From the NCBI RefSeq assembly GCF_900099805.1, contig NZ_FNDR01000001.1:558001-622000 (forward strand): DNA of 64,000 nucleotides, read 5' to 3'. This DNA comes from Variovorax sp. OV700 (GTDB taxonomy: Bacteria > Pseudomonadota > Gammaproteobacteria > Burkholderiales > Burkholderiaceae_C). Shown here piece by piece: positions 1-64,000 of this stretch. The position numbers were made by a program, and so were the translations under genes. A model generated the notes under the pieces. It saw nothing but the letters and a program-made list of their open reading frames with translations. It did not search any database and was not told the DNA's origin. Each line of letters opens with the position of its first letter. Position 1 is the stretch's first letter.

Positions 1-1
1 G

Positions 2-1390
2 GTCATCGGCTACGCGCTGAAGGCCATTCCGCGCGGCAGCTGGGTGCACGAGCGCCTGCTGCAGATGCCCGCGGCGCGCGAGCTCGAAGGCCTGCCGATC
101 GCCACCGTGAAGCCGCCCGTGCAGCCGCCGCTCGAGGGCTACACCTTCGAGGGCTATCGCAACCTCGACGGATCGGTCGGCACGCGCAACATCCTCGCGA
201 TCACGCAGACCGTGCAGTGCGTGGCGGGCGTGGTCGATTTCGCGGTGCAGCGCATCAAGGCCGAGCTGCTGCCCAAGTACCCCAACGTCGACGACGTGGT
301 GGGCCTCTCGCACAGCTACGGCTGCGGCGTGGCCATCGACGCGCCCGATGCGATCATTCCGATCCGTACGCTGCGCAACATCAGCCTCAACCCGAACTTC
401 GGCGGCGAGGTGATGGTCATCAGCCTGGGCTGCGAAAAGCTGCAGCCCGAGCGCCTGCTGCCGCCGGGCAGCATCCCGCTGGTGGACGAGCGCAACGTGG
501 CCGACATCGGCGAGACGGCCAATGCCAAGCTCGACGTGGTGTGCCTGCAGGACGACGCACACGTTGGCTTCATGTCGATGATCGATTCGATCATGCGGCA
601 GGCCGAGGAGCACCTGGAGCGGCTCAATGCGCGCAGGCGCGAGACTGTGCCAGCCAGCGAGCTGGTGGTGGGCGTGCAATGCGGCGGCAGCGATGCATTC
701 TCTGGCGTCACGGCCAACCCGGCCGTGGGCTTTTGCACCGACCTGCTGGTGCGCGCCGGCGCCACCGTGATGTTCTCGGAAGTGACCGAGGTGCGCGACG
801 GCATCGACCAGCTCACCTCGCGCGCGACCACGCCCGAGGTGGCCGACGCCATGATCCGCGAGATGGCCTGGTACGACGCCTACCTGGACCGCGGCCGCGT
901 CGACCGCAGCGCCAACACCACGCCGGGCAACAAAAAGGGCGGGCTCTCGAACATCGTCGAAAAGGCCATGGGCTCGATCGTCAAGAGCGGCAGCGCGCCG
1001 ATCTCCGGCGTGGTCCCCCCGGGCGAGAAGGCAAGGCAGAAGGGCCTGCTCTATGCGGCAACGCCCGCCAGCGACTTCATCTGCGGCACGCTGCAGCTGG
1101 CCGCCGGCATGAACCTGCACGTGTTCACCACGGGCCGCGGCACGCCTTACGGCCTGGCCGAAGTGCCGGTGATCAAGGTGGCGACGCGCAGCGACCTGGC
1201 GCGCCGCTGGCACGACCTGATGGACGTGAACGCCGGCCGCATTGCGGATGGCGACGCCAGCATCGAGGACGTGGGCTGGGAGATGTTCCGCCTGATGCTC
1301 GATGTGGCCAGCGGCAGAAAGAAGACCTGGGCCGAACAGTGGAAGCTGCACAACGCGCTGGTGCTGTTCAACCCCGCCCCCGTGACCTGA
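2..1390 (+). CDS. garD: Galactarate dehydratase (UxaA/GarD family), 5' end outside window
   Basis: Dehydrates galactarate (meso-galactaric acid) to 5-keto-4-deoxyglucarate in cytosolic sugar-acid catabolism. About 462 residues are visible. The reading frame stays open to base 2 with family-like sequence ([20 protein letters not shown]), so the GTG at 44 is internal and roughly 50-60 N-terminal residues lie outside. Family blocks seen include [38 protein letters not shown] and the C-terminal [20 protein letters not shown], which favours GarD over altronate dehydratase. An SDR gene follows after 28 bases and then periplasmic receptors, so a transport and catabolism operon for a sugar acid is inferred. 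The exact substrate (galactarate, glucarate or altronate) is not proved by sequence. Confidence 0.85.
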
Positions 1391-1418
1391 CTTCACCCGA
1401 GCTCGAAAGGAAACATCC

Positions 1419-2180
1419 ATGGAAGACCTCAAAGGCAAGACCGCACTCGTCACTGGCGCCAGCACCGGCATCGGCGCCGCGGTGGCCATTGCGTTCGCGG
1501 CGCGCGGCATGCGCGTGGCGGTGCACTACAACAGCTCGGCCGATGCGGCGAACCAGGTCGTCGAGACCATTCGCAAGGCCGGCGGCGACGCCTTTTCGCT
1601 GCAGGGCGACGTGCTCGACACCGCCGCCATCCGCGAATGCGTGAAGCAGACTGCGACGCGGTTCGGCCGCATCGACGTGCTGGTCAACAACGCGGGCAGC
1701 CTGGTAAAGCGCGTGCCCATCGCTGAATTCGACGATGCGCTGTTCGACGAGGTGATGCACATCAATGCGCGATCGGTACTCGCGTTTGCGCGCGAAGTGG
1801 TGCCGCTCATGCGCACCCATGGCGGCGGCAACATCATCAACGTGACCTCGGTCGCGGCCCGCACCGGCGGCGGGCCCGGCGCCTACCTTTATGCAGGCTC
1901 CAAGGGCTTCGTGAGCACGGCCACGCACGGGCTCGCCAGGGAACTCGTCGGCGACAAGATCCGCGTGAACGCGGTGGCGCCCGGCGTCATCCAGACGCCG
2001 TTCCAGGACCGCTTCTCGACGCCCGCGATGCTTGAATCGTTTCGCGCCGGCATTCCGATGGCGCGCATCGGCACGCCGGACGAGTGCGTAGGCGCTTTCC
2101 TCTACCTGGCCTCAGAGCAGCTTTCGGGCTACGTGACGGGCCAGGTGATCGAGGTGAACGGCGGGCAATACATGCCCTGA
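1419..2180 (+). CDS. SDR-family NAD(P)-dependent oxidoreductase
   Basis: A 253-residue classical short-chain dehydrogenase/reductase, cytosolic. The cofactor loop TGASTGIG is at residues 12-19, NNAG at 90-93, the catalytic Ser at 144, and YAGSK supplies Tyr158 and Lys162. The C-terminal end (SGYVTGQVIEVNGGQYMP) is typical of glucose 1-dehydrogenase or FabG-like members. A ribosome site (AAAGGAAA) precedes the ATG at 1419. It lies between a sugar-acid dehydratase and a solute receptor, so oxidation or reduction of a sugar, lactone or keto-acid intermediate is a reasonable inference. The substrate cannot be named from sequence. Confidence 0.85.
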   Translation: MEDLKGKTALVTGASTGIGAAVAIAFAARGMRVAVHYNSSADAANQVVETIRKAGGDAFSLQGDVLDTAAIRECVKQTATRFGRIDVLVNNAGSLVKRVPIAEFDDALFDEVMHINARSVLAFAREVVPLMRTHGGGNIINVTSVAARTGGGPGAYLYAGSKGFVSTATHGLARELVGDKIRVNAVAPGVIQTPFQDRFSTPAMLESFRAGIPMARIGTPDECVGAFLYLASEQLSGYVTGQVIEVNGGQYMP

Positions 2181-2240
2181 CGGAAGACCGCCTTTTCCCC
2201 AAGGCTTGCAGCATCAGAACCACAACAGAGACAACAACCA

Positions 2241-3227
2241 ATGAAAAGAAGCAGATTCCTTCGCGGCCTGGCCGCCCTTTCGGCAACGGCGAGCCTCTCG
2301 TTCGGATACGCGGCGGTGGCCGCTGCGCAAGGCAACGGCAGCAACTTTCCGACCCATGCCATCGAGCTGCTGGTGCCCTACCAGCCTGGCGGTGGCACCG
2401 ACGGCCTGGCGCGTGCCTTTTCCGAAGCGAGCCGCAAGCACATTTCGCAGAGCATCGTCATCGTCAACCGCCCGGGCGCCGGCGGCGCCATCGGCTGGAC
2501 CGAGGTGATCAATGCCAGGCCCGACGGCTACAAGCTCGCGGTGCTCACGGTAGAACTGCTGACGCTGCCGCACCTGGGCCTGGCCAAGTTCAACTACGAC
2601 GACTTCCAGCCGATTGCGCAGCTCAACGCAGACCCGGCCGCAATCACCGTCAAGGCCGATGCGCCGTGGAACACGATCGAAGAATTTCTCGCGGCGGCAA
2701 AGAAGTCGCCCGAGAGCGTCCGCGTCGGCAATTCGGGCAACGGCTCGATCTGGCACCTGGCCGCAGCGGCGCTCGAAGACAAGACCGGCACCAAGTTCGG
2801 CCACATCCCGTTCCAGGGCGCGGCACCCGCGGTGCTGGCGCTCTTGGGCGGCCACATCGAGGCGGTGGCGGTAAGCCCGGCCGAGGTGACGACGCATGTC
2901 CAGTCCGGAAAGCTCAAGGTGCTGATGGTCATGGCCGACAAGCGCGTGAAGGGCTTCGACAACGTGCCTACGGCCAAGGAGCGCGGCATCGACCTGTCGA
3001 TCGGCACGTGGCGCGGCCTTGGCGCACCCAAGAACACGCCGCCCGAAGTGATGGCCAAGCTGCGCGAGATCACGGCCAAGACGGCGGCCGAGCCGCTGAT
3101 GCACGAAGTGATGGACAAGCAGAACCTCGGCTATGTCTACACCGACGGCGCGGTGTTCAAGGAAACGCTGGCCAAGGACAACGCGTACTTCAAGGCGCTG
3201 ATCGCCAAGCTGAACATCAAGCCATGA
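2241..3227 (+). CDS. Bug-family tripartite tricarboxylate transporter receptor
   Basis: A 328-residue extracytoplasmic solute-binding protein of the Bug/TctC family. It has an N-terminal signal peptide (MKRSRFLRGLAALSATASLS, cleavage near AAAQG) and the first ligand-loop signature VPYQPGGGTDGLAR, followed by NRPGAGGAIG and ARPDGY. These proteins capture carboxylates or other small organic molecules in the periplasm and pass them to TctA/TctB, neither of which is in this window. It overlaps the following lactonase gene by four bases (ATGA), indicating co-transcription. The ligand is unknown; context suggests a sugar acid or a related lactone. Confidence 0.9.
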   Translation: MKRSRFLRGLAALSATASLSFGYAAVAAAQGNGSNFPTHAIELLVPYQPGGGTDGLARAFSEASRKHISQSIVIVNRPGAGGAIGWTEVINARPDGYKLAVLTVELLTLPHLGLAKFNYDDFQPIAQLNADPAAITVKADAPWNTIEEFLAAAKKSPESVRVGNSGNGSIWHLAAAALEDKTGTKFGHIPFQGAAPAVLALLGGHIEAVAVSPAEVTTHVQSGKLKVLMVMADKRVKGFDNVPTAKERGIDLSIGTWRGLGAPKNTPPEVMAKLREITAKTAAEPLMHEVMDKQNLGYVYTDGAVFKETLAKDNAYFKALIAKLNIKP

Positions 3228-4315
3228 ACCGCCACACTCCCCTCGTTCGTACGCTGCGGACTGCGGTCGCGCTACTGTCGGTTGTCGCCGTGGGCCACGC
3301 CTGGGCAGGCACTTGGGTCTATGTGTCCAACGCCGACAGCCAGGAGGTCTCGGTGCTCGAACTGGACCGCGCGCTCGGCGTGCTCAAGCCGGTGCAAGCG
3401 CTGAATGTCGGCGGCACGGTGATGCCGATGGTGGTAAGCCCCGACAAGCGTGTGCTGTATGCCGCGCTTCGCTCGCAGCCGTTCCGCGTGGTGTCGCTTT
3501 CGATCGATGCCGCCACCGGCAAGCTGCAAAAACTCGGTGAGGCACCCCTGGCCGACAGCATGGCCAACATCGACCTCGACGCGAGCGGCAAATGGCTCTT
3601 CGCGGCCTCCTACCAGGGCGGCAAGATCTCGGTCAATGCCATCGGCAAGGACGGCGCCGCGGGCGCAATCCAGCAACTGGTGCAGACCGGGCCGAATGCG
3701 CACGCGATCCACGCGGACGCGAGCAATCGCTTCGTGCTTGCAACCAGCCTGGGCGGCGACAACGTGTCCAGCTGGCGCTTCGATGCCGAGAAGGGGCTCC
3801 TGTCAGCCAACGATCCGCCGCTGACCATGGCCACCGCAAAGTCGGGGCCGCGCCACTTCGTCTGGGACAAAGCACAGCGCCGCGTCTATCTGCTGAACGA
3901 ACTCGACGCAAGCCTGCACGTGTACGCCTGGGACGCTGCGCGCGGCGCGCTCAAGCTCGAACAAAGCACCACCGCGCTGCCGGCCGGATTCACCGGCAAG
4001 CCCTGGGCGGCCGATCTGCACCTGACACCCGATGGGCGCTTTCTGTACGCATCGGAACGCACGTCGAGCACGCTTTCGGCCTTCAGGGTGGATGCATCCA
4101 CCGGACAGCTGAAGCCGCTCGGCCAGACGCCCACCGAGAAAACGCCACGCGGCTTTGCCATCGATTCGAGCGGCCGCTACCTGATTGCCGCCGGGCAGGA
4201 GTCGCACAGCGTTGCGCTTTACGCCATCGACTCGGCAACCGGCGCACTGGGCAAGCCCTCGCGCATCAGCGTGGGCAAGAACCCGAACTGGATCGAGATC
4301 GTCGACACGCCGTGA
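3224..4315 (+). CDS. Exported YbhE-type beta-propeller lactonase
   Basis: A 363-residue protein of the 6-phosphogluconolactonase (PgL/YbhE) seven-bladed propeller family. Repeated blades read like YVSNADSQEVSVLELD, LDASGKWLFAASYQGGKISV, LTPDGRFLYASERTSSTLSAF and IDSSGRYLIAAGQESHSVALY. Unlike cytosolic PgL it begins with a hydrophobic signal peptide ending near GHAWAG, so it is predicted periplasmic and is unlikely to act on a phosphorylated sugar. I chose the ATG at 3224, which overlaps the receptor stop codon, over longer upstream readings because it places the signal peptide at the N-terminus. A periplasmic aldonolactonase or sugar-lactone-binding role is an inference. Confidence 0.8.
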   Translation: MNRHTPLVRTLRTAVALLSVVAVGHAWAGTWVYVSNADSQEVSVLELDRALGVLKPVQALNVGGTVMPMVVSPDKRVLYAALRSQPFRVVSLSIDAATGKLQKLGEAPLADSMANIDLDASGKWLFAASYQGGKISVNAIGKDGAAGAIQQLVQTGPNAHAIHADASNRFVLATSLGGDNVSSWRFDAEKGLLSANDPPLTMATAKSGPRHFVWDKAQRRVYLLNELDASLHVYAWDAARGALKLEQSTTALPAGFTGKPWAADLHLTPDGRFLYASERTSSTLSAFRVDASTGQLKPLGQTPTEKTPRGFAIDSSGRYLIAAGQESHSVALYAIDSATGALGKPSRISVGKNPNWIEIVDTP

Positions 4316-4356
4316 CGACGAGAACCTCACGCAACATCATCAAAGGAGATATCGCC

Positions 4357-5349
4357 ATGCAACGCCGAACACTGATTCGCACCGCCCTCGCCTCTTCGCT
4401 CGCCGCAAGCCTGCCGGCTTTCGCGCAGGGCCCCGGCAACTGGCCCACGGGCAAGGCCATCACCTACCTCGTGCCCTTTCCCGCGGGCGGCACGACCGAC
4501 GTGCTGGCGCGCCTGATCGGCCAGAAGCTCGGCACGGTGCTGGGCACGAGCGTGATCATCGACAACAAGGGAGGCGCGGGCGGCAGCGTAGGCTCCGAAA
4601 TCGGCGCGCGGGCGGCCCCCGACGGCTTCACGATGGTGGGCGGCACCATCAGCTCGCACGCAATCAATATCAGCCTGTATCCCAAGCTCGGCTACGACCC
4701 GCAGAAGTCGTTTGCTCCGGTCACGCTCATCGGCACCAACCCGCTGGTGCTGGTGGTGAACCAGGCCAGCCCGTACAAGACCCTGAAGGACGTGCTGGAA
4801 GCCAGCAAGACCAAGTCGGGCGGGCTGTCATCGGCATCGGCCGGCACGGGCACCTCGCAGCACCTGTCGCTGGAATTGCTGGCGTTCAAGTCGGGCGTGA
4901 AGTTCACGCACATTCCCTACAAGGGCAGCGGCCCGGCCATCCAAGACGTGATCGGCGGCCAGGTGGACATGATGTTCGACACCACGGTGGTGGCCGGCCC
5001 GCACGTGCAGAGCGGCAAGCTGCGCGCCATTGCCGTGACCTCGGCCAAGCGCCTGGCTTCGATGCCCGACGTGCCAACGGTTGCGGAATCCGGCCTGCCG
5101 GGCCTGCAGGATTTCGAGGTGCTGTCTTGGCAGGCGATCTTCGTGCCCGCCGGCACGCCCGCCCCCATCGTCGACCGGCTGCACACGGAGATCCGCAAGA
5201 TCCTTGCAACGCCCGAGATGCAGGACAAGCTCAAGGGCTTCGGCATGGAGCCCGCCGACCTGACCACGGCAAAGATCGCGGCCTTCCAGAAGTCCGAAGT
5301 CGAGAAGTGGGCGCAAGTGATCAAGGCGGCCGGCATCAAGGCGGACTGA
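4357..5349 (+). CDS. Bug-family tripartite tricarboxylate transporter receptor
   Basis: Second Bug/TctC receptor of this cluster, 330 residues. It begins MQRRTLIRTALASSLAASLP with cleavage near AFAQG. The signature loops VPFPAGGTTDVLARLIGQ, IDNKGGAGGSVGSE and AAPDGFTMVGG are all intact, and the IPYKGSGPAIQDVIGGQVD block is classic for the family. AAAGGAGA, about 8 bases before the ATG, is a strong ribosome site. It lies 41 bases after the lactonase gene, probably in the same transcript. The protein should be periplasmic and bind a small organic acid. It is clearly divergent from the receptor at 2241, so two different ligands are likely. Confidence 0.9.
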   Translation: MQRRTLIRTALASSLAASLPAFAQGPGNWPTGKAITYLVPFPAGGTTDVLARLIGQKLGTVLGTSVIIDNKGGAGGSVGSEIGARAAPDGFTMVGGTISSHAINISLYPKLGYDPQKSFAPVTLIGTNPLVLVVNQASPYKTLKDVLEASKTKSGGLSSASAGTGTSQHLSLELLAFKSGVKFTHIPYKGSGPAIQDVIGGQVDMMFDTTVVAGPHVQSGKLRAIAVTSAKRLASMPDVPTVAESGLPGLQDFEVLSWQAIFVPAGTPAPIVDRLHTEIRKILATPEMQDKLKGFGMEPADLTTAKIAAFQKSEVEKWAQVIKAAGIKAD

Positions 5350-5378
5350 CGCAGGGCGGTGTGCCTGCGAGCCTGCAA

Positions 5379-5406
5379 GGGGCCCCGTGTGCGAACGGGG
5401 GGCCCC
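5379..5406 (+). terminator. GC-rich hairpin after the sugar-acid cluster
   Basis: GGGGCCCCGT pairs with ACGGGG-GGCCCC around a six-base loop, with a small G bulge. It lies 30 bases after the receptor stop and before psd. No T-run follows, so it could be a Rho-assisted end or a messenger-stabilising hairpin rather than a standard intrinsic terminator. Confidence 0.4.
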
Positions 5407-5499
5407 CGCATACGAGGGAAGCTTCCTACGCCCGGGGCGCGGAGCCCTTTATAGAATGCCCCTCCGATTCGCATTCCAGGCGCTCCACGCCTTTCACAC

Positions 5500-6351
5500 G
5501 TGTCCGACCGCTCTGCCGTACTGCATCAATACCTGTTCCCGAAGCAGGCCCTGACGAACTTTGCCGGCTGGGTCGCAGGCAAGGAGCGCGGCGCCGTCAC
5601 CACGTGGATCATCCGGCGCTTCGTGGCCAAGTACGGCGTCGACATGGGCGAGGCCCTCGAATCGGACATCAGCTACTACAAGAGCTTCAACCAGTTCTTC
5701 ACGCGTGCGCTCAAGCCCGGCGCCCGGCCTCTCGCAAAGGCCGATCTCGTGTGCCCGGTGGATGGCGCCATCAGCCAGTTCGGCCCCATCGACGGCCACC
5801 AGATTTTCCAGGCCAAGGGCCACAACTACACGACCACCGCGCTGGTCGGCGGCGATGCGGCGCTGGCAAGCCAGTTCGCCCACGGCAGCTTCGCAACGCT
5901 GTACCTGAGCCCGAAGGACTACCACCGCATTCACATGCCCTGCGAAGGGCGGCTGCTGCGCATGATCTACGTGCCCGGCGACCTTTTCTCGGTCAATCCG
6001 GCCACCGCGCGCGGCGTGCCCGGCCTGTTCGCGCGCAACGAGCGCGTGGTCTGTGTCTTCGAAACCGCGCGAGGGCCCTTCGTGCTGGTGCTGGTGGGGG
6101 CCACCATCGTCGGCAGCATGGAAACCGTGTGGCACGGCGTGGTCAATCCGCCGCGCGGCGGCGAGTTGCGCGAGTGGCACTACGGCGACCAGCAGATCGT
6201 TCTCAAGCAGGGCGAGGAGATGGGACGGTTCCTGCTCGGGTCCACCGTCGTCATGCTGTTCCCGGCGCCTGTGCTGGCCTTCAATCCGGAATGGGCGCCC
6301 GCCCGCGCAGTTCGCCTGGGCGAAGCCATGGCCAATTTCGCCAAATTGTGA
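5500..6351 (+). CDS. psd: Phosphatidylserine decarboxylase proenzyme
   Basis: Converts phosphatidylserine to phosphatidylethanolamine at the inner membrane; pyruvoyl-dependent and self-cleaving. The 283 residues match the usual bacterial length. The self-cleavage motif LGST is at 246-249, where Ser248 becomes the pyruvoyl group. The acid and base partners are in CPVDGA (Asp88) and YHRIHMP (His142/His145). GTG at 5500 is the best start because it gives the family N-terminus (MSDRSAVLHQYLFPKQALT), although no strong ribosome site is visible. It sits alone between unrelated genes. A -10-like TATAGAAT occurs at 5450-5457 without a convincing -35. Confidence 0.95.
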   Translation: MSDRSAVLHQYLFPKQALTNFAGWVAGKERGAVTTWIIRRFVAKYGVDMGEALESDISYYKSFNQFFTRALKPGARPLAKADLVCPVDGAISQFGPIDGHQIFQAKGHNYTTTALVGGDAALASQFAHGSFATLYLSPKDYHRIHMPCEGRLLRMIYVPGDLFSVNPATARGVPGLFARNERVVCVFETARGPFVLVLVGATIVGSMETVWHGVVNPPRGGELREWHYGDQQIVLKQGEEMGRFLLGSTVVMLFPAPVLAFNPEWAPARAVRLGEAMANFAKL

Positions 6352-6387
6352 AGCTTTGTCTCAGGGGCCCCGTGCAGCATGCACTGG

Positions 6388-6408
6388 CAGCTATAAAACT
6401 AGTAGCAT
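6388..6408. repeat. Short AGCTAT/GTAGC palindromic repeat
   Basis: CAGCTATAAAACTAGTAGCA resembles a short interspersed palindrome frequent between genes in Comamonadaceae. A related copy (GTAGCTATCAAATCAATAGC) is at 53239-53258. It lies between psd and the HxlR-like gene. Family membership is from memory of similar repeats and was not checked by search. Confidence 0.45.
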
Positions 6409-6530
6409 CCTGATCCTTGCGCTATAGTCGCCGGCCAACGAGCCCCAGCAGACCACGAGCCACCAAACGCAAGGCAGCGGTCCTGCCCAGGACCGATGGC
6501 CCGACGACCAGCCCCGAGGAGATGAAGTCG

Positions 6531-7010
6531 ATGAGTACCAAGGAAAACGCAGCCGTCAGCCAGCTGCTCGCACTTCTCGAGGCCCGCTACGCCATGAGAG
6601 TGCTCTGGGCCTTGCGCGACGGCCACGCCCAGACTTTTCGCCTGCTGCAGGACAGCGTCGGCGGCATCACCCCCAACACGCTCAACACCCGCATCAAGGA
6701 ATTGCGCGAGGCCGGCCTCGTCAGCCATGGCGGCGACGGCTACAGCCTGACCGTGAGCGGGCAGGACCTGCTCAAGCGCCTGTCGGACCTGCAGGCCTTC
6801 GCGGGCAAGTGGCAGTTGGGGCAGATCAAGAAGGCTGCGGCGCCTGCGACTGCTGCGACTGCGCCCCCTTCTCTCCCTCCTTCTTCGCCGCCACCGTCTC
6901 CCTCTCCCTCGTCCTCTTCTCCCCCAGCGCCGTCCTCTTCCCCGACGGCAACGCCTTCTTCCTCTCCTTCGGCGCCGTCCTCCACCCCGCCGCTTGACAC
7001 TGGCAATTGA
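6531..7010 (+). CDS. HxlR-like winged-helix protein with Ser/Pro-rich tail
   Basis: A 159-residue protein. Residues 1 to about 95 look like an HxlR/MarR-type winged helix (LLEARYAMRVLWALRDGHAQ, then GGITPNTLNTRIKELREAGL as the recognition region). The last ~60 residues are almost only Ser, Pro, Ala and Thr and should be disordered. They are encoded by an almost pure pyrimidine tract on this strand. ATG at 6531 is chosen because GAGGA sits about ten bases upstream; ATG at 6522 is also in frame. HxlR proteins are usually DNA-binding regulators responding to small electrophiles or unknown signals; no target is apparent here. Confidence 0.7.
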   Translation: MSTKENAAVSQLLALLEARYAMRVLWALRDGHAQTFRLLQDSVGGITPNTLNTRIKELREAGLVSHGGDGYSLTVSGQDLLKRLSDLQAFAGKWQLGQIKKAAAPATAATAPPSLPPSSPPPSPSPSSSSPPAPSSSPTATPSSSPSAPSSTPPLDTGN

Positions 7011-7110
7011 GCAGTCTGGCCGACCGGCTCCGGGGGGTCGGTAAACTTCGAGCCTTCGGTCTGCTTATCCATTCACATCCATCATCCAATTGACGCAAGG
7101 AGCGTTCGAC

Positions 7111-7461
7111 ATGCCTACAACCCCCTCCGGACTGCAATACGAAGACACCACCGTGGGCGACGGCGCAGAAGCCAAGGCCGGCCAGCACGTGCACGTGCAC
7201 TACACCGGCTGGCTCTATAACGACGGCGTGCAAGGCGCCAAGTTCGATTCGAGCCGCGACCGCAACGACCCGTTCGCTTTCTCGCTGGGCGCGGGCCAGG
7301 TCATCAAGGGCTGGGACGAAGGCGTCGCCGGCATGAAGATCGGCGGCAAGCGCACGCTGATCATTCCCGCATCGCTCGGCTATGGTGCACGCGGCGCAGG
7401 CGGTGTGATCCCCCCGAATGCCACCCTGAAGTTCGACGTCGAACTGCTCGACGCGCACTGA
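7111..7461 (+). CDS. FKBP-type peptidyl-prolyl cis-trans isomerase
   Basis: A 116-residue single-domain FKBP, cytosolic since no signal peptide is present. It catalyses cis-trans isomerisation of Xaa-Pro bonds. Core residues of the family are present: VHVHYTGWL, FDSSRDR, FSLGAGQVIKGWDEGV, GGKRTLIIPASLGYG and the closing IPPNATLKFDVELL. The ATG at 7111 follows AAGGAG by about nine bases. A strong intrinsic terminator lies right after the stop, so it is transcribed apart from the downstream heat-shock genes. Confidence 0.93.
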   Translation: MPTTPSGLQYEDTTVGDGAEAKAGQHVHVHYTGWLYNDGVQGAKFDSSRDRNDPFAFSLGAGQVIKGWDEGVAGMKIGGKRTLIIPASLGYGARGAGGVIPPNATLKFDVELLDAH

Positions 7462-7487
7462 TCGTTCCCAAGCCAGGACTTGGCACG

Positions 7488-7510
7488 AAGGCCCGATTGC
7501 GGGCCTTTTT
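7488..7510 (+). terminator. Intrinsic terminator after FKBP gene
   Basis: AAGGCCC and GGGCCTT form a perfect seven-base stem around GATTGC, with the T-run continuing to 7510. It isolates the FKBP gene from the sigma-32 promoter of grpE 36 bases further on. Confidence 0.85.
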
Positions 7511-7545
7511 CATGCCTCCGCGGCCCCTTTTGCCGCATTTTTTCG

Positions 7546-7573
7546 CTTGAAATGCCTCGAGCCAGCCCCAAGT
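7546..7573 (+). promoter_or_regulatory. Sigma-32 heat-shock promoter of grpE-dnaK-dnaJ
   Basis: CTTGAAA at 7546-7552 and CCCCAAGT at 7566-7573 are separated by 13 bases. This nearly matches the RpoH consensus CTTGAAA-N13-CCCCATNT. It is 46 bases upstream of the grpE ATG, as expected for the heat-shock operon. The -10 box lies within a perfect inverted repeat, GCCAGCC at 7561-7567 and GGCTGGC at 7574-7580. Confidence 0.85.
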
Positions 7574-7618
7574 GGCTGGCTATCGCTTGTTTTCCGGCGC
7601 ACGCCGGTTCCTTGAAAA

Positions 7619-8194
7619 ATGTCTGACCCGCAACAATCCGCACAGAATTCGCAAATGCTGCAAGGCGAGCCAAGCCCCGAAGAGCTGGAGGCTGCTCAGG
7701 CGGCCAACGAAGCCGAGGCGCAAGACGCCCTGGCCGTGGCTCAAGGCGAACTTGCCGCCCTGCAGAGCAAGAACGCCGAACTGGCCGACCAATACCTGCG
7801 CGCCCAGGCCGACGTCCAGAACGCCCGCCGCCGCGCCGACGACGAAATCACCAAAGCCCGCAAGTTCGCGGTCGAGGCCTTTGCCGAGAGCCTGCTGCCC
7901 GTGACGGACAGCCTTGAAGCCGGCCTGGCCATCAAGGATGCGACCCCGGAGCAGATTCGCGAGGGCGCCGAAGCCACGCTGCGCCAGCTGAAGAGCGCAC
8001 TCGAACGCAACAAGGTGATCGAGGTGGCTCCCGCCCCCGGCACCAAGTTCGACCCGCACCAGCACCAGGCCATCTCGGTGGTGCCCGCCCCCGAGCAGGA
8101 ACCCAACACCGTGGTGAGCGTGCTCCAGAAGGGCTACACCATCAACGAGCGCGTGCTGCGCCCGGCGCTGGTCACGGTCAGCGCGCCGAAGTAA
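7619..8194 (+). CDS. grpE: Nucleotide exchange factor GrpE
   Basis: Co-chaperone that releases ADP from DnaK. The 191 residues include an acidic, Gln-rich N-terminus, a long helical coiled coil (about 25-105, with [21 protein letters not shown]) and the C-terminal beta-wing with the family signature [30 protein letters not shown]. It is first in the grpE-dnaK-dnaJ run and sits 46 bases downstream of a sigma-32-type promoter, so heat induction is expected. The ATG at 7619 has a weak ribosome site. Confidence 0.96.
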
Positions 8195-8246
8195 TCGGCA
8201 GGGCCGACGACACACAAGATTCCCACAGGAAATCCCCGCTTCATAC

Positions 8247-8274
8247 CTTGAATCGCGCCGGGTTATCCACAAGT
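8247..8274 (+). promoter_or_regulatory. Possible secondary sigma-32-like promoter before dnaK
   Basis: CTTGAAT at 8247 and CCACAAGT at 8267 are 13 bases apart and partly resemble the heat-shock consensus. The -10 half is poor. It could add dnaK transcripts relative to grpE, but may be chance. Confidence 0.3.
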
Positions 8275-8314
8275 TCATAACAACATATTTATCAGGCTTT
8301 CAGGAGTAAAGAAC

Positions 8315-10252
<1,938 letters not shown>

Positions 10253-10269
10253 TCTTCAGCCCTTCGAAC

Positions 10270-10306
10270 AAGGCTGGATCACCTGATCGGGTGGTCCAGC
10301 CTTTCT
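10270..10306 (+). terminator. Hairpin between dnaK and dnaJ
   Basis: AAGGCTGGATCACC pairs with GGTGGTCCAGCCTT (14 pairs, one G-T wobble) around a six-base loop, then TTTCTC. This is a strong stem with a short T-run, fitting a partial terminator that lowers dnaJ transcription relative to dnaK. Confidence 0.65.
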
Positions 10307-10349
10307 CGCTTCAAGTTACGGCTTCCCGCCCGCCCCGACCGAATCAGCC

Positions 10350-11486
10350 ATGGCCACAAAACGCGACTACTACGAGACCCTCGGCGTTCCCAAGAACGCG
10401 AGCGAGGAGGAAATCAAGAAGGCTTATCGCAAGCTTGCGATGAAGCACCACCCGGACCGCAACCACGGCGACACCAGCAAGGACGCCGAGGCCAAGTTCA
10501 AGGAGGTCAAGGAAGCCTACGAAATGCTGTCCGACGGACAGAAGCGCGCGGCCTACGACCAGTATGGCCACGCCGGTGTCGACCCGAACATGCGCGGCGG
10601 CCCCGGCGCTGACGGCTTCGGCGGCTTTGCCGAGGCCTTTGGCGACATCTTCGGCGACGTGTTCGGCGGCAGCCGTGGCCGCACCAGCGGTGGCCGCCAG
10701 GTGTTCCGCGGCAGCGACCTGAGCTATGCCATGGAAGTCACGCTGGAAGAAGCGGCCGAAGGCAAGGAAGCGCAGATCCGCATCCCGAGCTGGGACGACT
10801 GCGGCACCTGCCACGGCTCCGGCGCCAAGCCCGGTACCAAGCCCATTACCTGCACAACCTGTCACGGTGCTGGAGCAGTGCAGATGCGCCAGGGCTTTTT
10901 CAGCGTGCAGCAGACCTGCCCCACTTGCCACGGCAGCGGCAAGATCATTCCCGAGCCCTGCGCCGTGTGCCATGGCCAGGGAAAGATCAAGAACAACAAG
11001 ACGCTCGAGGTCAAGATTCCGGCCGGCATCGACGACGGCATGCGCATTCGCAGCACCGGCAACGGCGAACCGGGCACCAATGGCGGGCCGCCCGGCGACC
11101 TGTACATCGAGATCCGCCTCAAGAAGCACGAGCTGTTCGAGCGCGACGGCGACGACCTGCATTGCGTGGTGCCTGTCAGCATGACCACGGCGGCGCTGGG
11201 CGGCGAGATCAGTGTGCCCACGCTCAAGGGTGCCGCGGCCATCGACATTCCCGACGGCACCCAGAGCGGCAAGCAGTTCCGCCTGCGCGGCAAGGGCATC
11301 AAGGGCGTGCGTTCGAGCTATCCGGGCGATCTGTACTGTCACGTGCGCGTCGAAACGCCGGTCAAGCTCACCGAGCACCAGCGCAAGCTGCTGAAGGAGC
11401 TCGACGATTCCTTGAAGAAGGGCGGCGACAAGCACAGCCCGACCGACAAGGGATGGTTCGACAAGGCCAAGGAATTCTTCAGCTGA
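10350..11486 (+). CDS. dnaJ: Chaperone protein DnaJ (type I Hsp40)
   Basis: Stimulates the DnaK ATPase and delivers clients. The 378 residues contain the full type I layout: J domain with HHPDRN near residue 32, Gly/Phe linker (about 75-115, [17 protein letters not shown]), four zinc repeats ([32 protein letters not shown]), and the C-terminal substrate domains. It is third in the heat-shock run, 97 bases after dnaK and behind a strong hairpin. No separate promoter is evident, so read-through from dnaK is the likely source. Confidence 0.97.
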
Positions 11487-12221
11487 GAAGAAGCACCTGA
11501 ATGCGGCAGGCGCACGTCGCTGCGCCCTGCTGCTTCGCCTTCTGCCCGGCGCCCTTCAATGGCCGGCGCAGCACCGATTCCCCAGATTTTTCAAGCAGTT
11601 AGAAGCGGCCGCACGGCCAGGCTTCGGCGTCTTGGGCCTTCGCGCACGCGAACGGTGCCTGCCGACCTTGTTCGGTGCTGCGCACCATGACGCCCCCTCC
11701 CTCAGAACCACGCTGACCGCGCCTTGGCGCGCTTTCCCACGCTCGCATGCGCAACATGCCCATCAAAAGATGGCGCGGGGATTGCTTTTATATTTTTTTC
11801 GATTGAGCAATAAACCCAAACAGGATGCGGCGCGTTATTGGTGATGTAACAGCTTTGAGCCGCTCGATGCTCTTTAGGAGGTGTGTTCGCGGAAAAGATG
11901 CAATGACTGCATATGCCGATCGCCATAGGTATTTTCACTGGGCGGAAGGGTCGCGCGAAGTTCGATTGCCGAACCCTGAAATTTAGCTGGAATTGCCAAA
12001 TGCTGCGGGTTTTTCTCAGGAACTTTACTCGGCACTGTGGTTCTGATTTAACAAAGAATTTTCCGGGTGCACTCTTTGCTTTATGCTGTTTGTGAAGATG
12101 TGATTTAGGGAGTTTTCCACGGCTTGCAGCCATGGGCGGGCACACCTTTAAAAAGTTGCGACGCGTTAAGGCTGCAGGCCTTCGGGACCGATAAACCCGC
12201 AGACCTGATGGAGGCGTGACC
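11487..12221. other. 735-bp intergenic region: dnaJ trailer and prkA leader
   Basis: No convincing gene. The first ~280 bases are GC-rich, with an imperfect hairpin at 11506-11530 just after dnaJ. From about 11770 the composition turns clearly AT-richer than the rest of the window. A sigma-54-type promoter lies at 11771-11786, leaving a predicted prkA leader of about 425 bases. Short open frames here, such as 11913-12095, lack ribosome sites and family resemblance. A small RNA or leader regulation is possible, but nothing specific is seen. Confidence 0.6.
11771..11786 (+). promoter_or_regulatory. Sigma-54 (RpoN) promoter upstream of prkA
   Basis: TGGCGCGGGGATTGCT matches the RpoN consensus TGGCACG-N4-TTGCW at all but one position, with exactly ten bases between the GG and GC pairs. 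It faces prkA. In E. coli the orthologous yeaGH operon is reported to be RpoN/NtrC-controlled, which fits nitrogen-stress expression here. Confidence 0.7.
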
Positions 12222-14144
12222 ATGGATGTGATCAGCAACTTTGCCGCCCGTTACGAGCGCACCCGCGAGGAGGTCCTGTCGCTGCAGGACTACCTGGATA
12301 TTTGCAAACGCGATCCCACAGCGTATGCCACTGCTTCCGAGCGGATGCTCAAGGCCATCGGCGAACCCGAGCTGGTCGACACGCGCAACGATTCCCGGCT
12401 GTCGCGAATCTTCGCGAACAAGGTCATCAAGATCTATCCGGCGTTCAAGGAGTTCTACGGCATGGAGGACGCCATCGAGCAGGTGGTGTCGTACTTCAGG
12501 CATGCCGCCCAGGGGCTCGAGGAGAAGAAGCAGATCCTCTACCTGCTCGGTCCCGTCGGCGGCGGCAAGAGCTCGATCGCCGAGCGCCTGAAGCAGCTCA
12601 TGGAGCACGTGCCGTTCTATGCCATCCAGGGTTCGCCGGTCAACGAAACGCCGCTGGGCCTGTTCGACGCCGTCGAGGATGGTGAGATCCTCGAGAAGGA
12701 ATACGGCATTCCCATCCGCTATCTCAACCGCATTCTTTCGCCCTGGGCCGTCAAGCGGCTCGAGGAGTACGGCGGCGACATCCGCCAGTTCAAGGTCGTC
12801 AAGCGCTACCCGTCGGTGCTGCGGCAGATCGCAGTCGCCAAGACCGAGCCGGGCGACGAGAACAACCAGGACATTTCTTCGCTGGTCGGCAAGATCGACA
12901 TCCGCAAGCTCGAGACCTATGCCCAGGACGACCCCGACGCCTACGCCTATTCGGGCGGCCTGTGCCTGGCCAACCAGGGCCTGCTTGAGTTCGTGGAAAT
13001 GTTCAAGGCGCCCATCAAGGTGCTGCACCCGCTGCTCACGGCCACGCAGGAGGGCAACTTCAAGGGCACCGAAGGCTTTGGCGCCATTCCGTTCGACGGC
13101 ATCGTGCTGGCGCACAGCAACGAGAGCGAATGGAAGGCCTTCCGCAACAACAAGAACAACGAGGCTTTCCTCGACCGGATCTACATCGTCAAGGTGCCCT
13201 ACTGCCTGCGCGCCTCGGAAGAAATCAAGATCTACGAGAAGCTGGTGCGCAACTCCTCGCTTGCCAAGGCGCCGTGCGCGCCCGGCACGCTGCGCATGAT
13301 GGCCCAGCTCTCGGTGCTCACCCGCCTGAAGGAGCCCGAGAACTCCAGCATCTACAGCAAGCTGCAGGTGTACGACGGCGAGAACCTCAAGGACACCGAC
13401 CCGAAGGCCAAGTCGATCCAGGAATACCGCGACTACGCCGGTGTCGACGAAGGCATGAGCGGCGTCTCCACGCGCTTTGCCTTCAAGATCATCTCGAAGG
13501 TGTTCAACTTCGACAGCTCCGAGGTAGCCGCCAACCCGGTGCACCTGATGTACGTGCTCGAGCAGCAGATCGAGCGCGAGCAGTTTCCGCCGGAAACCGA
13601 GCAGAAGTACATCAGCTACATCAAGGAGCTGCTGGCGCCGCGCTATGCCGAGTTCATCGGCAAGGAGATCCAGACCGCCTACCTGGAGAGCTACAGCGAA
13701 TACGGCCAGAACATCTTCGACCGCTACGTGACCTATGCGGACTACTGGATCCAGGACCAGGAGTTCCGCGACGTTGACACCGGCGAAGTGTTCGACCGCG
13801 CCTCGCTCAACGCCGAACTCGAGAAGATCGAGCGGCCCGCGGGAATCGGCAATCCGAAGGACTTCCGCAACGAGATCGTCAACTTCGTGCTGCGCGCGCG
13901 CGCCGGCAACGCGGGCCGCAACCCCGCCTGGACCAGCTACGAAAAGCTGCGCGCGGTCATCGAGAAGAAGATGTTCTCCAACACCGAGGAACTCCTCCCG
14001 GTGATCAGTTTCAACACCAAGAGCAGTGCCGACGAGCAGAAAAAGCACGAGGACTTCGTGACCCGCATGGTCGAGAAGGGCTATACGGCCAAGCAGGTCC
14101 GGCTGCTCTGCGAGTGGTACCTCCGGGTGCGCAAGAGTTCATAG
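12222..14144 (+). CDS. prkA: Serine protein kinase PrkA (YeaG family)
   Basis: A 640-residue AAA-type Ser/Thr kinase homologue, cytosolic, linked in enterobacteria to nitrogen starvation and stationary-phase survival. The Walker A motif GPVGGGKS is at residues 110-117, in the N-terminal AAA-PrkA domain. The conserved stretch GCLVLAHSNESEW-like (IVLAHSNESEWKAFRNNKNN) and the C-terminal PrkA domain follow. GGAGG ends seven bases before the ATG at 12222, which decides that start over the in-frame GTG at 12216. It leads a prkA-yeaH-spoVR operon behind a long leader with a sigma-54-type promoter. Confidence 0.95.
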   Translation: MDVISNFAARYERTREEVLSLQDYLDICKRDPTAYATASERMLKAIGEPELVDTRNDSRLSRIFANKVIKIYPAFKEFYGMEDAIEQVVSYFRHAAQGLEEKKQILYLLGPVGGGKSSIAERLKQLMEHVPFYAIQGSPVNETPLGLFDAVEDGEILEKEYGIPIRYLNRILSPWAVKRLEEYGGDIRQFKVVKRYPSVLRQIAVAKTEPGDENNQDISSLVGKIDIRKLETYAQDDPDAYAYSGGLCLANQGLLEFVEMFKAPIKVLHPLLTATQEGNFKGTEGFGAIPFDGIVLAHSNESEWKAFRNNKNNEAFLDRIYIVKVPYCLRASEEIKIYEKLVRNSSLAKAPCAPGTLRMMAQLSVLTRLKEPENSSIYSKLQVYDGENLKDTDPKAKSIQEYRDYAGVDEGMSGVSTRFAFKIISKVFNFDSSEVAANPVHLMYVLEQQIEREQFPPETEQKYISYIKELLAPRYAEFIGKEIQTAYLESYSEYGQNIFDRYVTYADYWIQDQEFRDVDTGEVFDRASLNAELEKIERPAGIGNPKDFRNEIVNFVLRARAGNAGRNPAWTSYEKLRAVIEKKMFSNTEELLPVISFNTKSSADEQKKHEDFVTRMVEKGYTAKQVRLLCEWYLRVRKSS

Positions 14145-14159
14145 CGACAGTTCATAGCG
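14136..14159 (+). repeat. 13-base tandem duplication at the prkA stop codon
   Basis: AGTTCATAGCG occurs at 14136-14146 and again at 14149-14159, a period of 13 bases. The first copy contains the TAG stop of prkA. It looks like a recent slippage duplication and adjoins the hairpin described next. Confidence 0.8.
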
Positions 14160-14187
14160 GCGAGGCACAGGCTTCGCCCCCTTTTTT
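14159..14187 (+). terminator. Attenuator-like hairpin between prkA and yeaH
   Basis: GGCGAGGC pairs with GCTTCGCC (one G-T wobble) around ACAG, followed by CCC and six T residues. It ends two bases before the yeaH ribosome site AAGGAG. This has the form of an intrinsic terminator inside the operon. Confidence 0.65.
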
Positions 14188-14208
14188 GCAAGGAGCTTTG
14201 ACATCATC

Positions 14209-15501
14209 GTGGCCATCCTGCAGCAGATCATCGACCGCCGGCTTTCGGGCAAGAACAAGTCCATTGGCAACCGCGAGCGCTTTCTCCGGCGCTACAAGGG
14301 GCAGATCCAGGAGGCCGTGCGGCGCGCGGTCAGCGGGCGCAACATCCGCGAACTGGAGCAAGGCGAAGATGTCACCCTGCCGCGCCACGACGTGTCCGAG
14401 CCCTTGTTCGGCCATGCGCGCGGCGGAGACCGCGAGTACGTGCACCCGGGCAACCAGGAATACCTGAAGGGCGACCGCATCGCGCGGCCCGAAGGGCAGG
14501 CCGGCGGTGGCTCGGGCAATGGCGAGGCCGGGGACGGCGGCGAAGGCGAAGACGACTTCGTGTTTCGCCTCACGCGCGAAGAATTCATGCGCGTCTTCTT
14601 CGACGACCTTGCGCTGCCGCACCTCATCCGCACGCAGATCGCCGAGGTGCCCGAATGGAAGAGCCACCGGGCAGGCTTCACGAGCGACGGCTCGCCCAAC
14701 AACCTGCATGTGGTGCGCTCGATGCGCGGCGCCCTCGCCCGGCGCATTGCACTGGGCGGCGAGCCGCGCAAGGAGCTGAAGCGCCTCGAGGCCCACCTGC
14801 TGACGCTGAGGTCGCACCCGCAGGCGGCGCAGGGCCTGATCAAGAATGAAATCCGCGAAATCGAAGAGCAAATCGACGAGATTCGCCGCACCATGCGGCA
14901 CGTGCCCTACATCGATCCCATCGATCTGCGCTACCGCAACCGCGTGAAGACCCCCGTGCCCAGCGCCAAGGCTGTGATGTTCTGCCTCATGGACGTGTCG
15001 GGATCGATGGACGAGGCGCGCAAGGACATGGCCAAGCGCTTCTTCATGCTGCTGTACATGTTCCTCACGCGCCACTACGAGAGGATCGACCTCGTGTTCC
15101 TGCGTCACCATACGCAGGCGCAGGAAGTGACCGAGGAAGAGTTCTTCCACGCCACGGAAACCGGCGGCACCGTGGTGTCTAGCGCGCTGGTGCTCATGGA
15201 CGAGATCATCAAGGAGCGCTACCCGAGCGGCGAATGGAACGTCTACGGTGCGCAGGCCAGCGACGGCGACAACTGGCACCAGGACAGCGGCCGCTGCCGC
15301 GAGCTGCTGGTCGACCACATCCTGCCGGTGGTGCGCTACTACGCCTATGTGCAGGTCGCGGAAACCGAGCAGAACCTGTGGCAGGAATACGCGCAGCTCG
15401 AAGGCATACAGCCCAACTTCGCGATGCGCAAGGTGTCGGACGCGCGGGACATCTACCCCGTGTTCCGCGACCTCTTCAAGAAGGAAGGAGTGCCCGCATG
15501 A
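14209..15501 (+). CDS. yeaH: YeaH/YhbH family protein (DUF444)
   Basis: A 430-residue DUF444 protein, the usual partner of PrkA. The N-terminus IIDRRLSGKNKSIGNRERFL is the family hallmark. A C-terminal von Willebrand A-like fold carries the metal site DVSGSMD at 262-268. A Gly-rich acidic insert (GGGSGNGEAGDGGEGEDD) lies near 100-120. The function is unknown; in E. coli YeaH works with YeaG during nitrogen starvation. The GTG at 14209 has AAGGAG 13 bases upstream, a rather long spacing. It overlaps spoVR by four bases. Confidence 0.9.
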   Translation: MAILQQIIDRRLSGKNKSIGNRERFLRRYKGQIQEAVRRAVSGRNIRELEQGEDVTLPRHDVSEPLFGHARGGDREYVHPGNQEYLKGDRIARPEGQAGGGSGNGEAGDGGEGEDDFVFRLTREEFMRVFFDDLALPHLIRTQIAEVPEWKSHRAGFTSDGSPNNLHVVRSMRGALARRIALGGEPRKELKRLEAHLLTLRSHPQAAQGLIKNEIREIEEQIDEIRRTMRHVPYIDPIDLRYRNRVKTPVPSAKAVMFCLMDVSGSMDEARKDMAKRFFMLLYMFLTRHYERIDLVFLRHHTQAQEVTEEEFFHATETGGTVVSSALVLMDEIIKERYPSGEWNVYGAQASDGDNWHQDSGRCRELLVDHILPVVRYYAYVQVAETEQNLWQEYAQLEGIQPNFAMRKVSDARDIYPVFRDLFKKEGVPA

Positions 15502-17033
15502 CTTCCGAGCACCCTCCCCTCGAACGCCTGGAGCGCCTGCCCAGCCCTTCGGACTGGACCTTCGACCTCATCGAGACCTACCACACCGAGATTGCGAAAA
15601 CGGCCAGGGGCTTCGGGCTCGACGTGTATCCGAACCAGCTCGAGGTGATCACCGCCGAGCAGATGATGGACGCCTATGCCAGCGTCGGCATGCCCATGAT
15701 CTACCGGCACTGGTCGTACGGCAAGCAGTTCATCGCCACCGAGAAGAACTATCGCCGCGGCCACATGGGGCTGGCCTACGAGATCGTCATCAACTCCGAC
15801 CCGTGCATTGCCTACCTGATGGAAGAAAACACCATGGCCATGCAGGCCCTGGTGATCGCCCATGCGGCCTACGGCCACAACAGCTTCTTCAAGGGCAACT
15901 ACCTGTTCCGGATGTGGACCGACGCGTCCTCGATCATCGACTACCTCGTCTATGCGCGGCACTACATCGCCGAATGCGAGGAGCGCCACGGGCTCGACGC
16001 AGTGGAGCAACTGCTCGACTCGTGCCACGCGCTGATGAACTACGGCGTCGACCGCTATCGCCGTCCGCAGAAGCGCTCGCTGGCAAGGGAAGGCGCGCAG
16101 CGCGCCGAACGCGAGCGCCACATGCAGCAGCAGGTCAATGACCTTTGGCGCACCCTGCCCCGCAAGAGCGAGCAGGCCGCGGAGTCCGACGCGTCCCGCC
16201 GCTTTCCTTCGGAACCGCAGGAGAATCTGCTCTATTTCTTCGAGAAGAATGCCGCGCTGCTGGAGCCCTGGCAACGCGAAGTGGTGCGCATCGTGCGCAA
16301 GATCGCGCAGTATTTCTATCCGCAGCGCCAGACGCAGGTCATGAACGAGGGCTGGGCCACCTTCTGGCACTACACCCTGCTGAACACCATGTACGACCGC
16401 GGCCAGCTTGCCGACGGCTTCATGATGGAATGGCTCAGCTCGCACACCGGTGTGATCTTTCAGCCGCCCGTCGGGCATCGCGCCTACAGCGGCATCAACC
16501 CCTATGCGCTGGGCTTCTCGATGTTTACCGAGCTGCGGCGCATCTGCCAGAACCCGACCGAGGAAGACCGCCGCTGGTTTCCCGATTTCGCGGGCACCGA
16601 CTGGGTCAAGACGCTCGACTATGCCATGCGCAATTTCAAGGACGAGAGTTTTGTGGGCCAGTTCCTGAGCCCGAAGACCATGCGCGATTTCAGGCTGTTC
16701 GCGATCCGCGACCACCAGAGCGAGCCCGAGCTCGAGGTGTCCGCCATTCACGACGACAGTGGCTATCACCTGCTGCGCGAATCGCTGTCACGCCAGTACG
16801 ACATCGGCAGCAGGGAGCCCGACATCCAGGTGTGGAACGTCAACATGCGCGGCGACCGCGCCCTGACGCTGCGCCACACGCAGCGCAACAACTTGCCGCT
16901 GCACGACGATGCGGAAGAAGTGCTGAAGCACGTCGCGCGGCTGTGGGGCTTCGACGTTCACTTGGAGAGCGTCGACGCACAAGGTCACATCAGCCGCAGT
17001 TGGAAGGCCGCGGCGCCCAAGCAGACCGACTGA
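15498..17033 (+). CDS. SpoVR family protein (YcgB)
   Basis: A 511-residue SpoVR/YcgB protein. Named for a Bacillus spore-cortex gene, it is widespread in non-sporulating proteobacteria as the third member of the PrkA-YeaH-SpoVR group. Diagnostic blocks are HWSYGKQF, YEIVINSDPCIAYLMEEN, AHAAYGHNSFFKGNYLF and MNEGWATFWHYTLLN. The His/Glu-rich motifs suggest a metal site, though no biochemical role is established. ATG at 15498 overlaps the yeaH stop codon, giving tight translational coupling. Confidence 0.93.
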   Translation: MTSEHPPLERLERLPSPSDWTFDLIETYHTEIAKTARGFGLDVYPNQLEVITAEQMMDAYASVGMPMIYRHWSYGKQFIATEKNYRRGHMGLAYEIVINSDPCIAYLMEENTMAMQALVIAHAAYGHNSFFKGNYLFRMWTDASSIIDYLVYARHYIAECEERHGLDAVEQLLDSCHALMNYGVDRYRRPQKRSLAREGAQRAERERHMQQQVNDLWRTLPRKSEQAAESDASRRFPSEPQENLLYFFEKNAALLEPWQREVVRIVRKIAQYFYPQRQTQVMNEGWATFWHYTLLNTMYDRGQLADGFMMEWLSSHTGVIFQPPVGHRAYSGINPYALGFSMFTELRRICQNPTEEDRRWFPDFAGTDWVKTLDYAMRNFKDESFVGQFLSPKTMRDFRLFAIRDHQSEPELEVSAIHDDSGYHLLRESLSRQYDIGSREPDIQVWNVNMRGDRALTLRHTQRNNLPLHDDAEEVLKHVARLWGFDVHLESVDAQGHISRSWKAAAPKQTD

Positions 17034-17052
17034 TCGCTGCCCAGCTGGCGCG

Positions 17053-17079
17053 GCTGGTGCCCGGGCTCAGGGCACCAGC
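17053..17079. terminator. Bidirectional hairpin between spoVR and aroQ
   Basis: GCTGGTGCCC and GGGCACCAGC form a perfect ten-base stem with a seven-base loop. It covers the aroQ stop codon and lies 19 bases past spoVR, so it can end both convergent messages. There is no T-run. Confidence 0.55.
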
Positions 17080-17507
17080 GCCGCGATGGCCAGCGTGTAG
17101 CCTTTCACGCCAAGACCCACGATGATGCCGCGCGCCGCCGGCGAAATGTACGAGCGGTGGCGAAACTCCTCGCGCGCGTGCACGTTCGAAATGTGCAGTT
17201 CGATCAACGGCACGCTCGCGCCCTTGATGGCGTCGTGCAGCGCGATCGAGGTGTGGGTGTAGGCGCCCGGGTTCATCACCACGCCGAGCATGTTGCCTGC
17301 GGCCACCTCGCGGCCCGCCTCGTGAATCCAGTCGATCAGGACGCCTTCGTGGTTCGACTGGCGGCATTCGATCTCGACACCGTGCTTTGCGCCCGCCTCC
17401 GCGCACAGGCGCTCGACGTCGGCCAGCGTGTCGCGCCCGTATTGCTCTGGTTCGCGCGTGCCCAGCAGGTTGAGATTGGGGCCGTTGAGGACGAGTATTT
17501 TCTTCAT
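17067..17507 (-). CDS. aroQ: Type II 3-dehydroquinate dehydratase
   Basis: Third step of the shikimate pathway: reversible dehydration of 3-dehydroquinate to 3-dehydroshikimate, by a dodecameric cytosolic enzyme. The 146 residues are the normal length. Key motifs are [17 protein letters not shown] (with the flexible-loop Arg and catalytic Tyr), [15 protein letters not shown], and [18 protein letters not shown] with the catalytic His. AGAAAATACTCG-type leader sequence and the palindrome at 17512-17535 precede the start. It is divergent from the Rieske operon, with only 75 bases between the two starts. Confidence 0.96.
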
Positions 17508-17511
17508 GATG

Positions 17512-17535
17512 ATGGCGGTCGGAGCGAGCCGCCAT
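17512..17535. promoter_or_regulatory. Inverted repeat in the aroQ leader
   Basis: ATGGCGG at 17512-17518 and CCGCCAT at 17529-17535 are perfect inverted arms ten bases apart, immediately upstream of aroQ. It could be a hairpin in the aroQ messenger or a regulator site for the divergent promoters. Confidence 0.4.
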
Positions 17536-17549
17536 TATGGGCGAGCCCC

Positions 17550-17567
17550 ATCGCAATGACTTGCGAT
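17550..17567. promoter_or_regulatory. Perfect 18-bp palindrome before the Rieske operon
   Basis: ATCGCAA-TGAC-TTGCGAT has two perfect seven-base arms. It sits 15 bases before the ATG of the Rieske gene, in the divergent aroQ/Rieske spacer. Length and symmetry fit a dimeric transcription factor operator. The regulator is not identifiable in the window. Confidence 0.5.
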
Positions 17568-17582
17568 AAGGTAACGCGAATC

Positions 17583-18263
17583 ATGAGCGCAGACAGCAGC
17601 ATTTCAACCTGGCACCCGGTGGCCCGCTCGGCCGAGCTGCGCCTCGGTGCCAACATCGTCGCCGGCTTTGCAAAGGGCCAGGAGTTCGCGCTCTGGCGGT
17701 CGGCGGACGGCGCACCTCAGGCATGGGAGAACCGCTGCCCGCACCGCAGCGTGCGCTTCACGCTGGGCCACGTGATGAAAGACCGCCTCTCCTGCGCCTA
17801 CCACGGCTGGCAATACGCCGCGGGCAGCGGCCAGTGCACCCAAATTCCCGCGCACCCCGACATGCCGCCGCCGCGCAACGTCTGCGCGAAGGTGTTCAGC
17901 GCGGTCGATGCGGCCGGCATGCTGTGGGTCCATCTCGCTGACGCGGAGCCGCCGCCTCTGCCGCGGGACGACGCCGTTCCCCCGGGGTGGTCGTTCTGCC
18001 GCACGCTCGCCGTTCGAGCCGATGCGGCGGGTGCGCGCGATGCACTCGCGGCACGCGGTTTCAGCGCGGATGCGTCTCTGCCCGCCATGCGCGGCGCACT
18101 CGATCACATCGATGCCGTGGCGCTGGTGCTCGATGCCCAACCACGGCTGGCCTTCATCCACCTCTGGACCGATGCCGCGCCCGGCACCGAAGCGATGAAG
18201 GCGCTGCACGTCGCCGCACGCGGCCTGCGCGGCGAGATCGAGGCACGGCAGCCGGCCGCCTGA
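17583..18263 (+). CDS. Rieske [2Fe-2S] protein with non-catalytic C-terminal extension
   Basis: 226 residues. The Rieske domain (about 10-115) has complete cluster ligands: Cys52 and His54 in CPHRSVRF, Cys71 and His74 in CAYHGWQY, followed by the usual GMLWVHLADAEPPPLP strand. The remaining ~105 residues look like a shrunken oxygenase remnant without any N-x2-D-x2-H-x4-H iron site, and no flavin or plant-type ferredoxin domain is present. It should therefore carry electrons, not oxidise substrate. It directly precedes a Rieske-less oxygenase gene (18-base gap), so it probably donates electrons to that protein. ATG at 17583 chosen; ATG at 17556 is an in-frame alternative. Confidence 0.85.
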   Translation: MSADSSISTWHPVARSAELRLGANIVAGFAKGQEFALWRSADGAPQAWENRCPHRSVRFTLGHVMKDRLSCAYHGWQYAAGSGQCTQIPAHPDMPPPRNVCAKVFSAVDAAGMLWVHLADAEPPPLPRDDAVPPGWSFCRTLAVRADAAGARDALAARGFSADASLPAMRGALDHIDAVALVLDAQPRLAFIHLWTDAAPGTEAMKALHVAARGLRGEIEARQPAA

Positions 18264-18281
18264 GCGAAGAAAAAAAAGCCC

Positions 18282-19145
18282 ATGCCCTTCATCACCGACG
18301 ACCCCAACATGCTCGACGACTGGCTGGTCGCCGGCTCCGCCGCCGCGCTGGCCGGCAGCTCCGAAGCAAAGCCCCGCGCAGCACGCCTGCTCGGCGAAAC
18401 GCTGCAGCTTTGGAGCGATGCGGCCGGCACGCCGCAATGCCGGCTGGGTTCGCAGGCGCTGGCCGTCCAGTCGCGCCACGGCTATCTCTGGGTCTGCCCC
18501 AGCGGCAAGCCCGTGCGGCCGCTGTTCGATTTTCCGGAGTTTGGCGAAGCCGGGCGCCGCATCGTCGATTGCGGCGGCATCGGCGTGGCCGTGTCGGGAC
18601 TGCGCGTGATCGAGAACTTTCTGGACATGGCGCACTTCCCCTTCGTGCATGCCGACATCCTGGGCAAGGTGCCGCACACCGAGGTGGCCAGGTACCAAGT
18701 GCAGGTCGACCCCGGCACGGGCGAGATCTGGGCCACAGACTGCCGCTTCTGGCAACCGCGCGCGTCGGCGGCTCACGACAGCGGCAGCGAGGTGCTCTAC
18801 AAGTACCGGGTGATGCAGCCGCTCACCGCCATGCTCTACAAGTCGAGCTCGCGCAACGGCGAGCTCGATGCGATCGGCCTGTTCCTGCAACCGCTGGATG
18901 ACGAACACGTGATTGCCCACACGCTGCTGGCCTGCTACGACGACACCTCGACCGATGCCGAGCTCATCGCGTTCCAGCACACGATCTTCGGCCAGGACAA
19001 GCCGATTCTCGAAAATCATGCCTTCAAGCGCATGCCGCTCGAAGGCCGCGCCGAGACGCCGACGCGCGGCGACACCTCCTCCGTCACCTACCGGCGCTGG
19101 CTGCGAGAGCGCGGCATGCGCTTCGGTGTGAGGCAGCCCGAATGA
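18282..19145 (+). CDS. Rieske-less ring-hydroxylating oxygenase (VanA/NdmC-like catalytic subunit)
   Basis: 287 residues. The C-terminal catalytic fold keeps all iron ligands: ENFLDMAHFPFVH supplies Asn112, Asp115, His118 and His123, and GQDKPILEN supplies the third ligand Asp239. The N-terminal part still resembles a Rieske domain start (RLLGETLQLWSDAAGTPQC) but the C-x-H and C-x2-H cluster motifs are absent. A typical VanA-type enzyme is about 350 residues. This is the layout of NdmC, whose Rieske centre is supplied by NdmD. It lies between the Rieske gene and a GST-like gene, overlapping the latter by four bases. Demethylation of an N- or O-methyl compound is inferred; the substrate is unknown. 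Confidence 0.8.
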   Translation: MPFITDDPNMLDDWLVAGSAAALAGSSEAKPRAARLLGETLQLWSDAAGTPQCRLGSQALAVQSRHGYLWVCPSGKPVRPLFDFPEFGEAGRRIVDCGGIGVAVSGLRVIENFLDMAHFPFVHADILGKVPHTEVARYQVQVDPGTGEIWATDCRFWQPRASAAHDSGSEVLYKYRVMQPLTAMLYKSSSRNGELDAIGLFLQPLDDEHVIAHTLLACYDDTSTDAELIAFQHTIFGQDKPILENHAFKRMPLEGRAETPTRGDTSSVTYRRWLRERGMRFGVRQPE

Positions 19146-19780
19146 TCCGGCTCTACGACTATGCGCTGTCTGGCAACTGTTTCAAGGTGCGGCAGATGCT
19201 CGCCTGGCTGGGCCTCGACTACGAGAGCGTGCCGATCGACTTTCATCCGGGACGCGAGCACAAGTCGGCCGCGTTCCTGTGGCACGTCAACCCGCTCGGG
19301 CAGCTGCCGGTGATCGATGACGACGGCTTCGTGCTGCGCGATGCGCAGGCCATCCTCGTCTACCTCGCGAGCAAGCACGACACGCAAGGCCGCTGGTACC
19401 CGGGCGATCCGCGGTTGCGCGGCCAGATCGCGATGTGGTTCGCCACCGCCGACGAAATCACCCGCACCGCGTCGGCGGCGCGACTTCACGATGTTTTCGG
19501 CTACGAGCATCTCGACATCGAAGCCTGCCGGCGCGGCGCCCATGTGGTCTTTCGACTGCTCGACGACCACCTGGCCGAGCGCGCGAGCGGCGGGCTCCAA
19601 TGGCTGGCCGGTCCGCACGCCACCGTGGCCGACCTGGCCTGCTTTCCGTACGTGGCGCTGGCCGGTGAAGGCGGAATATCTCTTGACGAATATCCGGCGT
19701 TGCGACGCTGGGTCTGGGACTTTCGACACCTGCCCGGTTTCATCGGAATGTCGGGTATCTTTGCCGCGACTCCAGCCTGA
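19142..19780 (+). CDS. Glutathione S-transferase-like protein (possible NdmE-type partner)
   Basis: 212 residues with a thioredoxin-fold N-terminus (MIRLYDYALSGNCFKVRQML, NPLGQLPVIDDDGFVLRDA) and an all-helical GST C-terminal domain (HATVADLACFPYVALAGEGG). The Ser in SGNCFKV is placed where GST active-site Ser/Cys residues occur. The start overlaps the oxygenase stop (ATGA), a strong hint of co-assembly. In P. putida, NdmE is a GST homologue needed structurally for the NdmC/NdmD complex; the same role is inferred here. An independent detoxifying GST remains possible. Confidence 0.8.
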   Translation: MIRLYDYALSGNCFKVRQMLAWLGLDYESVPIDFHPGREHKSAAFLWHVNPLGQLPVIDDDGFVLRDAQAILVYLASKHDTQGRWYPGDPRLRGQIAMWFATADEITRTASAARLHDVFGYEHLDIEACRRGAHVVFRLLDDHLAERASGGLQWLAGPHATVADLACFPYVALAGEGGISLDEYPALRRWVWDFRHLPGFIGMSGIFAATPA

Positions 19781-19832
19781 ACGCGGTCTGGGTATCCTTG
19801 CCTCTCCCATCCCCTCTTTGCCCTGAAGCCCC

Positions 19833-20939
19833 ATGAAAACCAAAGCTGCCGTCGCCTGGAAATCCGGAGACCCCCTCACCATCGAAACCGTCGACCTCGA
19901 GGGCCCCAAGTTCGGCGAGGTGCTGGTCGAGATCAAGGCCACCGGCATCTGTCACACCGACTACTACACGCTCTCCGGCGCCGACCCGGAAGGCATCTTC
20001 CCCGCCATCCTCGGCCATGAAGGCGCGGGCATCGTGGTCGACGTGGGCCCCGGCGTCACCACGCTGAAAAAGGGCGACCACGTCATTCCGCTCTACACGC
20101 CCGAATGCCGCCAGTGCAAGTTCTGCCTGTCGCGCAAGACCAACCTCTGCCAGCTGATCCGCGGCACGCAGGGCAAGGGCCTGATGCCCGATGCCACTTC
20201 GCGCTTCAGCCTGGACGGCAAGCCGATCTTCCACTACATGGGCACTTCGACCTTCAGCAATTACACGGTCGCCCCCGAGATCTCGCTGGCCAAGATCCGC
20301 GAGGACGCCCCCTTCGACAAGGTCTGCTACATCGGCTGCGGTGTGACCACCGGCATTGGCGCCGTGATCTTCACGGCCAAGGTGGAAGCCGGCGCCAACG
20401 TGGTGGTGTTCGGCCTCGGCGGTATCGGCCTGAACGTGATCCAGGGCGCCAAGATGGTGGGCGCCGACAAGATCATCGGCGTCGACCTCAACCCCGAGCG
20501 CGAGGCCATGGCGCGCAAGTTCGGCATGACGCACTTCCTCAACCCGAAGGATCACGAGAACATCGTCGATGCCATCGTCCAGCTGACCGACGGCGGCGCC
20601 GACTACAGCTTCGAGTGCATCGGCAATACCAAGGTGATGCGCCAGGCGCTGGAGTGCACGCACAAGGGCTGGGGCCGCAGCATCATCATCGGCGTGGCCG
20701 AAGCGGGTGCGGAGATCAGCACGCGTCCGTTCCAGCTGGTCACCGGCCGCAAGTGGGAAGGCTCGGCCTTCGGCGGCGCGCGCGGCCGCACCGACGTGCC
20801 GAAGATCGTCGACTGGTACATGGAAGGCAAGATCAACATCGACGACCTGATCACGCACACCATGCCGCTCGAAGACATCAACAAGGGCTTCGACCTGATG
20901 AAGCGCGGCGAATCCATCCGCGGCGTGGTTCTGTACTAG
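19833..20939 (+). CDS. frmA: S-(hydroxymethyl)glutathione dehydrogenase (class III ADH)
   Basis: Oxidises the formaldehyde-glutathione adduct to S-formylglutathione with NAD+. The 368 residues are the standard length. Catalytic zinc ligands are in [12 protein letters not shown] and GHEGAGIV. The structural zinc loop is [15 protein letters not shown]. The class III signature continues with [11 protein letters not shown] and the NAD fold [17 protein letters not shown]. It lies 52 bases after the GST-like gene and shares its direction with the formylglutathione hydrolase two genes on. Together they would clear formaldehyde released by the upstream oxygenase (inference). Confidence 0.96.
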
Positions 20940-20961
20940 CCCCCTGAAGAAAACGCCCGCC

Positions 20962-21885
20962 ATGAACCGCATGGAGCCCTTGCGCAAGATCGAAGCGGGC
21001 GTTCTGGAAGTCGCGTACTTCGAAGCCGGCCCCGCGGATGGCCCGCCCGTGCTGCTGATGCACGGCTTTCCCTACGACATTCATACCTACGCCGAAGTGG
21101 CGCCAATGCTCGCCGGCCAGAGCTGCCGCGTCATCGTGCCCTACCTGCGAGGCTACGGCGCCACGCGCTTCCTGAGCGATGCCACGCCGCGGTCGGGCGA
21201 ACAGGCCGCGCTCGGCGCCGACCTGCTCGCGCTGCTCGATGCCCTCGCCATTCCGCGCGCGGTGCTCGCTGGCTACGACTGGGGCGGACGCGCCGCCTGC
21301 GTGGTGGCGGCGCTGTGGCCCGAGCGCTGCGCGGGGCTGGTCTCGTTCAACAGCTACAACATCCAGGACATCGCGAAGGCGATGGAGCCCGACACGCCCG
21401 CGAACGAGCACAGCCTCTGGTACCAGTACTACTTTCACAGCGAGCGAGGCCGCGCCGGGCTGGCGAAGGACCGCAAGGCCCTCACCCGCCTGCTGTGGCA
21501 GCTGTGGTCGCCCACGTGGAAGTTCGACAACGCCACCTTCGAGCGCAGCGCCGCCGCCTTCGACCACCCCGACTTCGTCGACGTGGTGATTCACTCGTAC
21601 CGGCATCGGTTCGGGCTCGTTGCGGGCGACCCGGCCTACGGCTACATCGAGCGCCGTCTGGCCGCACAGCCGGCGATTGCCGTGCCCACCATCACCTTCG
21701 ACGGCCTCGACGACGGGGTGCGTCCGCCCGCCGACGCGTCGGCCCATTCGCACCGCTTCAGCGGGCCGCGCTCGCACCGGCTGGTGCCCGGCGTCGGCCA
21801 CAACATGCCCCAGGAGGCGCCGCGCATCTTTGCCGACGCCGTGCTCGAACTCGTGCCCGCACTCCACAACAACACCGCCCGATGA
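20962..21885 (+). CDS. Alpha/beta hydrolase (epoxide hydrolase-like)
   Basis: 307 residues with an alpha/beta-hydrolase fold. The oxyanion block is LLMHGFPYD, the nucleophile elbow is GYDWGGRA (Asp as nucleophile), and the late catalytic His is in VPGVGHNMPQE. An Asp nucleophile points to the epoxide hydrolase or dehalogenase branch rather than an esterase. A helical cap with many aromatic residues (SLWYQYYFHSERGRAG) lies in the middle. It is inserted between the two formaldehyde-oxidation genes and overlaps the second by four bases. Its substrate is unknown and may be related to that of the oxygenase. Confidence 0.82.
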   Translation: MNRMEPLRKIEAGVLEVAYFEAGPADGPPVLLMHGFPYDIHTYAEVAPMLAGQSCRVIVPYLRGYGATRFLSDATPRSGEQAALGADLLALLDALAIPRAVLAGYDWGGRAACVVAALWPERCAGLVSFNSYNIQDIAKAMEPDTPANEHSLWYQYYFHSERGRAGLAKDRKALTRLLWQLWSPTWKFDNATFERSAAAFDHPDFVDVVIHSYRHRFGLVAGDPAYGYIERRLAAQPAIAVPTITFDGLDDGVRPPADASAHSHRFSGPRSHRLVPGVGHNMPQEAPRIFADAVLELVPALHNNTAR

Positions 21886-22757
21886 CCGACATCCTCAAGA
21901 CCCTTTCCGAGCACCATGCCTTTGGCGGCGTGCAAAGCTTTCACGAGCACGCCTCGCACGAAATCGGCCTGCCGATGCGCTTCTCGGTCTACCTGCCGCC
22001 GCAGGCCGCGAACGAGCGCGTGCCGGCCCTGCTCTACCTCGCGGGGCTGACCTGCAATGAGGAAACCTTCGCGGTAAAGGCCGGCGCGCAGCGCATGGCC
22101 GCCAGCCTGGGCCTGGCGCTGATCGCGCCCGACACCAGCCCGCGCGGAAGCGCCGTCGAAAGCCTGCCCGGTGCCACCGCCAACTGGGACTTCGGCATTG
22201 GCGCAGGCTTCTACCTCGACGCCACCGAAGCGCCCTGGTCCGCCCACTGGCGCATGGAAAGCTGGATCGTGCACGAGTTGCTGCCCTTCGTGGCGCGGCA
22301 CTTTGCCATCGACGACCAGCGCCTGGGCATCTGCGGCCATTCGATGGGGGGCCACGGCGCGCTCACGCTCGCGCTGCGGCACCCCGGGCGCTTCAAGTCG
22401 CTGTCGGCGTTCGCCCCCATCTGCGCACCCACGCAATGCCCGTGGGGCGAAAAAGCGTTCAGCGGCTACTTGGGCGAGCCGGGCGGCGACCGGGCGCAGT
22501 GGCTTGCGCACGACGCCAGCGCATTGATGAAATCGCAGATCGCCGCGCCCTACCCCCAGGGCATCCTGATCGACCAGGGGCTCTCCGACAAATTCCTTGC
22601 CGAGCAACTCCACCCGGAGGCCTTCGAGGCGGCCTGCTTTGCCGCCAGCCAGCCCGTCACGCTGCGCCGGCACGCGGGCTACGACCACGGCTACTACTTC
22701 ATCCAGACTTTCATGGCGGATCACATCGCGCACCACGCACAAACACTCAACGGTTGA
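21882..22757 (+). CDS. frmB: S-formylglutathione hydrolase
   Basis: Hydrolyses S-formylglutathione to formate and glutathione, the second step of glutathione-dependent formaldehyde oxidation. 291 residues, esterase D family. Seen are LAGLTCNEETFAVKAG, the nucleophile elbow GHSMGGHGA, the APICAPTQCPWGEKAF block, and the catalytic His in AGYDHGYYF. The ATG at 21882 overlaps the preceding hydrolase stop. Its presence in the same transcript as frmA is what links the cluster to formaldehyde. Confidence 0.95.
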   Translation: MTDILKTLSEHHAFGGVQSFHEHASHEIGLPMRFSVYLPPQAANERVPALLYLAGLTCNEETFAVKAGAQRMAASLGLALIAPDTSPRGSAVESLPGATANWDFGIGAGFYLDATEAPWSAHWRMESWIVHELLPFVARHFAIDDQRLGICGHSMGGHGALTLALRHPGRFKSLSAFAPICAPTQCPWGEKAFSGYLGEPGGDRAQWLAHDASALMKSQIAAPYPQGILIDQGLSDKFLAEQLHPEAFEAACFAASQPVTLRRHAGYDHGYYFIQTFMADHIAHHAQTLNG

Positions 22758-22803
22758 ACGGCTGATCGACCTTGGCGTAAGGGCGCCGTATCATGGAGCG
22801 CAT

Positions 22804-23307
22804 ATGTCCGCAGCACAGATTCCTGCCTTCCATTTGCGCTCCCGCGACGGCGCCGCCGAAGAGAACCTGGTGCTCGCCGGCATCTGGCGCCGGGCCTGGA
22901 TCGCGGCCAACCGCAGGGCCACCGTCATCGAGCCCATCACGCATTGGCTGCGGCGCGTGCAAACCGAATTCGTGCCGCCGGCCGACGTGGTACTGGCCGA
23001 GCGCGAAGGCCAGGTCCTCGCTTTCATGGTGCTGCTGGCGCGTCGCGAATACGTGGCACAGCTCTTTGTCGAACCTCATCTGCGCAACCAGGGTCTCGGA
23101 CAGGCGATGCTCGACGAAGCCAGCGTGCGCATGCCGTTCGGCTGGAAGCTGCACGTGGCCACCAGCAACACCGCGGCGCAGCGCTTCTACGAGCGCTACG
23201 GCCTGGAGCGCGGCGCTGTCGACCGGCACCCGTCCAGCGGGCGCGAACGGGTCGCCTACCATTGGTATCCGACGAGCCCGCCGCGACAGCCGCGACGCAT
23301 TGGCTGA
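22804..23307 (+). CDS. GNAT-family N-acetyltransferase
   Basis: 167 residues. The acetyl-CoA pocket is recognisable as VAQLFVEPHLRNQGLGQAML (the Q-x-x-G-x-G/A region), followed by NTAAQRFYERYGLE, the usual last helix and strand of GNAT enzymes. The ATG at 22804 is preferred over longer upstream readings because homologous sequence begins there. It is 46 bases after frmB. The acceptor substrate (amine, amino acid or protein) is not predictable. Confidence 0.85.
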   Translation: MSAAQIPAFHLRSRDGAAEENLVLAGIWRRAWIAANRRATVIEPITHWLRRVQTEFVPPADVVLAEREGQVLAFMVLLARREYVAQLFVEPHLRNQGLGQAMLDEASVRMPFGWKLHVATSNTAAQRFYERYGLERGAVDRHPSSGRERVAYHWYPTSPPRQPRRIG

Positions 23308-23328
23308 GCTCTTTCTCCCCCGTTTCTC

Positions 23329-23718
23329 ATGCGCATCGATCACATCGCCCTCTGGACCACCGACCTCGAACGCTGCAAGCGCTTCTACATCGACTACTTC
23401 GGCGCCACGGCCGGCGCGGGCTATGTCAATCCGGCCAAGGGCTTTGCGTCCTGCTTCCTGAGCCTGGGCGACGGTGCCCGGATCGAAGCGATGACCACCC
23501 GCACGCTCTCGCCCGTGCCTGCCGAACCCGGCGCCCAGCGCATGGGCTGGACGCACCTGGCGATCAGCGTGGGTTCCGATGCGGCGGTGGACGCGCTCAC
23601 GCAGCGCCTCCAGGCTGACGGCTACCCGCTGCTCGACGGACCGCGCCGCACCGGCGACGGCTACTACGAAAGCGTGGTGCTCGACCCGGACGGCAACCGC
23701 ATCGAGATCACCGCATGA
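23329..23718 (+). CDS. VOC-family (glyoxalase/bleomycin-resistance fold) protein
   Basis: 129 residues forming two beta-alpha-beta-beta-beta modules. It starts MRIDHIALWTTDLERCKRFY, with a metal-type His at residue 5, has MGWTHLAISVGSD in the middle and closes with VVLDPDGNRIEITA, which carries the usual final Glu. These features suggest a metal-dependent lyase, isomerase or dioxygenase-like protein of small-molecule metabolism. No substrate can be assigned. Confidence 0.87.
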   Translation: MRIDHIALWTTDLERCKRFYIDYFGATAGAGYVNPAKGFASCFLSLGDGARIEAMTTRTLSPVPAEPGAQRMGWTHLAISVGSDAAVDALTQRLQADGYPLLDGPRRTGDGYYESVVLDPDGNRIEITA

Positions 23719-23749
23719 GCCCCCGCCCGGCCAATGAGCCGCTTGTGCA

Positions 23750-24133
23750 ATGAGTGAATTCGTAGAGAGCCTGCACGAGATCTTCGAGCGCTTCGGCCGC
23801 ATCGAGCCGCGTCGCATGTTCGGCGGCCACGGCATCTTTCACGAGGGTCGGATGATTGCGATCGTCCTCAAGGACACGCTCTACCTCAAGTCGGACGCCA
23901 CAAGCGCCGAGCATTTCGACAAGCAGAACCTGCCGCCCTTCACCTACGAGCGAAACGGCAAGACGATGCCGATGTCGTACCGGCAAGCGCCCGCCGATCT
24001 TTTCGAGGACCGCGAAGAAGCCGCGCTCTGGGGCCGACGCGCCTACGAGGCGGCTTTGCGTTCGGGCCAGCCGCCAAAGAAAAAACCAGCAAAGAAAGCC
24101 TCAGTGAAGAAAAAGAAAGCAGCCTCCCCTTGA
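23750..24133 (+). CDS. TfoX/Sxy N-terminal domain protein
   Basis: 127 residues. The TfoX N-terminal domain covers about 1-105: LHEIFERFGRIEPRRMFGGH, then GMIAIVLKDTLYLKSD-like and FTYERNGKTMPMSYRQAP. A Lys-rich tail (KKKPAKKASVKKKKA) suggests nucleic-acid contact. Full-length TfoX activates competence genes in gamma-proteobacteria. This protein has only the N-terminal half and its role is unknown. Its stop overlaps the TTG start of the next gene. Confidence 0.85.
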   Translation: MSEFVESLHEIFERFGRIEPRRMFGGHGIFHEGRMIAIVLKDTLYLKSDATSAEHFDKQNLPPFTYERNGKTMPMSYRQAPADLFEDREEAALWGRRAYEAALRSGQPPKKKPAKKASVKKKKAASP

Positions 24134-24738
24134 GCGACGACACACTCGCCTTGCCACCTCTTCCCGAGCGCGAGCAGATCGCGCTGCTCGAAGCCTTCGA
24201 GGGCCTGGGACTGAAAGACATCGTGGTCGTTTCCACGCTGGCCGAGGCCGAGCACGCCGCCGCGGCGCTGCTGGCTGCCGGCGTTGCCGGCTTCGACACC
24301 GAATCCAAGCCCACTTTCGCAAAGAACGAAGTGTCCAGCGGGCCGCACGTGGTGCAGTTTTCGACGCGCGAGACAGCGTGGCTGTTTCAGCTGCACCGCA
24401 CCGAATGCAATCCGGTGGTGGCCGCGCTGATTGCTTCCACCGAACTCAGGAAGGTCGGCTTCGGCCTTTCGACCGACCTCACACTGATACGCAACCGGCT
24501 CAACATCGAGCCGAAGGCGGTGTTCGACATCGACAGCGAGTTCCGCCGACGCGGCTACCGCAAGTCGGTGGGCGTGAAGGCGGCCGTGGCGCTGGTGTTC
24601 AACCGGCGCTTCGTCAAGTCGCGCAAGGCCACCACGTCGAACTGGGCCAACAGGCAACTGACCGAAGCGCAGATCCGCTACGCGGCCAACGACGCTTATG
24701 CATCAATCCGCGTGTTCGATGCGCTGTTTGCCGGCTGA
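24130..24738 (+). CDS. 3'-5' exonuclease domain protein (RNase D-like)
   Basis: 202 residues with the DEDD exonuclease fold. Motif I is AGFDTESKPTF (Asp and Glu), followed by VVQFSTRETAWLFQL. Motif II lies around KVGFGLSTDLTLIRNRL. The closing block is TSNWANRQLTEAQIRYAANDAYASIRVFDAL, with the motif III Tyr and Asp. It probably trims RNA or DNA 3' ends. The likely start is TTG at 24130, overlapping the TfoX-like stop codon, which suggests translational coupling. Confidence 0.85.
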   Translation: MSDDTLALPPLPEREQIALLEAFEGLGLKDIVVVSTLAEAEHAAAALLAAGVAGFDTESKPTFAKNEVSSGPHVVQFSTRETAWLFQLHRTECNPVVAALIASTELRKVGFGLSTDLTLIRNRLNIEPKAVFDIDSEFRRRGYRKSVGVKAAVALVFNRRFVKSRKATTSNWANRQLTEAQIRYAANDAYASIRVFDALFAG

Positions 24739-24745
24739 GCGACGC

Positions 24746-25474
24746 CTAATCCCGCCCCGCCTCCAGGATCGCCTGCGCCAGCCGCTTCGGGTTCGAGAAG
24801 AACATCTCGTGGCTGCCGGGGCACTCCACCAGCCTGAACAGGCCGAGCCGCTCCGACAGGCGCGGATGCCACGGCAGACTGTGCGGCATGGCCGTGTCCT
24901 GCTGACAGTTGACGTAGGACTTGCCGATCTGCAACGCCGCCAGCGGCTCGCGCAGTCGGATCTTGTCGGTGAAGGTGCGGTAGGGATGCGGGTTCAGCCG
25001 CTCGTAGCTGGCCTGCGCCAGCGGCAGGTCGGCATCGTTGATGAAAGCCTCGCGCCAGACTTCGAACGGCAGGCTCACCGCGTTGCCATTGGCTGCGGCC
25101 ACGACGTCGAACATCGCGACGTAGTGCGGCGGCGCCATGTCGTTGAGCGATTCGCCATCGAGCGGCACGAAGGCGTTGACGTAGACCACGCGCTTGAGCC
25201 GCTGCGCAATGCGGCCCGCCACGCCCGAGATCACCATGCCGCCATAGCTGTGGCCCACCAGGCGAACCTCGAAGAGGTCTTGCTCTTCGATGAAGCAGAC
25301 GGCCGAGTCGATCGCTTCATCCAGGCCGATGCGCGATCGGTCGTCGCCCGCGCGGTTGCCCACGAGCGTGGGGCAATGCACCAGGTGGCCGGCTTCGCGC
25401 AGGCTGGCGGCCACGGCCTCCATTTCGGCGCCGGTGTGCCAGGCGCCGTGGATCAGAACATAGGTATCGGACAT
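24746..25474 (-). CDS. Alpha/beta hydrolase (salicylate esterase/MenH-like)
   Basis: 242 residues. The opening TYVLIHGAWHTGAEMEAVAAS and nucleophile elbow VGHSYGGMVISG (Ser) are typical of plant methyl-salicylate esterase-type bacterial hydrolases. The catalytic His is in CPGSHEMFFSNP. AAGGAG about eight bases before the ATG at 25474 sets the start; a longer in-frame reading up to 25522 lacks support. No signal peptide is present. The ester or amide substrate is unknown. It is convergent with the exonuclease gene, with a seven-base gap. Confidence 0.85.
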   Translation of the reverse strand: MSDTYVLIHGAWHTGAEMEAVAASLREAGHLVHCPTLVGNRAGDDRSRIGLDEAIDSAVCFIEEQDLFEVRLVGHSYGGMVISGVAGRIAQRLKRVVYVNAFVPLDGESLNDMAPPHYVAMFDVVAAANGNAVSLPFEVWREAFINDADLPLAQASYERLNPHPYRTFTDKIRLREPLAALQIGKSYVNCQQDTAMPHSLPWHPRLSERLGLFRLVECPGSHEMFFSNPKRLAQAILEAGRD

Positions 25475-25592
25475 GTGTGTCTCCTTCATCGTCGTTTGGA
25501 TGACGACAACTTTAGGAAACACGGGCGGGCACGAATGGCCGCCGGCTGCCAGCGCGGTGGCCGATTTACGCCTGCCACTGCCTTGCTGTTTC

Positions 25593-26582
25593 TCAGCGCT
25601 GGCGCCGCAGGGCGCCCGGAGTCAGGCCGAGGGACCGGCGGCACTGCCGAACGAAATGCGATGCGTCGCTAAAGCCGACGCGAAAACCGATTTCCGCGAT
25701 GCCTAGGCGATCAAAGCGCGCGTCGCCGAGCATGCGCCGCGCGACCTGCATGCGAAAGCCGGACAGAGCGGCCGCGAAGGTGGTCGCCCCTTCATTCAGG
25801 CTGCGGTGCAGGCTGCGCTCCGAGATGCCCAGTCCGCGCGCCACACTGGCAGCCGTCAGGCCGGGTTCGGCATGCCGTTCGCGCGTGGCGTCGAGCACGC
25901 GGCGGCGTTGCGCGGCACGGGCGCCTTCGCCGGGCGCGGCCGCCTCGCTCGTTTCGGCCGCAGTGCCGGCGGCCAGCGCGAGCAGCCCGCCGAGATGGTC
26001 GGTCAGCAATGCCGCAGGCAAGGGCGGCCTCAACACGCCCTGCGGCGAGAGCTGCTGGGCAAAGCCGCTCAGCACGCGCCCCCAGCCCGTTTGCCCATCG
26101 ATGCGCCGCGCCACCTGGTCGCTGGCATCCGGAAGCCATGACTCGACCCATCCGGTGGGCAGTTCAAGCGACAGCGTATCGGCGGACTGGAGCAGGTGCA
26201 GTTCGTAGCAGCGCCGGGAGTCGACCAGCACCACGTCGCCCGGCAGCATGCGCGCCGAGCGGCCCTCCTGCACGGCGACCCAGGGCGAATCGGTCTTGCA
26301 CAACAGGTAGTAATAGTTGCTGCGGCTGTGCGCAATGGCCCTGCGCGTGCGGTACACGTCCTGCGCGCTGCCGCGCACCCGGTTCACTCCGATGGCGCCG
26401 AGCGGCGCGGATTCGAGCGTGGCGCCGAAGCTGCCGGCACAGGAACTGGTCACGTCCATCTCGAGGAAGCCTTCGCACACCGCGCCGATCCAGTAGTCGA
26501 GCCGCTGGGGTAGCGGCACGGCCTCGGTGGACCAGGTGTGGATCGCGGGGGAGGCAATCGCGAGGGAGGCATTTCCGTTCAT
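25593..26582 (-). CDS. AraC-family transcriptional regulator
   Basis: 329 residues. The N-terminal sensing part (about 1-200) is of the AraC-binding-domain-like type seen in FeaR/AraC_binding_2 regulators (VNRVRGSAQDVYRTRRAIAH, LPGDVVLVDSRRCYELHL). Two helix-turn-helix motifs follow: LTAASVARGLGISERSLHRSL and IAEIGFRVGFSDASHFVRQC, with the closing RSLGLTPGALRR. ATG at 26582 fits homologues. It reads away from gnd and toward the hydrolase gene, which may be its target, with a 118-base spacer between them. Confidence 0.9.
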   Translation of the reverse strand: MNGNASLAIASPAIHTWSTEAVPLPQRLDYWIGAVCEGFLEMDVTSSCAGSFGATLESAPLGAIGVNRVRGSAQDVYRTRRAIAHSRSNYYYLLCKTDSPWVAVQEGRSARMLPGDVVLVDSRRCYELHLLQSADTLSLELPTGWVESWLPDASDQVARRIDGQTGWGRVLSGFAQQLSPQGVLRPPLPAALLTDHLGGLLALAAGTAAETSEAAAPGEGARAAQRRRVLDATRERHAEPGLTAASVARGLGISERSLHRSLNEGATTFAAALSGFRMQVARRMLGDARFDRLGIAEIGFRVGFSDASHFVRQCRRSLGLTPGALRRQR

Positions 26583-26700
26583 CGCGCCAACATACCCAAG
26601 CCGCGCGCACTTGCCAAGCGGGTATAGACGCTTCCCATGGCAACGCCTGGGCACCCCCGGCACAATGCCCGTCACCTCTACCGCAGACGAAAGAAGGGCC

Positions 26701-28125
26701 ATGAGCAACAACAAAAGCGATTTCGGATTGATCGGCCTGGCCGTGATGGGCCAGAACCTGGTGCTGAACGTGGAAAGCCGCGGCTTCCAGGTCAGCGTGT
26801 ACAACCGCACCGAAGCCACCACCGAAGCCTTCGTGGCAGAAAACCCCGGCAAGAAGCTGGTCGGCGCCAGAACGCTCGAAGAATTCGTGCAGAGCCTCGC
26901 CAAGCCCCGCAAGATCCAGATCATGGTGAAGGCCGGCGCACCGGTCGACCAGGTGATCGAGCAGCTGATTCCGCTGCTCGACAAAGACGACATCGTCATC
27001 GACGGCGGCAACAGCCTCTACACCGACACCGAACGCCGCGACGCCTACCTGTCGAGCAAGGGCCTGCGCTTCATCGGCGCGGGCGTGTCGGGCGGCGAAG
27101 AAGGCGCGCGCAAGGGTCCGTCGATCATGCCGGGCGGGCCGCTTTCCACCTGGGAAGTGATGAAGCCGATTTTCGAGAGCATCGCGGCCAAGGTGGACGG
27201 CGAGCCCTGCGTGATCCACATCGGCCCCGGCGGCGCGGGCCACTACGTGAAGATGGTGCACAACGGCATCGAGTACGGCGACATGCAGCTGATCTGCGAA
27301 GCCTACAGCCTGTTCAAGGCCGCAGGATTCACCACCGACGAGATGGCCGCCATCTTCAACGAATGGAACGAGGGCGAGCTGCAGAGCTACCTGATCCAGA
27401 TCACCGCCAAGGCGCTGGAGCAGAAAGACCCGGAAACCGGCCAGCCGATCGTCGATCTCATCCTCGACAAGGCGGGCCAGAAGGGCACGGGCCAGTGGAC
27501 GCTCCTCAACGCGGCCGAGAACGCGGTAGTCATCAGCACCATCAACGCCGCGGTCGAAGCGCGCGTGCTGTCGTCGCAGAAAAAAGCGCGCGTTGCGGCC
27601 AGCAAGGTGCTGCAGGGGCCGAAGATCGAGTTGTCGCTCGACAAGAAGGCGCTGGTGGCCAAGGTGCACGACGCGCTCTATGCGTCGAAGGTCATCAGCT
27701 ACACACAGGGCTTCGACCTCGTCCAGACCATGGGCGAGAAGAAGGAGTGGAAGCTCGACCTCGGCCGCATCGCGGCCATCTGGCGCGGCGGCTGCATCAT
27801 TCGCGCGCGCTTTTTGAACCGCATCACCGACGCCTACCGCACCGACCCCGCCCTCGGCAACCTCATGCTCGACCCCTTCTTCAAGGACCTGCTCAACCGC
27901 ACGCAGCAGAACTGGCGCGAAGTGGTGGCGCTGGCGGTCAGCAACGGCATTCCGGTGCCGGCGTTCAGCGCCTCGCTCGCCTACTACGACAGCTACCGCA
28001 CGGAGCGCCTGCCGGCCAACCTGCTGCAGGCGCAGCGCGACTTCTTCGGTGCCCACACGTACGAGCGCACCGACAAACCCGAAGGCCAGTTCTTCCACAC
28101 CGACTGGCCGGAAGTCATCGGCTGA
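26701..28125 (+). CDS. gnd: 6-phosphogluconate dehydrogenase, decarboxylating
   Basis: Oxidative pentose-phosphate step: 6-phosphogluconate to ribulose 5-phosphate, CO2 and NADPH. The 474 residues match the long (dimeric) class. The cofactor fold begins FGLIGLAVMGQNLVLNVESR. The catalytic region includes GGEEGARKGPSIMPGG and HYVKMVHNGIEYGDMQLI (with the Lys and Asn). Near the C-terminus is the FFGAHTYERTDKPEGQFFHT signature. GAAAGAAGG lies about nine bases before the ATG. It converges on the gluconokinase gene, which supplies its substrate, with 12 bases between them. Confidence 0.97.
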   Translation: MSNNKSDFGLIGLAVMGQNLVLNVESRGFQVSVYNRTEATTEAFVAENPGKKLVGARTLEEFVQSLAKPRKIQIMVKAGAPVDQVIEQLIPLLDKDDIVIDGGNSLYTDTERRDAYLSSKGLRFIGAGVSGGEEGARKGPSIMPGGPLSTWEVMKPIFESIAAKVDGEPCVIHIGPGGAGHYVKMVHNGIEYGDMQLICEAYSLFKAAGFTTDEMAAIFNEWNEGELQSYLIQITAKALEQKDPETGQPIVDLILDKAGQKGTGQWTLLNAAENAVVISTINAAVEARVLSSQKKARVAASKVLQGPKIELSLDKKALVAKVHDALYASKVISYTQGFDLVQTMGEKKEWKLDLGRIAAIWRGGCIIRARFLNRITDAYRTDPALGNLMLDPFFKDLLNRTQQNWREVVALAVSNGIPVPAFSASLAYYDSYRTERLPANLLQAQRDFFGAHTYERTDKPEGQFFHTDWPEVIG

Positions 28126-28137
28126 CGCCAGGCCAGA

Positions 28138-28644
28138 TCAGCCCGCCGGCAGCCAGGCCTTCACCTGCGCGACCAGTTGGCCCAATGGCGCGGTCGCATC
28201 GACCGCGAGCACGCCCGGCTCGCCGACCGGTGATTCGAGCGTCGCGAACTGGTTGGCCACCAGGCTCGCCGGAAACATGTGCTCGCCCGCGCCGGCCCGT
28301 GCGGCCACGCGGCGTTCGGCCTCGGCGCGCTCGATGTCCATGAACACGAATCGCAGCCCCGGCACGGCAGCGCGCAACTGGTCGCGGTAGCTGCGCTTGA
28401 GCGCCGAGCAGGTCAGCACCGCGCCGAGCGACGAGTCGGCCAGCGTGTGCCCCAGCGTCGCGAGCCAGCCGGCGCGGTCGGCATCGGTCAGCGCGATGCC
28501 CCGGCTCATCTTCTCGACGTTGGCCGGCGGGTGGTAGTCGTCGCCCTCGATCAGCGGCAGCCCGAACCCGATCGCCAGCGCAGAGCCGAGGCTCGACTTG
28601 CCGCAGCCCGAAACACCCATCACCACGAGCCATAGCCCATTCAT
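28138..28644 (-). CDS. gntK: Gluconokinase (GntK type)
   Basis: Phosphorylates D-gluconate to 6-phosphogluconate. 168 residues. The P-loop GVSGCGKSS is at about 9-17, followed by the gluconate-kinase signature EGDDYHPPANVEKMSRGIAL and the block VLTCSALKRSYRDQLR. A ribosome-site-like AAGGGG precedes the ATG at 28644, which is preferred over the in-frame ATG at 28686. It is divergent from the RND pump operon and convergent with gnd, the next enzyme in gluconate use. Confidence 0.95.
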   Translation of the reverse strand: MNGLWLVVMGVSGCGKSSLGSALAIGFGLPLIEGDDYHPPANVEKMSRGIALTDADRAGWLATLGHTLADSSLGAVLTCSALKRSYRDQLRAAVPGLRFVFMDIERAEAERRVAARAGAGEHMFPASLVANQFATLESPVGEPGVLAVDATAPLGQLVAQVKAWLPAG

Positions 28645-28665
28645 AAGTACCCCTTTTGGTGCAAC

Positions 28666-28683
28666 CACGGGGCAATCCCCGTG
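28666..28683. promoter_or_regulatory. 18-bp palindrome between gntK and the RND operon
   Basis: CACGGGG-CAAT-CCCCGTG has perfect seven-base arms. It sits 21 bases upstream of the gntK start and 71 bases before the RND gene, so it could be an operator for either, or a hairpin in the gntK leader. Confidence 0.45.
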
Positions 28684-28754
28684 CATCAGCTGAACTTAAA
28701 TCTACTTCCTTATGATGCAAAACCTTTTTCCGCCGGAAGCAGAGAGTCCCGCCC

Positions 28755-31700
28755 ATGGTCCAGCTCGCATTGCGTCGCCCCTACACCTTCATCGTCATGG
28801 CGATGCTGATCGTACTGGCCACACCTTTCGTGCTGGCGCGGATGGCCACCGACATCTTCCCGGAAATCAACATCCCGGTGGTCAGCGTCATCTGGAACTA
28901 CACCGGCCTGCCGGCGCAGGAGATGGGCCAGCGCATCTCCGGCCAGGTCGAGCGGGGCCTCACCACCACGGTCAGCGACATCGAGCATATCGAATCGCAG
29001 TCGCTCGCGGGCGTGTCGATCATCAAGGTGTTCTTCCAGCCCACGGCCAACATCGAGATGGCAATCTCGCAGGTGGTGGCCTCCATGCAGGCCCAGGTGC
29101 GGCAGCTACCGCCGGGCATCACACCGCCGCTGGTCATCAAGTATTCGGCCTCCAGCGTGCCGGTGGTCCAGCTCGCGCTGTCGAGCCCCACGCGCTCTGA
29201 AAATTCGCTGTTCGACGCCACGGTGAATCAGCTGCGGCCGCAGCTCATCACCGTGCCCGGCGCGGCCATTCCCTTTCCCTACGGCGGCAAGAACCGGCTG
29301 ATCTCGGTCGACCTCGACACGCAGGCGCTGCAGGCGCGCGGCCTCACGCCGGCCGACGTGGTGAACGCGGTCAACACGCAGAACCTGATCCTGCCTTCGG
29401 GCACCGCCAAGTTCGGGGCCACCGAATACAGCGTGCGCATGAACGGTTCGCCCGATGCGGTGGCCGGCCTCAACGACCTGCCGGTGCGCACGGTGAACGG
29501 CGCCACCACCTACCTGCGCGACGTGGCCTACGTACGCGACGGTTTCTCGCCGCAGACCAACATCGTGCGGCAGGACGGCGTGCGCGGCGTGCTGCTGTCG
29601 GTGCTGAAGAACGGCGGCGCCTCCACGCTGGACATCGTGGCGAACATTCGCGCGATGCTGCCAGTCGCCGCGCAGACCATGCCGCAGGACATCAAGATCA
29701 CCCCACTGTTCGACCAGTCGGTGTTCGTGAAGGCGGCTGTCAAGGGCGTGGTGTTCGAGGCCATCCTGGCCGCGGCGCTCACGGCGGCGATGGTGCTGCT
29801 GTTCCTCGGCAACTGGCGCAGCACGCTCATCATCGGCCTCACGATTCCGCTGTCGATCCTGGCCTCGATCCTGGTGCTGTATGCGCTTGGCGAAACGCTC
29901 AACCTCATGACGCTGGGCGGGCTCGCGCTCTCGGTCGGCATATTGGTGGACCAGGCCATCGTGACCATCGAGAACATCGAGCGCCACCTGCACATGGGCA
30001 CGCCGTTGAAAGAAGCCATCGAGGTCGGCGCGGGCGAGATCGGCAACGCGGCCTTCGTCTCCACGCTGTGCATCTGCATCGTGTTCGTGCCGATGTTCTT
30101 TCTCTCGGGTGTGGCGCGCTTCCTGTTCGTGCCGCTGGCCGAGGCGGTGGTGTTCGCCATGCTGGCCTCCTACCTGCTTTCGCGCACGCTGGTGCCCACG
30201 CTCGTGATGCTGCTGATGGGCGGCTCGCATGCTGGACAACCGGCCGCCGAAGCCAGGCCCAGTGCACTGCAGCGTGTCTACCGCAGCTTCGACCGCCGCT
30301 TCGAGCGCGTGCGCCGGGCCTACACGCTGCTGCTGTCGGTGGTGCTGTCCAGGCGCGGCGGCTTCATCGGCTTGTTCCTCGGCTTCTGCCTGCTTTCATG
30401 CCTGCTGTATCCGGTGCTGGGCCGGGATTTCTTCCCCACGGTGGATGCGGGCCAGATCCGCCTGCATGTGCGCGCGCCCACCGGCACCCGCATTGAGGAG
30501 ACGGCGCGCCTTACCGACCGGGTGGAAGCCGCCATTCGCGAACTGGTGCCGGCGGACCAGCTCGAGACCATCCTCGACAACCTGGGCATCCCCAACAGCG
30601 GCATCAACCTCTCGTACAGCAATGCCGGCACCATCGGCACCTTCGATGCGGAACTGCTGCTCTCGCTGAAAGACGGCCACCGGCCGACCGAGGAATTCGT
30701 GTCGCTGCTGCGGGCCGAACTGCCCAGGCGCTTTCCGGGCATCGAGTTCTTCTTCCAGCCCGCGGACATCGTCACGCAGATTCTCAATTTCGGCCTGCCC
30801 GCCGCCATTGACGTGCAGTTCAGTGGCGCCGACATGGCGGGCAACGCGGCCCGCGCGGCCGAACTCACCAAGGCCATCAAGCAGATTCCGGGTGCGGTCG
30901 ATGCCCACGTGCACCAGCGGCTCGACGGCCCCAGCCTCAGCCTGCAGATGGACCGCTCGCGGCTGCAGCAATACGGCCTCACCGCCGCCAACGTGGGGCA
31001 GAACGTGCTCATCGCGCTCTCGGGCAGCTCGCAGACGGCGCCGGCCTTCTGGCTCAATCCGCAGAACGGCGTGGTCTACAGCATTGCAGTGCAAACGCCA
31101 CAGTACAACGTCGACTCGCTCGACGCGCTGCTCAACATTCCGGTGGGCACCGGCGGCACGGCGGCCGCTGGCGGAGCCTCGCAGCAGTTGCTGGGCAACC
31201 TCGTCGACGCGCAGGCGGCTCGGCAGCCGGCCGTGATGTCGCGCTACAACATCGCGCCGGTGATCGACGTCTACGTGAGCGTGCAGGGCACCGACCTCGC
31301 GAGCGTGGCGTCGAAGGTGCAGGTGCTGGTCGACGAGATGCGGCCCAAGCTCTCGCGCGGCAGCCAGGTCACCATTCGCGGCCAGGTGCAGACGATGCAG
31401 TCGTCCTTCATCGGGCTCGGCGTGGGGCTGGCGATGGCCATCGTGCTGGTGTACCTGCTCATCGTGGTCACCTTCCAGTCGTGGCTCGACGCGGCCATCA
31501 TCATCACCGCCCTGCCCGCGGCGCTCGCCGGCATCGCGTGGATGCTGTTCATTACCGGCACCACGCTGAGCGTGCCCGCGCTCACGGGCGCGATCATGAC
31601 CATGGGCGTGGCCACGGCCAACTCGATTCTGCTGGTGTCGTTCGCGCGCGAGCGGCTGCAGGCCGGCATTCCGCCGCTCTCGGCCGCGCTCGAAGGCGGC

Positions 31701-31973
31701 GCCACCCGCATCCGGCCGGTGCTGATGACGGCGCTGGCGATGATCATCGGCATGATCCCGATGGCGCTCGGCCTCGGCGAAGGAGCCGAACAGAACGCGC
31801 CCCTCGGCCGTGCGGTGATCGGCGGTCTGCTTTTCGCCACGGTGTCGACATTGTTTTTCGTGCCCGCGGTGTTCGCGGGCGTGCACAGTCGGCTTGCGCA
31901 CCGCAAGGCGACGCGTGCAGCAACAGCCGCGGAACCGCCAGCGGGCGCAGCCCCAGGAGAACTGATCCCATGA
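28755..31973 (+). CDS. RND efflux pump inner-membrane permease (HAE1/AcrB type)
   Basis: 1072 residues, twelve predicted membrane helices and two large periplasmic loops, as in AcrB. The N-terminus is typical (RRPYTFIVMAMLIVLATPFV). In helix 4 the proton-relay motif reads GILVDQAIVTIEN: Asp399 is kept but the second Asp is replaced by Gln400. Helix 10-11 motifs (ALTGAIMTMGVATANSILLV, RIRPVLMTALAMIIGMIPMA) are intact. It is followed by the adaptor and outer-membrane genes with 4-base overlaps. The substrates (drugs, solvents or metals) are not predictable; no regulator is adjacent. Confidence 0.93.
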   Translation: MVQLALRRPYTFIVMAMLIVLATPFVLARMATDIFPEINIPVVSVIWNYTGLPAQEMGQRISGQVERGLTTTVSDIEHIESQSLAGVSIIKVFFQPTANIEMAISQVVASMQAQVRQLPPGITPPLVIKYSASSVPVVQLALSSPTRSENSLFDATVNQLRPQLITVPGAAIPFPYGGKNRLISVDLDTQALQARGLTPADVVNAVNTQNLILPSGTAKFGATEYSVRMNGSPDAVAGLNDLPVRTVNGATTYLRDVAYVRDGFSPQTNIVRQDGVRGVLLSVLKNGGASTLDIVANIRAMLPVAAQTMPQDIKITPLFDQSVFVKAAVKGVVFEAILAAALTAAMVLLFLGNWRSTLIIGLTIPLSILASILVLYALGETLNLMTLGGLALSVGILVDQAIVTIENIERHLHMGTPLKEAIEVGAGEIGNAAFVSTLCICIVFVPMFFLSGVARFLFVPLAEAVVFAMLASYLLSRTLVPTLVMLLMGGSHAGQPAAEARPSALQRVYRSFDRRFERVRRAYTLLLSVVLSRRGGFIGLFLGFCLLSCLLYPVLGRDFFPTVDAGQIRLHVRAPTGTRIEETARLTDRVEAAIRELVPADQLETILDNLGIPNSGINLSYSNAGTIGTFDAELLLSLKDGHRPTEEFVSLLRAELPRRFPGIEFFFQPADIVTQILNFGLPAAIDVQFSGADMAGNAARAAELTKAIKQIPGAVDAHVHQRLDGPSLSLQMDRSRLQQYGLTAANVGQNVLIALSGSSQTAPAFWLNPQNGVVYSIAVQTPQYNVDSLDALLNIPVGTGGTAAAGGASQQLLGNLVDAQAARQPAVMSRYNIAPVIDVYVSVQGTDLASVASKVQVLVDEMRPKLSRGSQVTIRGQVQTMQSSFIGLGVGLAMAIVLVYLLIVVTFQSWLDAAIIITALPAALAGIAWMLFITGTTLSVPALTGAIMTMGVATANSILLVSFARERLQAGIPPLSAALEGGATRIRPVLMTALAMIIGMIPMALGLGEGAEQNAPLGRAVIGGLLFATVSTLFFVPAVFAGVHSRLAHRKATRAATAAEPPAGAAPGELIP

Positions 31974-33223
31974 CGGAGCAACGCCACTCGGCATTGGCCA
32001 TCCACCCCATCGCCGCCGAAGAGGGCGAGGGCGAACTGCTGCGGCGCCGGCAGATCGTGAAGCGCACGCGCTGGCTCGTGGTCATCGTGCTTGTTTTGCT
32101 GGCGCTCGGCGCCGCGCGCACGGTGATCGTGCGCATGGCCAATGCACGCGCGCTCGAAGCGGGCACCGCCGAACGCGCCAAGCTGCATGTGCAGACGGCC
32201 ATGCCCCGCACGCCCACCGCTGGCCAGACGCTGGCGCTGCCCGGCACGCTGCAGGGCTTCGTGCAATCGCCCATCTCGGCACGTGCGAGCGGCTACCTCA
32301 AGCGCTGGACCCGGGACATCGGCAGCCGCGTCGAAAAGGGCGAGTTGCTGGCCGAGATCGAAACACCCGAGATCGACCAGCAGCTGTCGCAGGCCATCGC
32401 GGCGCGCGCGCAGGCAGCATCGGGGCTGGAACTCGCAAAGAGCACGGCCGAGCGCTGGGAAAACCTGCGCAAGAAGGACGTGGTCTCGCAACAGGACCTG
32501 GACGAGCGCCGCAGCGCAGTGGCGCAGGCCACTTCGAACGTGGCGGCAGCCGATGCCAACGTGCAGCGGCTTCGGCAGACCGAGAGCTTCAAGCGCATCG
32601 TGGCGCCGTTTGCGGGCGTGATCACCCGTCGCAATGTCGACGTGGGCGACCTGATCGACGCGGGTGCGGGCGGCGGCGCTGGGCGCGCGCTCTTCATGCT
32701 GGCGCAGACCGATCCGCTGCGCGTGTACATCAACGTGCCGCAGGCCTATGCGCAGCTCGTCAAGGCCGGCCAGCCGGTGGTCGTGACGCAGGCCGAACTG
32801 CGCGGCCAGCGCTTCAAGGGCGAGGTAGCGCGCACCTCGGGCTCGATCGATGCGACCACGCGGATGATGCAGGTCGAGGTGTCGCTGCCCAACCGCGACG
32901 GCGCGCTGCTGCCGGGCGCCTATGTGCAGGTGTCGCTGCCGCTGGCCGCGGCCCAGACGCTCACCGTGCCGGCCAATGCGCTGCTGTTCCGCGCCGAAGG
33001 CACTCGCATCGCGGTGGTCGATGCGCAAGGCCGCATCGGCCTGCGCCCGGTCACGCTGGGCCGCAACTACGGTGAGAACGTCGAGGTGATCGACGGTATC
33101 GGCGGCAACGACCGCATGGTGCTCAACCCCTCCGATTCGCTGGCCGAGGGCGACGTGGTGACGGTCGCGCCCGAAGCACCGCCGGCGGACGCCAAGCCGC
33201 CCGTGCGAAAGGAACCGGCGTGA
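31970..33223 (+). CDS. RND efflux periplasmic adaptor (membrane fusion protein)
   Basis: 417 residues. A cytosolic N-terminal tail precedes one membrane anchor (WLVVIVLVLLALGAARTVIV, about residues 36-55). The lipoyl/barrel start is PGTLQGFVQSPISARASGYL, with RVEKGELLAEIETPEIDQQL. A coiled-coil hairpin spans about 130-205, and the C-terminal barrel contains NRDGALLPGAYVQVSLPL. It bridges the RND permease and the outer-membrane channel. ATG at 31970 overlaps the permease stop, and its own stop overlaps the GTG of the next gene. Confidence 0.92.
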   Translation: MTEQRHSALAIHPIAAEEGEGELLRRRQIVKRTRWLVVIVLVLLALGAARTVIVRMANARALEAGTAERAKLHVQTAMPRTPTAGQTLALPGTLQGFVQSPISARASGYLKRWTRDIGSRVEKGELLAEIETPEIDQQLSQAIAARAQAASGLELAKSTAERWENLRKKDVVSQQDLDERRSAVAQATSNVAAADANVQRLRQTESFKRIVAPFAGVITRRNVDVGDLIDAGAGGGAGRALFMLAQTDPLRVYINVPQAYAQLVKAGQPVVVTQAELRGQRFKGEVARTSGSIDATTRMMQVEVSLPNRDGALLPGAYVQVSLPLAAAQTLTVPANALLFRAEGTRIAVVDAQGRIGLRPVTLGRNYGENVEVIDGIGGNDRMVLNPSDSLAEGDVVTVAPEAPPADAKPPVRKEPA

Positions 33224-34698
33224 GGCTGCGCGGACTCGGTACCGCCCTGACCGCGGCGCTGCTCGCAGCGGGCTGTGCGGTCGGCCCCGACTACAAGGCG
33301 CCCGAGACGCCGCTGCCCGTGAGCTGGAAGCTCGAGGAGCCTTGGCGCCAGAGCACACCGAACGACAGTGCCGACAAGGGCCCATGGTGGAAGCGCTTCG
33401 GCGACGCGCAGCTGGATGCGCTGCAGGACCAAGCCCTGGGCGGCAGCCCGACGCTGGACATCGCCAACGCGCGGCTCGCCCAGGCACGCGCCACGCTCGC
33501 GGCCAACTCGGCCAGCCAGTTTCCGCAGCTTGGGCTCGGCACCCGCGCCTCGCGCCTCAAGATTTCCGCCAACCGGCCGCTCACCAACTATGCGACCGCC
33601 AATTCGTCGACGGTGCAGAACGACTTCATGCTGTCGCTGAATGCCAGCTACGAACTCGACCTTGCGGGCCGCGTGCAGCGCAGCGTCGAAGGCGCCACCG
33701 CCTCCGCCGAACAATCCGCCGCAGATCTGGAGAACATGCGGCTCGTGCTCACCGCCGACGTCGCTAACAACTATTTCAACTTGCGCTCGACCGATATCGA
33801 GCTCGACGTGCTCGCGCGCTCCATCGCGCTGCAACGGCGCGCGCTCGAGCTGGTCACGGCGCGCCACGACCTGGGCGCGGTGTCGGGCCTCGACGTGGCG
33901 CAGCAGCAGGCGCTGCTCGACACCACGCTGACGCAGGTCGACGTGCTGAAGAAGCAGCGCGCGCAATACGAGCATGCGCTCGCCACCCTCACCGGCACAC
34001 CGGCGCCGAGCTTCGAGCTGCCGGCGGACCTGCGCGAGATCAGGCCGCCCGCGGTGCCGCTGGGCGTGCCGTCCGAAATGCTGCAGCGCCGGCCCGACGT
34101 GGCCTCGGCCGAACGCGCCATGGCCGCGGCCAACGCACAGATCGGCGTGGCCACGGCGGCCTTCTATCCGAGCTTCATCATCTCGCCGACGGTGGGCGTC
34201 GACAGCCGCATGATCGAGACGCTGTTCAACGGCCCGAGCCTCTTGTGGTCGGTGGGCGTGTCAGCCACGCAGGTGCTGTTCGACGGCGGCCGCGTGCGTG
34301 CGAATGTCGACTTTGCCAAAGCCGGCTACGACGCCACCGTGGGCAACTATCGCCGCACGGTGCTCACCGCCATGCAGGAAGTGGAAGACGGCATCACCGG
34401 CCTGTCCGCGCTCGACCGCGCGACCACTCAGGCGCAGGCCGCAGTCGCCGCTGCGCGCCGGGTGCTCGACATGGCCACCAGCCGCTACGAAGGCGGCGCC
34501 TCGACGTACCTGGACGTGATCACCGCGCAGCAGTCGCTGCTCACAGTGGAGCGCCAGGCCGCCCAGCTGCAGGGCCAGCGGCTGCTGACCTCGGTGTTTC
34601 TGGTGAAGGCGCTCGGCGGCGACTGGTGCAGGGCCGACACCGCTGACCCTAGAACAGGCTGCCCTGCCCCGCAGCGCCAGGCGGCCGGAATGCGCTGA
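33220..34698 (+). CDS. Outer-membrane efflux lipoprotein (NodT/OprM family)
   Basis: 492 residues. A lipoprotein signal ends LLAAGCAVGPDYKAP, the lipobox Cys being the anchor. Two outer-membrane efflux repeats follow, with the characteristic SYELDLAGRVQRSVEGA and AATQVLFDGGRVRANVDFA-type turns and the closing YLDVITAQQSLLTVER. It forms the outer channel of this RND pump. The start is GTG at 33220 (GTGA overlap). Its last 50 bases overlap the end of the convergent radical SAM gene. Confidence 0.93.
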   Translation: MRLRGLGTALTAALLAAGCAVGPDYKAPETPLPVSWKLEEPWRQSTPNDSADKGPWWKRFGDAQLDALQDQALGGSPTLDIANARLAQARATLAANSASQFPQLGLGTRASRLKISANRPLTNYATANSSTVQNDFMLSLNASYELDLAGRVQRSVEGATASAEQSAADLENMRLVLTADVANNYFNLRSTDIELDVLARSIALQRRALELVTARHDLGAVSGLDVAQQQALLDTTLTQVDVLKKQRAQYEHALATLTGTPAPSFELPADLREIRPPAVPLGVPSEMLQRRPDVASAERAMAAANAQIGVATAAFYPSFIISPTVGVDSRMIETLFNGPSLLWSVGVSATQVLFDGGRVRANVDFAKAGYDATVGNYRRTVLTAMQEVEDGITGLSALDRATTQAQAAVAAARRVLDMATSRYEGGASTYLDVITAQQSLLTVERQAAQLQGQRLLTSVFLVKALGGDWCRADTADPRTGCPAPQRQAAGMR

Positions 34699-35743
34699 GG
34701 TCGAGCGCAATGCGCTCGCGGTTGAAGCCGATGCGGTTCGCCGCCTTCTCGAAGCGTTGCCGGATCAGGTCGGCCCACAGGCCCGAGCCCTTCATGCGGG
34801 TGGCAAAGTCGGCGTCGTAGTCCTTGCCGCCACGCATCTCGTGGATGCGCGCCATGATGCGGTCCGCGCGCTGCGGGTAGTGCAGATGAAGCCATTCCTT
34901 GAAGAGCGGCGCCACCTCCCACGGCAGCCGGATGACCGTGTAGAAAGCACTGCGCGCACCGGCCTCCCATGCGGCTTCGAGCACCTGCTCCATGTCTTCG
35001 TTGACGAAGGGAATCTGCGGCGCCACGCTCACCCCCACCGGCACGCCGGCCTCGGCCAAGGTGCGGATGGTGCGCAGCCGCCGATGCGGCGCGGCGGCGC
35101 GCGGCTCCAGCTTGCGGGCCAGCTCGCCGTCGAGCGTGGTCACGGTGATGTACACGGCGGCCAGGTGCTCGGCGGCCATGGGCGCGATCAAGTCGAGGTC
35201 GCGCTCCACCGCGCTCGATTTGGTGACCAGCGCAAACGGATGCCGCGTTTCCTGCAGCAACTCGATCACCGAACGCGTGAGCCGCAGCTCGCGTTCGATG
35301 GGCTGGTAGCAGTCGGTGGCGGTGCCGATGGCGACGTGGCTCGGCTTGTAGCTCTTGCGGCCGAGTTCGGTGCGCAGCACTTCGACGATGTTGCGCTTGG
35401 CGATGAGCTTGGTCTCGAAGTCGAGGCCCGGCGAGAGATTGAGGTAGCTGTGCGTTGGCCGGGCAAAGCAGTAGATGCAGCCATGCTCGCAGCCGCGGTA
35501 CGGGTTGAGCGAACGGTCGAAGGAAATGTCGGGCGAGTCGTTTTCATTGAGCACCGACTTCACGTCCTCGAAGCGCACTTCGGTGGCGAGCGGCGGCAGC
35601 TCTTCGGCTTCGGCCGCGCCTTCTTCCAGCGTGCCCCAGCCGTCGTCGAAGGCATTGCGCTCATCGCGCGAGAAACGGTGCGCCAGCCGCGTGGCGGCGC
35701 CGCGGCCCTTGATGGCGTGGATGGGGATGTGGGCAGTGGGCAT
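34649..35743 (-). CDS. PA0069-family radical SAM protein
   Basis: 364 residues. The iron-sulfur motif NPYRGCEHGCIYCFARPTH (C-x3-C-x2-C) lies about residues 80-98, within a spore photoproduct lyase-like radical SAM core (KSYKPSHVAIGTATDCYQPI, SVAPQIPFVNEDMEQVL). The function of the PA0069 family is not established. AAAAAGGATC just before the ATG at 35743 supports this start over the in-frame ATG at 35779. Its 3' end overlaps the efflux gene on the other strand by 50 bases. Confidence 0.9.
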   Translation of the reverse strand: MPTAHIPIHAIKGRGAATRLAHRFSRDERNAFDDGWGTLEEGAAEAEELPPLATEVRFEDVKSVLNENDSPDISFDRSLNPYRGCEHGCIYCFARPTHSYLNLSPGLDFETKLIAKRNIVEVLRTELGRKSYKPSHVAIGTATDCYQPIERELRLTRSVIELLQETRHPFALVTKSSAVERDLDLIAPMAAEHLAAVYITVTTLDGELARKLEPRAAAPHRRLRTIRTLAEAGVPVGVSVAPQIPFVNEDMEQVLEAAWEAGARSAFYTVIRLPWEVAPLFKEWLHLHYPQRADRIMARIHEMRGGKDYDADFATRMKGSGLWADLIRQRFEKAANRIGFNRERIALDLSAFRPPGAAGQGSLF

Positions 35744-35762
35744 GGCAGATCCTTTTTCGCTC

Positions 35763-35788
35763 GAATACTGATTATTCATACAGTACTC
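35763..35788. promoter_or_regulatory. Inverted repeat upstream of the radical SAM gene
   Basis: GAATACTG and CAGTACTC are inverted arms (7 of 8 matching) ten bases apart, 20-45 bases upstream of the radical SAM start. It may be an operator; the surrounding 120 bases are AT-rich, as expected for a divergent promoter region. Confidence 0.35.
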
Positions 35789-35820
35789 TCGAGCGACTCA
35801 CCAAGCAAATCAAATTTCCA

Positions 35821-35856
35821 TTTCTCTCTTGACAGAAATTTCTAAAATCCTAGACT
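35821..35856 (+). promoter_or_regulatory. Promoter and operator-like palindrome of the GbsR-type gene
   Basis: TTGACA at 35829-35834 and TAGACT at 35851-35856 (16-base spacer) form a sigma-70-like promoter. The -35 lies inside the near-palindrome TTTCTCTCTTGACAGAAA (35821-35838). The same 18-mer with one change, TTTCTGTTTTGACAGAAA, occurs after the gene at 36490. The predicted transcript would begin at or next to the ATG at 35864, giving a leaderless message. Confidence 0.65.
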
Positions 35857-35863
35857 TCGAGGC

Positions 35864-36466
35864 ATGGAACTCACCGACATCCAACGCAAGTTCGTTCTTC
35901 ACTGGGGTGAAATGGGCTCGATGTGGGGCGTCAACCGCACGGTCTCGCAAATCCATGCGCTGCTGTTCGCTCGCGGCAAGCCCATGCACGCGGAAGAGCT
36001 CTCCGAGACGCTCGGCGTGGCCCGTTCCAACGTGAGCAACAGCCTGAAGGAACTGCAGGCGTGGAACCTGGTGCGCGTCACTCACATCCTGGGCGACCGG
36101 CGCGACTATTTCGAGACCAGTGTCGACGTGTGGGAACTGTTCCGCACCGTGGTGCGGGAGCGCAAGGAGCGCGAGTTCGACCCCACCATCCGCGTGCTGC
36201 GCGAAATCGTCTCCAGCCCTGATTTCCTGAAGGAGCCCGCCGATGCGCAAGACCGCATCCGCTCCACCATGGACCTGATGAGCAAGCTTGCCACCTGGGC
36301 CGACGAGATGCTGCGGCTCTCGCCCGGCACGCTCGACAAGGTACTGACGCTCGGCGCCAGCGTGCAGAAGTTCGTTCGCGGGGATGCCCCGACGCCGACG
36401 ACTCCGGCCTCGAAGAAGGACGACGACGACCCCGACGCTCATCACGCCAGCCTGCCCATGATCTAA
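35864..36466 (+). CDS. GbsR/MarR-family transcriptional regulator
   Basis: 200 residues. The N-terminal winged helix reads FVLHWGEMGSMWGVNRTVSQ, KPMHAEELSETLGVARSNVS and LVRVTHILGDRRDYFETSVD, which is the GbsR subfamily pattern. A helical dimerisation part follows. The tail is acidic (KKDDDDPDAHHAS). It probably represses its own gene and the downstream four-gene set through matching palindromes at 35821 and 36490. No ribosome site at a useful distance precedes the ATG, consistent with leaderless translation. Confidence 0.88.
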   Translation: MELTDIQRKFVLHWGEMGSMWGVNRTVSQIHALLFARGKPMHAEELSETLGVARSNVSNSLKELQAWNLVRVTHILGDRRDYFETSVDVWELFRTVVRERKEREFDPTIRVLREIVSSPDFLKEPADAQDRIRSTMDLMSKLATWADEMLRLSPGTLDKVLTLGASVQKFVRGDAPTPTTPASKKDDDDPDAHHASLPMI

Positions 36467-36489
36467 TTTTTCCTTTTTTTGCCTGATTA

Positions 36490-36507
36490 TTTCTGTTTTG
36501 ACAGAAA
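36490..36507. promoter_or_regulatory. Second GbsR-type operator-like palindrome
   Basis: TTTCTGT-TTTG-ACAGAAA has perfect seven-base arms and includes TTGACA at 36498-36503. It lies 14 bases upstream of the DCC-protein ATG and matches the palindrome before the regulator gene in 17 of 18 positions. No good -10 follows, so it may work as a roadblock or with a different promoter. Confidence 0.6.
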
Positions 36508-36521
36508 CAACGAAAACCAAC

Positions 36522-36947
36522 ATGCAAATCACCGCCGCCTACCCGCTCACCGTGTACTTCGACGCCACATGCATCCTCTGCACGGCGGAAATGAGCGCAA
36601 TGAAGGCGCGCGATTCAGCGGCCCGGCTGGAACTCGTCGACTGCTCGCCCGCCGGGTTCGATGCCGGACCGGCGCCGCGCGAGGCGTTGATGACGGCCAT
36701 CCACGTGGTGGACGCGGCGGGTCAGGTGTTCGTCGGCGTTCCAGCCATCCGCGCCTGCCGCGACGCCGTCGGCTTGCCAAGCGGCAGCTTCCTGCTCGAT
36801 CTGCCATGGGTCGCGCCGCTCGCCGACCGCGCCTATGGCGTGCTCGCGCGCAACCGCTACCGGCTGCCGCGCTGGCTGGTGGCCCTGCTTGCCGGCAAGG
36901 CGGCGCGGTCGTCCCGCACCTGCGCCGGCGGCAACTGCCGGATCTGA
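36522..36947 (+). CDS. DCC-family thiol-disulfide oxidoreductase-like protein (DUF393)
   Basis: 141 residues. It begins with the family hallmark LTVYFDATCILCTAEMSAMK, whose two cysteines (C-x2-C) sit where DUF393 proteins usually have DGDCxxC. The remainder is a small helical thioredoxin-like domain with several aromatic positions (YGVLARNRYRLPRWLVALL). The C-terminal CAGGNCRI adds two more cysteines. The role is unknown; redox or lipid-associated functions have been proposed for the family. It is first in a four-gene set that includes a methyltransferase. Confidence 0.8.
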   Translation: MQITAAYPLTVYFDATCILCTAEMSAMKARDSAARLELVDCSPAGFDAGPAPREALMTAIHVVDAAGQVFVGVPAIRACRDAVGLPSGSFLLDLPWVAPLADRAYGVLARNRYRLPRWLVALLAGKAARSSRTCAGGNCRI

Positions 36948-36960
36948 AAAAGGAACTCTC

Positions 36961-37923
36961 ATGCCGAATGTCTTCCAGCCCGATTTCCGCGTGCATCGAA
37001 CGGACGGTGCGTCCGAAGCGCCCTCGCCCGAAGCCGCACTGCCCATCACCAAGGCCGACACGCAGGACTATTTCACCGAGGTGGCGGACGACTACCGCGC
37101 ATGGAGCCCCAGCTACAACATGCACTTCGGCTTCTGGCGGCTTGGACTGAACCCGCTGCGGCGCGAGGGCATGCTGGTGGAAATGAACCGTGCGGTCGGC
37201 CGCGCGCTGAAGCTCGACGAACCCCTGGCCACGCAGGAGGCGCAGCGACGCCGGTGCGTGATCGACCTGGGCTGCGGCGCCGGCGCCACCGCGCGCACGC
37301 TGGTGAGCGACGATCCTTCGCTCTACGCCGTCACCGTCACCAATGTGCCGGTGCAGAACAGCATTGCCGTGCGGCTCGACGCTGATGCCGGCGTGGCCGA
37401 CCGCATGGCGCACATCGAAGCCGACTACACGCGCACCGGCCTGCCCACCGCAAAGGCCGATGGCGCCTGGGCCGTGGAAAGCGCCTGCTACGCCAGCGGC
37501 ACGTCCAAGGCCGATTTCGTGCGCGAGGCGGCCCGCCTGCTGAAGCCGGGTGCGCGGCTTGCGGTGGTCGACGGGTTTCTGTTGCGGCACCGGCCGGGCC
37601 GACTTGCCGGCTGGCTGCACCGCCTGTGGGCCGACAGCTGGGCCGTGCCCACGCTGGCCGTGCGCGGCGATTTCGTCGAGGCGCTGCGCCACCACGGATT
37701 CGAAGACATCGAGGTGCAGTCGCTGCGCTGGCGCGTGGCGCCCAGCGCGCTGCACATTCCGGCGCTTGCCACGCGCTTTGCGTTGGCCGAACTCTGGAAG
37801 GCGCGGGGCAGGCTGAGCCCCTGGCGCCGCAAGCACATCGTGGCCAGTTATTGCGCGCTGGTGCTGGGCCTTTTCTGGCGCGACTTCGACTACTGCATGG
37901 TGACCGCGAAGCGCAGCGGCTGA
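36961..37923 (+). CDS. SAM-dependent methyltransferase (class I)
   Basis: 320 residues. The SAM loop is VIDLGCGAGATARTL (motif I), with DGAWAVESACYA as motif II/post and LLKPGARLAVVDGF as motif III. The overall pattern resembles tocopherol/sterol-type methyltransferases, but the substrate is unassigned. GAAAAAGGAAC precedes the ATG at 36961. It lies 13 bases after the DCC gene and is followed by a membrane-SRPBCC gene, suggesting a lipid or isoprenoid substrate (inference). Confidence 0.87.
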   Translation: MPNVFQPDFRVHRTDGASEAPSPEAALPITKADTQDYFTEVADDYRAWSPSYNMHFGFWRLGLNPLRREGMLVEMNRAVGRALKLDEPLATQEAQRRRCVIDLGCGAGATARTLVSDDPSLYAVTVTNVPVQNSIAVRLDADAGVADRMAHIEADYTRTGLPTAKADGAWAVESACYASGTSKADFVREAARLLKPGARLAVVDGFLLRHRPGRLAGWLHRLWADSWAVPTLAVRGDFVEALRHHGFEDIEVQSLRWRVAPSALHIPALATRFALAELWKARGRLSPWRRKHIVASYCALVLGLFWRDFDYCMVTAKRSG

Positions 37924-37967
37924 ACGCCTGTCGGATCCAGAACAACACACGAGGAGAAGAAACTTTC

Positions 37968-39014
37968 ATGAGCACCGAACCCGCCGAAACCAGTCTCCGG
38001 GAACTGGCACCCATCGAGGCCGACGCCGCGCCGATGCGCGACATGCCTGTACGCCGCATGCCCTTCGCATGGTTCTGGCCGCTGATCGTCGGCGCCGCGG
38101 CAGCGCTGGTGCTTCGCATCGCCTTCACCGGCCTACCGGGCCAGCGCTTCTCGGCCATGCTGGGCTCCTTCATCTATCTTGCGCCCGCGGTGTGCGGCGC
38201 CGTCACGGTCTACATGGCCGAGCACATCGAGCGGCGCAGCTGGGGCTACTACATCTGGGCGCCGTGGGTCTCGACCGCGTTGTTCGTCGTTGGCACGCTG
38301 CTGGTGTTCATCGAGGGGATGGTCTGCGCCGTCGTCATCGTGCCCTTGTTCGGCGTGATGGGCAGCCTCGGCGGCCTCGCGATGGGCATCGTCTGCCGCA
38401 TCACCAATTGGCCGAAGCCCGCGCTCTACGGCTTCGCGGTGCTGCCGCTGGCGCTGGGCGCCGTCGAGCCGCACTGGCCCAACCCGGAACAGATCTCGAG
38501 CACCTCGCGCACGCTCTTCATCGCCGCGCCTGCCGAGCGCGTATGGCATGAACTCAACGAAGTGCGTGACATCCGGCCGAGCGAAGTCGGCGATGCCTGG
38601 GCCTACCGCATCGGGGTGCCGATGCCGGTGGGCGCCGTGACCGAAGACACCGCCGAAGGCCGCGTGCGCAAGGTGCAGTGGCAGAAGGACGTGCACTTCG
38701 AGGAGGTCATCACCGAGTGGCAGCCGCTTCAACGCGTGAGCTGGCGCTATCGCTTTTCGCCGGACTCCTTTCCCGCCGGCGCGCTGGACGACCACGTAGT
38801 CATCGGCGGCCACTATTTCGACCTGCGCGATTCGGCCTACACGCTCACGCCGCGCGAGGGCGGCACGGAGCTTCGCATCGACGTGTCCTGGCGCGTGAGC
38901 ACGCGCTTCAACTGGTATGCCGACCGCGTGGCGCAGTTTCTGCTGGGCGACTTCTCCGAGCACATCCTGCGCTTCTACAAGGCGCGCAGCGAAACCGTCG
39001 CGGCGGCCGCATGA
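37968..39014 (+). CDS. Membrane-anchored SRPBCC (START-like) protein
   Basis: 348 residues. The N-terminal half has about four membrane helices (FAWFWPLIVGAAAALVLRIA, then around 75-170). The C-terminal half, from about 175, is a polyketide cyclase/START-like cup (RTLFIAAPAERVWHELNEVR, then VSWRYRFSPDSFPAGALDD). Such domains bind hydrophobic ligands. GAGGAGAAG precedes the ATG at 37968. It overlaps the following DUF4166 gene by four bases. The ligand is unknown. Confidence 0.8.
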   Translation: MSTEPAETSLRELAPIEADAAPMRDMPVRRMPFAWFWPLIVGAAAALVLRIAFTGLPGQRFSAMLGSFIYLAPAVCGAVTVYMAEHIERRSWGYYIWAPWVSTALFVVGTLLVFIEGMVCAVVIVPLFGVMGSLGGLAMGIVCRITNWPKPALYGFAVLPLALGAVEPHWPNPEQISSTSRTLFIAAPAERVWHELNEVRDIRPSEVGDAWAYRIGVPMPVGAVTEDTAEGRVRKVQWQKDVHFEEVITEWQPLQRVSWRYRFSPDSFPAGALDDHVVIGGHYFDLRDSAYTLTPREGGTELRIDVSWRVSTRFNWYADRVAQFLLGDFSEHILRFYKARSETVAAAA

Positions 39015-39631
39015 AGGACATACGCCCCGTCTTCCAGCAGGCGCTCGGCACCGGCTGGGAGCAGTTGGGCGACGTGATTCGGCGACACTACACGATGGCC
39101 CCGTTCTCCAATGCCCACGTGTGCGTGCGCGGCACGATGGACGAAGTGCACCATGCGCCCTGGGCGCGCGTGCTGATGCCCTTCGGCCGCCTGTTCGGTG
39201 CGCTCGTTCCCTACAGGGGCACCCGCGTGCCCATCGAAGTGCACTACCGCTGCCGGCCCGGCGACGCGCTCCTGTACTGGGACCGCGTCTTCAGCTTCGA
39301 GGGCCGCGCGCCGTTCCACTTTCGCTCGCACATGGCGCACGCGCCCGCGGGCGGCGGCGAGGTGATCGAGTACGTGCGCTTCGGCCTCGGCATGCGCCTG
39401 GCCGTGAGCGCCGAAGAAGGCGCGCTGGTGTTTCGCGACCTGGGCTATGTCTGGCGCCTTGGCCGGCTGCACCTGCCGCTGCCGCTCGGCCTGTTGATGG
39501 GAACCGCCTACGTCGAGGAGCGTCCCGACCCGGACGATGCCGACCGCTTCACGATGAAGATGGTGCTGCGCCACCGCTGGTTCGGCGACGTGTTTCGCTA
39601 CAGCGGGCGCTTCCGGTTGGGTTCACAATGA
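39011..39631 (+). CDS. DUF4166 domain protein
   Basis: 206 residues, mostly one DUF4166 domain (LGTGWEQLGDVIRRHYTMAP, PVEVHYR-like VPIEVHYRCRPGDALLYWDR, EYVRFGLGMRLAVSAEEGAL). No signal peptide is seen; a hydrophobic stretch near the C-terminus (LHLPLPLGLLMGTAYVEE) could contact a membrane. The family has no established function, though it is sometimes fused to saccharopine-dehydrogenase-like proteins. It ends the GbsR-associated gene set. Confidence 0.8.
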   Translation: MKDIRPVFQQALGTGWEQLGDVIRRHYTMAPFSNAHVCVRGTMDEVHHAPWARVLMPFGRLFGALVPYRGTRVPIEVHYRCRPGDALLYWDRVFSFEGRAPFHFRSHMAHAPAGGGEVIEYVRFGLGMRLAVSAEEGALVFRDLGYVWRLGRLHLPLPLGLLMGTAYVEERPDPDDADRFTMKMVLRHRWFGDVFRYSGRFRLGSQ

Positions 39632-39638
39632 CCGCATC

Positions 39639-39986
39639 ATGCCGCGCCGCCCCGAGAACCTCTATCCGCAATACCACGCCCACGTCTACTTCGACCCCGC
39701 CACGGTGGCGCAGGCCAGGCAGCTGTGCGAGCAGGCGGGCCGGGAGCTGATGGTGGTGGTCGGCCGGGTGCACGAGCGGCTGGTCGGCCCGCACACGCAC
39801 TGGAGCTGCCAGCTGGCCTTCGACGCCGCCGAGTTCGACCAGGTCATCGAATGGCTCGAGGCCCATCGCGGCGGCCTCGACATCTTCGTGCACGGCGTCA
39901 CGGGCGACGACTTTGCCGACCACACGGCGCATGCCATGTGGCTCGGCGAGGAAAGCCCGCTCGACCTGCGGATGTTCCGGCACTAG
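39639..39986 (+). CDS. DOPA 4,5-dioxygenase family protein
   Basis: 115 residues, the usual size of the family (PF08883). The conserved His blocks are YPQYHAHVYFD, RLVGPHTHWSCQLAF and FVHGVTGDD...HTAHAMWLG. These may bind metal or aromatic substrate; extradiol cleavage of catechols is known for fungal and plant homologues, while most bacterial members are untested. It starts seven bases after the DUF4166 stop, so it may be co-transcribed. Confidence 0.83.
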   Translation: MPRRPENLYPQYHAHVYFDPATVAQARQLCEQAGRELMVVVGRVHERLVGPHTHWSCQLAFDAAEFDQVIEWLEAHRGGLDIFVHGVTGDDFADHTAHAMWLGEESPLDLRMFRH

Positions 39987-40013
39987 CCGGCACAGCCGGC
40001 ACTCCGCGGCGGG

Positions 40014-40670
40014 TCAGAACTCCGCATCCAGCTCGTCGATTTCCTCGGGCTCTTCCTTCGCGGCGGCCACCCACTCCTTCATGGCGGGCAAGTCCATCAC
40101 GCGCTTGCAGTACGCGGCGCAGGCGCTGTCCAGCGGCACGTCGTAGCTCAGGAAGCGCGTGACCACCGGCGCATACATGGCATCGGCCATGCCCGGCTGC
40201 TTGCCGAAGAGAAAGGGCCCGCCGTAGGTCTTCAGGCATTCGCGCCATATGGCGACGATGCGGTCGATGTCGGCCTGCGCGCGCGACCAGATCTTGAAGC
40301 CGCGGAACCGGGCCTTGATGTTCATCGGCAATGCGCCGCGCATCGAAGCGAAGCCCGAATGCATTTCGCCGCAGATGGCGCGGCAGTGCGCACGGGCCTG
40401 GATGTCGGCCGGCAGCAGCGCGCCCTTGGGTTTGATCTCGTTCAGGTACTCGCCGATGGCCAGCGTGTCCCACACCTTGACGTTGCCGTGCTGCAGCGAG
40501 GGCACCAGCATTGACGAGGAGAGCAGCAGCATCTCGGCCTTCATGGCCGGGTCGTCGGGCGGGATGATCTTCTCGCTGAAGTCGAGCCCGGCCAGCCTGC
40601 ACATCAGCCAGCCCCGCAACGCCCAGGCGCCGTAGTTCTTGCTGCTGATCGTGAGAACGGGTTTGGCCAT
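40014..40670 (-). CDS. Glutathione S-transferase
   Basis: 218 residues. The N-terminal thioredoxin-like domain begins PVLTISSKNYGAWALRGWLM, in which Ser/Asn near residue 10 occupies the glutathione-activating position. VWDTLAIGEYLNEIKPKGAL is the gamma-glutamyl binding and linker region. The helical C-terminal domain contains FRGFKIWSRAQADIDRIVAI and GKQPGMADAMYAPVVTRFL. It is a cytosolic detoxification-type GST, substrate unknown. It is convergent with the DOPA-dioxygenase-like gene and divergent from the PHB depolymerase. Confidence 0.88.
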   Translation of the reverse strand: MAKPVLTISSKNYGAWALRGWLMCRLAGLDFSEKIIPPDDPAMKAEMLLLSSSMLVPSLQHGNVKVWDTLAIGEYLNEIKPKGALLPADIQARAHCRAICGEMHSGFASMRGALPMNIKARFRGFKIWSRAQADIDRIVAIWRECLKTYGGPFLFGKQPGMADAMYAPVVTRFLSYDVPLDSACAAYCKRVMDLPAMKEWVAAAKEEPEEIDELDAEF

Positions 40671-40766
40671 CGTGGATCTCCTTGACGGTGCTTACTGCCG
40701 GTTGGCTCCCATGGCCGTGCAAGGCCTGTGCCACCGCTTGGCCCACAACTTGCCTGTACTACTTTC

Positions 40767-41984
40767 ATGTTGTACCGGGCCTACCAGAACCAAGCCGACC
40801 TGCTCTCGCCCTCCCGGCTCGCAGCCCAGTACCTCGGCCAGGCGCTCTGGAAGGACGGCACCGACCGCACCATGATGAGGCGCATGGCCGCGCAGTTCGA
40901 CGTGCTTTCGCGCATGCGGCTGACCCATTCGCGCCCCGACTACGCCATTGCCAGCGTGCCGGTCGACGGCGTGGAAACCGCTGTGCACGAAGAGATAACG
41001 CTGATTTCGCCCTTCGGCACGCTGCTGCATTTCCGCAAGGAGACGCAGGCCTTGCATCCGCCCGTGCTGCTGGTCGCACCACTGTCGGGCCATTTCGCAA
41101 CCCTGCTGCGCGAAACCGTGCGCACCCTGCTGCGCGACCACGACGTGTACCTGACCGATTGGCACAACGCGCGCGACGTGCCGCTGTGGCATGGCGGTTT
41201 CAGCCTTGACGACTACACGCTGCAGGTCATCCAGTTCCTCGAAGCCATCGGCCCGGGCGTGCACATGGTCGCGGTCTGCCAGCCCTGCGTGGCCGCGCTG
41301 GCCGCCACGGCGCTGATGGCTGAAGACGACAACCCCGCCACGCCGCGCAGCCTCACGCTCATGGCCGGCCCGGTCGATTGCCGCGTCAACCCCACGGGCG
41401 TGAACGAGCTCGCGAACAGCAAGCCCATCGAGTGGTTTCGCCGCAACCTCATCAGCCATGTGCCGTGGCCCCATGCCGGCATGATGCGGCGCGTGTACCC
41501 CGGCTTCCTGCAGCTCTCGGCGTTCCTGAGCATGAACCCCGAGCGCCACAAGAAGCAGTTCCAGGACATGGTCCATCACCTGGTCGAGGGCGATGTCGAG
41601 AAGGCCCGAACCATCGGCGCCTTCTACGACGAATACCTGGCGGTGAACGACCTGCCGGCCGAGTTCTACCTAGAGACCGTGGAGCGCGTGTTCCAGACCT
41701 ACGACCTGCCGCGCGGCGTGCTCACCGTGGGGAAACGCACGGTGAACCCCGCGGCCATCCGCCGCACCGCGCTGCTCACGGTGGAAGGCGAGCGCGACGA
41801 CATCTGCTCGGTCGGCCAGACTGTGGCGGCGCAAGACCTCTGCACCGGCATCCGGCCGTACCTCAAGGCTCATCACCTGCAAGCCGGCGTGGGGCACTAC
41901 GGCGTTTTCAGCGGCAGCAAGTGGAACGCGCAGATCTATCCGCGCGTGCGCGAAACCATCCACGCCGCGGCCGAGTTGTACTGA
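40767..41984 (+). CDS. phaZ: Intracellular polyhydroxyalkanoate depolymerase
   Basis: Degrades stored poly-3-hydroxybutyrate granules. 405 residues with no signal peptide, as expected for the intracellular class. The nucleophile elbow is VAVCQPCVAALAATALM, a Cys replacing the lipase Ser as in Cupriavidus PhaZ1. Further family blocks are YLTDWHNARDVPLWHGGFSL and LLTVEGERDDICSVGQT (Asp), with the catalytic His in GVGHYGVFSG. ATG at 40767 fits the family N-terminus MLYRAYQNQADLLSPSR. Confidence 0.93.
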   Translation: MLYRAYQNQADLLSPSRLAAQYLGQALWKDGTDRTMMRRMAAQFDVLSRMRLTHSRPDYAIASVPVDGVETAVHEEITLISPFGTLLHFRKETQALHPPVLLVAPLSGHFATLLRETVRTLLRDHDVYLTDWHNARDVPLWHGGFSLDDYTLQVIQFLEAIGPGVHMVAVCQPCVAALAATALMAEDDNPATPRSLTLMAGPVDCRVNPTGVNELANSKPIEWFRRNLISHVPWPHAGMMRRVYPGFLQLSAFLSMNPERHKKQFQDMVHHLVEGDVEKARTIGAFYDEYLAVNDLPAEFYLETVERVFQTYDLPRGVLTVGKRTVNPAAIRRTALLTVEGERDDICSVGQTVAAQDLCTGIRPYLKAHHLQAGVGHYGVFSGSKWNAQIYPRVRETIHAAAELY

Positions 41985-42008
41985 ACCGGCTGTCCGGCCT
42001 CAGCGCCC

Positions 42009-42965
42009 TCAACGCCGGCTGCGCTTTCCCTTGGCCGCCACACGCCGCACCGCGGCCTCGCCGGACTGTGGGAGCCGTTCGCGCAAGAAAGCAATGAGCT
42101 CCTGCGCCACCACGTTGCGCATCGACCCCGGCAGATAGGCCAGTACCACGCGCCGCTCGACGCGCGGCTTCAGCAGCGGCAGCACCACCAGCTCGGGGTC
42201 GCGCAACGACGAGGTGTAGAGCCGCGGCATCAGTCCCAGCGCCTGGCCGCTGCGCACCAGCGCATAGAGCGTTTCGGAATAGCTCACGCGATAGGGCTCG
42301 GCCCCCTGTTCGAACTGCGCGCGCGCCGGGTTGCCGAGTGCCGGCATGCTGCCGCTCTCGAACAGCACCAGCTGCTCCTTGCCGATGGCCTCCCAGCTCG
42401 CGTCTCCGGCCGCGGCCAGCGCATGGCCTTGGCGCACCACCAGCACCAGCGGATCGCGGAACAGGTCGATGCAGGCCAGGCCGCCCGGCGGCTCGGTGAT
42501 GGCAGCCACCGCCATGTCGAGCTGGCCGCTGCGCAGTTCGGCCAGCAAGATGGTAGAGGGCGCGTCGCGCCAGGCGATCTCGACCTCGCGATTGCCTGCC
42601 TCCAGAAACTCGCTGACCGCGGACGTCACGCGCGCGCTGGCCGACGGGATCACGCCCACGCGCACGAAGGCCCGCCCGCGCTGCACCGTGCTCTCTATGT
42701 CGCGCAGCGCCACCTCGAAGGTGTTGACCAGGAAATCGGTGCGCGCGAGCACTTCGGCGCCCACCGGCGTGAGCTGCAGGCGATGGGTGGAACGGGTCAG
42801 CAGCTCGGCGCCGAGCAGCTTTTCCATCTGCTTGATGGCATTGCTCAGGGCGGGCTGGGTGATGGCGAGGCGCTTTGCCGCCCGGCCGAAGTGCCCTTCT
42901 TCCACCAGCACCGAGAAGAACTGCAGCTGGCGCAGCGTGAGCGCCCGAAGCGGCAAGGAAGCCAT
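42009..42965 (-). CDS. LysR-family transcriptional regulator
   Basis: 318 residues. The N-terminal winged helix is LTLRQLQFFSVLVEEGHFGR / AAKRLAITQPALSNAIKQME. The C-terminal co-inducer domain is of the periplasmic-binding type. It is divergent from an adenosine deaminase-like gene and a Bug receptor gene, its likely targets, across an 84-base AT-rich spacer with a 13-bp palindrome. Confidence 0.92.
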   Translation of the reverse strand: MASLPLRALTLRQLQFFSVLVEEGHFGRAAKRLAITQPALSNAIKQMEKLLGAELLTRSTHRLQLTPVGAEVLARTDFLVNTFEVALRDIESTVQRGRAFVRVGVIPSASARVTSAVSEFLEAGNREVEIAWRDAPSTILLAELRSGQLDMAVAAITEPPGGLACIDLFRDPLVLVVRQGHALAAAGDASWEAIGKEQLVLFESGSMPALGNPARAQFEQGAEPYRVSYSETLYALVRSGQALGLMPRLYTSSLRDPELVVLPLLKPRVERRVVLAYLPGSMRNVVAQELIAFLRERLPQSGEAAVRRVAAKGKRSRR

Positions 42966-42980
42966 AGCGATCTCGTTATC

Positions 42981-42993
42981 GATTCAGTGAATC
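42981..42993. promoter_or_regulatory. LysR-type palindrome in divergent spacer
   Basis: GATTC-AGT-GAATC is a perfect palindrome 15 bases upstream of the LysR gene and 56 bases before the deaminase gene. It is in the place expected of a LysR recognition site. Confidence 0.45.
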
Positions 42994-43049
42994 AAATTAT
43001 AGGAATTCAAAATTTTGCTTATGAGCCGCCAATCCCTAGACTGGACGGC

Positions 43050-44141
43050 ATGACTCACCCCGTGCTGCCGCCGCTTTCGCTGGAATCCATGCTGCATACG
43101 ATTCCCAAGGTGGAGCTGCACTGCCACCTTTTCGGCACGGTGCGCCACGAAACCTTCAAGCAACTCAACCATCGCGCCGGCTCGCCGCTTGCGTCGGACG
43201 AGATCGAAGGCTTCTATACGCGCGGGGAAAAACCCGTCGGCGTGCTGCGCGTGCTGCGCGCGCTCGACGCGCAACTGGTGCGCAGCCCCGGTGACCTGTA
43301 CCAGCTGACCCGCGAATACCTGGAAGACGCGGCGACCCACAGCGTGCGCTACGCCGAGTTCTTCTGGAACCCGACCGGCACCGTGCACGGCTCCGGCATT
43401 TCCTACCCGATGGCACAAAGCGCGATCGTCCGCGCGATCCATGACGCGCAGCAGGAGTTCGGCATCACCGGCCGGCTCATTGCCGCCATCGACCGCGAGG
43501 CGAGTCCCGAGGCCGCCGTGGAGATGGTGGAGTGGGTCAAGGCCCATCGCTGCGACGAGGTGATCGGCATCGGCATCGACTATCGCGAGGTCGACCGGCC
43601 GCCCGAACTGTTCGCAGAGGCCTACGCCGAGGCGCGGCGCGCAGGGCTCAAGGCCACCGCGCACGCGGGCGAGTTCGGCATGCCGTGGACCAACGTGCGC
43701 ACCGCCCTCGACGTGCTGCACGTGGACCGCATCGACCACGGCTACACCGTGGTCGACCAGCCCGACTTCGCGCGCCAGTGCGCCGAGCGCGGCGTGATCT
43801 TTACCGTGGTGCCCACCAACTCGTACTACCTGCGCACGCTGCCGCCCGAGCGCTGGGCGCTCGACCACCCGATTCGCCGCATGCCCGGCCTGGGCCTGCG
43901 CATCCACCCCAACACCGACGACCCGACGCTGCACAAAGTCACGCCCACGGAGGCCTGGCTGATGATGGCGCGCGACTTCGGCTTCGGGCTGGACGACCTG
44001 CGCGGCTTCATGCACAACGGGCTCGACGGCGCGTGGATCGACGACACGCAGCGCCGCGCGTGGCGCACGCAGTGGAGCCGCGAGTTCGACACGCTGCGAG
44101 CGCGCCTTGCACCAGAGCCGCATCCGACTCAACAGGAATGA
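43050..44141 (+). CDS. Adenosine/adenine deaminase-family amidohydrolase
   Basis: 363 residues, TIM-barrel metal hydrolase. The metal site begins KVELHCHLFG (H-x-H) and continues with ATAHAGEFG, the IDHGYTVV block and the metal Asp in HPNTDDPTL. The catalytic Glu is in HAGE. These are the four standard motifs of the adenosine/AMP deaminase superfamily. Whether the substrate is adenosine, adenine or another aminopurine or pterin is unresolved. It is expressed with a Bug receptor (8-base gap) under a divergent LysR regulator, suggesting catabolic use of an imported compound. Confidence 0.85.
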   Translation: MTHPVLPPLSLESMLHTIPKVELHCHLFGTVRHETFKQLNHRAGSPLASDEIEGFYTRGEKPVGVLRVLRALDAQLVRSPGDLYQLTREYLEDAATHSVRYAEFFWNPTGTVHGSGISYPMAQSAIVRAIHDAQQEFGITGRLIAAIDREASPEAAVEMVEWVKAHRCDEVIGIGIDYREVDRPPELFAEAYAEARRAGLKATAHAGEFGMPWTNVRTALDVLHVDRIDHGYTVVDQPDFARQCAERGVIFTVVPTNSYYLRTLPPERWALDHPIRRMPGLGLRIHPNTDDPTLHKVTPTEAWLMMARDFGFGLDDLRGFMHNGLDGAWIDDTQRRAWRTQWSREFDTLRARLAPEPHPTQQE

Positions 44142-44149
44142 CCCACGCC

Positions 44150-45130
44150 ATGAACCACTCCCGCCGCCTTCTTCTTGCCGCCACCCTCTGTTCGGCACTG
44201 CCTGCCGCGGCGCTCGCGCAGGGCGCATGGCCCGGCGCCAAGCCGATCACGCTGATCGTTCCCTACACCGCGGGCGGCAGCGTGGACGTCAACGCCCGCC
44301 TCGCCGCCACGCGGCTGGGCGAACGGCTGAAGCAGTCGGTGGTCATCGAGAACGTGAGCGGCGCGGGCGGCGCCATCGGCGTGGCCAAAGCCGTGAACGC
44401 GGCACCGGACGGCTACACGCTGGTGGTCGGGCCCGACAGCGCCATCGCCATCGGGCGGCTGGTCAACCCCTCGGCCTTCAAGTTCGATCCGCTCAAGGAC
44501 CTGGCCCCCGTCGGCATGCTCAACACCGCGCCGATGGTGCTGGTGGCGCGCCCCGGCCTCGAGGCCCAGACCTATGCCGACTTCGTGAAACTCGCCAAGG
44601 CCAAGCCCGGCGCCTACAACTACGCCACTTCGGGCGTGGGCACGGTGCTGCAACTGGCCATGGAGCTTCTCAAGCAGCGCAGCGGCATCTTCGTGACCCA
44701 CGTGCCCTACCGCGGCGGCGCCCAGATTGCCACCGACGTGATCGGCAACCAGGTCGATCTGGCCATGCTGGTCAGCACCAGCGCCATTCCGCACGTGAAC
44801 GGCAACCGCCTGAAAGCGCTGGGCATCACCGGCAGCCAGCGCCTCGCCGCGCTGCCCAACGTGCCCACCTTCAACGAGATGCCCGGCCTCAAGGGCTACG
44901 ACATGGTGAGCTGGACCGGCATCTTCGCCCCCGCCAGGACCCCGCCCGCCATCGTGGCTCGCCTCAACCAGGAACTCAACGCCGTGCTCGCCGAGGAACA
45001 GGTGCGCAGCAAGCTCAACGAACAAGGCGCCCTGCCCGGCAGCGGCACGCCCGAGCAATTCGGCCAGTTCGTCCAGGCCGAATACGCGCGGAATCAGAAG
45101 ATCGTGCAGTCGGCCAATATCAAGGAATAA
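44150..45130 (+). CDS. Bug-family tripartite tricarboxylate transporter receptor
   Basis: 326 residues. Signal peptide MNHSRRLLLAATLCSALPAA with cleavage near ALAQG. Receptor loops IVPYTAGGSVDVNARLAATR, IENVSGAGGAIGVAK and [11 protein letters not shown] are intact. It follows the deaminase-like gene by eight bases, so a nucleoside- or purine-related ligand is possible. ATG at 44138 (MTHAMNHS) overlaps the deaminase stop and is an alternative start; 44150 gives the cleaner signal peptide. No TctA/TctB gene is nearby. Confidence 0.88.
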   Translation: MNHSRRLLLAATLCSALPAAALAQGAWPGAKPITLIVPYTAGGSVDVNARLAATRLGERLKQSVVIENVSGAGGAIGVAKAVNAAPDGYTLVVGPDSAIAIGRLVNPSAFKFDPLKDLAPVGMLNTAPMVLVARPGLEAQTYADFVKLAKAKPGAYNYATSGVGTVLQLAMELLKQRSGIFVTHVPYRGGAQIATDVIGNQVDLAMLVSTSAIPHVNGNRLKALGITGSQRLAALPNVPTFNEMPGLKGYDMVSWTGIFAPARTPPAIVARLNQELNAVLAEEQVRSKLNEQGALPGSGTPEQFGQFVQAEYARNQKIVQSANIKE

Positions 45131-45159
45131 GCCAGGCAGCTAGCGCAGGGGGCGGCTAG

Positions 45160-45600
45160 TTACTGTTCTTCGGGCCAGTCGCGGATGTAGGCCTTGAGCA
45201 TCTTGTTCTCGAAATTCTGGCTATCGACCACCGCCTTGGCCACGTCGTAGAAGCTGATCACGCCCATCAGCATGCGCTTGTCCATCACGGGCATGTAGCG
45301 CGCGTGGCGCTCCAGCATGATGCGGCGGATCTCGTCGAGGTCGGTTTCGAGCGTGCAAGTCACGGGCGCGTCGTCCATGGCCTTGCGCACCTGCATGCTG
45401 CCTACCTGGCCGCCGTTGCCGACAATGGCCAGGATCACTTCCCTGAAGGTGAGCATGCCGACCAGGTCGCCGTGTTCCATGACCACCAGGGAGCCAATGT
45501 CCTTTTCCGCCATGGTGTTGACGGCTTCGGCCAGCAGGTCGTCAGGCGTGATGGTGAAGAGCGTGTTGCCCTTGACGCGAAGGATGTCGCTGACTTTCAT
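45160..45600 (-). CDS. CBS-domain pair protein
   Basis: 146 residues, two CBS domains and little else. CBS1 covers about 1-65 (VSDILRVKGNTLFTITPDDL, DIGSLVVMEHGDLVGMLTFR) and CBS2 about 75-135 (VTCTLETDLDEIRRIMLERH, MPVMDKRMLMGVISFYDVAK). Such pairs bind adenine nucleotides or SAM and act as energy sensors. GAGAGGAG precedes the ATG at 45600; the in-frame upstream reading is not supported. The partner protein is unknown. Confidence 0.9.
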   Translation of the reverse strand: MKVSDILRVKGNTLFTITPDDLLAEAVNTMAEKDIGSLVVMEHGDLVGMLTFREVILAIVGNGGQVGSMQVRKAMDDAPVTCTLETDLDEIRRIMLERHARYMPVMDKRMLMGVISFYDVAKAVVDSQNFENKMLKAYIRDWPEEQ

Positions 45601-45742
45601 CGTGTGCTCCTCTCGGAAATCGTTCTCGGCGGCGTGCCGATTTGAATATAGCCCACAATCGGCGCCGACTCTCACGCCCATGATGCGCGCGCATGATTAG
45701 CAGACGTAACGGGGCATTGCGAACGAACCCAGAAAGGTCCTC

Positions 45743-47053
45743 ATGCCCGGCTATTCCGATCCCGGATTCGACACCCTGGCGCTGCACGCCGGCGCCGCAC
45801 CCGACCCCGCCACCGGTGCGCGGGCGGTGCCGATCCACCTCACCACATCCTTCGTCTTCGAGTCGAGCGACCACGCGGCGGCGCTCTTCAATCTTGAGCG
45901 CGCGGGCCATGTCTACTCGCGCATCAGCAATCCGACCAACGCGGTGCTCGAACAGCGCGTTTCGGCGCTGGAAGGCGGCATCGGCGCCATCGCCACCGCC
46001 AGCGGCCAGGCCGCGCTGCACCTGTCGATCGCCACACTCATGGGCGCCGGCTCCCACATCGTGGCGAGCACCGCGCTCTACGGCGGCTCGCAGAACCTGC
46101 TGCACTACACGATGCGGCGCTTCGGCATCGACACCACGTTCGTCAAGCCGGGCGACCTCGATGGCTGGAAGGCCGCGATCCGCCCCGAAACCAAGCTGCT
46201 GTTCGGCGAAACCGTGGGTAACCCCGGGCTCGACGTGCTGGACATTCCGGCGGTGAGCGACATTGCGCACGCGGCGGGCGTGCCGCTGCTGGTCGATTCC
46301 ACCCTCACGTCGCCCTATCTCATCAAGCCGTTCGATCACGGCGCCGACCTGGTCTACCACTCGGCGACCAAGTTCCTTTCGGGCCACGGCACGGTGATCG
46401 GCGGCGTGGTGGTCGACGGCGGCAGCTTCGACTGGGAAAGATCAGGGAAATTCGCCGAGCTCACGCAGGCCTACGACGGCTTCCACAACATGGTCTTCAG
46501 CGAGGAAAGCACGGTGGGCGCGTTCTTGCTGCGCGCCCGGCGCGAAGGCCTGCGCGACTTCGGCGCCTCGATGAGCCCGCACACGGCGTGGCTGATATTG
46601 CAGGGCATCGAGACGCTGCCGCTGCGTATGGAACGGCACATCGACAACACGCAGAAGGTGGTCGAATTCCTTGTGAGCCACCCGTTCGTGTCGCGCGTGG
46701 GCCACCCGCTGATCGAATCGCATCCGAGCCATGCACTGGCGCAGAAGTTGTTGCGCCACGGCGCGCGCGGCGCCGGCGCGGTGTTCAGCTTCGACATCAA
46801 GGGCAGCCGCGCGCAGGGCAAGGCTTTCATTGAGGCGCTGAAGCTCTTCAGCCACCTGGCCAATGTGGGTGATTGCCGCAGCCTGGTGATTCATCCGGCC
46901 AGCACCACGCACTTCCGCATGACCGACGAGGCGCTGGCGGGTGCGGGCATCTCGCAGGGGACGATTCGTCTTTCCATCGGGTTGGAAGACCCGGCGGATC
47001 TGATCGACGACCTGAAGCGTGCGCTGAAGGCTGCGGAAAAGGCGGGGGCGTAG
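45743..47053 (+). CDS. metY: O-acetylhomoserine sulfhydrylase-type PLP enzyme
   Basis: 436 residues of the Cys/Met-metabolism PLP family. LTTSFVFESSDHAA and RISNPTNAVLEQRVSALEGG open the fold; the PLP Lys is in YHSATKFLSGHG. The closing block is HPASTTHFRMTDEALAGAGI, which is typical of O-acetyl-L-homoserine aminocarboxypropyltransferase. It would make homocysteine (or methionine) from O-acetylhomoserine and sulfide (or methanethiol). AAAGG stands about seven bases before the ATG. A related gamma-lyase function cannot be excluded. Confidence 0.88.
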   Translation: MPGYSDPGFDTLALHAGAAPDPATGARAVPIHLTTSFVFESSDHAAALFNLERAGHVYSRISNPTNAVLEQRVSALEGGIGAIATASGQAALHLSIATLMGAGSHIVASTALYGGSQNLLHYTMRRFGIDTTFVKPGDLDGWKAAIRPETKLLFGETVGNPGLDVLDIPAVSDIAHAAGVPLLVDSTLTSPYLIKPFDHGADLVYHSATKFLSGHGTVIGGVVVDGGSFDWERSGKFAELTQAYDGFHNMVFSEESTVGAFLLRARREGLRDFGASMSPHTAWLILQGIETLPLRMERHIDNTQKVVEFLVSHPFVSRVGHPLIESHPSHALAQKLLRHGARGAGAVFSFDIKGSRAQGKAFIEALKLFSHLANVGDCRSLVIHPASTTHFRMTDEALAGAGISQGTIRLSIGLEDPADLIDDLKRALKAAEKAGA

Positions 47054-47410
47054 GAATGAAATCCTGCTTTTCTGTTCGTCGTGTTTTGGGTCATTCATGG
47101 CGCGCTCCCGCCGACGGGGTACCTTTCTCCGCGAATGTCCCCCGGCCTGCGGCCTCCTCCTTTATTTCGCTGCGCAAGGCACCCCGCCAGCGGGATCGTT
47201 GGGCAGTGCGGTGGTTGATCGAGCGGAACAACGACAGCGCCCAGTGGGCACAGGGCGCCGGGTGCTCCCCGCAGCGAAATAAAGGAGGAGCCGAAGGCGG
47301 GGGACATTCGCGGAGGGGAGTACCCGGTGGCGTGTGCACGCGCCCTGAACCACGCCCTGAACAAGAGCACTCGAACATAAGCAAGCCAAACACAAGGCGG
47401 AGCAACTGAC
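47054..47410. other. 357-bp intergenic region occupied by a large inverted-repeat element
   Basis: No gene is supported. The central part is a long inverted repeat (47109-47330) described separately. The open frames on both strands within it are by-products of the repeat: each is Arg/Pro/Ser-rich and reads similarly from either arm. The last ~70 bases carry the leader of the hydrolase gene. Confidence 0.65.
47109..47330. repeat. Long inverted repeat (REP/MITE-like element)
   Basis: Left arm 47109-47172 and right arm 47270-47330 are inverted copies. They share CTCCGCGAATGTCCCCCG and CTCCTCCTTTATTTCGCTGC with only a few differences between these blocks, and 97 bases separate them. The inner flanks are also partly complementary. 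The arms could fold into a hairpin of more than 50 pairs. There is no transposase. It resembles intergenic repeats of Variovorax-type genomes, from memory and not checked. Confidence 0.75.
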
Positions 47411-48223
47411 ATGAACTACACCGTCAACAGCCACGCCACCTACTGCTACACCGGCGGCAAGAGCTTCGATGCAACCAAGCCGACCGTGGTGTTCATCCAT
47501 GGCGTGCTCAACGACCACAGCGTGTGGATCCTTCAGAGCCGCTGGTTCGCCAATCATGGCTGGAACGTGCTCGCGCTCGACCTGCCCGGCCACTGCAAGA
47601 GCGAAGGTCCACCACCCGCCAGCGTGGAAGACGCCGCGCAGTTCGTCATCGCGCTGCTCGACGCGGCCGGCGTGCAGAAGGCTGCGCTCGTGGGCCACAG
47701 CTTCGGTTCGCTGATTGCGCTCGAAGCCGCCTCGCGCGCGCCCGAGCGGGTGACCCATCTGGCGTTGGTGGGCACGGCCTATCCGATGACCGTGTCGCCC
47801 GCGTTGCTCGATGGTGCGCTCAACGACCCGCAACGCGCCATCGCGATGGTCAACACCTTCTCGCATTCGCTGCTTGCGCCGCCGCCTTCAGCGCTCGGCC
47901 CCGGCACATGGCTCTACGGCAGCTCGCGCGCGCTGATGCGCCGCGTGCTCGCGAGCAACCGCGACGCCAACGTGTTCCACATCGGCTTCAAGGCCTGCAA
48001 CGACTACGCGAATGGCGAAAAAGCCATCGAGGCCGTGCAGTGCCCCGTGCTTTTCCTGCTTGGCGATGCCGACCAGATGACGCCGCCGCGCGCCACCAAG
48101 GCGCTCGCCGGCAAGGCGAAGAAGGCCAAGGTGGTGACCGTGCATGCGGGCCACTCGCTGATGAACGAGGCGCCCGACGAAGTGCTGTTCGCGCTGCGCG
48201 ACTTCGTCGGAACCCCTGCCTGA
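47411..48223 (+). CDS. Alpha/beta hydrolase
   Basis: 270 residues. The oxyanion block is VVFIHGVLNDHSVW. The nucleophile elbow is VGHSFGSLIALEAA (Ser), the Asp is in LLGDADQMTPP and the His in HAGHSLMNEAPDE, a complete triad. It belongs to the general esterase/lactonase branch; the substrate is unknown. AAGGCGGAGC precedes the ATG. It follows the inverted-repeat element and converges on a Bug receptor gene 12 bases away. Confidence 0.85.
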   Translation: MNYTVNSHATYCYTGGKSFDATKPTVVFIHGVLNDHSVWILQSRWFANHGWNVLALDLPGHCKSEGPPPASVEDAAQFVIALLDAAGVQKAALVGHSFGSLIALEAASRAPERVTHLALVGTAYPMTVSPALLDGALNDPQRAIAMVNTFSHSLLAPPPSALGPGTWLYGSSRALMRRVLASNRDANVFHIGFKACNDYANGEKAIEAVQCPVLFLLGDADQMTPPRATKALAGKAKKAKVVTVHAGHSLMNEAPDEVLFALRDFVGTPA

Positions 48224-48235
48224 GCCAATCACTGA

Positions 48236-49228
48236 CTATTCCGCCGCGATGCCGGCGCGATGCGCCAGCGCGCGGTAGCGCGAAATCTCGCCTTCCATCT
48301 GGCTGCGGAACGCCGCTGCACCGATGACGACGGGCTCCATGCCCTGCGCGCGCAGCTGCGCCTGCAAGGCCGGGCTGCCCATCGTGGCCGTGACCGCACG
48401 CGCCAGCTTCTCGATCACCGGGGCTGGCGTGCGCGCCGGCGCGGCAAAACCGTACCAGGCGTCGAAAGTGGCGTCGGGCAGACCCTGCTCGGCCAGGGTG
48501 CGCACCTCGGGCAGCATGCTGGAACGCGTCGCGCCCACGATGCCCAGCGCGCGCAGCTTGCCTGAGCGCACGTGCGGTGCCACAGCGGCCACGGTGTCGA
48601 GACCGATCTCGATCTCTCCGCCGATCACCGCCATCGAGCCCTGGCTGCTGCCCTTGTACGGAATGTCCTGCAGCTGGATGCCCGCGGCCAGCGCAAACAG
48701 TTCGCCAGCCAGGTGCGGCCCCGAGCCGGCGCCGAAGGTGGCGTAGCGGATGTTCTTCGGCTTGGCCTTGGCTGCGGCGATGAGTTCGGGCAGCGAGCGC
48801 CACGGCGTGCCGGCGCCGACCACCAGCACCAGCGGCGTGCGCGCGACGATGGCAATGGGCGCCAGGTCGCGCACCGGGTCGTAGGGCAGCTTGGCGCGCA
48901 GCGCGGGGTTCACGCTGTAGCTGGTGGAGCCCGAGAGCAGCAACGTGTAGCCGTCGGGCGCGGCCTTGGCGACCGCGTCGGTGCCGATGATGGTGGCGGC
49001 ACCGGGCTTGTTGTCGATGACCACAGGTTGGCCGAGCTTCTCCGACAGGCCCTGCCCCATGGCACGCGCGACGATGTCGGTGCCGCCGCCGGGCGGAAAG
49101 GGCACGACCAGCTTCACGGGCCTGTCAGGCCAGTTGGTTTGCGCGAGCGCGGTCGCATGAAAGGCGACGAGTGCCGAAGCGCAAGCCAGCAGGCCGCCGA
49201 GGCGATGGAAGAGAGCAGCAGTTTTCAT
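48236..49228 (-). CDS. Bug-family tripartite tricarboxylate transporter receptor
   Basis: 330 residues, the fourth Bug receptor of the window. Signal peptide [20 protein letters not shown], cleavage near ALAQT. Ligand-loop motifs [37 protein letters not shown] and [12 protein letters not shown] are clear. It lies 24 bases downstream of an M20 peptidase gene on the same strand and is divergent from nothing nearer, so it probably feeds that enzyme with an amide or peptide-like compound (inference). ATG at 49228 was preferred to a TTG at 49243. Confidence 0.88.
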
Positions 49229-49252
49229 GGATTCGTCCAGCAAGAGAAGAGA

Positions 49253-50671
49253 TCAGGCGACGGCGTTCTGCGTTTTTCCAGCGGTCCAGGGAGCCTGACC
49301 CGCCTCCCCCAGGTCCCAATAGAGGCCCGCCATGATCTGCAGGCCCTCGCGCGCCAGCGGCGCCAGCAGGTGTTCGTTCGGCGCGTGCTGCGCACAGGCC
49401 GGATAGGAATGCGGCACCCACAGCGTGGGCAGGCCCAGCAGGTCGGCGAAGACATCGTTGGGCAGCGAGCCCGCGAGGTTGGGCAGCAGATCGACGCGCT
49501 GGCCGCTGCTTTGCTCGATGGAGCGCCGGGCCCAGTCGACCCACGGGTTCTCCACGTCGAGCCGCGTCGCCGCGCCTTCGAGCGTGACTTGCACTTCCAC
49601 CTGGCTGAAGCCGTGCGCATCGAGATGCGCGCGCACGATCTTCGCCAAATCGCGCCACGGCGTTCCGACCACGAAGCGCAGCTGGCAATGCGCCACCGCC
49701 TCGCACGGAATCGCATTCACCGGCCTCTGCGGCGAGCCGGCGCCGAGCGCGAGCACCTCGATGGTGTTCCACGCCACCAGCCGCTCGGCCGGGCGGAGGC
49801 CCGGCTCGCCCCAGCCTTCGTCGAGCGCGGGATCGTCGGCACCGCCGCCGATGGCGATGTCGGCCAGCGCCTCGCGCACGCCCTGCGGAATTTCAGGCGG
49901 ACGCAAGGCCTCGACCAGGATGCGCCCGCGCGCATCCACCAGCGATGCCACGGCATGGCTCAGCACCGTGGCCGGATTGGCGAGCACGCCGCCCCAATTG
50001 CCCGAGTGGTAGCCCCGCGCCCGGGCACGCAGTCTCAAGCTGAAGTTGACGGCGCCGCGCGAGCCGAGGAACAGCGTGGGCCGCGCGGCGCTCACGCGCG
50101 GTCCGTCGCTGGCGATGAACAGGTCGGCGCGCAGCCTGTCGCGCTGCTGCTCGCACACTGCATGAAGGCCCGGCGACGCGGCTTCTTCGCCGGTCTCGAT
50201 GAGCCAGGTGATGTTGTAGCCAAGGCGCCCGCCGCGCGCGCGCAACGTGGCCGCCAGCCCGCCGAGCGCAATGGTGTGCTGGCCCTTGTTGTCGGCCGTG
50301 CCGCGCCCGTACCAGCGGTCGCCGCGCACGGTGAGCGCCCAGGGGCCGAGTCCTTCGTCCCACTGCGCATCCTGCCCGCTCACCACGTCGCCGTGGCCAT
50401 AGCTCAAAACGGTGGGCAGCGCAGGGTCTTCGACGCGGCGCGCAATCAGGAAGGGTCCACCGCCGGCCACGGGGTTTTCGACGATTTCGCATGCGAAACC
50501 CAGCGCGCCCAGCGGCGGCACCAGTTCGTCGCGCAGGTAGGCGCCGAGCGCTGGCGTGGCGGCGCCGGTGTCGCTCTCGGTGCGAAAAGCGACCCGCCGC
50601 TTCAGGTCGTCAAAGAAGCCGCCGTCGTCGAAATAGGCGGCGGCAGCAGCAAGGCTTTCGGTACGTTGCAT
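49253..50671 (-). CDS. M20-family metallopeptidase/amidohydrolase
   Basis: 472 residues. Di-zinc site residues: His and Asp in VLSYGHGDVV, Asp in WYGRGTADNKGQH, the catalytic Glu pair in ITWLIETGEEAASPGL, and the late His in QHAPNEHLLAPLA. A dimerisation insert lies at about 190-350. The family hydrolyses N-acyl amino acids, dipeptides or related amides in the cytosol. The ATG at 50671 has AGGA about nine bases upstream. It is divergent from a LysR gene across 110 bases and is followed by a Bug receptor. Confidence 0.9.
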   Translation of the reverse strand: MQRTESLAAAAAYFDDGGFFDDLKRRVAFRTESDTGAATPALGAYLRDELVPPLGALGFACEIVENPVAGGGPFLIARRVEDPALPTVLSYGHGDVVSGQDAQWDEGLGPWALTVRGDRWYGRGTADNKGQHTIALGGLAATLRARGGRLGYNITWLIETGEEAASPGLHAVCEQQRDRLRADLFIASDGPRVSAARPTLFLGSRGAVNFSLRLRARARGYHSGNWGGVLANPATVLSHAVASLVDARGRILVEALRPPEIPQGVREALADIAIGGGADDPALDEGWGEPGLRPAERLVAWNTIEVLALGAGSPQRPVNAIPCEAVAHCQLRFVVGTPWRDLAKIVRAHLDAHGFSQVEVQVTLEGAATRLDVENPWVDWARRSIEQSSGQRVDLLPNLAGSLPNDVFADLLGLPTLWVPHSYPACAQHAPNEHLLAPLAREGLQIMAGLYWDLGEAGQAPWTAGKTQNAVA

Positions 50672-50754
50672 GAAGGGATTTCCTGTTTCCGTCGGGTGCA
50701 GCAAGTAAAAGGCCTGGCGGGCAATGCTTCCAGCATCGTTTTTGCAAGCTACCA

Positions 50755-50769
50755 TTGCCTTCAAGGCAA
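50755..50769. promoter_or_regulatory. LysR-type palindrome before the LysR gene
   Basis: TTGCCT-TCA-AGGCAA is a perfect 15-bp palindrome with an internal T-N11-A, ending 12 bases before the LysR start. It is the expected autoregulation and divergent-promoter site. Confidence 0.5.
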
Positions 50770-50781
50770 GGCTCGACCTCC

Positions 50782-51729
50782 ATGACACCACCGCTTCTCA
50801 GCATTCCGATGCGCCATTTCCTGGAGGTGGCACGCAGCGGGTCGGTCAGCCAGGCCGCGGCGCGGCTGTTCGTGGCTTCGTCGGCGGTCAGCCGCCAGAT
50901 CGCCAAGCTCGAAGACAGCCTGGGTACGCCCCTGTTCGAGCGCCACGCCAGGGGCATGGCGCTCACCGCGGCCGGCGAGCGGCTCGCGGCGCATTTGCGC
51001 AATGCCCAGCTCGACATCGAGCAGGTCATCGAGCAGGTGCGCGACCTCGGCGGCCGCAGCGCGCACCGCATCCGCATGGCGTGCACCGAGGGGTTTGCCG
51101 CGCACTTCATGCCGCAGGTGATGCGCAGCTTCGAGTCGGCGCATCCGGGCACGCAGCTCGAACTCCACGTGGGCTCACCCGATGGCGTGAGCGCGCTGCT
51201 CGCACGGGGCGAAGCAGACATCGCACTGAAATACGTGGTGGCGCCCGAGTCCGGGTTGAAGATCGAGCACTCCGCCAATGCGCCGGTGTTCGCTGTGCTG
51301 CGCCCCGACCATCCGCTGGCACGGCAGCGCGTGGTGTCGGTGGCGGACGCGGTGCGCTATCCGCTGGCCGTGGGCGACAAGGGCGTGACGGCGCGGCAGT
51401 TGTTCGACCAGGCGTGCAGCCTGCAGGGGCTGCAGTACCGCGCAATCTTCGTCAGCAACTTTTCATCGGTGCTGCTGCCGCTCTTGCGCACCCCGGACGT
51501 GATGCTTTCGGGCCATCTCACGGTCACGCACCTCATCGATGCGGGCACGGTGGTGGCACGCCCGTTTGCCGAGGCGCCTCTGCAGCAGCGGCAACTGCAG
51601 GTGCTGGCGCTCGAAGGCCGCACGCTCACGCCGCTGGCGCAAGAGTTCGTACAACACCTGGTACATGCCATTGCCAGCGCCGGGCGGCGCAAGCTGGGTC
51701 GCGCGCGTTCCAGCGGCCCGGCCGCGTGA
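50782..51729 (+). CDS. LysR-family transcriptional regulator
   Basis: 315 residues. The DNA-binding helix region is MRHFLEVARSGSVSQAAARL / FVASSAVSRQIAKLEDSLGT, then a periplasmic-binding-like effector domain. ATG at 50782 fits the family N-terminus; frames further upstream are unsupported. It likely controls the divergent M20 peptidase and Bug receptor genes through the palindrome just before its start. The effector is unknown. Confidence 0.9.
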   Translation: MTPPLLSIPMRHFLEVARSGSVSQAAARLFVASSAVSRQIAKLEDSLGTPLFERHARGMALTAAGERLAAHLRNAQLDIEQVIEQVRDLGGRSAHRIRMACTEGFAAHFMPQVMRSFESAHPGTQLELHVGSPDGVSALLARGEADIALKYVVAPESGLKIEHSANAPVFAVLRPDHPLARQRVVSVADAVRYPLAVGDKGVTARQLFDQACSLQGLQYRAIFVSNFSSVLLPLLRTPDVMLSGHLTVTHLIDAGTVVARPFAEAPLQQRQLQVLALEGRTLTPLAQEFVQHLVHAIASAGRRKLGRARSSGPAA

Positions 51730-51732
51730 GCT

Positions 51733-52398
51733 TCAGCGGCCCAGGGCGTTGATGTCCGCCGGGTCGAGCAGCACCTTTGGCGCGCCATGCCGCGCCACGG
51801 CCAGCATCGCCCGGCCCACCTTCTCGGTTGTCGTCACCTTGTCGGGCCACAGCCGGTATGCCAACCCGAGGACCGGCTTGAGCACCATGATCGCGGCCTG
51901 GTATAGCGGTGTCTTCGAACGCACGCCGTGCAGCGGCTGGATCATGCCGGGACGAAACATGTAGGCGGCCTTGAACGGCAGCTTCAGCAAGGCGTTTTCG
52001 GTGGCGCCCTTCACGCGTGCCCACATGCTGCCGCCGCGCTCGCTGCTGTCGGTGCCTGCGCCCGTCACGTAGGTGAATGTCATGCCCGGGTTGAGCCTCG
52101 CGAGCACCGTGGCCGCGGCCATCGTGAGGTCGTAGGTGATGCGTTTGTAGTCGGCCTCTTTCATGCCGACCGACGACACGCCGAGGCAGAAGAAGCAGGC
52201 ATCGAAGCCCCGCAGCTGCGGCTCGAACCCGCTGTAGTCGACCATGTTCGGGATGACGACGTCCTGCAGTTTCGGGTGCTGCTGCCCCGTGGGGCGGCGG
52301 CCCACCGCGACCACGTGGGCCACGTCCGCCGCAAGCAGGCATTCGCGCAGCACGCCCTGCCCCACCATGCCGGTGGCGCCAAAGATCAGGATGTTCAT
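51733..52398 (-). CDS. NAD(P)-binding SDR-like protein (NmrA/HTATIP2-like)
   Basis: 221 residues. The Rossmann loop is ILIFGATGMVGQGVLRECL. The middle DACFFCLGVSSVGMKEADYK and YVTGAGTDSSERGGSMWARVKG resemble atypical epimerase/HTATIP2-like SDRs; Y-x3-K is replaced by a Ser/Met-rich stretch, so enzymatic activity is uncertain. It converges on the LysR gene and is followed on the same strand by the thioredoxin-like gene's stop, 16 bases upstream. Confidence 0.82.
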   Translation of the reverse strand: MNILIFGATGMVGQGVLRECLLAADVAHVVAVGRRPTGQQHPKLQDVVIPNMVDYSGFEPQLRGFDACFFCLGVSSVGMKEADYKRITYDLTMAAATVLARLNPGMTFTYVTGAGTDSSERGGSMWARVKGATENALLKLPFKAAYMFRPGMIQPLHGVRSKTPLYQAAIMVLKPVLGLAYRLWPDKVTTTEKVGRAMLAVARHGAPKVLLDPADINALGR

Positions 52399-52413
52399 GG
52401 CAGGGAGCGCGGT

Positions 52414-52797
52414 TCAGACCGCGAAGTCGGCGGGACGCTTTTCGAGCACCGCCAGCAGCAGGTCGACATCGAGGCTGGAAGGCTGCGGCGCCTGCAGCGC
52501 GCCGAGCATGCGCGAGAGCGTCTCGGCATGCGGCAGCAGCGGGCCCAGAAAGCGCGTGCCCTCGGCACCGGCGATCAGCAATGTCGGAAAGGTCTCGACG
52601 TCGAAGGAATCGGCAATGTCCGCGTGGTCTTCAATGTCGACCCAGGCAAAGCGAAACTGCGGATGCGCCCGCGCCACCTGTTCGAGCAGCGGCCGGTAGT
52701 CGCGGCAGGTGCCGCACCATTCGGCACACAGGCACACGACCCACGGCGCATCGCGGGCCGGCTCGGCGGAATCGGGGGCGGCGGGAAGAGCGCTCAA
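52414..52797 (-). CDS. Thioredoxin-family protein
   Basis: 127 residues, one thioredoxin fold with the active-site WCGTC (C-x2-C) at about residues 27-31, following VVCLCAEWCG. The cis-Pro loop is VETFPTLLI. No signal peptide is present, so it is cytosolic. The Thr in CGTC differs from the usual CGPC, which often alters redox potential. Its physiological partner is unknown. Confidence 0.88.
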   Translation of the reverse strand: MSALPAAPDSAEPARDAPWVVCLCAEWCGTCRDYRPLLEQVARAHPQFRFAWVDIEDHADIADSFDVETFPTLLIAGAEGTRFLGPLLPHAETLSRMLGALQAPQPSSLDVDLLLAVLEKRPADFAV

Positions 52798-52898
52798 AGC
52801 TGATGCGGTGAAGGTGTGAATACGGAGCCGGGATGGCCCGGCGGGAAGGTCGTGGCTATTATGGACAAAGCGCTCCCGGCGCTCAGGAGGCTCGCACG

Positions 52899-53237
52899 AT
52901 GAACACCACGACTGCCCCGGAATCTGCCGTCGATCCGCGTCGTTTCAAGAGCTTTGCGGAGTTCTATCCGTTCTACCTGACCGAGCACGCCAACCGCACC
53001 TGCCGGCGCCTGCACTTCATTGGCTCGACGATTTCGCTGCTGTGCCTGGTGGCGCTGATCGTCACGCTCAACCCGCTCTGGCTCCTGGCCGGTCTGGTTG
53101 CGGGCTACGGTTTTGCCTGGGTCGGACACTTCGGCTTCGAGAAGAACAGGCCCGCATCGTTCAAGCGCCCGCTCTACAGCTTCATGGGCGACTGGGCGAT
53201 GTACCGCGACATCTGGCTCGGCAAGGTCAAGATCTGA
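52899..53237 (+). CDS. Mpo1-like membrane protein (DUF962)
   Basis: 112 residues. The family pattern is present: FYLTEHANRTCRRLHFIGS and GFAWVGHFGFEKNRPASFK, with His residues that bind iron in yeast Mpo1, a 2-hydroxy fatty acid dioxygenase. Two membrane helices lie between (LLCLVALIVTLNPLWLLAGL). A fatty-acid alpha-oxidation role is possible but unproved in bacteria. CAGGAGG lies about eight bases before the ATG. Confidence 0.83.
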   Translation: MNTTTAPESAVDPRRFKSFAEFYPFYLTEHANRTCRRLHFIGSTISLLCLVALIVTLNPLWLLAGLVAGYGFAWVGHFGFEKNRPASFKRPLYSFMGDWAMYRDIWLGKVKI

Positions 53238-53238
53238 G

Positions 53239-53258
53239 TAGCTATCAAATCAATAGCA
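53239..53258. repeat. Short AGCTAT/ATAGC palindromic repeat at convergent gene ends
   Basis: GTAGCTATCAAATCAATAGC lies between the Mpo1-like and YihY genes, covering the last codons and stop of YihY. The GCTAT/ATAGC arms suggest a hairpin. It resembles the copy at 6388-6408. Confidence 0.5.
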
Positions 53259-54444
53259 CATCGCCCAGGCGAAGCGAGTGCAGCGGGCCTTTCTGCCACA
53301 GGTCTTCGAGCGGCTCCGCACGCGGCATCAACAGCTCCCTGAGCAGCGGCTCGATGGGCGTGGAAGGGTCAGCCAGCAGCACGTAGCGCGGGTCCTCGTC
53401 AGCGGTTTCTTCGGCGAGCGGCGCAATCCAGTCGATGGCAACCAGGGTTTCGAGCACCGGCACCAGCTGCAGCGTATCGATGCGCAAGTGGGTGACGAGT
53501 TCGGCGGCTCCCATGCCCTTGGCCGGCGTGGCGCGCGCCCGTGCCAAATGCTGCAGCACCTCCATCGCCAATTGCAGCGGCCATCCGGCCCGGCCGCCGC
53601 GGCGAGCAACGCCGGTCAAGAGGCTCGGCAGGTAGGCCGCGATGACGGCACCGAGCAGCACGATGACCCAGGCCACGTAGATCCAGATCAGAAGAATGGG
53701 CACCGTGGCGAATGCGCCGTAGAGCACCGAATAGGTCGGCACCAGGCTCAGGTAGTAGCCCAGCACGCGCTTGGCAATTTCGATGGCCGCCGCCACGAAG
53801 ATGCCGCCGGCCCAGGCGTGCGCCCAGCGCACATTGGTGTTGGGCACGTAGTGATAGAGCGAAGCCATGCCACCCGCGAGCAGCACGATCTCGAAGGTGT
53901 CGAAGAACAGTTTGAGGATGCTGCCGCCCACCACGTCGCGCGATGCGGCGAACACATACGAGGTGGTCGAGAGGCTCACCGCCAGGATCAGCGGGCCGAG
54001 CGTGATGGCGGCCCAGTAGATCAGCACGCGCTGCGCAAAAGGCCGGGGCGAACGCACGCGCCAGATGTTGTTGAGCGTCTTGTCGATGGTGAGGATCAGC
54101 GCAATGGCGGTGATCAGGAGCACCACCAGGCCCGCAATACCCAGGCCGCCGGCCTTGCTCGAGAACTGGTTCAGGTAGCCCAGCACCTGACGCGCGATGT
54201 TGTCGGGAATCAGGCTCTCGATGAGCCAGCGCTGCAGCCGCCCCTGCAGCTTGGCGAACATCGGAAACACGGTGAAAAGTGCCAGCGCCACCGTGAAGAA
54301 GGGCACCATGGCAATGGTGGTGGTGAAGGTGAGGCTGCTGGCCGTGAGGCCGAGCCGGTCTTCCCGGAAACGCTCGCCCAGCACCGCCGCGGTATTGCCC
54401 CACGGAAAGCGCGAAAGATCCCTCCAGAGCTGCTGACGATTCAT
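53245..54444 (-). CDS. YihY/UPF0761 (BrkB-like) inner-membrane protein
   Basis: 399 residues with about six membrane helices. Family blocks are LTFTTTIAMVPFFTVALALF, NNIWRVRSPRPFAQRVLIYW, VPNTNVRWAHAWAGGIFVAA and YSVLYGAFATVPILLIWIYV. The ~110-residue cytosolic C-terminal part resembles a winged-helix-like extension seen in beta-proteobacterial members. Once called a ribonuclease BN, but that assignment was wrong; the role is unknown. ATG at 54444 (MNRQQLWRDLSRFPW) is the standard start. Confidence 0.9.
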   Translation of the reverse strand: MNRQQLWRDLSRFPWGNTAAVLGERFREDRLGLTASSLTFTTTIAMVPFFTVALALFTVFPMFAKLQGRLQRWLIESLIPDNIARQVLGYLNQFSSKAGGLGIAGLVVLLITAIALILTIDKTLNNIWRVRSPRPFAQRVLIYWAAITLGPLILAVSLSTTSYVFAASRDVVGGSILKLFFDTFEIVLLAGGMASLYHYVPNTNVRWAHAWAGGIFVAAAIEIAKRVLGYYLSLVPTYSVLYGAFATVPILLIWIYVAWVIVLLGAVIAAYLPSLLTGVARRGGRAGWPLQLAMEVLQHLARARATPAKGMGAAELVTHLRIDTLQLVPVLETLVAIDWIAPLAEETADEDPRYVLLADPSTPIEPLLRELLMPRAEPLEDLWQKGPLHSLRLGDVLLI

Positions 54445-54520
54445 GGCCGGTATCATAAGAACCCGAACCCTCCCCTCGTCTTCGCGCACTCCGTGTCGCC
54501 AGTTCCGCGGTGTTCCATCC

Positions 54521-54928
54521 ATGCAAACCATCACACCGCACGCCTCTTTTTCCGTCAGCACCACCCGATGGCTTGCCGTCGGCAGCCTTGGCGGACTCAT
54601 CGTGCTCGGGCTGGCCTGGGAGCTGTGGCTGGCGCCGCTGCGGCCCGGCGGCTCGCTGCTGGCGCTCAAGGTGCTGCCTCTTGTCATTCCGCTTGCGGGG
54701 CTCTACAAGAACCGCATGTACACCTACCGCTGGGTCAGCCTGATGATCTGGCTCTATTTCACCGAGGGCGTGGTGCGCGCCTGGAGCGACACCAACGGCG
54801 TGGGCCAAGTGCTCGCGCTCATCGAGGTGCTGCTGTGCCTCGCGCTCTTCACGGCCTGCGCGTTGCACGTCCGGCTGCGCCTGCGCAACGCCAAGGCTGC
54901 CCGACAACTGGAGGCTTCCACCCAATGA
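54521..54928 (+). CDS. DUF2069 membrane protein
   Basis: 135 residues, about four short membrane helices (WLAVGSLGGLIVLGLAWELW, LLALKVLPLVIPLAGLYK, WVSLMIWLYFTEGVVRAWSD, LALIEVLLCLALFTACALHV). The YKNRMYTYRWVSL stretch is the DUF2069 signature. Found beside yihY in many beta-proteobacteria; function unknown. Its stop overlaps the ATG of the FAD oxidase. The ATG at 54521 matches family members better than that at 54443. Confidence 0.85.
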   Translation: MQTITPHASFSVSTTRWLAVGSLGGLIVLGLAWELWLAPLRPGGSLLALKVLPLVIPLAGLYKNRMYTYRWVSLMIWLYFTEGVVRAWSDTNGVGQVLALIEVLLCLALFTACALHVRLRLRNAKAARQLEASTQ

Positions 54929-56364
54929 CGCCAATGACGACCACTTCTTCTCCCCTGATCGACCAGCTGCGCGCCATCGTGGGTGCGCAGCATGTGCTGA
55001 ACGAAGGCGACCTCACGGCCTACGAACAAGACTGGCGCAAACGCGCGCACGGCAAGTCGCTGGCCGTGGTGCGGCCCGCCAATGCGCGGCAAGTAGCCGA
55101 CGTGGTCAAAGCATGTGCGGCGGTCGGCACGGCCATCGTGCCGCAAGGCGGCAACACGGGACTGGCGGTCGGCTCCACGCCCGACGACAGCGGCACGCAG
55201 GTGGTGCTGAGCCTGCAGCGGCTGAACGCGATTCGCACCGTGGATGCCGCCAACCTCACGATGACCGTGGAAGCCGGCTGCATCCTGCAGACTCTTCAGG
55301 AGACAGCCGAGAAGCAAGGCTTTTTGTTCCCACTGAGCCTGGCGGCCGAAGGCAGCTGCACGATCGGCGGCAACCTTGCCACCAACGCCGGCGGCACGCA
55401 GGTGGTCCGATACGGCAACACGCGCGAGCTGTGCCTCGGCCTCGAAGTGGTCACGCCGCAGGGCGAAATCTGGGAAGGCACCAGCGGCCTGCGCAAGGAC
55501 AACACCGGCTACGACCTGCGCGACCTGATGATCGGCAGCGAAGGGACGCTCGGCATCATCACCGCCGCGACCATGAAGCTCTATCCGCTGCCCGCCGCAC
55601 AGCTCACAGCCTGGGCCGCGGTGCCTTCGCTCGACCATGCGGTGACGCTGCTGGGCCTTGCGCACAAGCATCTGGGCTCGGGCCTCACGGGCTTCGAAGT
55701 GATGGGCAAGTTTGCATTGAGCCTGGTCGACAAGCACATGCCGCAGCTGCGCGTGCCCTTCATCGGCGACGACGCCGTACCCTATTGCGTGTTGCTCGAA
55801 AACTCCGACAGCGAGTCCGAAGACCATGCCCGCGCGCGCTTCGAGGCGCTGCTCGAAACGGCTTTCGAAGACGGCTGCGTGACCGATGCGGTGGTGGCCG
55901 AGAACCTCGCGCAGGCACACCAGCTCTGGCACATCCGCGAGAGCATTCCGCTCGCGCAGGCCGAAGAGGGTTTGAACATCAAGCACGACATCTCGATCCC
56001 CGTCTCGAGCATTCCGGCCTTCGTGGCAGAGACCGACGCCCTGCTGGCCCGCGAGATCGCGGGCGTGCGGCTCGTGAACTTCGGCCACTTGGGCGACGGC
56101 AACCTGCACTACAACGTGCAGGCACCTGAGAACATCGACACCAAGGCCTTTTTGAAGAACGAGGAAGAGCGCATCAACACGCTGGTGTACGACGCGGTCG
56201 AAAAGTTCGGCGGCTCGTTCTCGGCCGAGCACGGCGTGGGTTCGCTCAAGGTCGACAAGCTCGAAAAGCACAAGTCGCCGGTGGCGCTGGAGATGATGCG
56301 CGCGATCAAGCGCGGGCTCGATCCTCAGAACATCCTGAACCCGGGCCGGGTGATCCGGGTGTAG
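54925..56364 (+). CDS. FAD-binding oxidase (GlcD/D-lactate dehydrogenase type)
   Basis: 479 residues. FAD_binding_4 domain with [20 protein letters not shown] and [19 protein letters not shown], then the C-terminal FAD-oxidase domain with [13 protein letters not shown] and [20 protein letters not shown]. These are typical of D-lactate, glycolate or D-2-hydroxyglutarate dehydrogenases. The ATG at 54925 overlaps the DUF2069 stop; ATG at 54934 is also possible. The 2-hydroxy-acid substrate cannot be fixed by sequence. Confidence 0.9.
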
Positions 56365-56393
56365 GTCTGACGCGGGAGCCGCCCCCATCCCAA

Positions 56394-56414
56394 CCTTCCC
56401 CCAAAGGGGGAAGG
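56394..56414. repeat. REP-like hairpin CCTTCCCCC-AAA-GGGGGAAGG
   Basis: A perfect nine-base stem with a three-base loop, 29 bases past the FAD oxidase gene. On the minus strand it continues TTGGGATGGGGGC, as in the widespread proteobacterial REP-type repeats with GGGTTGGGGTGAGGG tails. It may also end transcription of the oxidase gene. Confidence 0.5.
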
Positions 56415-56473
56415 AGCAAGAAAGCAATCAGTCCGTAAAATTCGAACACCCCGGTCTCCGACACCCCTCCCTC

Positions 56474-57316
56474 ATGACCTCCACGCCTGCCCGCCCCATC
56501 CGCTCCCAGTACGAAGACTTCATGCGCCACGTGGACACCCATGGCGTGCACAAGAGCGACCGCACGGGCACGGGCACCAAGAGCGTGTTCGGCCACCAGA
56601 TGCGCTTCGACCTGAACGAAGGTTTTCCGCTGGTCACCACGAAGAAGGTGCACCTGAAGTCCATCATCCAGGAACTGCTGTGGTTTTTGACCGGCTCCAG
56701 CAACAACAACTGGCTCAAGGAGCGCGGCGTCACCATCTGGGACGAGTGGGCGCGCGAAGATGGCGATCTGGGCCCGGTCTACGGCGTGCAATGGCGCAGC
56801 TGGCCCACGCCCGACGGCGGCCACATCGACCAGATCTCCGAAGTCATCAAGACCCTGAAGACCAACCCCGATTCGCGCCGCATCATCGTGAGCGCATGGA
56901 ACGTTGCCGAGCTCTCGAAGATGGCGCTCATGCCCTGCCACGCGTTCTTCCAGTTCTACGTGGCGCCGCCGCAGTCGCCGGGCGAGCGCGGCAAGCTCAG
57001 CTGCCAGCTCTACCAGCGCAGCGCCGACATCTTCCTTGGCGTGCCCTTCAACATCGCGAGCTATGCGCTGCTCACGCACATGATGGCGCAGCAGTGCGAT
57101 CTCGACGTCGGCGACTTCGTCTGGACCGGCGGCGACTGCCACATCTACAGCAACCACGCCGAACAGGTGGCGCTGCAACTAAGCCGCACGCCCTACCCGT
57201 ATCCCACGCTCCACATCAAGCGCAAGCCAGCTTCGATCTTCGACTACCAGTACGAGGATTTCGAAGTGCTCGACTACAAGCACCACGAGCCCATCAAGGC
57301 GCCCGTGGCGGTGTGA
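56474..57316 (+). CDS. thyA: Thymidylate synthase
   Basis: Makes dTMP from dUMP with methylene-tetrahydrofolate. 280 residues. [20 protein letters not shown] and [20 protein letters not shown] are standard; the catalytic Cys is in [18 protein letters not shown], followed by [20 protein letters not shown] and the C-terminal folate block [11 protein letters not shown] short insertion ([10 protein letters not shown]) makes it slightly longer than E. coli ThyA. It is followed by folA, whose product regenerates the folate it oxidises. Confidence 0.97.
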
Positions 57317-57333
57317 GTGGACCGTTCGGCCTC

Positions 57334-57855
57334 ATGACCACACCGCGCATCAACCTCATCTTCGCCCGCGCCGCCAACGGCGTGATCGGCGCCAACGGCG
57401 CCATGCCTTGGCACCTGCCCGAAGACCTGGCGCACTTCAAGCAGACGACCGGCGCTGCGCCCGTCATCATGGGCCGCAAGACCTGGGACTCGCTGCCGCC
57501 GCGGTTCCGGCCGCTGCCGGGCAGGCGCAACATCGTCATCACGCGGCAGGACGACTGGAAAGCCGAAGGCGCGCAGCCCGCGGGCAACCTGCAAGAGGCG
57601 CTCTCGCTGTGCGAAGAATCGCAGGTGCCTGATGTATGGATCATCGGCGGCGCACAGATCTATGCCGAGGCCGAGCCGCTCGCGCAGTACGCCGTGGTGA
57701 CCGAACTCGCCCACGACTACGAAGGCGATGCGCACGCGCCCGAACTCTCCCCTTCGGAGTGGCGCGAAACAAAGCGTGAGCCGCACGTTTCGGCCAAGGA
57801 AGGTTTGAATTTCAGCTTCGTGACCTACGAACGGGTCAATTCTCCGAAGGCCTGA
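57334..57855 (+). CDS. folA: Dihydrofolate reductase
   Basis: Reduces dihydrofolate to tetrahydrofolate with NADPH. 173 residues. The active-site region is INLIFARAANGVIGANGAMPWHLPEDLAHFK, in which Asp27-equivalent is replaced by Glu in LPEDL; the NADPH loop is IMGRKTWDSLPPRFRPLPGR and GGAQIYAE. It is the usual partner of thyA, here 17 bases downstream. The ATG at 57334 was chosen over GTG at 57316 on family length. Confidence 0.95.
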   Translation: MTTPRINLIFARAANGVIGANGAMPWHLPEDLAHFKQTTGAAPVIMGRKTWDSLPPRFRPLPGRRNIVITRQDDWKAEGAQPAGNLQEALSLCEESQVPDVWIIGGAQIYAEAEPLAQYAVVTELAHDYEGDAHAPELSPSEWRETKREPHVSAKEGLNFSFVTYERVNSPKA

Positions 57856-57858
57856 AAA

Positions 57859-57882
57859 GCCGCGCGCAAAGGGACGCGCGGC
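57859..57882 (+). terminator. GC-rich hairpin after folA
   Basis: GCCGCGCG and CGCGCGGC form a perfect eight-base stem around an eight-base loop, three bases past the folA stop. No T-run follows, so its terminator strength is uncertain. Confidence 0.5.
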
Positions 57883-58092
57883 GCCCGATTGCATCGCCAA
57901 TACACCGATACCGGTAACCGGCACAAGCGCCCAAAACCGGCGCTGGCCCCGGAAAATGGGACCTTCGTTTTCAGTCTCGGTAACGCAAAACACATTGATA
58001 CAACTGCGGCCTGAATGTGCGCTGCAGCAATCAGCCACAAGCGCGAATTTCTCCGCAAAATGCTCGTCCATATCTAGACAAGGAGACGGCTC

Positions 58093-58335
58093 ATGTCCAT
58101 GGAGTTTCTTCGGGTCCTCGCCGAGCAGAGATTGCCATTCGTCATCCATACGACGGCCGACATCGACAGGCTGCGCGTGCTGCGGGCCGCCGAGCTGGTG
58201 ACTGCGTTCATTCCTCCCTCCACCAGCCATACGCCCGACGATCGTGCGATCCATCATCTCGCCCAGGTGGAATCGATCACCGCCAAGGGCAAGCTGGCGC
58301 TGAACAAAGCCACCTCGGCCTTCATCGAACTCTGA
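58093..58335 (+). CDS. Small conserved hypothetical protein
   Basis: 80 residues, no recognised family. It begins MSMEFLRVLAEQRLPFVIHT and contains AAELVTAFIPPSTSHTPDDR. A clear ribosome site (AAGGAGA) eight bases before the ATG and codon use like its neighbours support a real gene. No signal peptide, cysteines or membrane helix. It sits in the 525-base space between folA and ligD. Function unknown. Confidence 0.65.
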   Translation: MSMEFLRVLAEQRLPFVIHTTADIDRLRVLRAAELVTAFIPPSTSHTPDDRAIHHLAQVESITAKGKLALNKATSAFIEL

Positions 58336-58379
58336 CCTGACTTCGGCGCGTCGCCAAGCCCTGCGATCGGGGCGCGGCG

Positions 58380-60956
58380 TCAGCGTCTGCGCGTACGCGC
58401 ACTGGCTGCTTCGAACCCCAGCATCTTCATTGCGGCGCCCGGACTCTTCGCCGCCTTTGCATAGCCGGCCCACGGCTCGTTGCCCCGATCGAGCCGGGCG
58501 TGGATGTTTCGCAGGGTCCACTGCGCGCCGCTCGTGAGCGCCGGTACCTCCTGCCACTCCACCGGCACCGACACGCCCATTCCGGGCCGGGCCCGTACCG
58601 ACCACGCGCAGACGGTGGTCGCGCCGAAACCATTGCGCAGGTAATCGATGAAGATGCGGCCGACACGGTTGCTCGGCCCGCTCTTGGCCACGAACATCTG
58701 CGGCAATGTGCGGGCCATGTGCTGCACGATCGCCTGCGAAAAATCCTTCAGGGTGTCCCAGTCGTACTGCCGCTTCACTGGCACCACCACATGGAGGCCC
58801 TTGCCCCCGCTTGTCTTGCAGAAGGAGGGCAGGCCCAGTTCATCGAGCACCACGCGCATCAGCTCCGCCGCCTGTTGTACGGTGGGCCAGCCGACGCCCT
58901 CACCCGGATCGAGGTCGAAGGTCATGCGGTCGGGTTTTCCGATGAGCGTCTTCACGGCGTTCCAGGTGTGGAACTCGATGACGTTCATCTGCGCCGCGCT
59001 CAAGAGGCCGAGCGGGCCTGCCACTTCGATCAGCTCTGGATGCGCCGGCCACAGCGCCGGATCGAGTTGACGCACGCCCGCCATCTGCCCCTCTTCGAGA
59101 TGCTTCTGGAAGAAAAGCTGGCCCTTGATGCCCTGCGGCGCACGCACGAAGGACACCGGCCGGCCCTTGAGGTGCTCCATCATCAGCGGCGCGACCAGTC
59201 CGTAGAAGCGCACTACCTCCACCTTCGTGATGCCGGTGGACGGATCGACGACGCGATCGGCGTGCGAGACCTTGAAGTTGGCGGGCATCGTGGCGGCGGG
59301 CGCGGGTCCCGCCTGGGTCTCGGGTTCGCGCTTCGCACCCGTCTGGTGGACCGGCTTCTCGCGGATGATCGCCTTGGCGGGCTTGTCGCTGCGCAAGCTG
59401 TGAAACACCGGATGGCGCACATGCCCGTCCTTGGTCCATTCGGAAAAAGTGACTTCGGCCAGCAGCACTGGCTTGACCCAATGCGCGAGGCGGTCGTTCT
59501 CGGTGGGGTCCTTGAAGGGCCGCTTGTCGACGCGAAGCGGCTTCAGCCTTTGGAGCATGTCGACGAGCGCGCGGTCGTTGAAGCCCGTGCCGACCTTGCC
59601 TGCATAGATGAGTTCGCCCTTCTCGTCGTGCACGCCAAGCAGCAGGGAACCGATTCCCACGCGCGAGCCCTTGGGATCGGTGTAGCCGCCAATGACGAAC
59701 TCCTGCCGCAACGAGCACTTGAGCTTGATCCAGTCAGACGAACGCCGCGACGCATAGGTGCTGTTCTTTTTCTTGCCGATGACCCCCTCGAGCCCGATCT
59801 TGCAGGCCGAGGCGACGATGTCCTGGGGCGGCGCGTCGAAGACTGCGCTGAAGCGGATCTCGGGCGGTGCCTTGGCAAGCAGCGTCTCCAGCAAGGCCCG
59901 GCGCTCGACCAGCGGCACGCGGGTGAGATCGAAGCCGCCGTAGTACGGCAGGTCGAAAAGAAAATAGACGATGTTGCGCGTCTTCTCGGTGTCGAACGCG
60001 TTCTGCAGTGCCTGGAAGTCGGTGCCGCCGGATTCGTTGAGCACCACCACCTCGCCATCGAGCCAGCCTGGCTTGAGCTTCATGCGTTCGATGGCGTGCA
60101 CCAGGTGCGGCATGCGGCTGCTCCAGTCGTGGCCGTTGCGCGTGAAGAGCCGCGCGCCTTTGGCATCGACGCGGGCGAGCAGCCTGTAGCCGTCGAACTT
60201 GATCTCGTAGATCCAGTTCTGCGGATCGGGCGGCGGGCCATCGACCAGCGTGGCCAGGAGCGGCGAGAGCTTGGCCGGCATGGCGTCCTTCACCGCATCG
60301 GCAGGCATACCCCGCCCGGCCGCCTTGCCGCGCTTTGCCGGCGAAGCAGCAGCAGCAGCAGCAGCAGTTGCAGGCGCCGCGGCAACCGGCTCGGGCATCG
60401 GCAGCTTGGCCACGCTGTCAGGGAACTGGTCGACCACGCTGAACTCGGCCGCAGGGCGGGCATAGCCGTCGTGCTCCTTGATCAGGAGCCATGCATCCTG
60501 CTTGTCGTCCTTCTTGTTGCCATGCATGCGCACCAGCGCCCATTTGCCGCGCAGCTTGTAGCCGTGCAGCTCGAACTTCAGGTGCCCCTCCTTGTAGCCC
60601 TTGCGCGCATCGCCGAGCGGGGTCCAGGTGCCCTTGTCCCAGATGATCACCTTGCCCGCGCCGTACTGTTTGGGCGGTATCTCGCCCTCGAACTGGTTGT
60701 AGGAGATCGGGTGGTCCTCGACGTGCACGGCCATTCGCTTGTCGTGCGTGTCGTAGCTCGGCCCCTTGGGTACCGCCCAGCTTTTCATGGCGCCATCGAG
60801 CTCGATGCGAAAGTCGTAGTGCAGCCGGGTCGCCCAGTGCTTCTGCACCACGAACTGCAGCATACCGGGCGCCGATGCGCCCCCTTCCTCCGGCTCGGGC
60901 GTGACGCCGAAGTTGCGCTTCTCCTTGTAGCGCTTCAGCGGGTTTGCGCGCGCCAT
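58380..60956 (-). CDS. ligD: DNA ligase D (LigD, bacterial NHEJ)
   Basis: 858 residues, repairing double-strand breaks with Ku. The order is 3'-phosphoesterase (about 30-170; HWATRLHYDFRIELDGAMKS), ATP-dependent ligase (about 225-520; the nucleotidyl Lys in YEIKFDGYRLLARV, then LDGEVVVLNESGG and EGVIGKKKNSTY), and primase-polymerase (about 560-840; LDPGEGVGWPTVQQAAELMR). An Ala-rich linker after the first domain is coded by seven AGC repeats. No Ku gene lies in this window. The start at 60956 is inside the 3' end of the UPF0104 gene (22-base overlap). Confidence 0.95.
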   Translation of the reverse strand: MARANPLKRYKEKRNFGVTPEPEEGGASAPGMLQFVVQKHWATRLHYDFRIELDGAMKSWAVPKGPSYDTHDKRMAVHVEDHPISYNQFEGEIPPKQYGAGKVIIWDKGTWTPLGDARKGYKEGHLKFELHGYKLRGKWALVRMHGNKKDDKQDAWLLIKEHDGYARPAAEFSVVDQFPDSVAKLPMPEPVAAAPATAAAAAAASPAKRGKAAGRGMPADAVKDAMPAKLSPLLATLVDGPPPDPQNWIYEIKFDGYRLLARVDAKGARLFTRNGHDWSSRMPHLVHAIERMKLKPGWLDGEVVVLNESGGTDFQALQNAFDTEKTRNIVYFLFDLPYYGGFDLTRVPLVERRALLETLLAKAPPEIRFSAVFDAPPQDIVASACKIGLEGVIGKKKNSTYASRRSSDWIKLKCSLRQEFVIGGYTDPKGSRVGIGSLLLGVHDEKGELIYAGKVGTGFNDRALVDMLQRLKPLRVDKRPFKDPTENDRLAHWVKPVLLAEVTFSEWTKDGHVRHPVFHSLRSDKPAKAIIREKPVHQTGAKREPETQAGPAPAATMPANFKVSHADRVVDPSTGITKVEVVRFYGLVAPLMMEHLKGRPVSFVRAPQGIKGQLFFQKHLEEGQMAGVRQLDPALWPAHPELIEVAGPLGLLSAAQMNVIEFHTWNAVKTLIGKPDRMTFDLDPGEGVGWPTVQQAAELMRVVLDELGLPSFCKTSGGKGLHVVVPVKRQYDWDTLKDFSQAIVQHMARTLPQMFVAKSGPSNRVGRIFIDYLRNGFGATTVCAWSVRARPGMGVSVPVEWQEVPALTSGAQWTLRNIHARLDRGNEPWAGYAKAAKSPGAAMKMLGFEAASARTRRR
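60345..60367. repeat. (AGC)7 trinucleotide repeat within ligD
   Basis: Seven perfect AGC units plus AG encode an Ala run (TAAAAAAAS) in the linker between LigD phosphoesterase and ligase domains. Changes in repeat number would keep the frame and only alter the linker length. Confidence 0.8.
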
Positions 60957-61951
60957 GGTGCGTCGACCTCCGAATCGCCTTGCGGATGGCTTGCCGCATG
61001 GCGTTCGAGAAGCACGTAGAGCACGATGCCCCCGCCCAGCGGCAGCAGGTAGTAGAGCGCGCGGTAGGCGAGCACGGCCCCCATCAGGGCACCCTGGCGC
61101 ACGCTGCCCGAGAGCAGCGCCAGGTACACGGCCTCCAGGACGCCGAGCCCGGCCGGAATCGGCGTGATCACGCCGACGATGGCCGCGGCCAGCAGAACGC
61201 TCAGCGTGGTTGCATACGGCACCTGCCGGCCGAGCAGCAAGTACATGGCGCAGCCCATCAACGCCCAGTTGGCGGTGGAGAGCGTGAGCTGGATGAGCGC
61301 CAGTTTCGCGGAAGGCAGCCTCAGCCGCCGCCCTCGTACCTGCCATTGCCGGCCGCGCGAAAAAGCGCAGGCCACCACGTAGGCCGCCGCGAGAAGGATC
61401 ATCAGGACGCCGAGGGCGCGCAGTGCGTCCGCTCCGATGCTCGCCTGGCGCGGCGGCGCGATGACGCCGGCCGCGAACAGGCCGCCGGCCAGCAGCCCGT
61501 AGCCGAGCCAGTTCGTCGCCAGGCTGACACCCACGATCTGGGCCACCACGGTTTCATCGAGGCCGGCACGCGCGTAGAGCCGCGCGCGCAGCGCAATGCC
61601 ACCGACCAGCGAACCGAGGTTGAGATTGAAGGCGTAGCTGGAAACGGCAATGGCCCAGGTGCGCCAGCGCGGCACCCGATGGCGCGTGTGCCGCCGGCCG
61701 ATCAGGTCGTAGCAGCCGTAGAGCGCATGGCTTGCGGTGGCAATGCCGAGCACCCCCAGCAGCAGCGTTGCCGGATAGCGCTGCAGCGCCTCCCACGCGC
61801 CCGCCCAGTCGACCTTGTGCGCATGCGACAGCAGCAGGCCGAGCACCGCGAGCCCCACCAGCGGCAGCACCCATCGGCGGCAGCGCCGCCAGAGCGAAGG
61901 CCGCTGGGCCGAGCGGGCGGCCGCCGAGAGCGTGGACGCATCGTGGTTCAT
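60935..61951 (-). CDS. UPF0104/lysylphosphatidylglycerol synthase-like membrane protein
   Basis: 338 residues with about eight membrane helices, starting WVLPLVGLAVLGLLLSHAHK. Family features are SSYAFNLNLGSLVGGIALRA, VSLATNWLGYGLLAGG and VGVITPIPAGLGVLEAVYLA, matching the flippase-like half of MprF proteins, without the synthase domain. Lipid transport is possible; the function is unproved. It overlaps the kinase gene upstream by four bases and ligD downstream by 22. Confidence 0.85.
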   Translation of the reverse strand: MNHDASTLSAAARSAQRPSLWRRCRRWVLPLVGLAVLGLLLSHAHKVDWAGAWEALQRYPATLLLGVLGIATASHALYGCYDLIGRRHTRHRVPRWRTWAIAVSSYAFNLNLGSLVGGIALRARLYARAGLDETVVAQIVGVSLATNWLGYGLLAGGLFAAGVIAPPRQASIGADALRALGVLMILLAAAYVVACAFSRGRQWQVRGRRLRLPSAKLALIQLTLSTANWALMGCAMYLLLGRQVPYATTLSVLLAAAIVGVITPIPAGLGVLEAVYLALLSGSVRQGALMGAVLAYRALYYLLPLGGGIVLYVLLERHAASHPQGDSEVDAPWRAQTR

Positions 61952-63498
61952 GAATGACCCCGCAGAATCGAGATCAGCACCGCCAGGTCGAGGGGCTTGA
62001 GCAGGTGATGGTCGAAGCCCGCCTTTGCGATGCGCTCCCTGTCGCCCCGCTGCCCCCAGCCAGTCAATGCGACGAGGAGGAGGCCGGCAAGCGCAGGATT
62101 GGCGCGCAGCCTCATGGCCAGTTCACAGCCGTCCATGCCCGGCATGCCGATGTCCAGGATCGCGAGCCCGGGTGGCGGGCCATCGGCGATCATGCGCAAT
62201 GCGGCGTCGCCGCTGTAGGCCACGCGAGTCGTTGCGCCGAGCGAGCGCAGCAGATCGCCGAGCGCATCGGCCGCATCCCGGTTGTCGTCGACGATCAGCA
62301 CCGTGCCCTGCAACGATGACGGCCAGCCGCGAATGACGGGCAATGGGGCCTGGGGCACGCCCGCCTCGAGTTGCGTGAGCGGCAGGCGCACGCAGAACAT
62401 TGCGCCGCGGCCGAGCCCGTCGCTTCTTGCCTCGACGCTGCCGCCATGGAGTTCGACCAGGCTCTTGACCAAGGTCAGCCCGATGCCCAGCCCGCCTTGC
62501 GCCGCCTTGGAGGTGCCACTCACCTGCACGAACATCTCGAAGATCGACTTCAGCATCTCGGGTGCAATGCCAGTGCCGTTGTCCCACACTTCGACCACGG
62601 CGCTGCGCCCTTCCTCGCGGAGAACGATGCGGATCTTTCCACCGGGCGCGGTGTACTTTGCGGCATTGTTGAGCAGGTTCGAAAAAACCTGCGTGAGGCG
62701 AACGCCGTCGCCTCGCACCACCAGCGGCTGGCTGCACAGGTCCATGCTCAATGTGTGGCTGGAGCCTTCCAGCAAAGGCCGGCTCAGCTCGATGGCATCC
62801 TTGATCACCGCTTCGAGCGCGACGGCTTCCATGCGCAGCTCGATCTTTCCGCGCGTGATGCGCGAGACCTCCATCAGGTCGTTCACGAGCCGCACCATGT
62901 GCTCGATCTGCCGGCCCATGAGCTCGTAGTAGCGCAAGGCCTCCGAGTGCTCGTGCGGCTTGCGCATCAAGAGGGTCAGCGCGGTGCTCATCGGGGCGAG
63001 CGGGTTGCGCAGTTCATGCGCCAGCGTGGCAAGGAACTCGGTCTTTCGCTGGTCGGATTCGCGCAGGCCATCGAGCAGGCCGCGCAGCTGGTACTGCCGA
63101 TTGCGTGCCCGCAGCGCCGTGCGAACCGTGCTGATCAGCGACGCCACGCGCATCGGCCGTTCGATCACCGTGACGTTCGCGAGCCGGTCCATGGCCGCGG
63201 CGATGGCGGGCGAGTCGGCGCCCTGGCGGGCCAGAATGAGCACCGGCAGGTCGGACCAGGGGGGCTGCGAGCCCAGCGCTTCGGTCAACGCGGCTGCGGC
63301 CGGATCGGACAGCACTTCTTCCGCCAGCATGATGGCACCGGCACCTTCCTGGAGCCCACGCACCAGTTCGCACAGGTTTGGGCAGGTATGCACGGTGACC
63401 TGCGCACGTGCCAGCACGGCGCTCGCCATGAAAGCATCCCTGGAGGTCGCGGTGCGCAACAGGATGCGCTGCTCGACGGACGCGGGTAGCGAGCTCAC
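61948..63498 (-). CDS. Hybrid sensor histidine kinase/response regulator
   Basis: 516 residues, no membrane helix. A degenerate receiver-like domain occupies about 10-130: the phosphorylation Asp is missing (AIMLAEEVL) while the late block [20 protein letters not shown] is kept. A HisKA domain follows with His161 in [14 protein letters not shown], then a HATPase domain ([43 protein letters not shown]) and a C-terminal receiver with Asp449 in [13 protein letters not shown]. It is cytosolic and probably responds to its KaiC-like neighbour, whose gene it overlaps by four bases. Confidence 0.92.
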
Positions 63499-64000
63499 GA
63501 TGCAGGCTGTACGCCGTCGATGGGAATTGGGATGGGAATGCCCGTCAGGATGCCTCTGAAATGGCGCAGCGGCTCGCCCACCCGCAGGCCCGTGGAGGTC
63601 ATGGAGAAATCGCGGATGGTCCGCTCGTGCGCACCGCCGCGCTTCTTCAGCACCGAGATCGCCTGGCGCACTTCGCCGTCGAGCTCGAAGTAGCGCAGCA
63701 GCACGACGGCGTCCGCCAGGTAGCTCGCATCCACGGGCGTCTGCATCTGCATGCCGATGAGGCCGTGCTGCGCACCCACCAGCAGCGTGGCAACGCCGGC
63801 CTGTCCGAGATAGGAAAGCAGCTCATGGAGCTGCGCGATCAGGAAGCGCTCGTCGGGCATGGCATTGAGATAGCCGTTGAGGCTGTCGATCACCACCACC
63901 GCCGCGCCCGATTCGACCACCGCCAGCCGGATCAGGTGCACGAACTCGCCCGGAGACAGCTCGGCAGGGTCGACCTGCCGCACCTTGATGCGGCCGGCTT
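63495..64000 (-). CDS. KaiC-like RecA-fold ATPase, 5' end outside window
   Basis: The visible 168 residues are the C-terminal part of a KaiC/RecA-type ATPase. Blocks are [20 protein letters not shown] (Walker B-like [20 protein letters not shown]), [40 protein letters not shown] and [20 protein letters not shown]. The frame stays open to the window end, so the GTG at 63983 is internal. KaiC-like ATPases beside hybrid kinases are known in non-cyanobacteria as stress or light signalling modules; no kaiB is seen here. Confidence 0.85.

What the first reader, a model, noticed from the sequence alone, without database searches (positions are those of the whole stretch)
17583..22757. Split Rieske demethylase (NdmC/D/E-like) linked to formaldehyde detoxification
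Seen: a Rieske [2Fe-2S] protein with intact ligands (C52/H54, C71/H74) but no oxygenase iron site and no reductase domain; next, an oxygenase with an intact iron triad (H118, H123, D239) but no Rieske ligands; then a GST-like protein overlapping it by 4 bases. Known: in P. putida CBB5, NdmC lacks its Rieske domain, NdmD supplies it and the GST homologue NdmE is required for the complex. The next genes are frmA and frmB, which oxidise formaldehyde, the product of Rieske demethylases. Inference: an uncharacterised split N- or O-demethylase with its own formaldehyde clearance, whose reductase is encoded elsewhere.
Basis: partly seen in the sequence, partly recalled or inferred. Interest (0 to 1): 0.88.

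Follow-up and report, generated by a model that had tools for sequence, protein, structure and literature searches.

The report
Two-chain split Rieske demethylase operon
A soil bacterium (probably Variovorax) carries a demethylating enzyme whose electron-carrying chain and iron-bearing chain look like two copies of one ancestral enzyme, each of which lost the other's metal site, placed directly upstream of the cell's formaldehyde-disposal genes; it is an unfused variant of the known caffeine enzyme NdmCDE.

Summary
Window 17583-19780 encodes a Rieske protein (226 aa, ligands intact), an oxygenase (287 aa, iron triad intact, no Rieske ligands) and a GST, then frmA, an alpha/beta hydrolase and frmB. 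Against a Pseudomonas caffeine cluster the oxygenase is 44% identical to NdmC, the GST 55% to NdmE, and the Rieske protein 39% to the N-terminus of NdmD. It is an NdmCDE relative whose Rieske part is a separate gene with no reductase attached. AlphaFold models show that neither chain is a bare domain: the Rieske chain matches full-length oxygenases along its whole length, and the oxygenase keeps a cluster-less Rieske fold. The pair looks like one duplicated oxygenase with reciprocal loss of metal sites. In relatives the reductase is absent, separate, or fused to either chain. A PnrA-like ABC binding protein lies near 45 of 62 relatives outside the main Variovorax set, and full-length relatives sit beside purine-catabolism genes, so an N-methylated purine is the likeliest substrate. 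One correction: frmA is genus-wide housekeeping, and the trio sits between aroQ and frmA. No complex was modelled; substrate and reductase are unproven.

The parts
17583..18263 (+). Rieske chain (226 aa): intact [2Fe-2S] Rieske domain (res. 9-120, ligands C52/H54/C71/H74) plus what looks like a vestigial catalytic domain (res. ~121-226); counterpart of the N-terminal ~240 residues of NdmD without reductase
18282..19145 (+). NdmC-like oxygenase chain (287 aa): iron triad H118/H123/D239 and D115 intact; N-terminal ~75 residues a Rieske-like fold without cluster ligands
19142..19780 (+). NdmE-like GST (212 aa), overlaps the oxygenase gene by 4 bp; 55% identical to NdmE of a caffeine cluster
19833..20939 (+). 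frmA, S-(hydroxymethyl)glutathione dehydrogenase (TIGR02818 over cut-off); genus-wide housekeeping gene, one match in this genome at E<=1e-100
20962..21885 (+). alpha/beta hydrolase between frmA and frmB; seen also in 10 of 11 trio-less loci read
21882..22757 (+). frmB, S-formylglutathione hydrolase (TIGR02821 over cut-off)
17067..17507 (-). aroQ (type II dehydroquinase), left flank of the site; directly adjacent to frmA in 5 of 11 trio-less loci read; not part of the system

Best explanation
The three genes encode a two-chain Rieske N-demethylase of the NdmCDE type in its unfused form. SHOWN by sequence and models: the Rieske chain has an intact cluster site and a second, smaller domain that aligns with the catalytic domain of full-length oxygenases; the oxygenase chain has an intact iron site and a shrunken Rieske-like domain without ligands; the GST is an NdmE homologue. 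INFERRED: an ancestral full-length oxygenase was duplicated and the copies lost opposite metal sites. This is tolerable because in Rieske oxygenases electrons already pass between neighbouring subunits (about 12 A) and not within one (about 45 A). In the working enzyme a PDR/VanB-type reductase supplied in trans (candidate G000:C23:182421) would reduce the Rieske chain, which docks on the oxygenase chain with the NdmE-like GST as scaffold. The iron then activates O2, hydroxylates an N-methyl group, probably on a methylated purine or related base, and releases formaldehyde, which FrmA and FrmB oxidise to formate through glutathione.
Against: No complex was modelled, so cluster-to-iron distance is untested; the oxygenase chain's own relic Rieske domain might occupy the docking site. 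Sequence evidence that the Rieske-chain tail derives from a catalytic domain is weak (tail against oxygenase E 0.013, probability 3.3; tail against full-length relatives E 0.3, probability 0.2; NdmD linker against oxygenase E 3.9e-4, probability 36), so that step rests on structure. The Rieske tree does not show the split Rieske chains as one clade (AU p 0.212, not rejected). The window's own locus has no purine gene or transporter, and only 1 of 18 Variovorax loci has BMP; the purine inference is by kinship. The candidate reductase is missing from 2 of 48 trio genomes and present in 22 of 53 others.
Confidence: 0.7

Rival explanations
1. The Rieske chain is only an electron-carrier ferredoxin with an odd tail, as in three-component dioxygenases, and the NdmC-like chain works with it like an ordinary oxygenase and its ferredoxin; there was no reciprocal loss from one ancestor.
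Against: The whole chain aligns to full-length oxygenases through residue 293 of GxtA; the Rieske part is 34-50% identical to Rieske domains of the 24 full-length oxygenase loci of the same family read; the tail is homologous to the NdmD linker and under purifying selection (dN/dS 0.29-0.52 in six pairs).
Confidence: 0.15
2. It is an O-demethylase or another oxygenase of aromatic or plant compounds, not a purine enzyme; the frm genes would serve it all the same.
For: VanA_C is named after vanillate O-demethylase; the window locus lacks transporter and purine genes; the Variovorax loci differ from BMP-linked relatives (1 of 18 has BMP).
Against: NdmCDE relatives with known or suggestive context are purine-linked: caffeine cluster L220, urate hydroxylase and purine permease in L059, xanthine dehydrogenase in L060, 8-oxoguanine-deaminase-like gene and BMP transporter in L221.
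Confidence: 0.25
3. It is a decaying NdmCDE locus: the NdmD gene lost its reductase half and the rest is on the way out.
For: Some relatives keep BMP, LysR and reductase genes that the window lacks; three Paracoccus copies have lost a cluster cysteine.
Against: The short Rieske chain has a steady length (median 223 aa over 43), occurs with free reductases in other genera, and shows purifying selection; 48 of 101 genomes of the genus keep the oxygenase at 80% identity or more.
Confidence: 0.07

Closest known systems
NdmCDE (7-methylxanthine N7-demethylase) of Pseudomonas putida CBB5 and close caffeine clusters
   Same: Rieske-less oxygenase, separate Rieske-bearing chain, required GST-type chain, frmA/frmB nearby (PMC4408171 and PMC10380055, passages read)
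   Different: In NdmD the Rieske part is fused to an FMN/NADH/plant-ferredoxin reductase; here it is a 226-aa chain on its own. 39-55% identity to the chains of L220. Substrate unknown.
NdmA/NdmB and other VanA-type homomeric demethylases (DdmC, guaiacol O-demethylase 7qwt)
   Same: Same fold and kind of metal ligands, counted over the two chains together
   Different: Those carry both metal sites in one chain.
SxtT/GxtA Rieske oxygenases (PDB 6wn3, 6wnc)
   Same: Nearest solved relatives of both halves by sequence and by fold
   Different: Single-chain oxygenases from another pathway; a fold yardstick only.
Full-length Rieske oxygenases of the same bacterial family in purine loci (L046-L056, L200)
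   Same: In 24 loci read, 34-50% identity to the Rieske chain and 34-47% to the oxygenase chain; PnrA-like BMP in 10 of 11 larger loci
   Different: One chain, both metal sites, no NdmE-like GST seen in the 3.6-3.7-kb stretches read.

Membership tests
NdmCDE-type split N-demethylase | oxygenase chain with iron triad and no Rieske ligands | tested here: met
   43.8% to NdmC of L220
NdmCDE-type split N-demethylase | NdmE-like GST encoded alongside | tested here: met
   54.7% to NdmE of L220 over 214 positions; 79 of the 80 NdmE-like loci kept also hold an NdmC-like gene, the 80th (L087) is cut off by the contig end
NdmCDE-type split N-demethylase | NdmD: Rieske domain fused to FMN/NADH and plant-type ferredoxin reductase | tested here: not met
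   226-aa chain with Rieske only; Pfam finds Rieske plus Fer2 in NdmD of L220
NdmCDE-type split N-demethylase | N7-demethylation of 7-methylxanthine with formaldehyde release | not testable with these tools
   needs an assay
NdmCDE-type split N-demethylase | soluble 3:3:3 complex | not testable with these tools
   stoichiometry as reviewed in PMC10380055; only single chains can be modelled here
Rieske non-haem iron oxygenase (alpha subunit fold) | Rieske ligands C-x-H...C-x2-H and 2-His-1-carboxylate iron site | tested here: met
   met by the two chains together, by neither alone
Rieske ferredoxin of three-component dioxygenases | ~100-aa Rieske protein without a second domain | tested here: not met
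   226 aa, aligned to full-length oxygenases over 4..226

The most novel reading that the evidence does not exclude
One Rieske oxygenase was duplicated and the two copies lost opposite metal sites, giving an enzyme that can only work as a mixed complex. Its reductase module has since been shuffled: absent (trans), a free gene, fused to the Rieske chain (the known NdmD) or fused to the oxygenase chain. NdmCDE would then be one outcome of a wider combinatorial family that mainly demethylates purines salvaged through PnrA-like transporters, and the window holds its barest form.
Probability: 0.65. Interest if true: 0.72.

Novelty: new variant of a known kind. Interest (0 to 1): 0.56.

Why it matters
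[quoted passage not shown] A form in which the Rieske chain stands alone separates the two events (splitting and fusion), offers a small three-chain complex without the reductase for structural work, and lets the rule that electrons move between, not within, subunits be tested directly. The purine context suggests a use well beyond caffeine, such as recycling of methylated bases (inference).

Tried and rejected
Ancestral architecture: not resolved. The Rieske tree (90 of the 131 rows gathered, near-duplicates dropped) places NdmD fusions in one weakly supported group (50/19; 85/68 together with L130 and L131), while the oxygenase tree (71 of 155 rows; dropped: near-duplicates, the Paracoccus loci L117/L125/L136, the full-length genes found inside NdmE loci, and full-length rows L015, L018, L021, L023, L025, L038) rejects one clade for fused loci (AU p 0.0027). 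I therefore do not claim that the window form is ancestral or derived. A quick tree of all 155 rows also keeps split and full-length forms apart (99).

Full-length oxygenase loci were meant as a control for BMP linkage and failed as one: 10 of 11 had BMP. Controls used instead: 0 of 11 trio-less aroQ-frmA loci and 5 BMP matches in the whole genome.

An apparent BMP fragment in L076 proved to be antisense to a LysR gene, caused by a false N-terminal extension of one query, and was dropped; with all 37 queries trimmed and matches of at least 150 residues required, the counts stood. One search used a wrong reading frame for the L064 BMP gene; one search replaces it. My gene caller is a rough script, so neighbour counts by clustering are approximate.

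Partner reductase: two orphan candidates, on contigs without a Rieske hit. C34:24968 sits next to a protein that I recall as a MOSC type and was set aside; C23:182421 co-occurs with the trio (46 of 48 against 22 of 53) but this is confounded by phylogeny and not proof. In the reductase tree C23 falls near, not inside, the Ndm-type reductases.

Viral contigs: no relative of the GST. A NCBIfam match of the Rieske chain to 4beta-methylsterol monooxygenase is far below its cut-off (55.6 against 600). Promoter and terminator scan of 17400-22900: nothing useful. Paper searches for a free-standing Rieske subunit, NdmCDE variants or Rieske methylpurine enzymes listed none in this open-access library; most subscription papers, among them the NdmCDE paper of 2013, are not held, so absence from print is not shown. 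Four of the 53 split copies examined in the genus were not adjacent to frmA (G217 and G297 with frmA on another contig, G289 second copy, G211); two more copies on short contigs, G252 and G265, were left out of that count.
Full report
Where it is. The window lies at G000:C30:558001-622000 of a 6.48-Mb genome. The genus is inferred to be Variovorax: the nearest named locus for the GST is Variovorax sp. Root318D1 (92% identity), and the 'same genus' genome G122 has a contig of the same length (351,821) as the named Variovorax sp. Root473 contig.

What is there. Seven genes matter: aroQ (minus strand), then on the plus strand Rieske chain, oxygenase, GST, frmA, alpha/beta hydrolase, frmB. Gaps between the plus-strand genes are 18, -4, 52, 22 and -4 bases, consistent with one transcript (inference; the promoter scan was uninformative). 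A further invariant residue, D115, sits three before H118; that this is the bridging aspartate of Rieske oxygenases is recalled knowledge, not a tool result.

Kinship. A P. putida MT178 plasmid (L220) carries what looks like a complete caffeine cluster; the gene taken as NdmA matches PDB NdmA at E 1.1e-229 and its NdmD matches the PDB NdmD ferredoxin fragment at E 4.7e-47; NdmB, NdmC and NdmE there are named by position. Against it the window oxygenase is 43.8% identical to NdmC over 281 positions, the GST 54.7% to NdmE over 214, and the Rieske chain 38.9% to residues 6-130 of NdmD. Pfam finds Rieske plus Fer2 in that NdmD and Rieske alone in the window chain.

Survey. Of 80 loci, 40 have a Rieske-reductase fusion (NdmD type), 38 a free Rieske gene without any fusion, 1 a free Rieske gene with an oxygenase-reductase fusion (L091), and 1 is cut off beside the GST (L087). 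Where the Rieske gene is free, a reductase gene may be absent from the stretch, downstream of the oxygenase, upstream of the Rieske gene, or after the GST. Oxygenase-reductase fusions also occur in unnamed relatives (L045, L198, L201). A free Rieske trio exists in Rhizobium too: R. phaseoli L221, the only one of these Rhizobium records read. In a sample of 398 genomes of the phylum (own and G122 included), 17 have a GST match at E 1e-55 or better; how many of these are true NdmE was not checked.

How it most likely works. In Rieske oxygenases the cluster of one subunit serves the iron of its neighbour at about 12 A, against about 45 A within a subunit (PMC12445004, PMC10380055, passages read). 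A cell that holds two copies can therefore lose the cluster in one and the iron in the other and still have every needed pair at an interface (inference). NdmCDE was reported as a 3:3:3 complex in which the GST is structural (PMC10380055). I infer that the window enzyme is built alike, with electrons from a separate reductase. The exact geometry is open, because the oxygenase chain keeps a relic Rieske domain of its own. Of nine reductase matches in the genome, five lie within about 4 kb of another Rieske match and two (C15, C13:526169) are weak; C23:182421 and C34:24968 are on contigs without a Rieske hit. C23 is found in 46 of 48 trio genomes and 22 of 53 others: a candidate, no more.

Formaldehyde genes. 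frmA is in 97 of 101 genomes of the genus and this genome has one match at E 1e-100 or better. Of 11 trio-less loci read, five (G232, G227, G214, G235, G269) have aroQ directly beside frmA; in five others 1.9-2.4 kb of other sequence lies between, and in one aroQ is not within the stretch. Of 53 split copies in the genus examined, 49 lie on the same strand directly upstream of frmA (46 at 686-769 bases from oxygenase to frmA, three at 1.7-1.8 kb). The three distant ones (G240, G294, G292) are of a version only 46-47% identical; in the two that were read (L197, L198) it sits at the same aroQ-frmA site with a reductase module between oxygenase and GST. Two divergent versions at one site support a functional tie to formaldehyde removal. 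Whether the trio was gained or lost in particular lineages was not polarised.

Substrate. BMP (PnrA-like, PF02608 for the one representative tested) lies near 45 of the 62 loci outside the 18 main Variovorax loci: 16 of 22 with a free Rieske gene or cut off, 29 of 40 of NdmD type. In several free-Rieske loci it is the gene just before the Rieske gene. Baselines: 5 matches in the whole own genome and 0 of 11 trio-less aroQ-frmA loci. In the main Variovorax set 1 of 18 has it: L064, with aroQ, LysR, BMP, trio, frmA, hydrolase, frmB. Nine others have 1.1-1.2 kb between aroQ and the Rieske gene, with a LysR gene there in all nine, and eight have 56-100 bases, like the window. Full-length relatives sit in purine loci: BMP in 10 of 11, and by clustering adenosine deaminase in 5, guanine deaminase in 4 and xanthine dehydrogenase small subunit in 4 of 11, one representative of each confirmed above a curated cut-off. 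R. phaseoli has an 8-oxoguanine-deaminase-like enzyme (below that model's cut-off) and a BMP transporter in the same run of genes. An N-methylated purine is thus the leading guess for the window enzyme, by kinship only.

Verdict. The new content is the stand-alone Rieske chain, the evidence that both chains are complementary remnants of one fold, and the shuffling of the reductase module. I rate it a new variant of a known kind.

Noticed in passing
L117:3964-4485, L125:3933-4487, L136 near 3963: Paracoccus genomes carry a second trio whose Rieske chain has lost the second cluster cysteine (no C-x-H...C-x2-H motif) and whose oxygenase is on a long branch; a cluster-dead copy next to an intact one.
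   Followed up: no
L221:4518-12606 (Rhizobium phaseoli plasmid): Free Rieske trio followed by an 8-oxoguanine-deaminase-like amidohydrolase and a BMP-type ABC transporter; 124 Rhizobium plasmid records hold a related GST at E 1e-30 or better.
   Followed up: partly
L197:7823-9696 and L198:9744-11594: Near-identical reductase modules, one free and one fused to the oxygenase, beside aroQ and frmA in two congeners; could be a recent fission or an assembly frameshift.
   Followed up: no
L194:8004-16636 (own genome C23): Orphan PDR-type reductase in a run of genes with a cytosine-deaminase-like gene (below that model's cut-off) and what look like ABC transporter genes, with no Rieske hit on the contig; function unclear.
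   Followed up: partly
L040 and L042 (unnamed same-family genomes): Free Rieske trios within several kb of a BMP transporter gene and of genes that look like pseudouridine kinase and glycosidase (names by eye, not tested); hints at modified nucleosides.
   Followed up: no
L046-L056, L200: Full-length relatives of both chains sit in purine loci (BMP, ABC transporter, adenosine and guanine deaminases, xanthine dehydrogenase) and look like uncharacterised purine demethylases.
   Followed up: partly
window 12216-17033: Three plus-strand genes upstream of aroQ look like a PrkA / YeaH / SpoVR cluster (names recalled, not tested).
   Followed up: no
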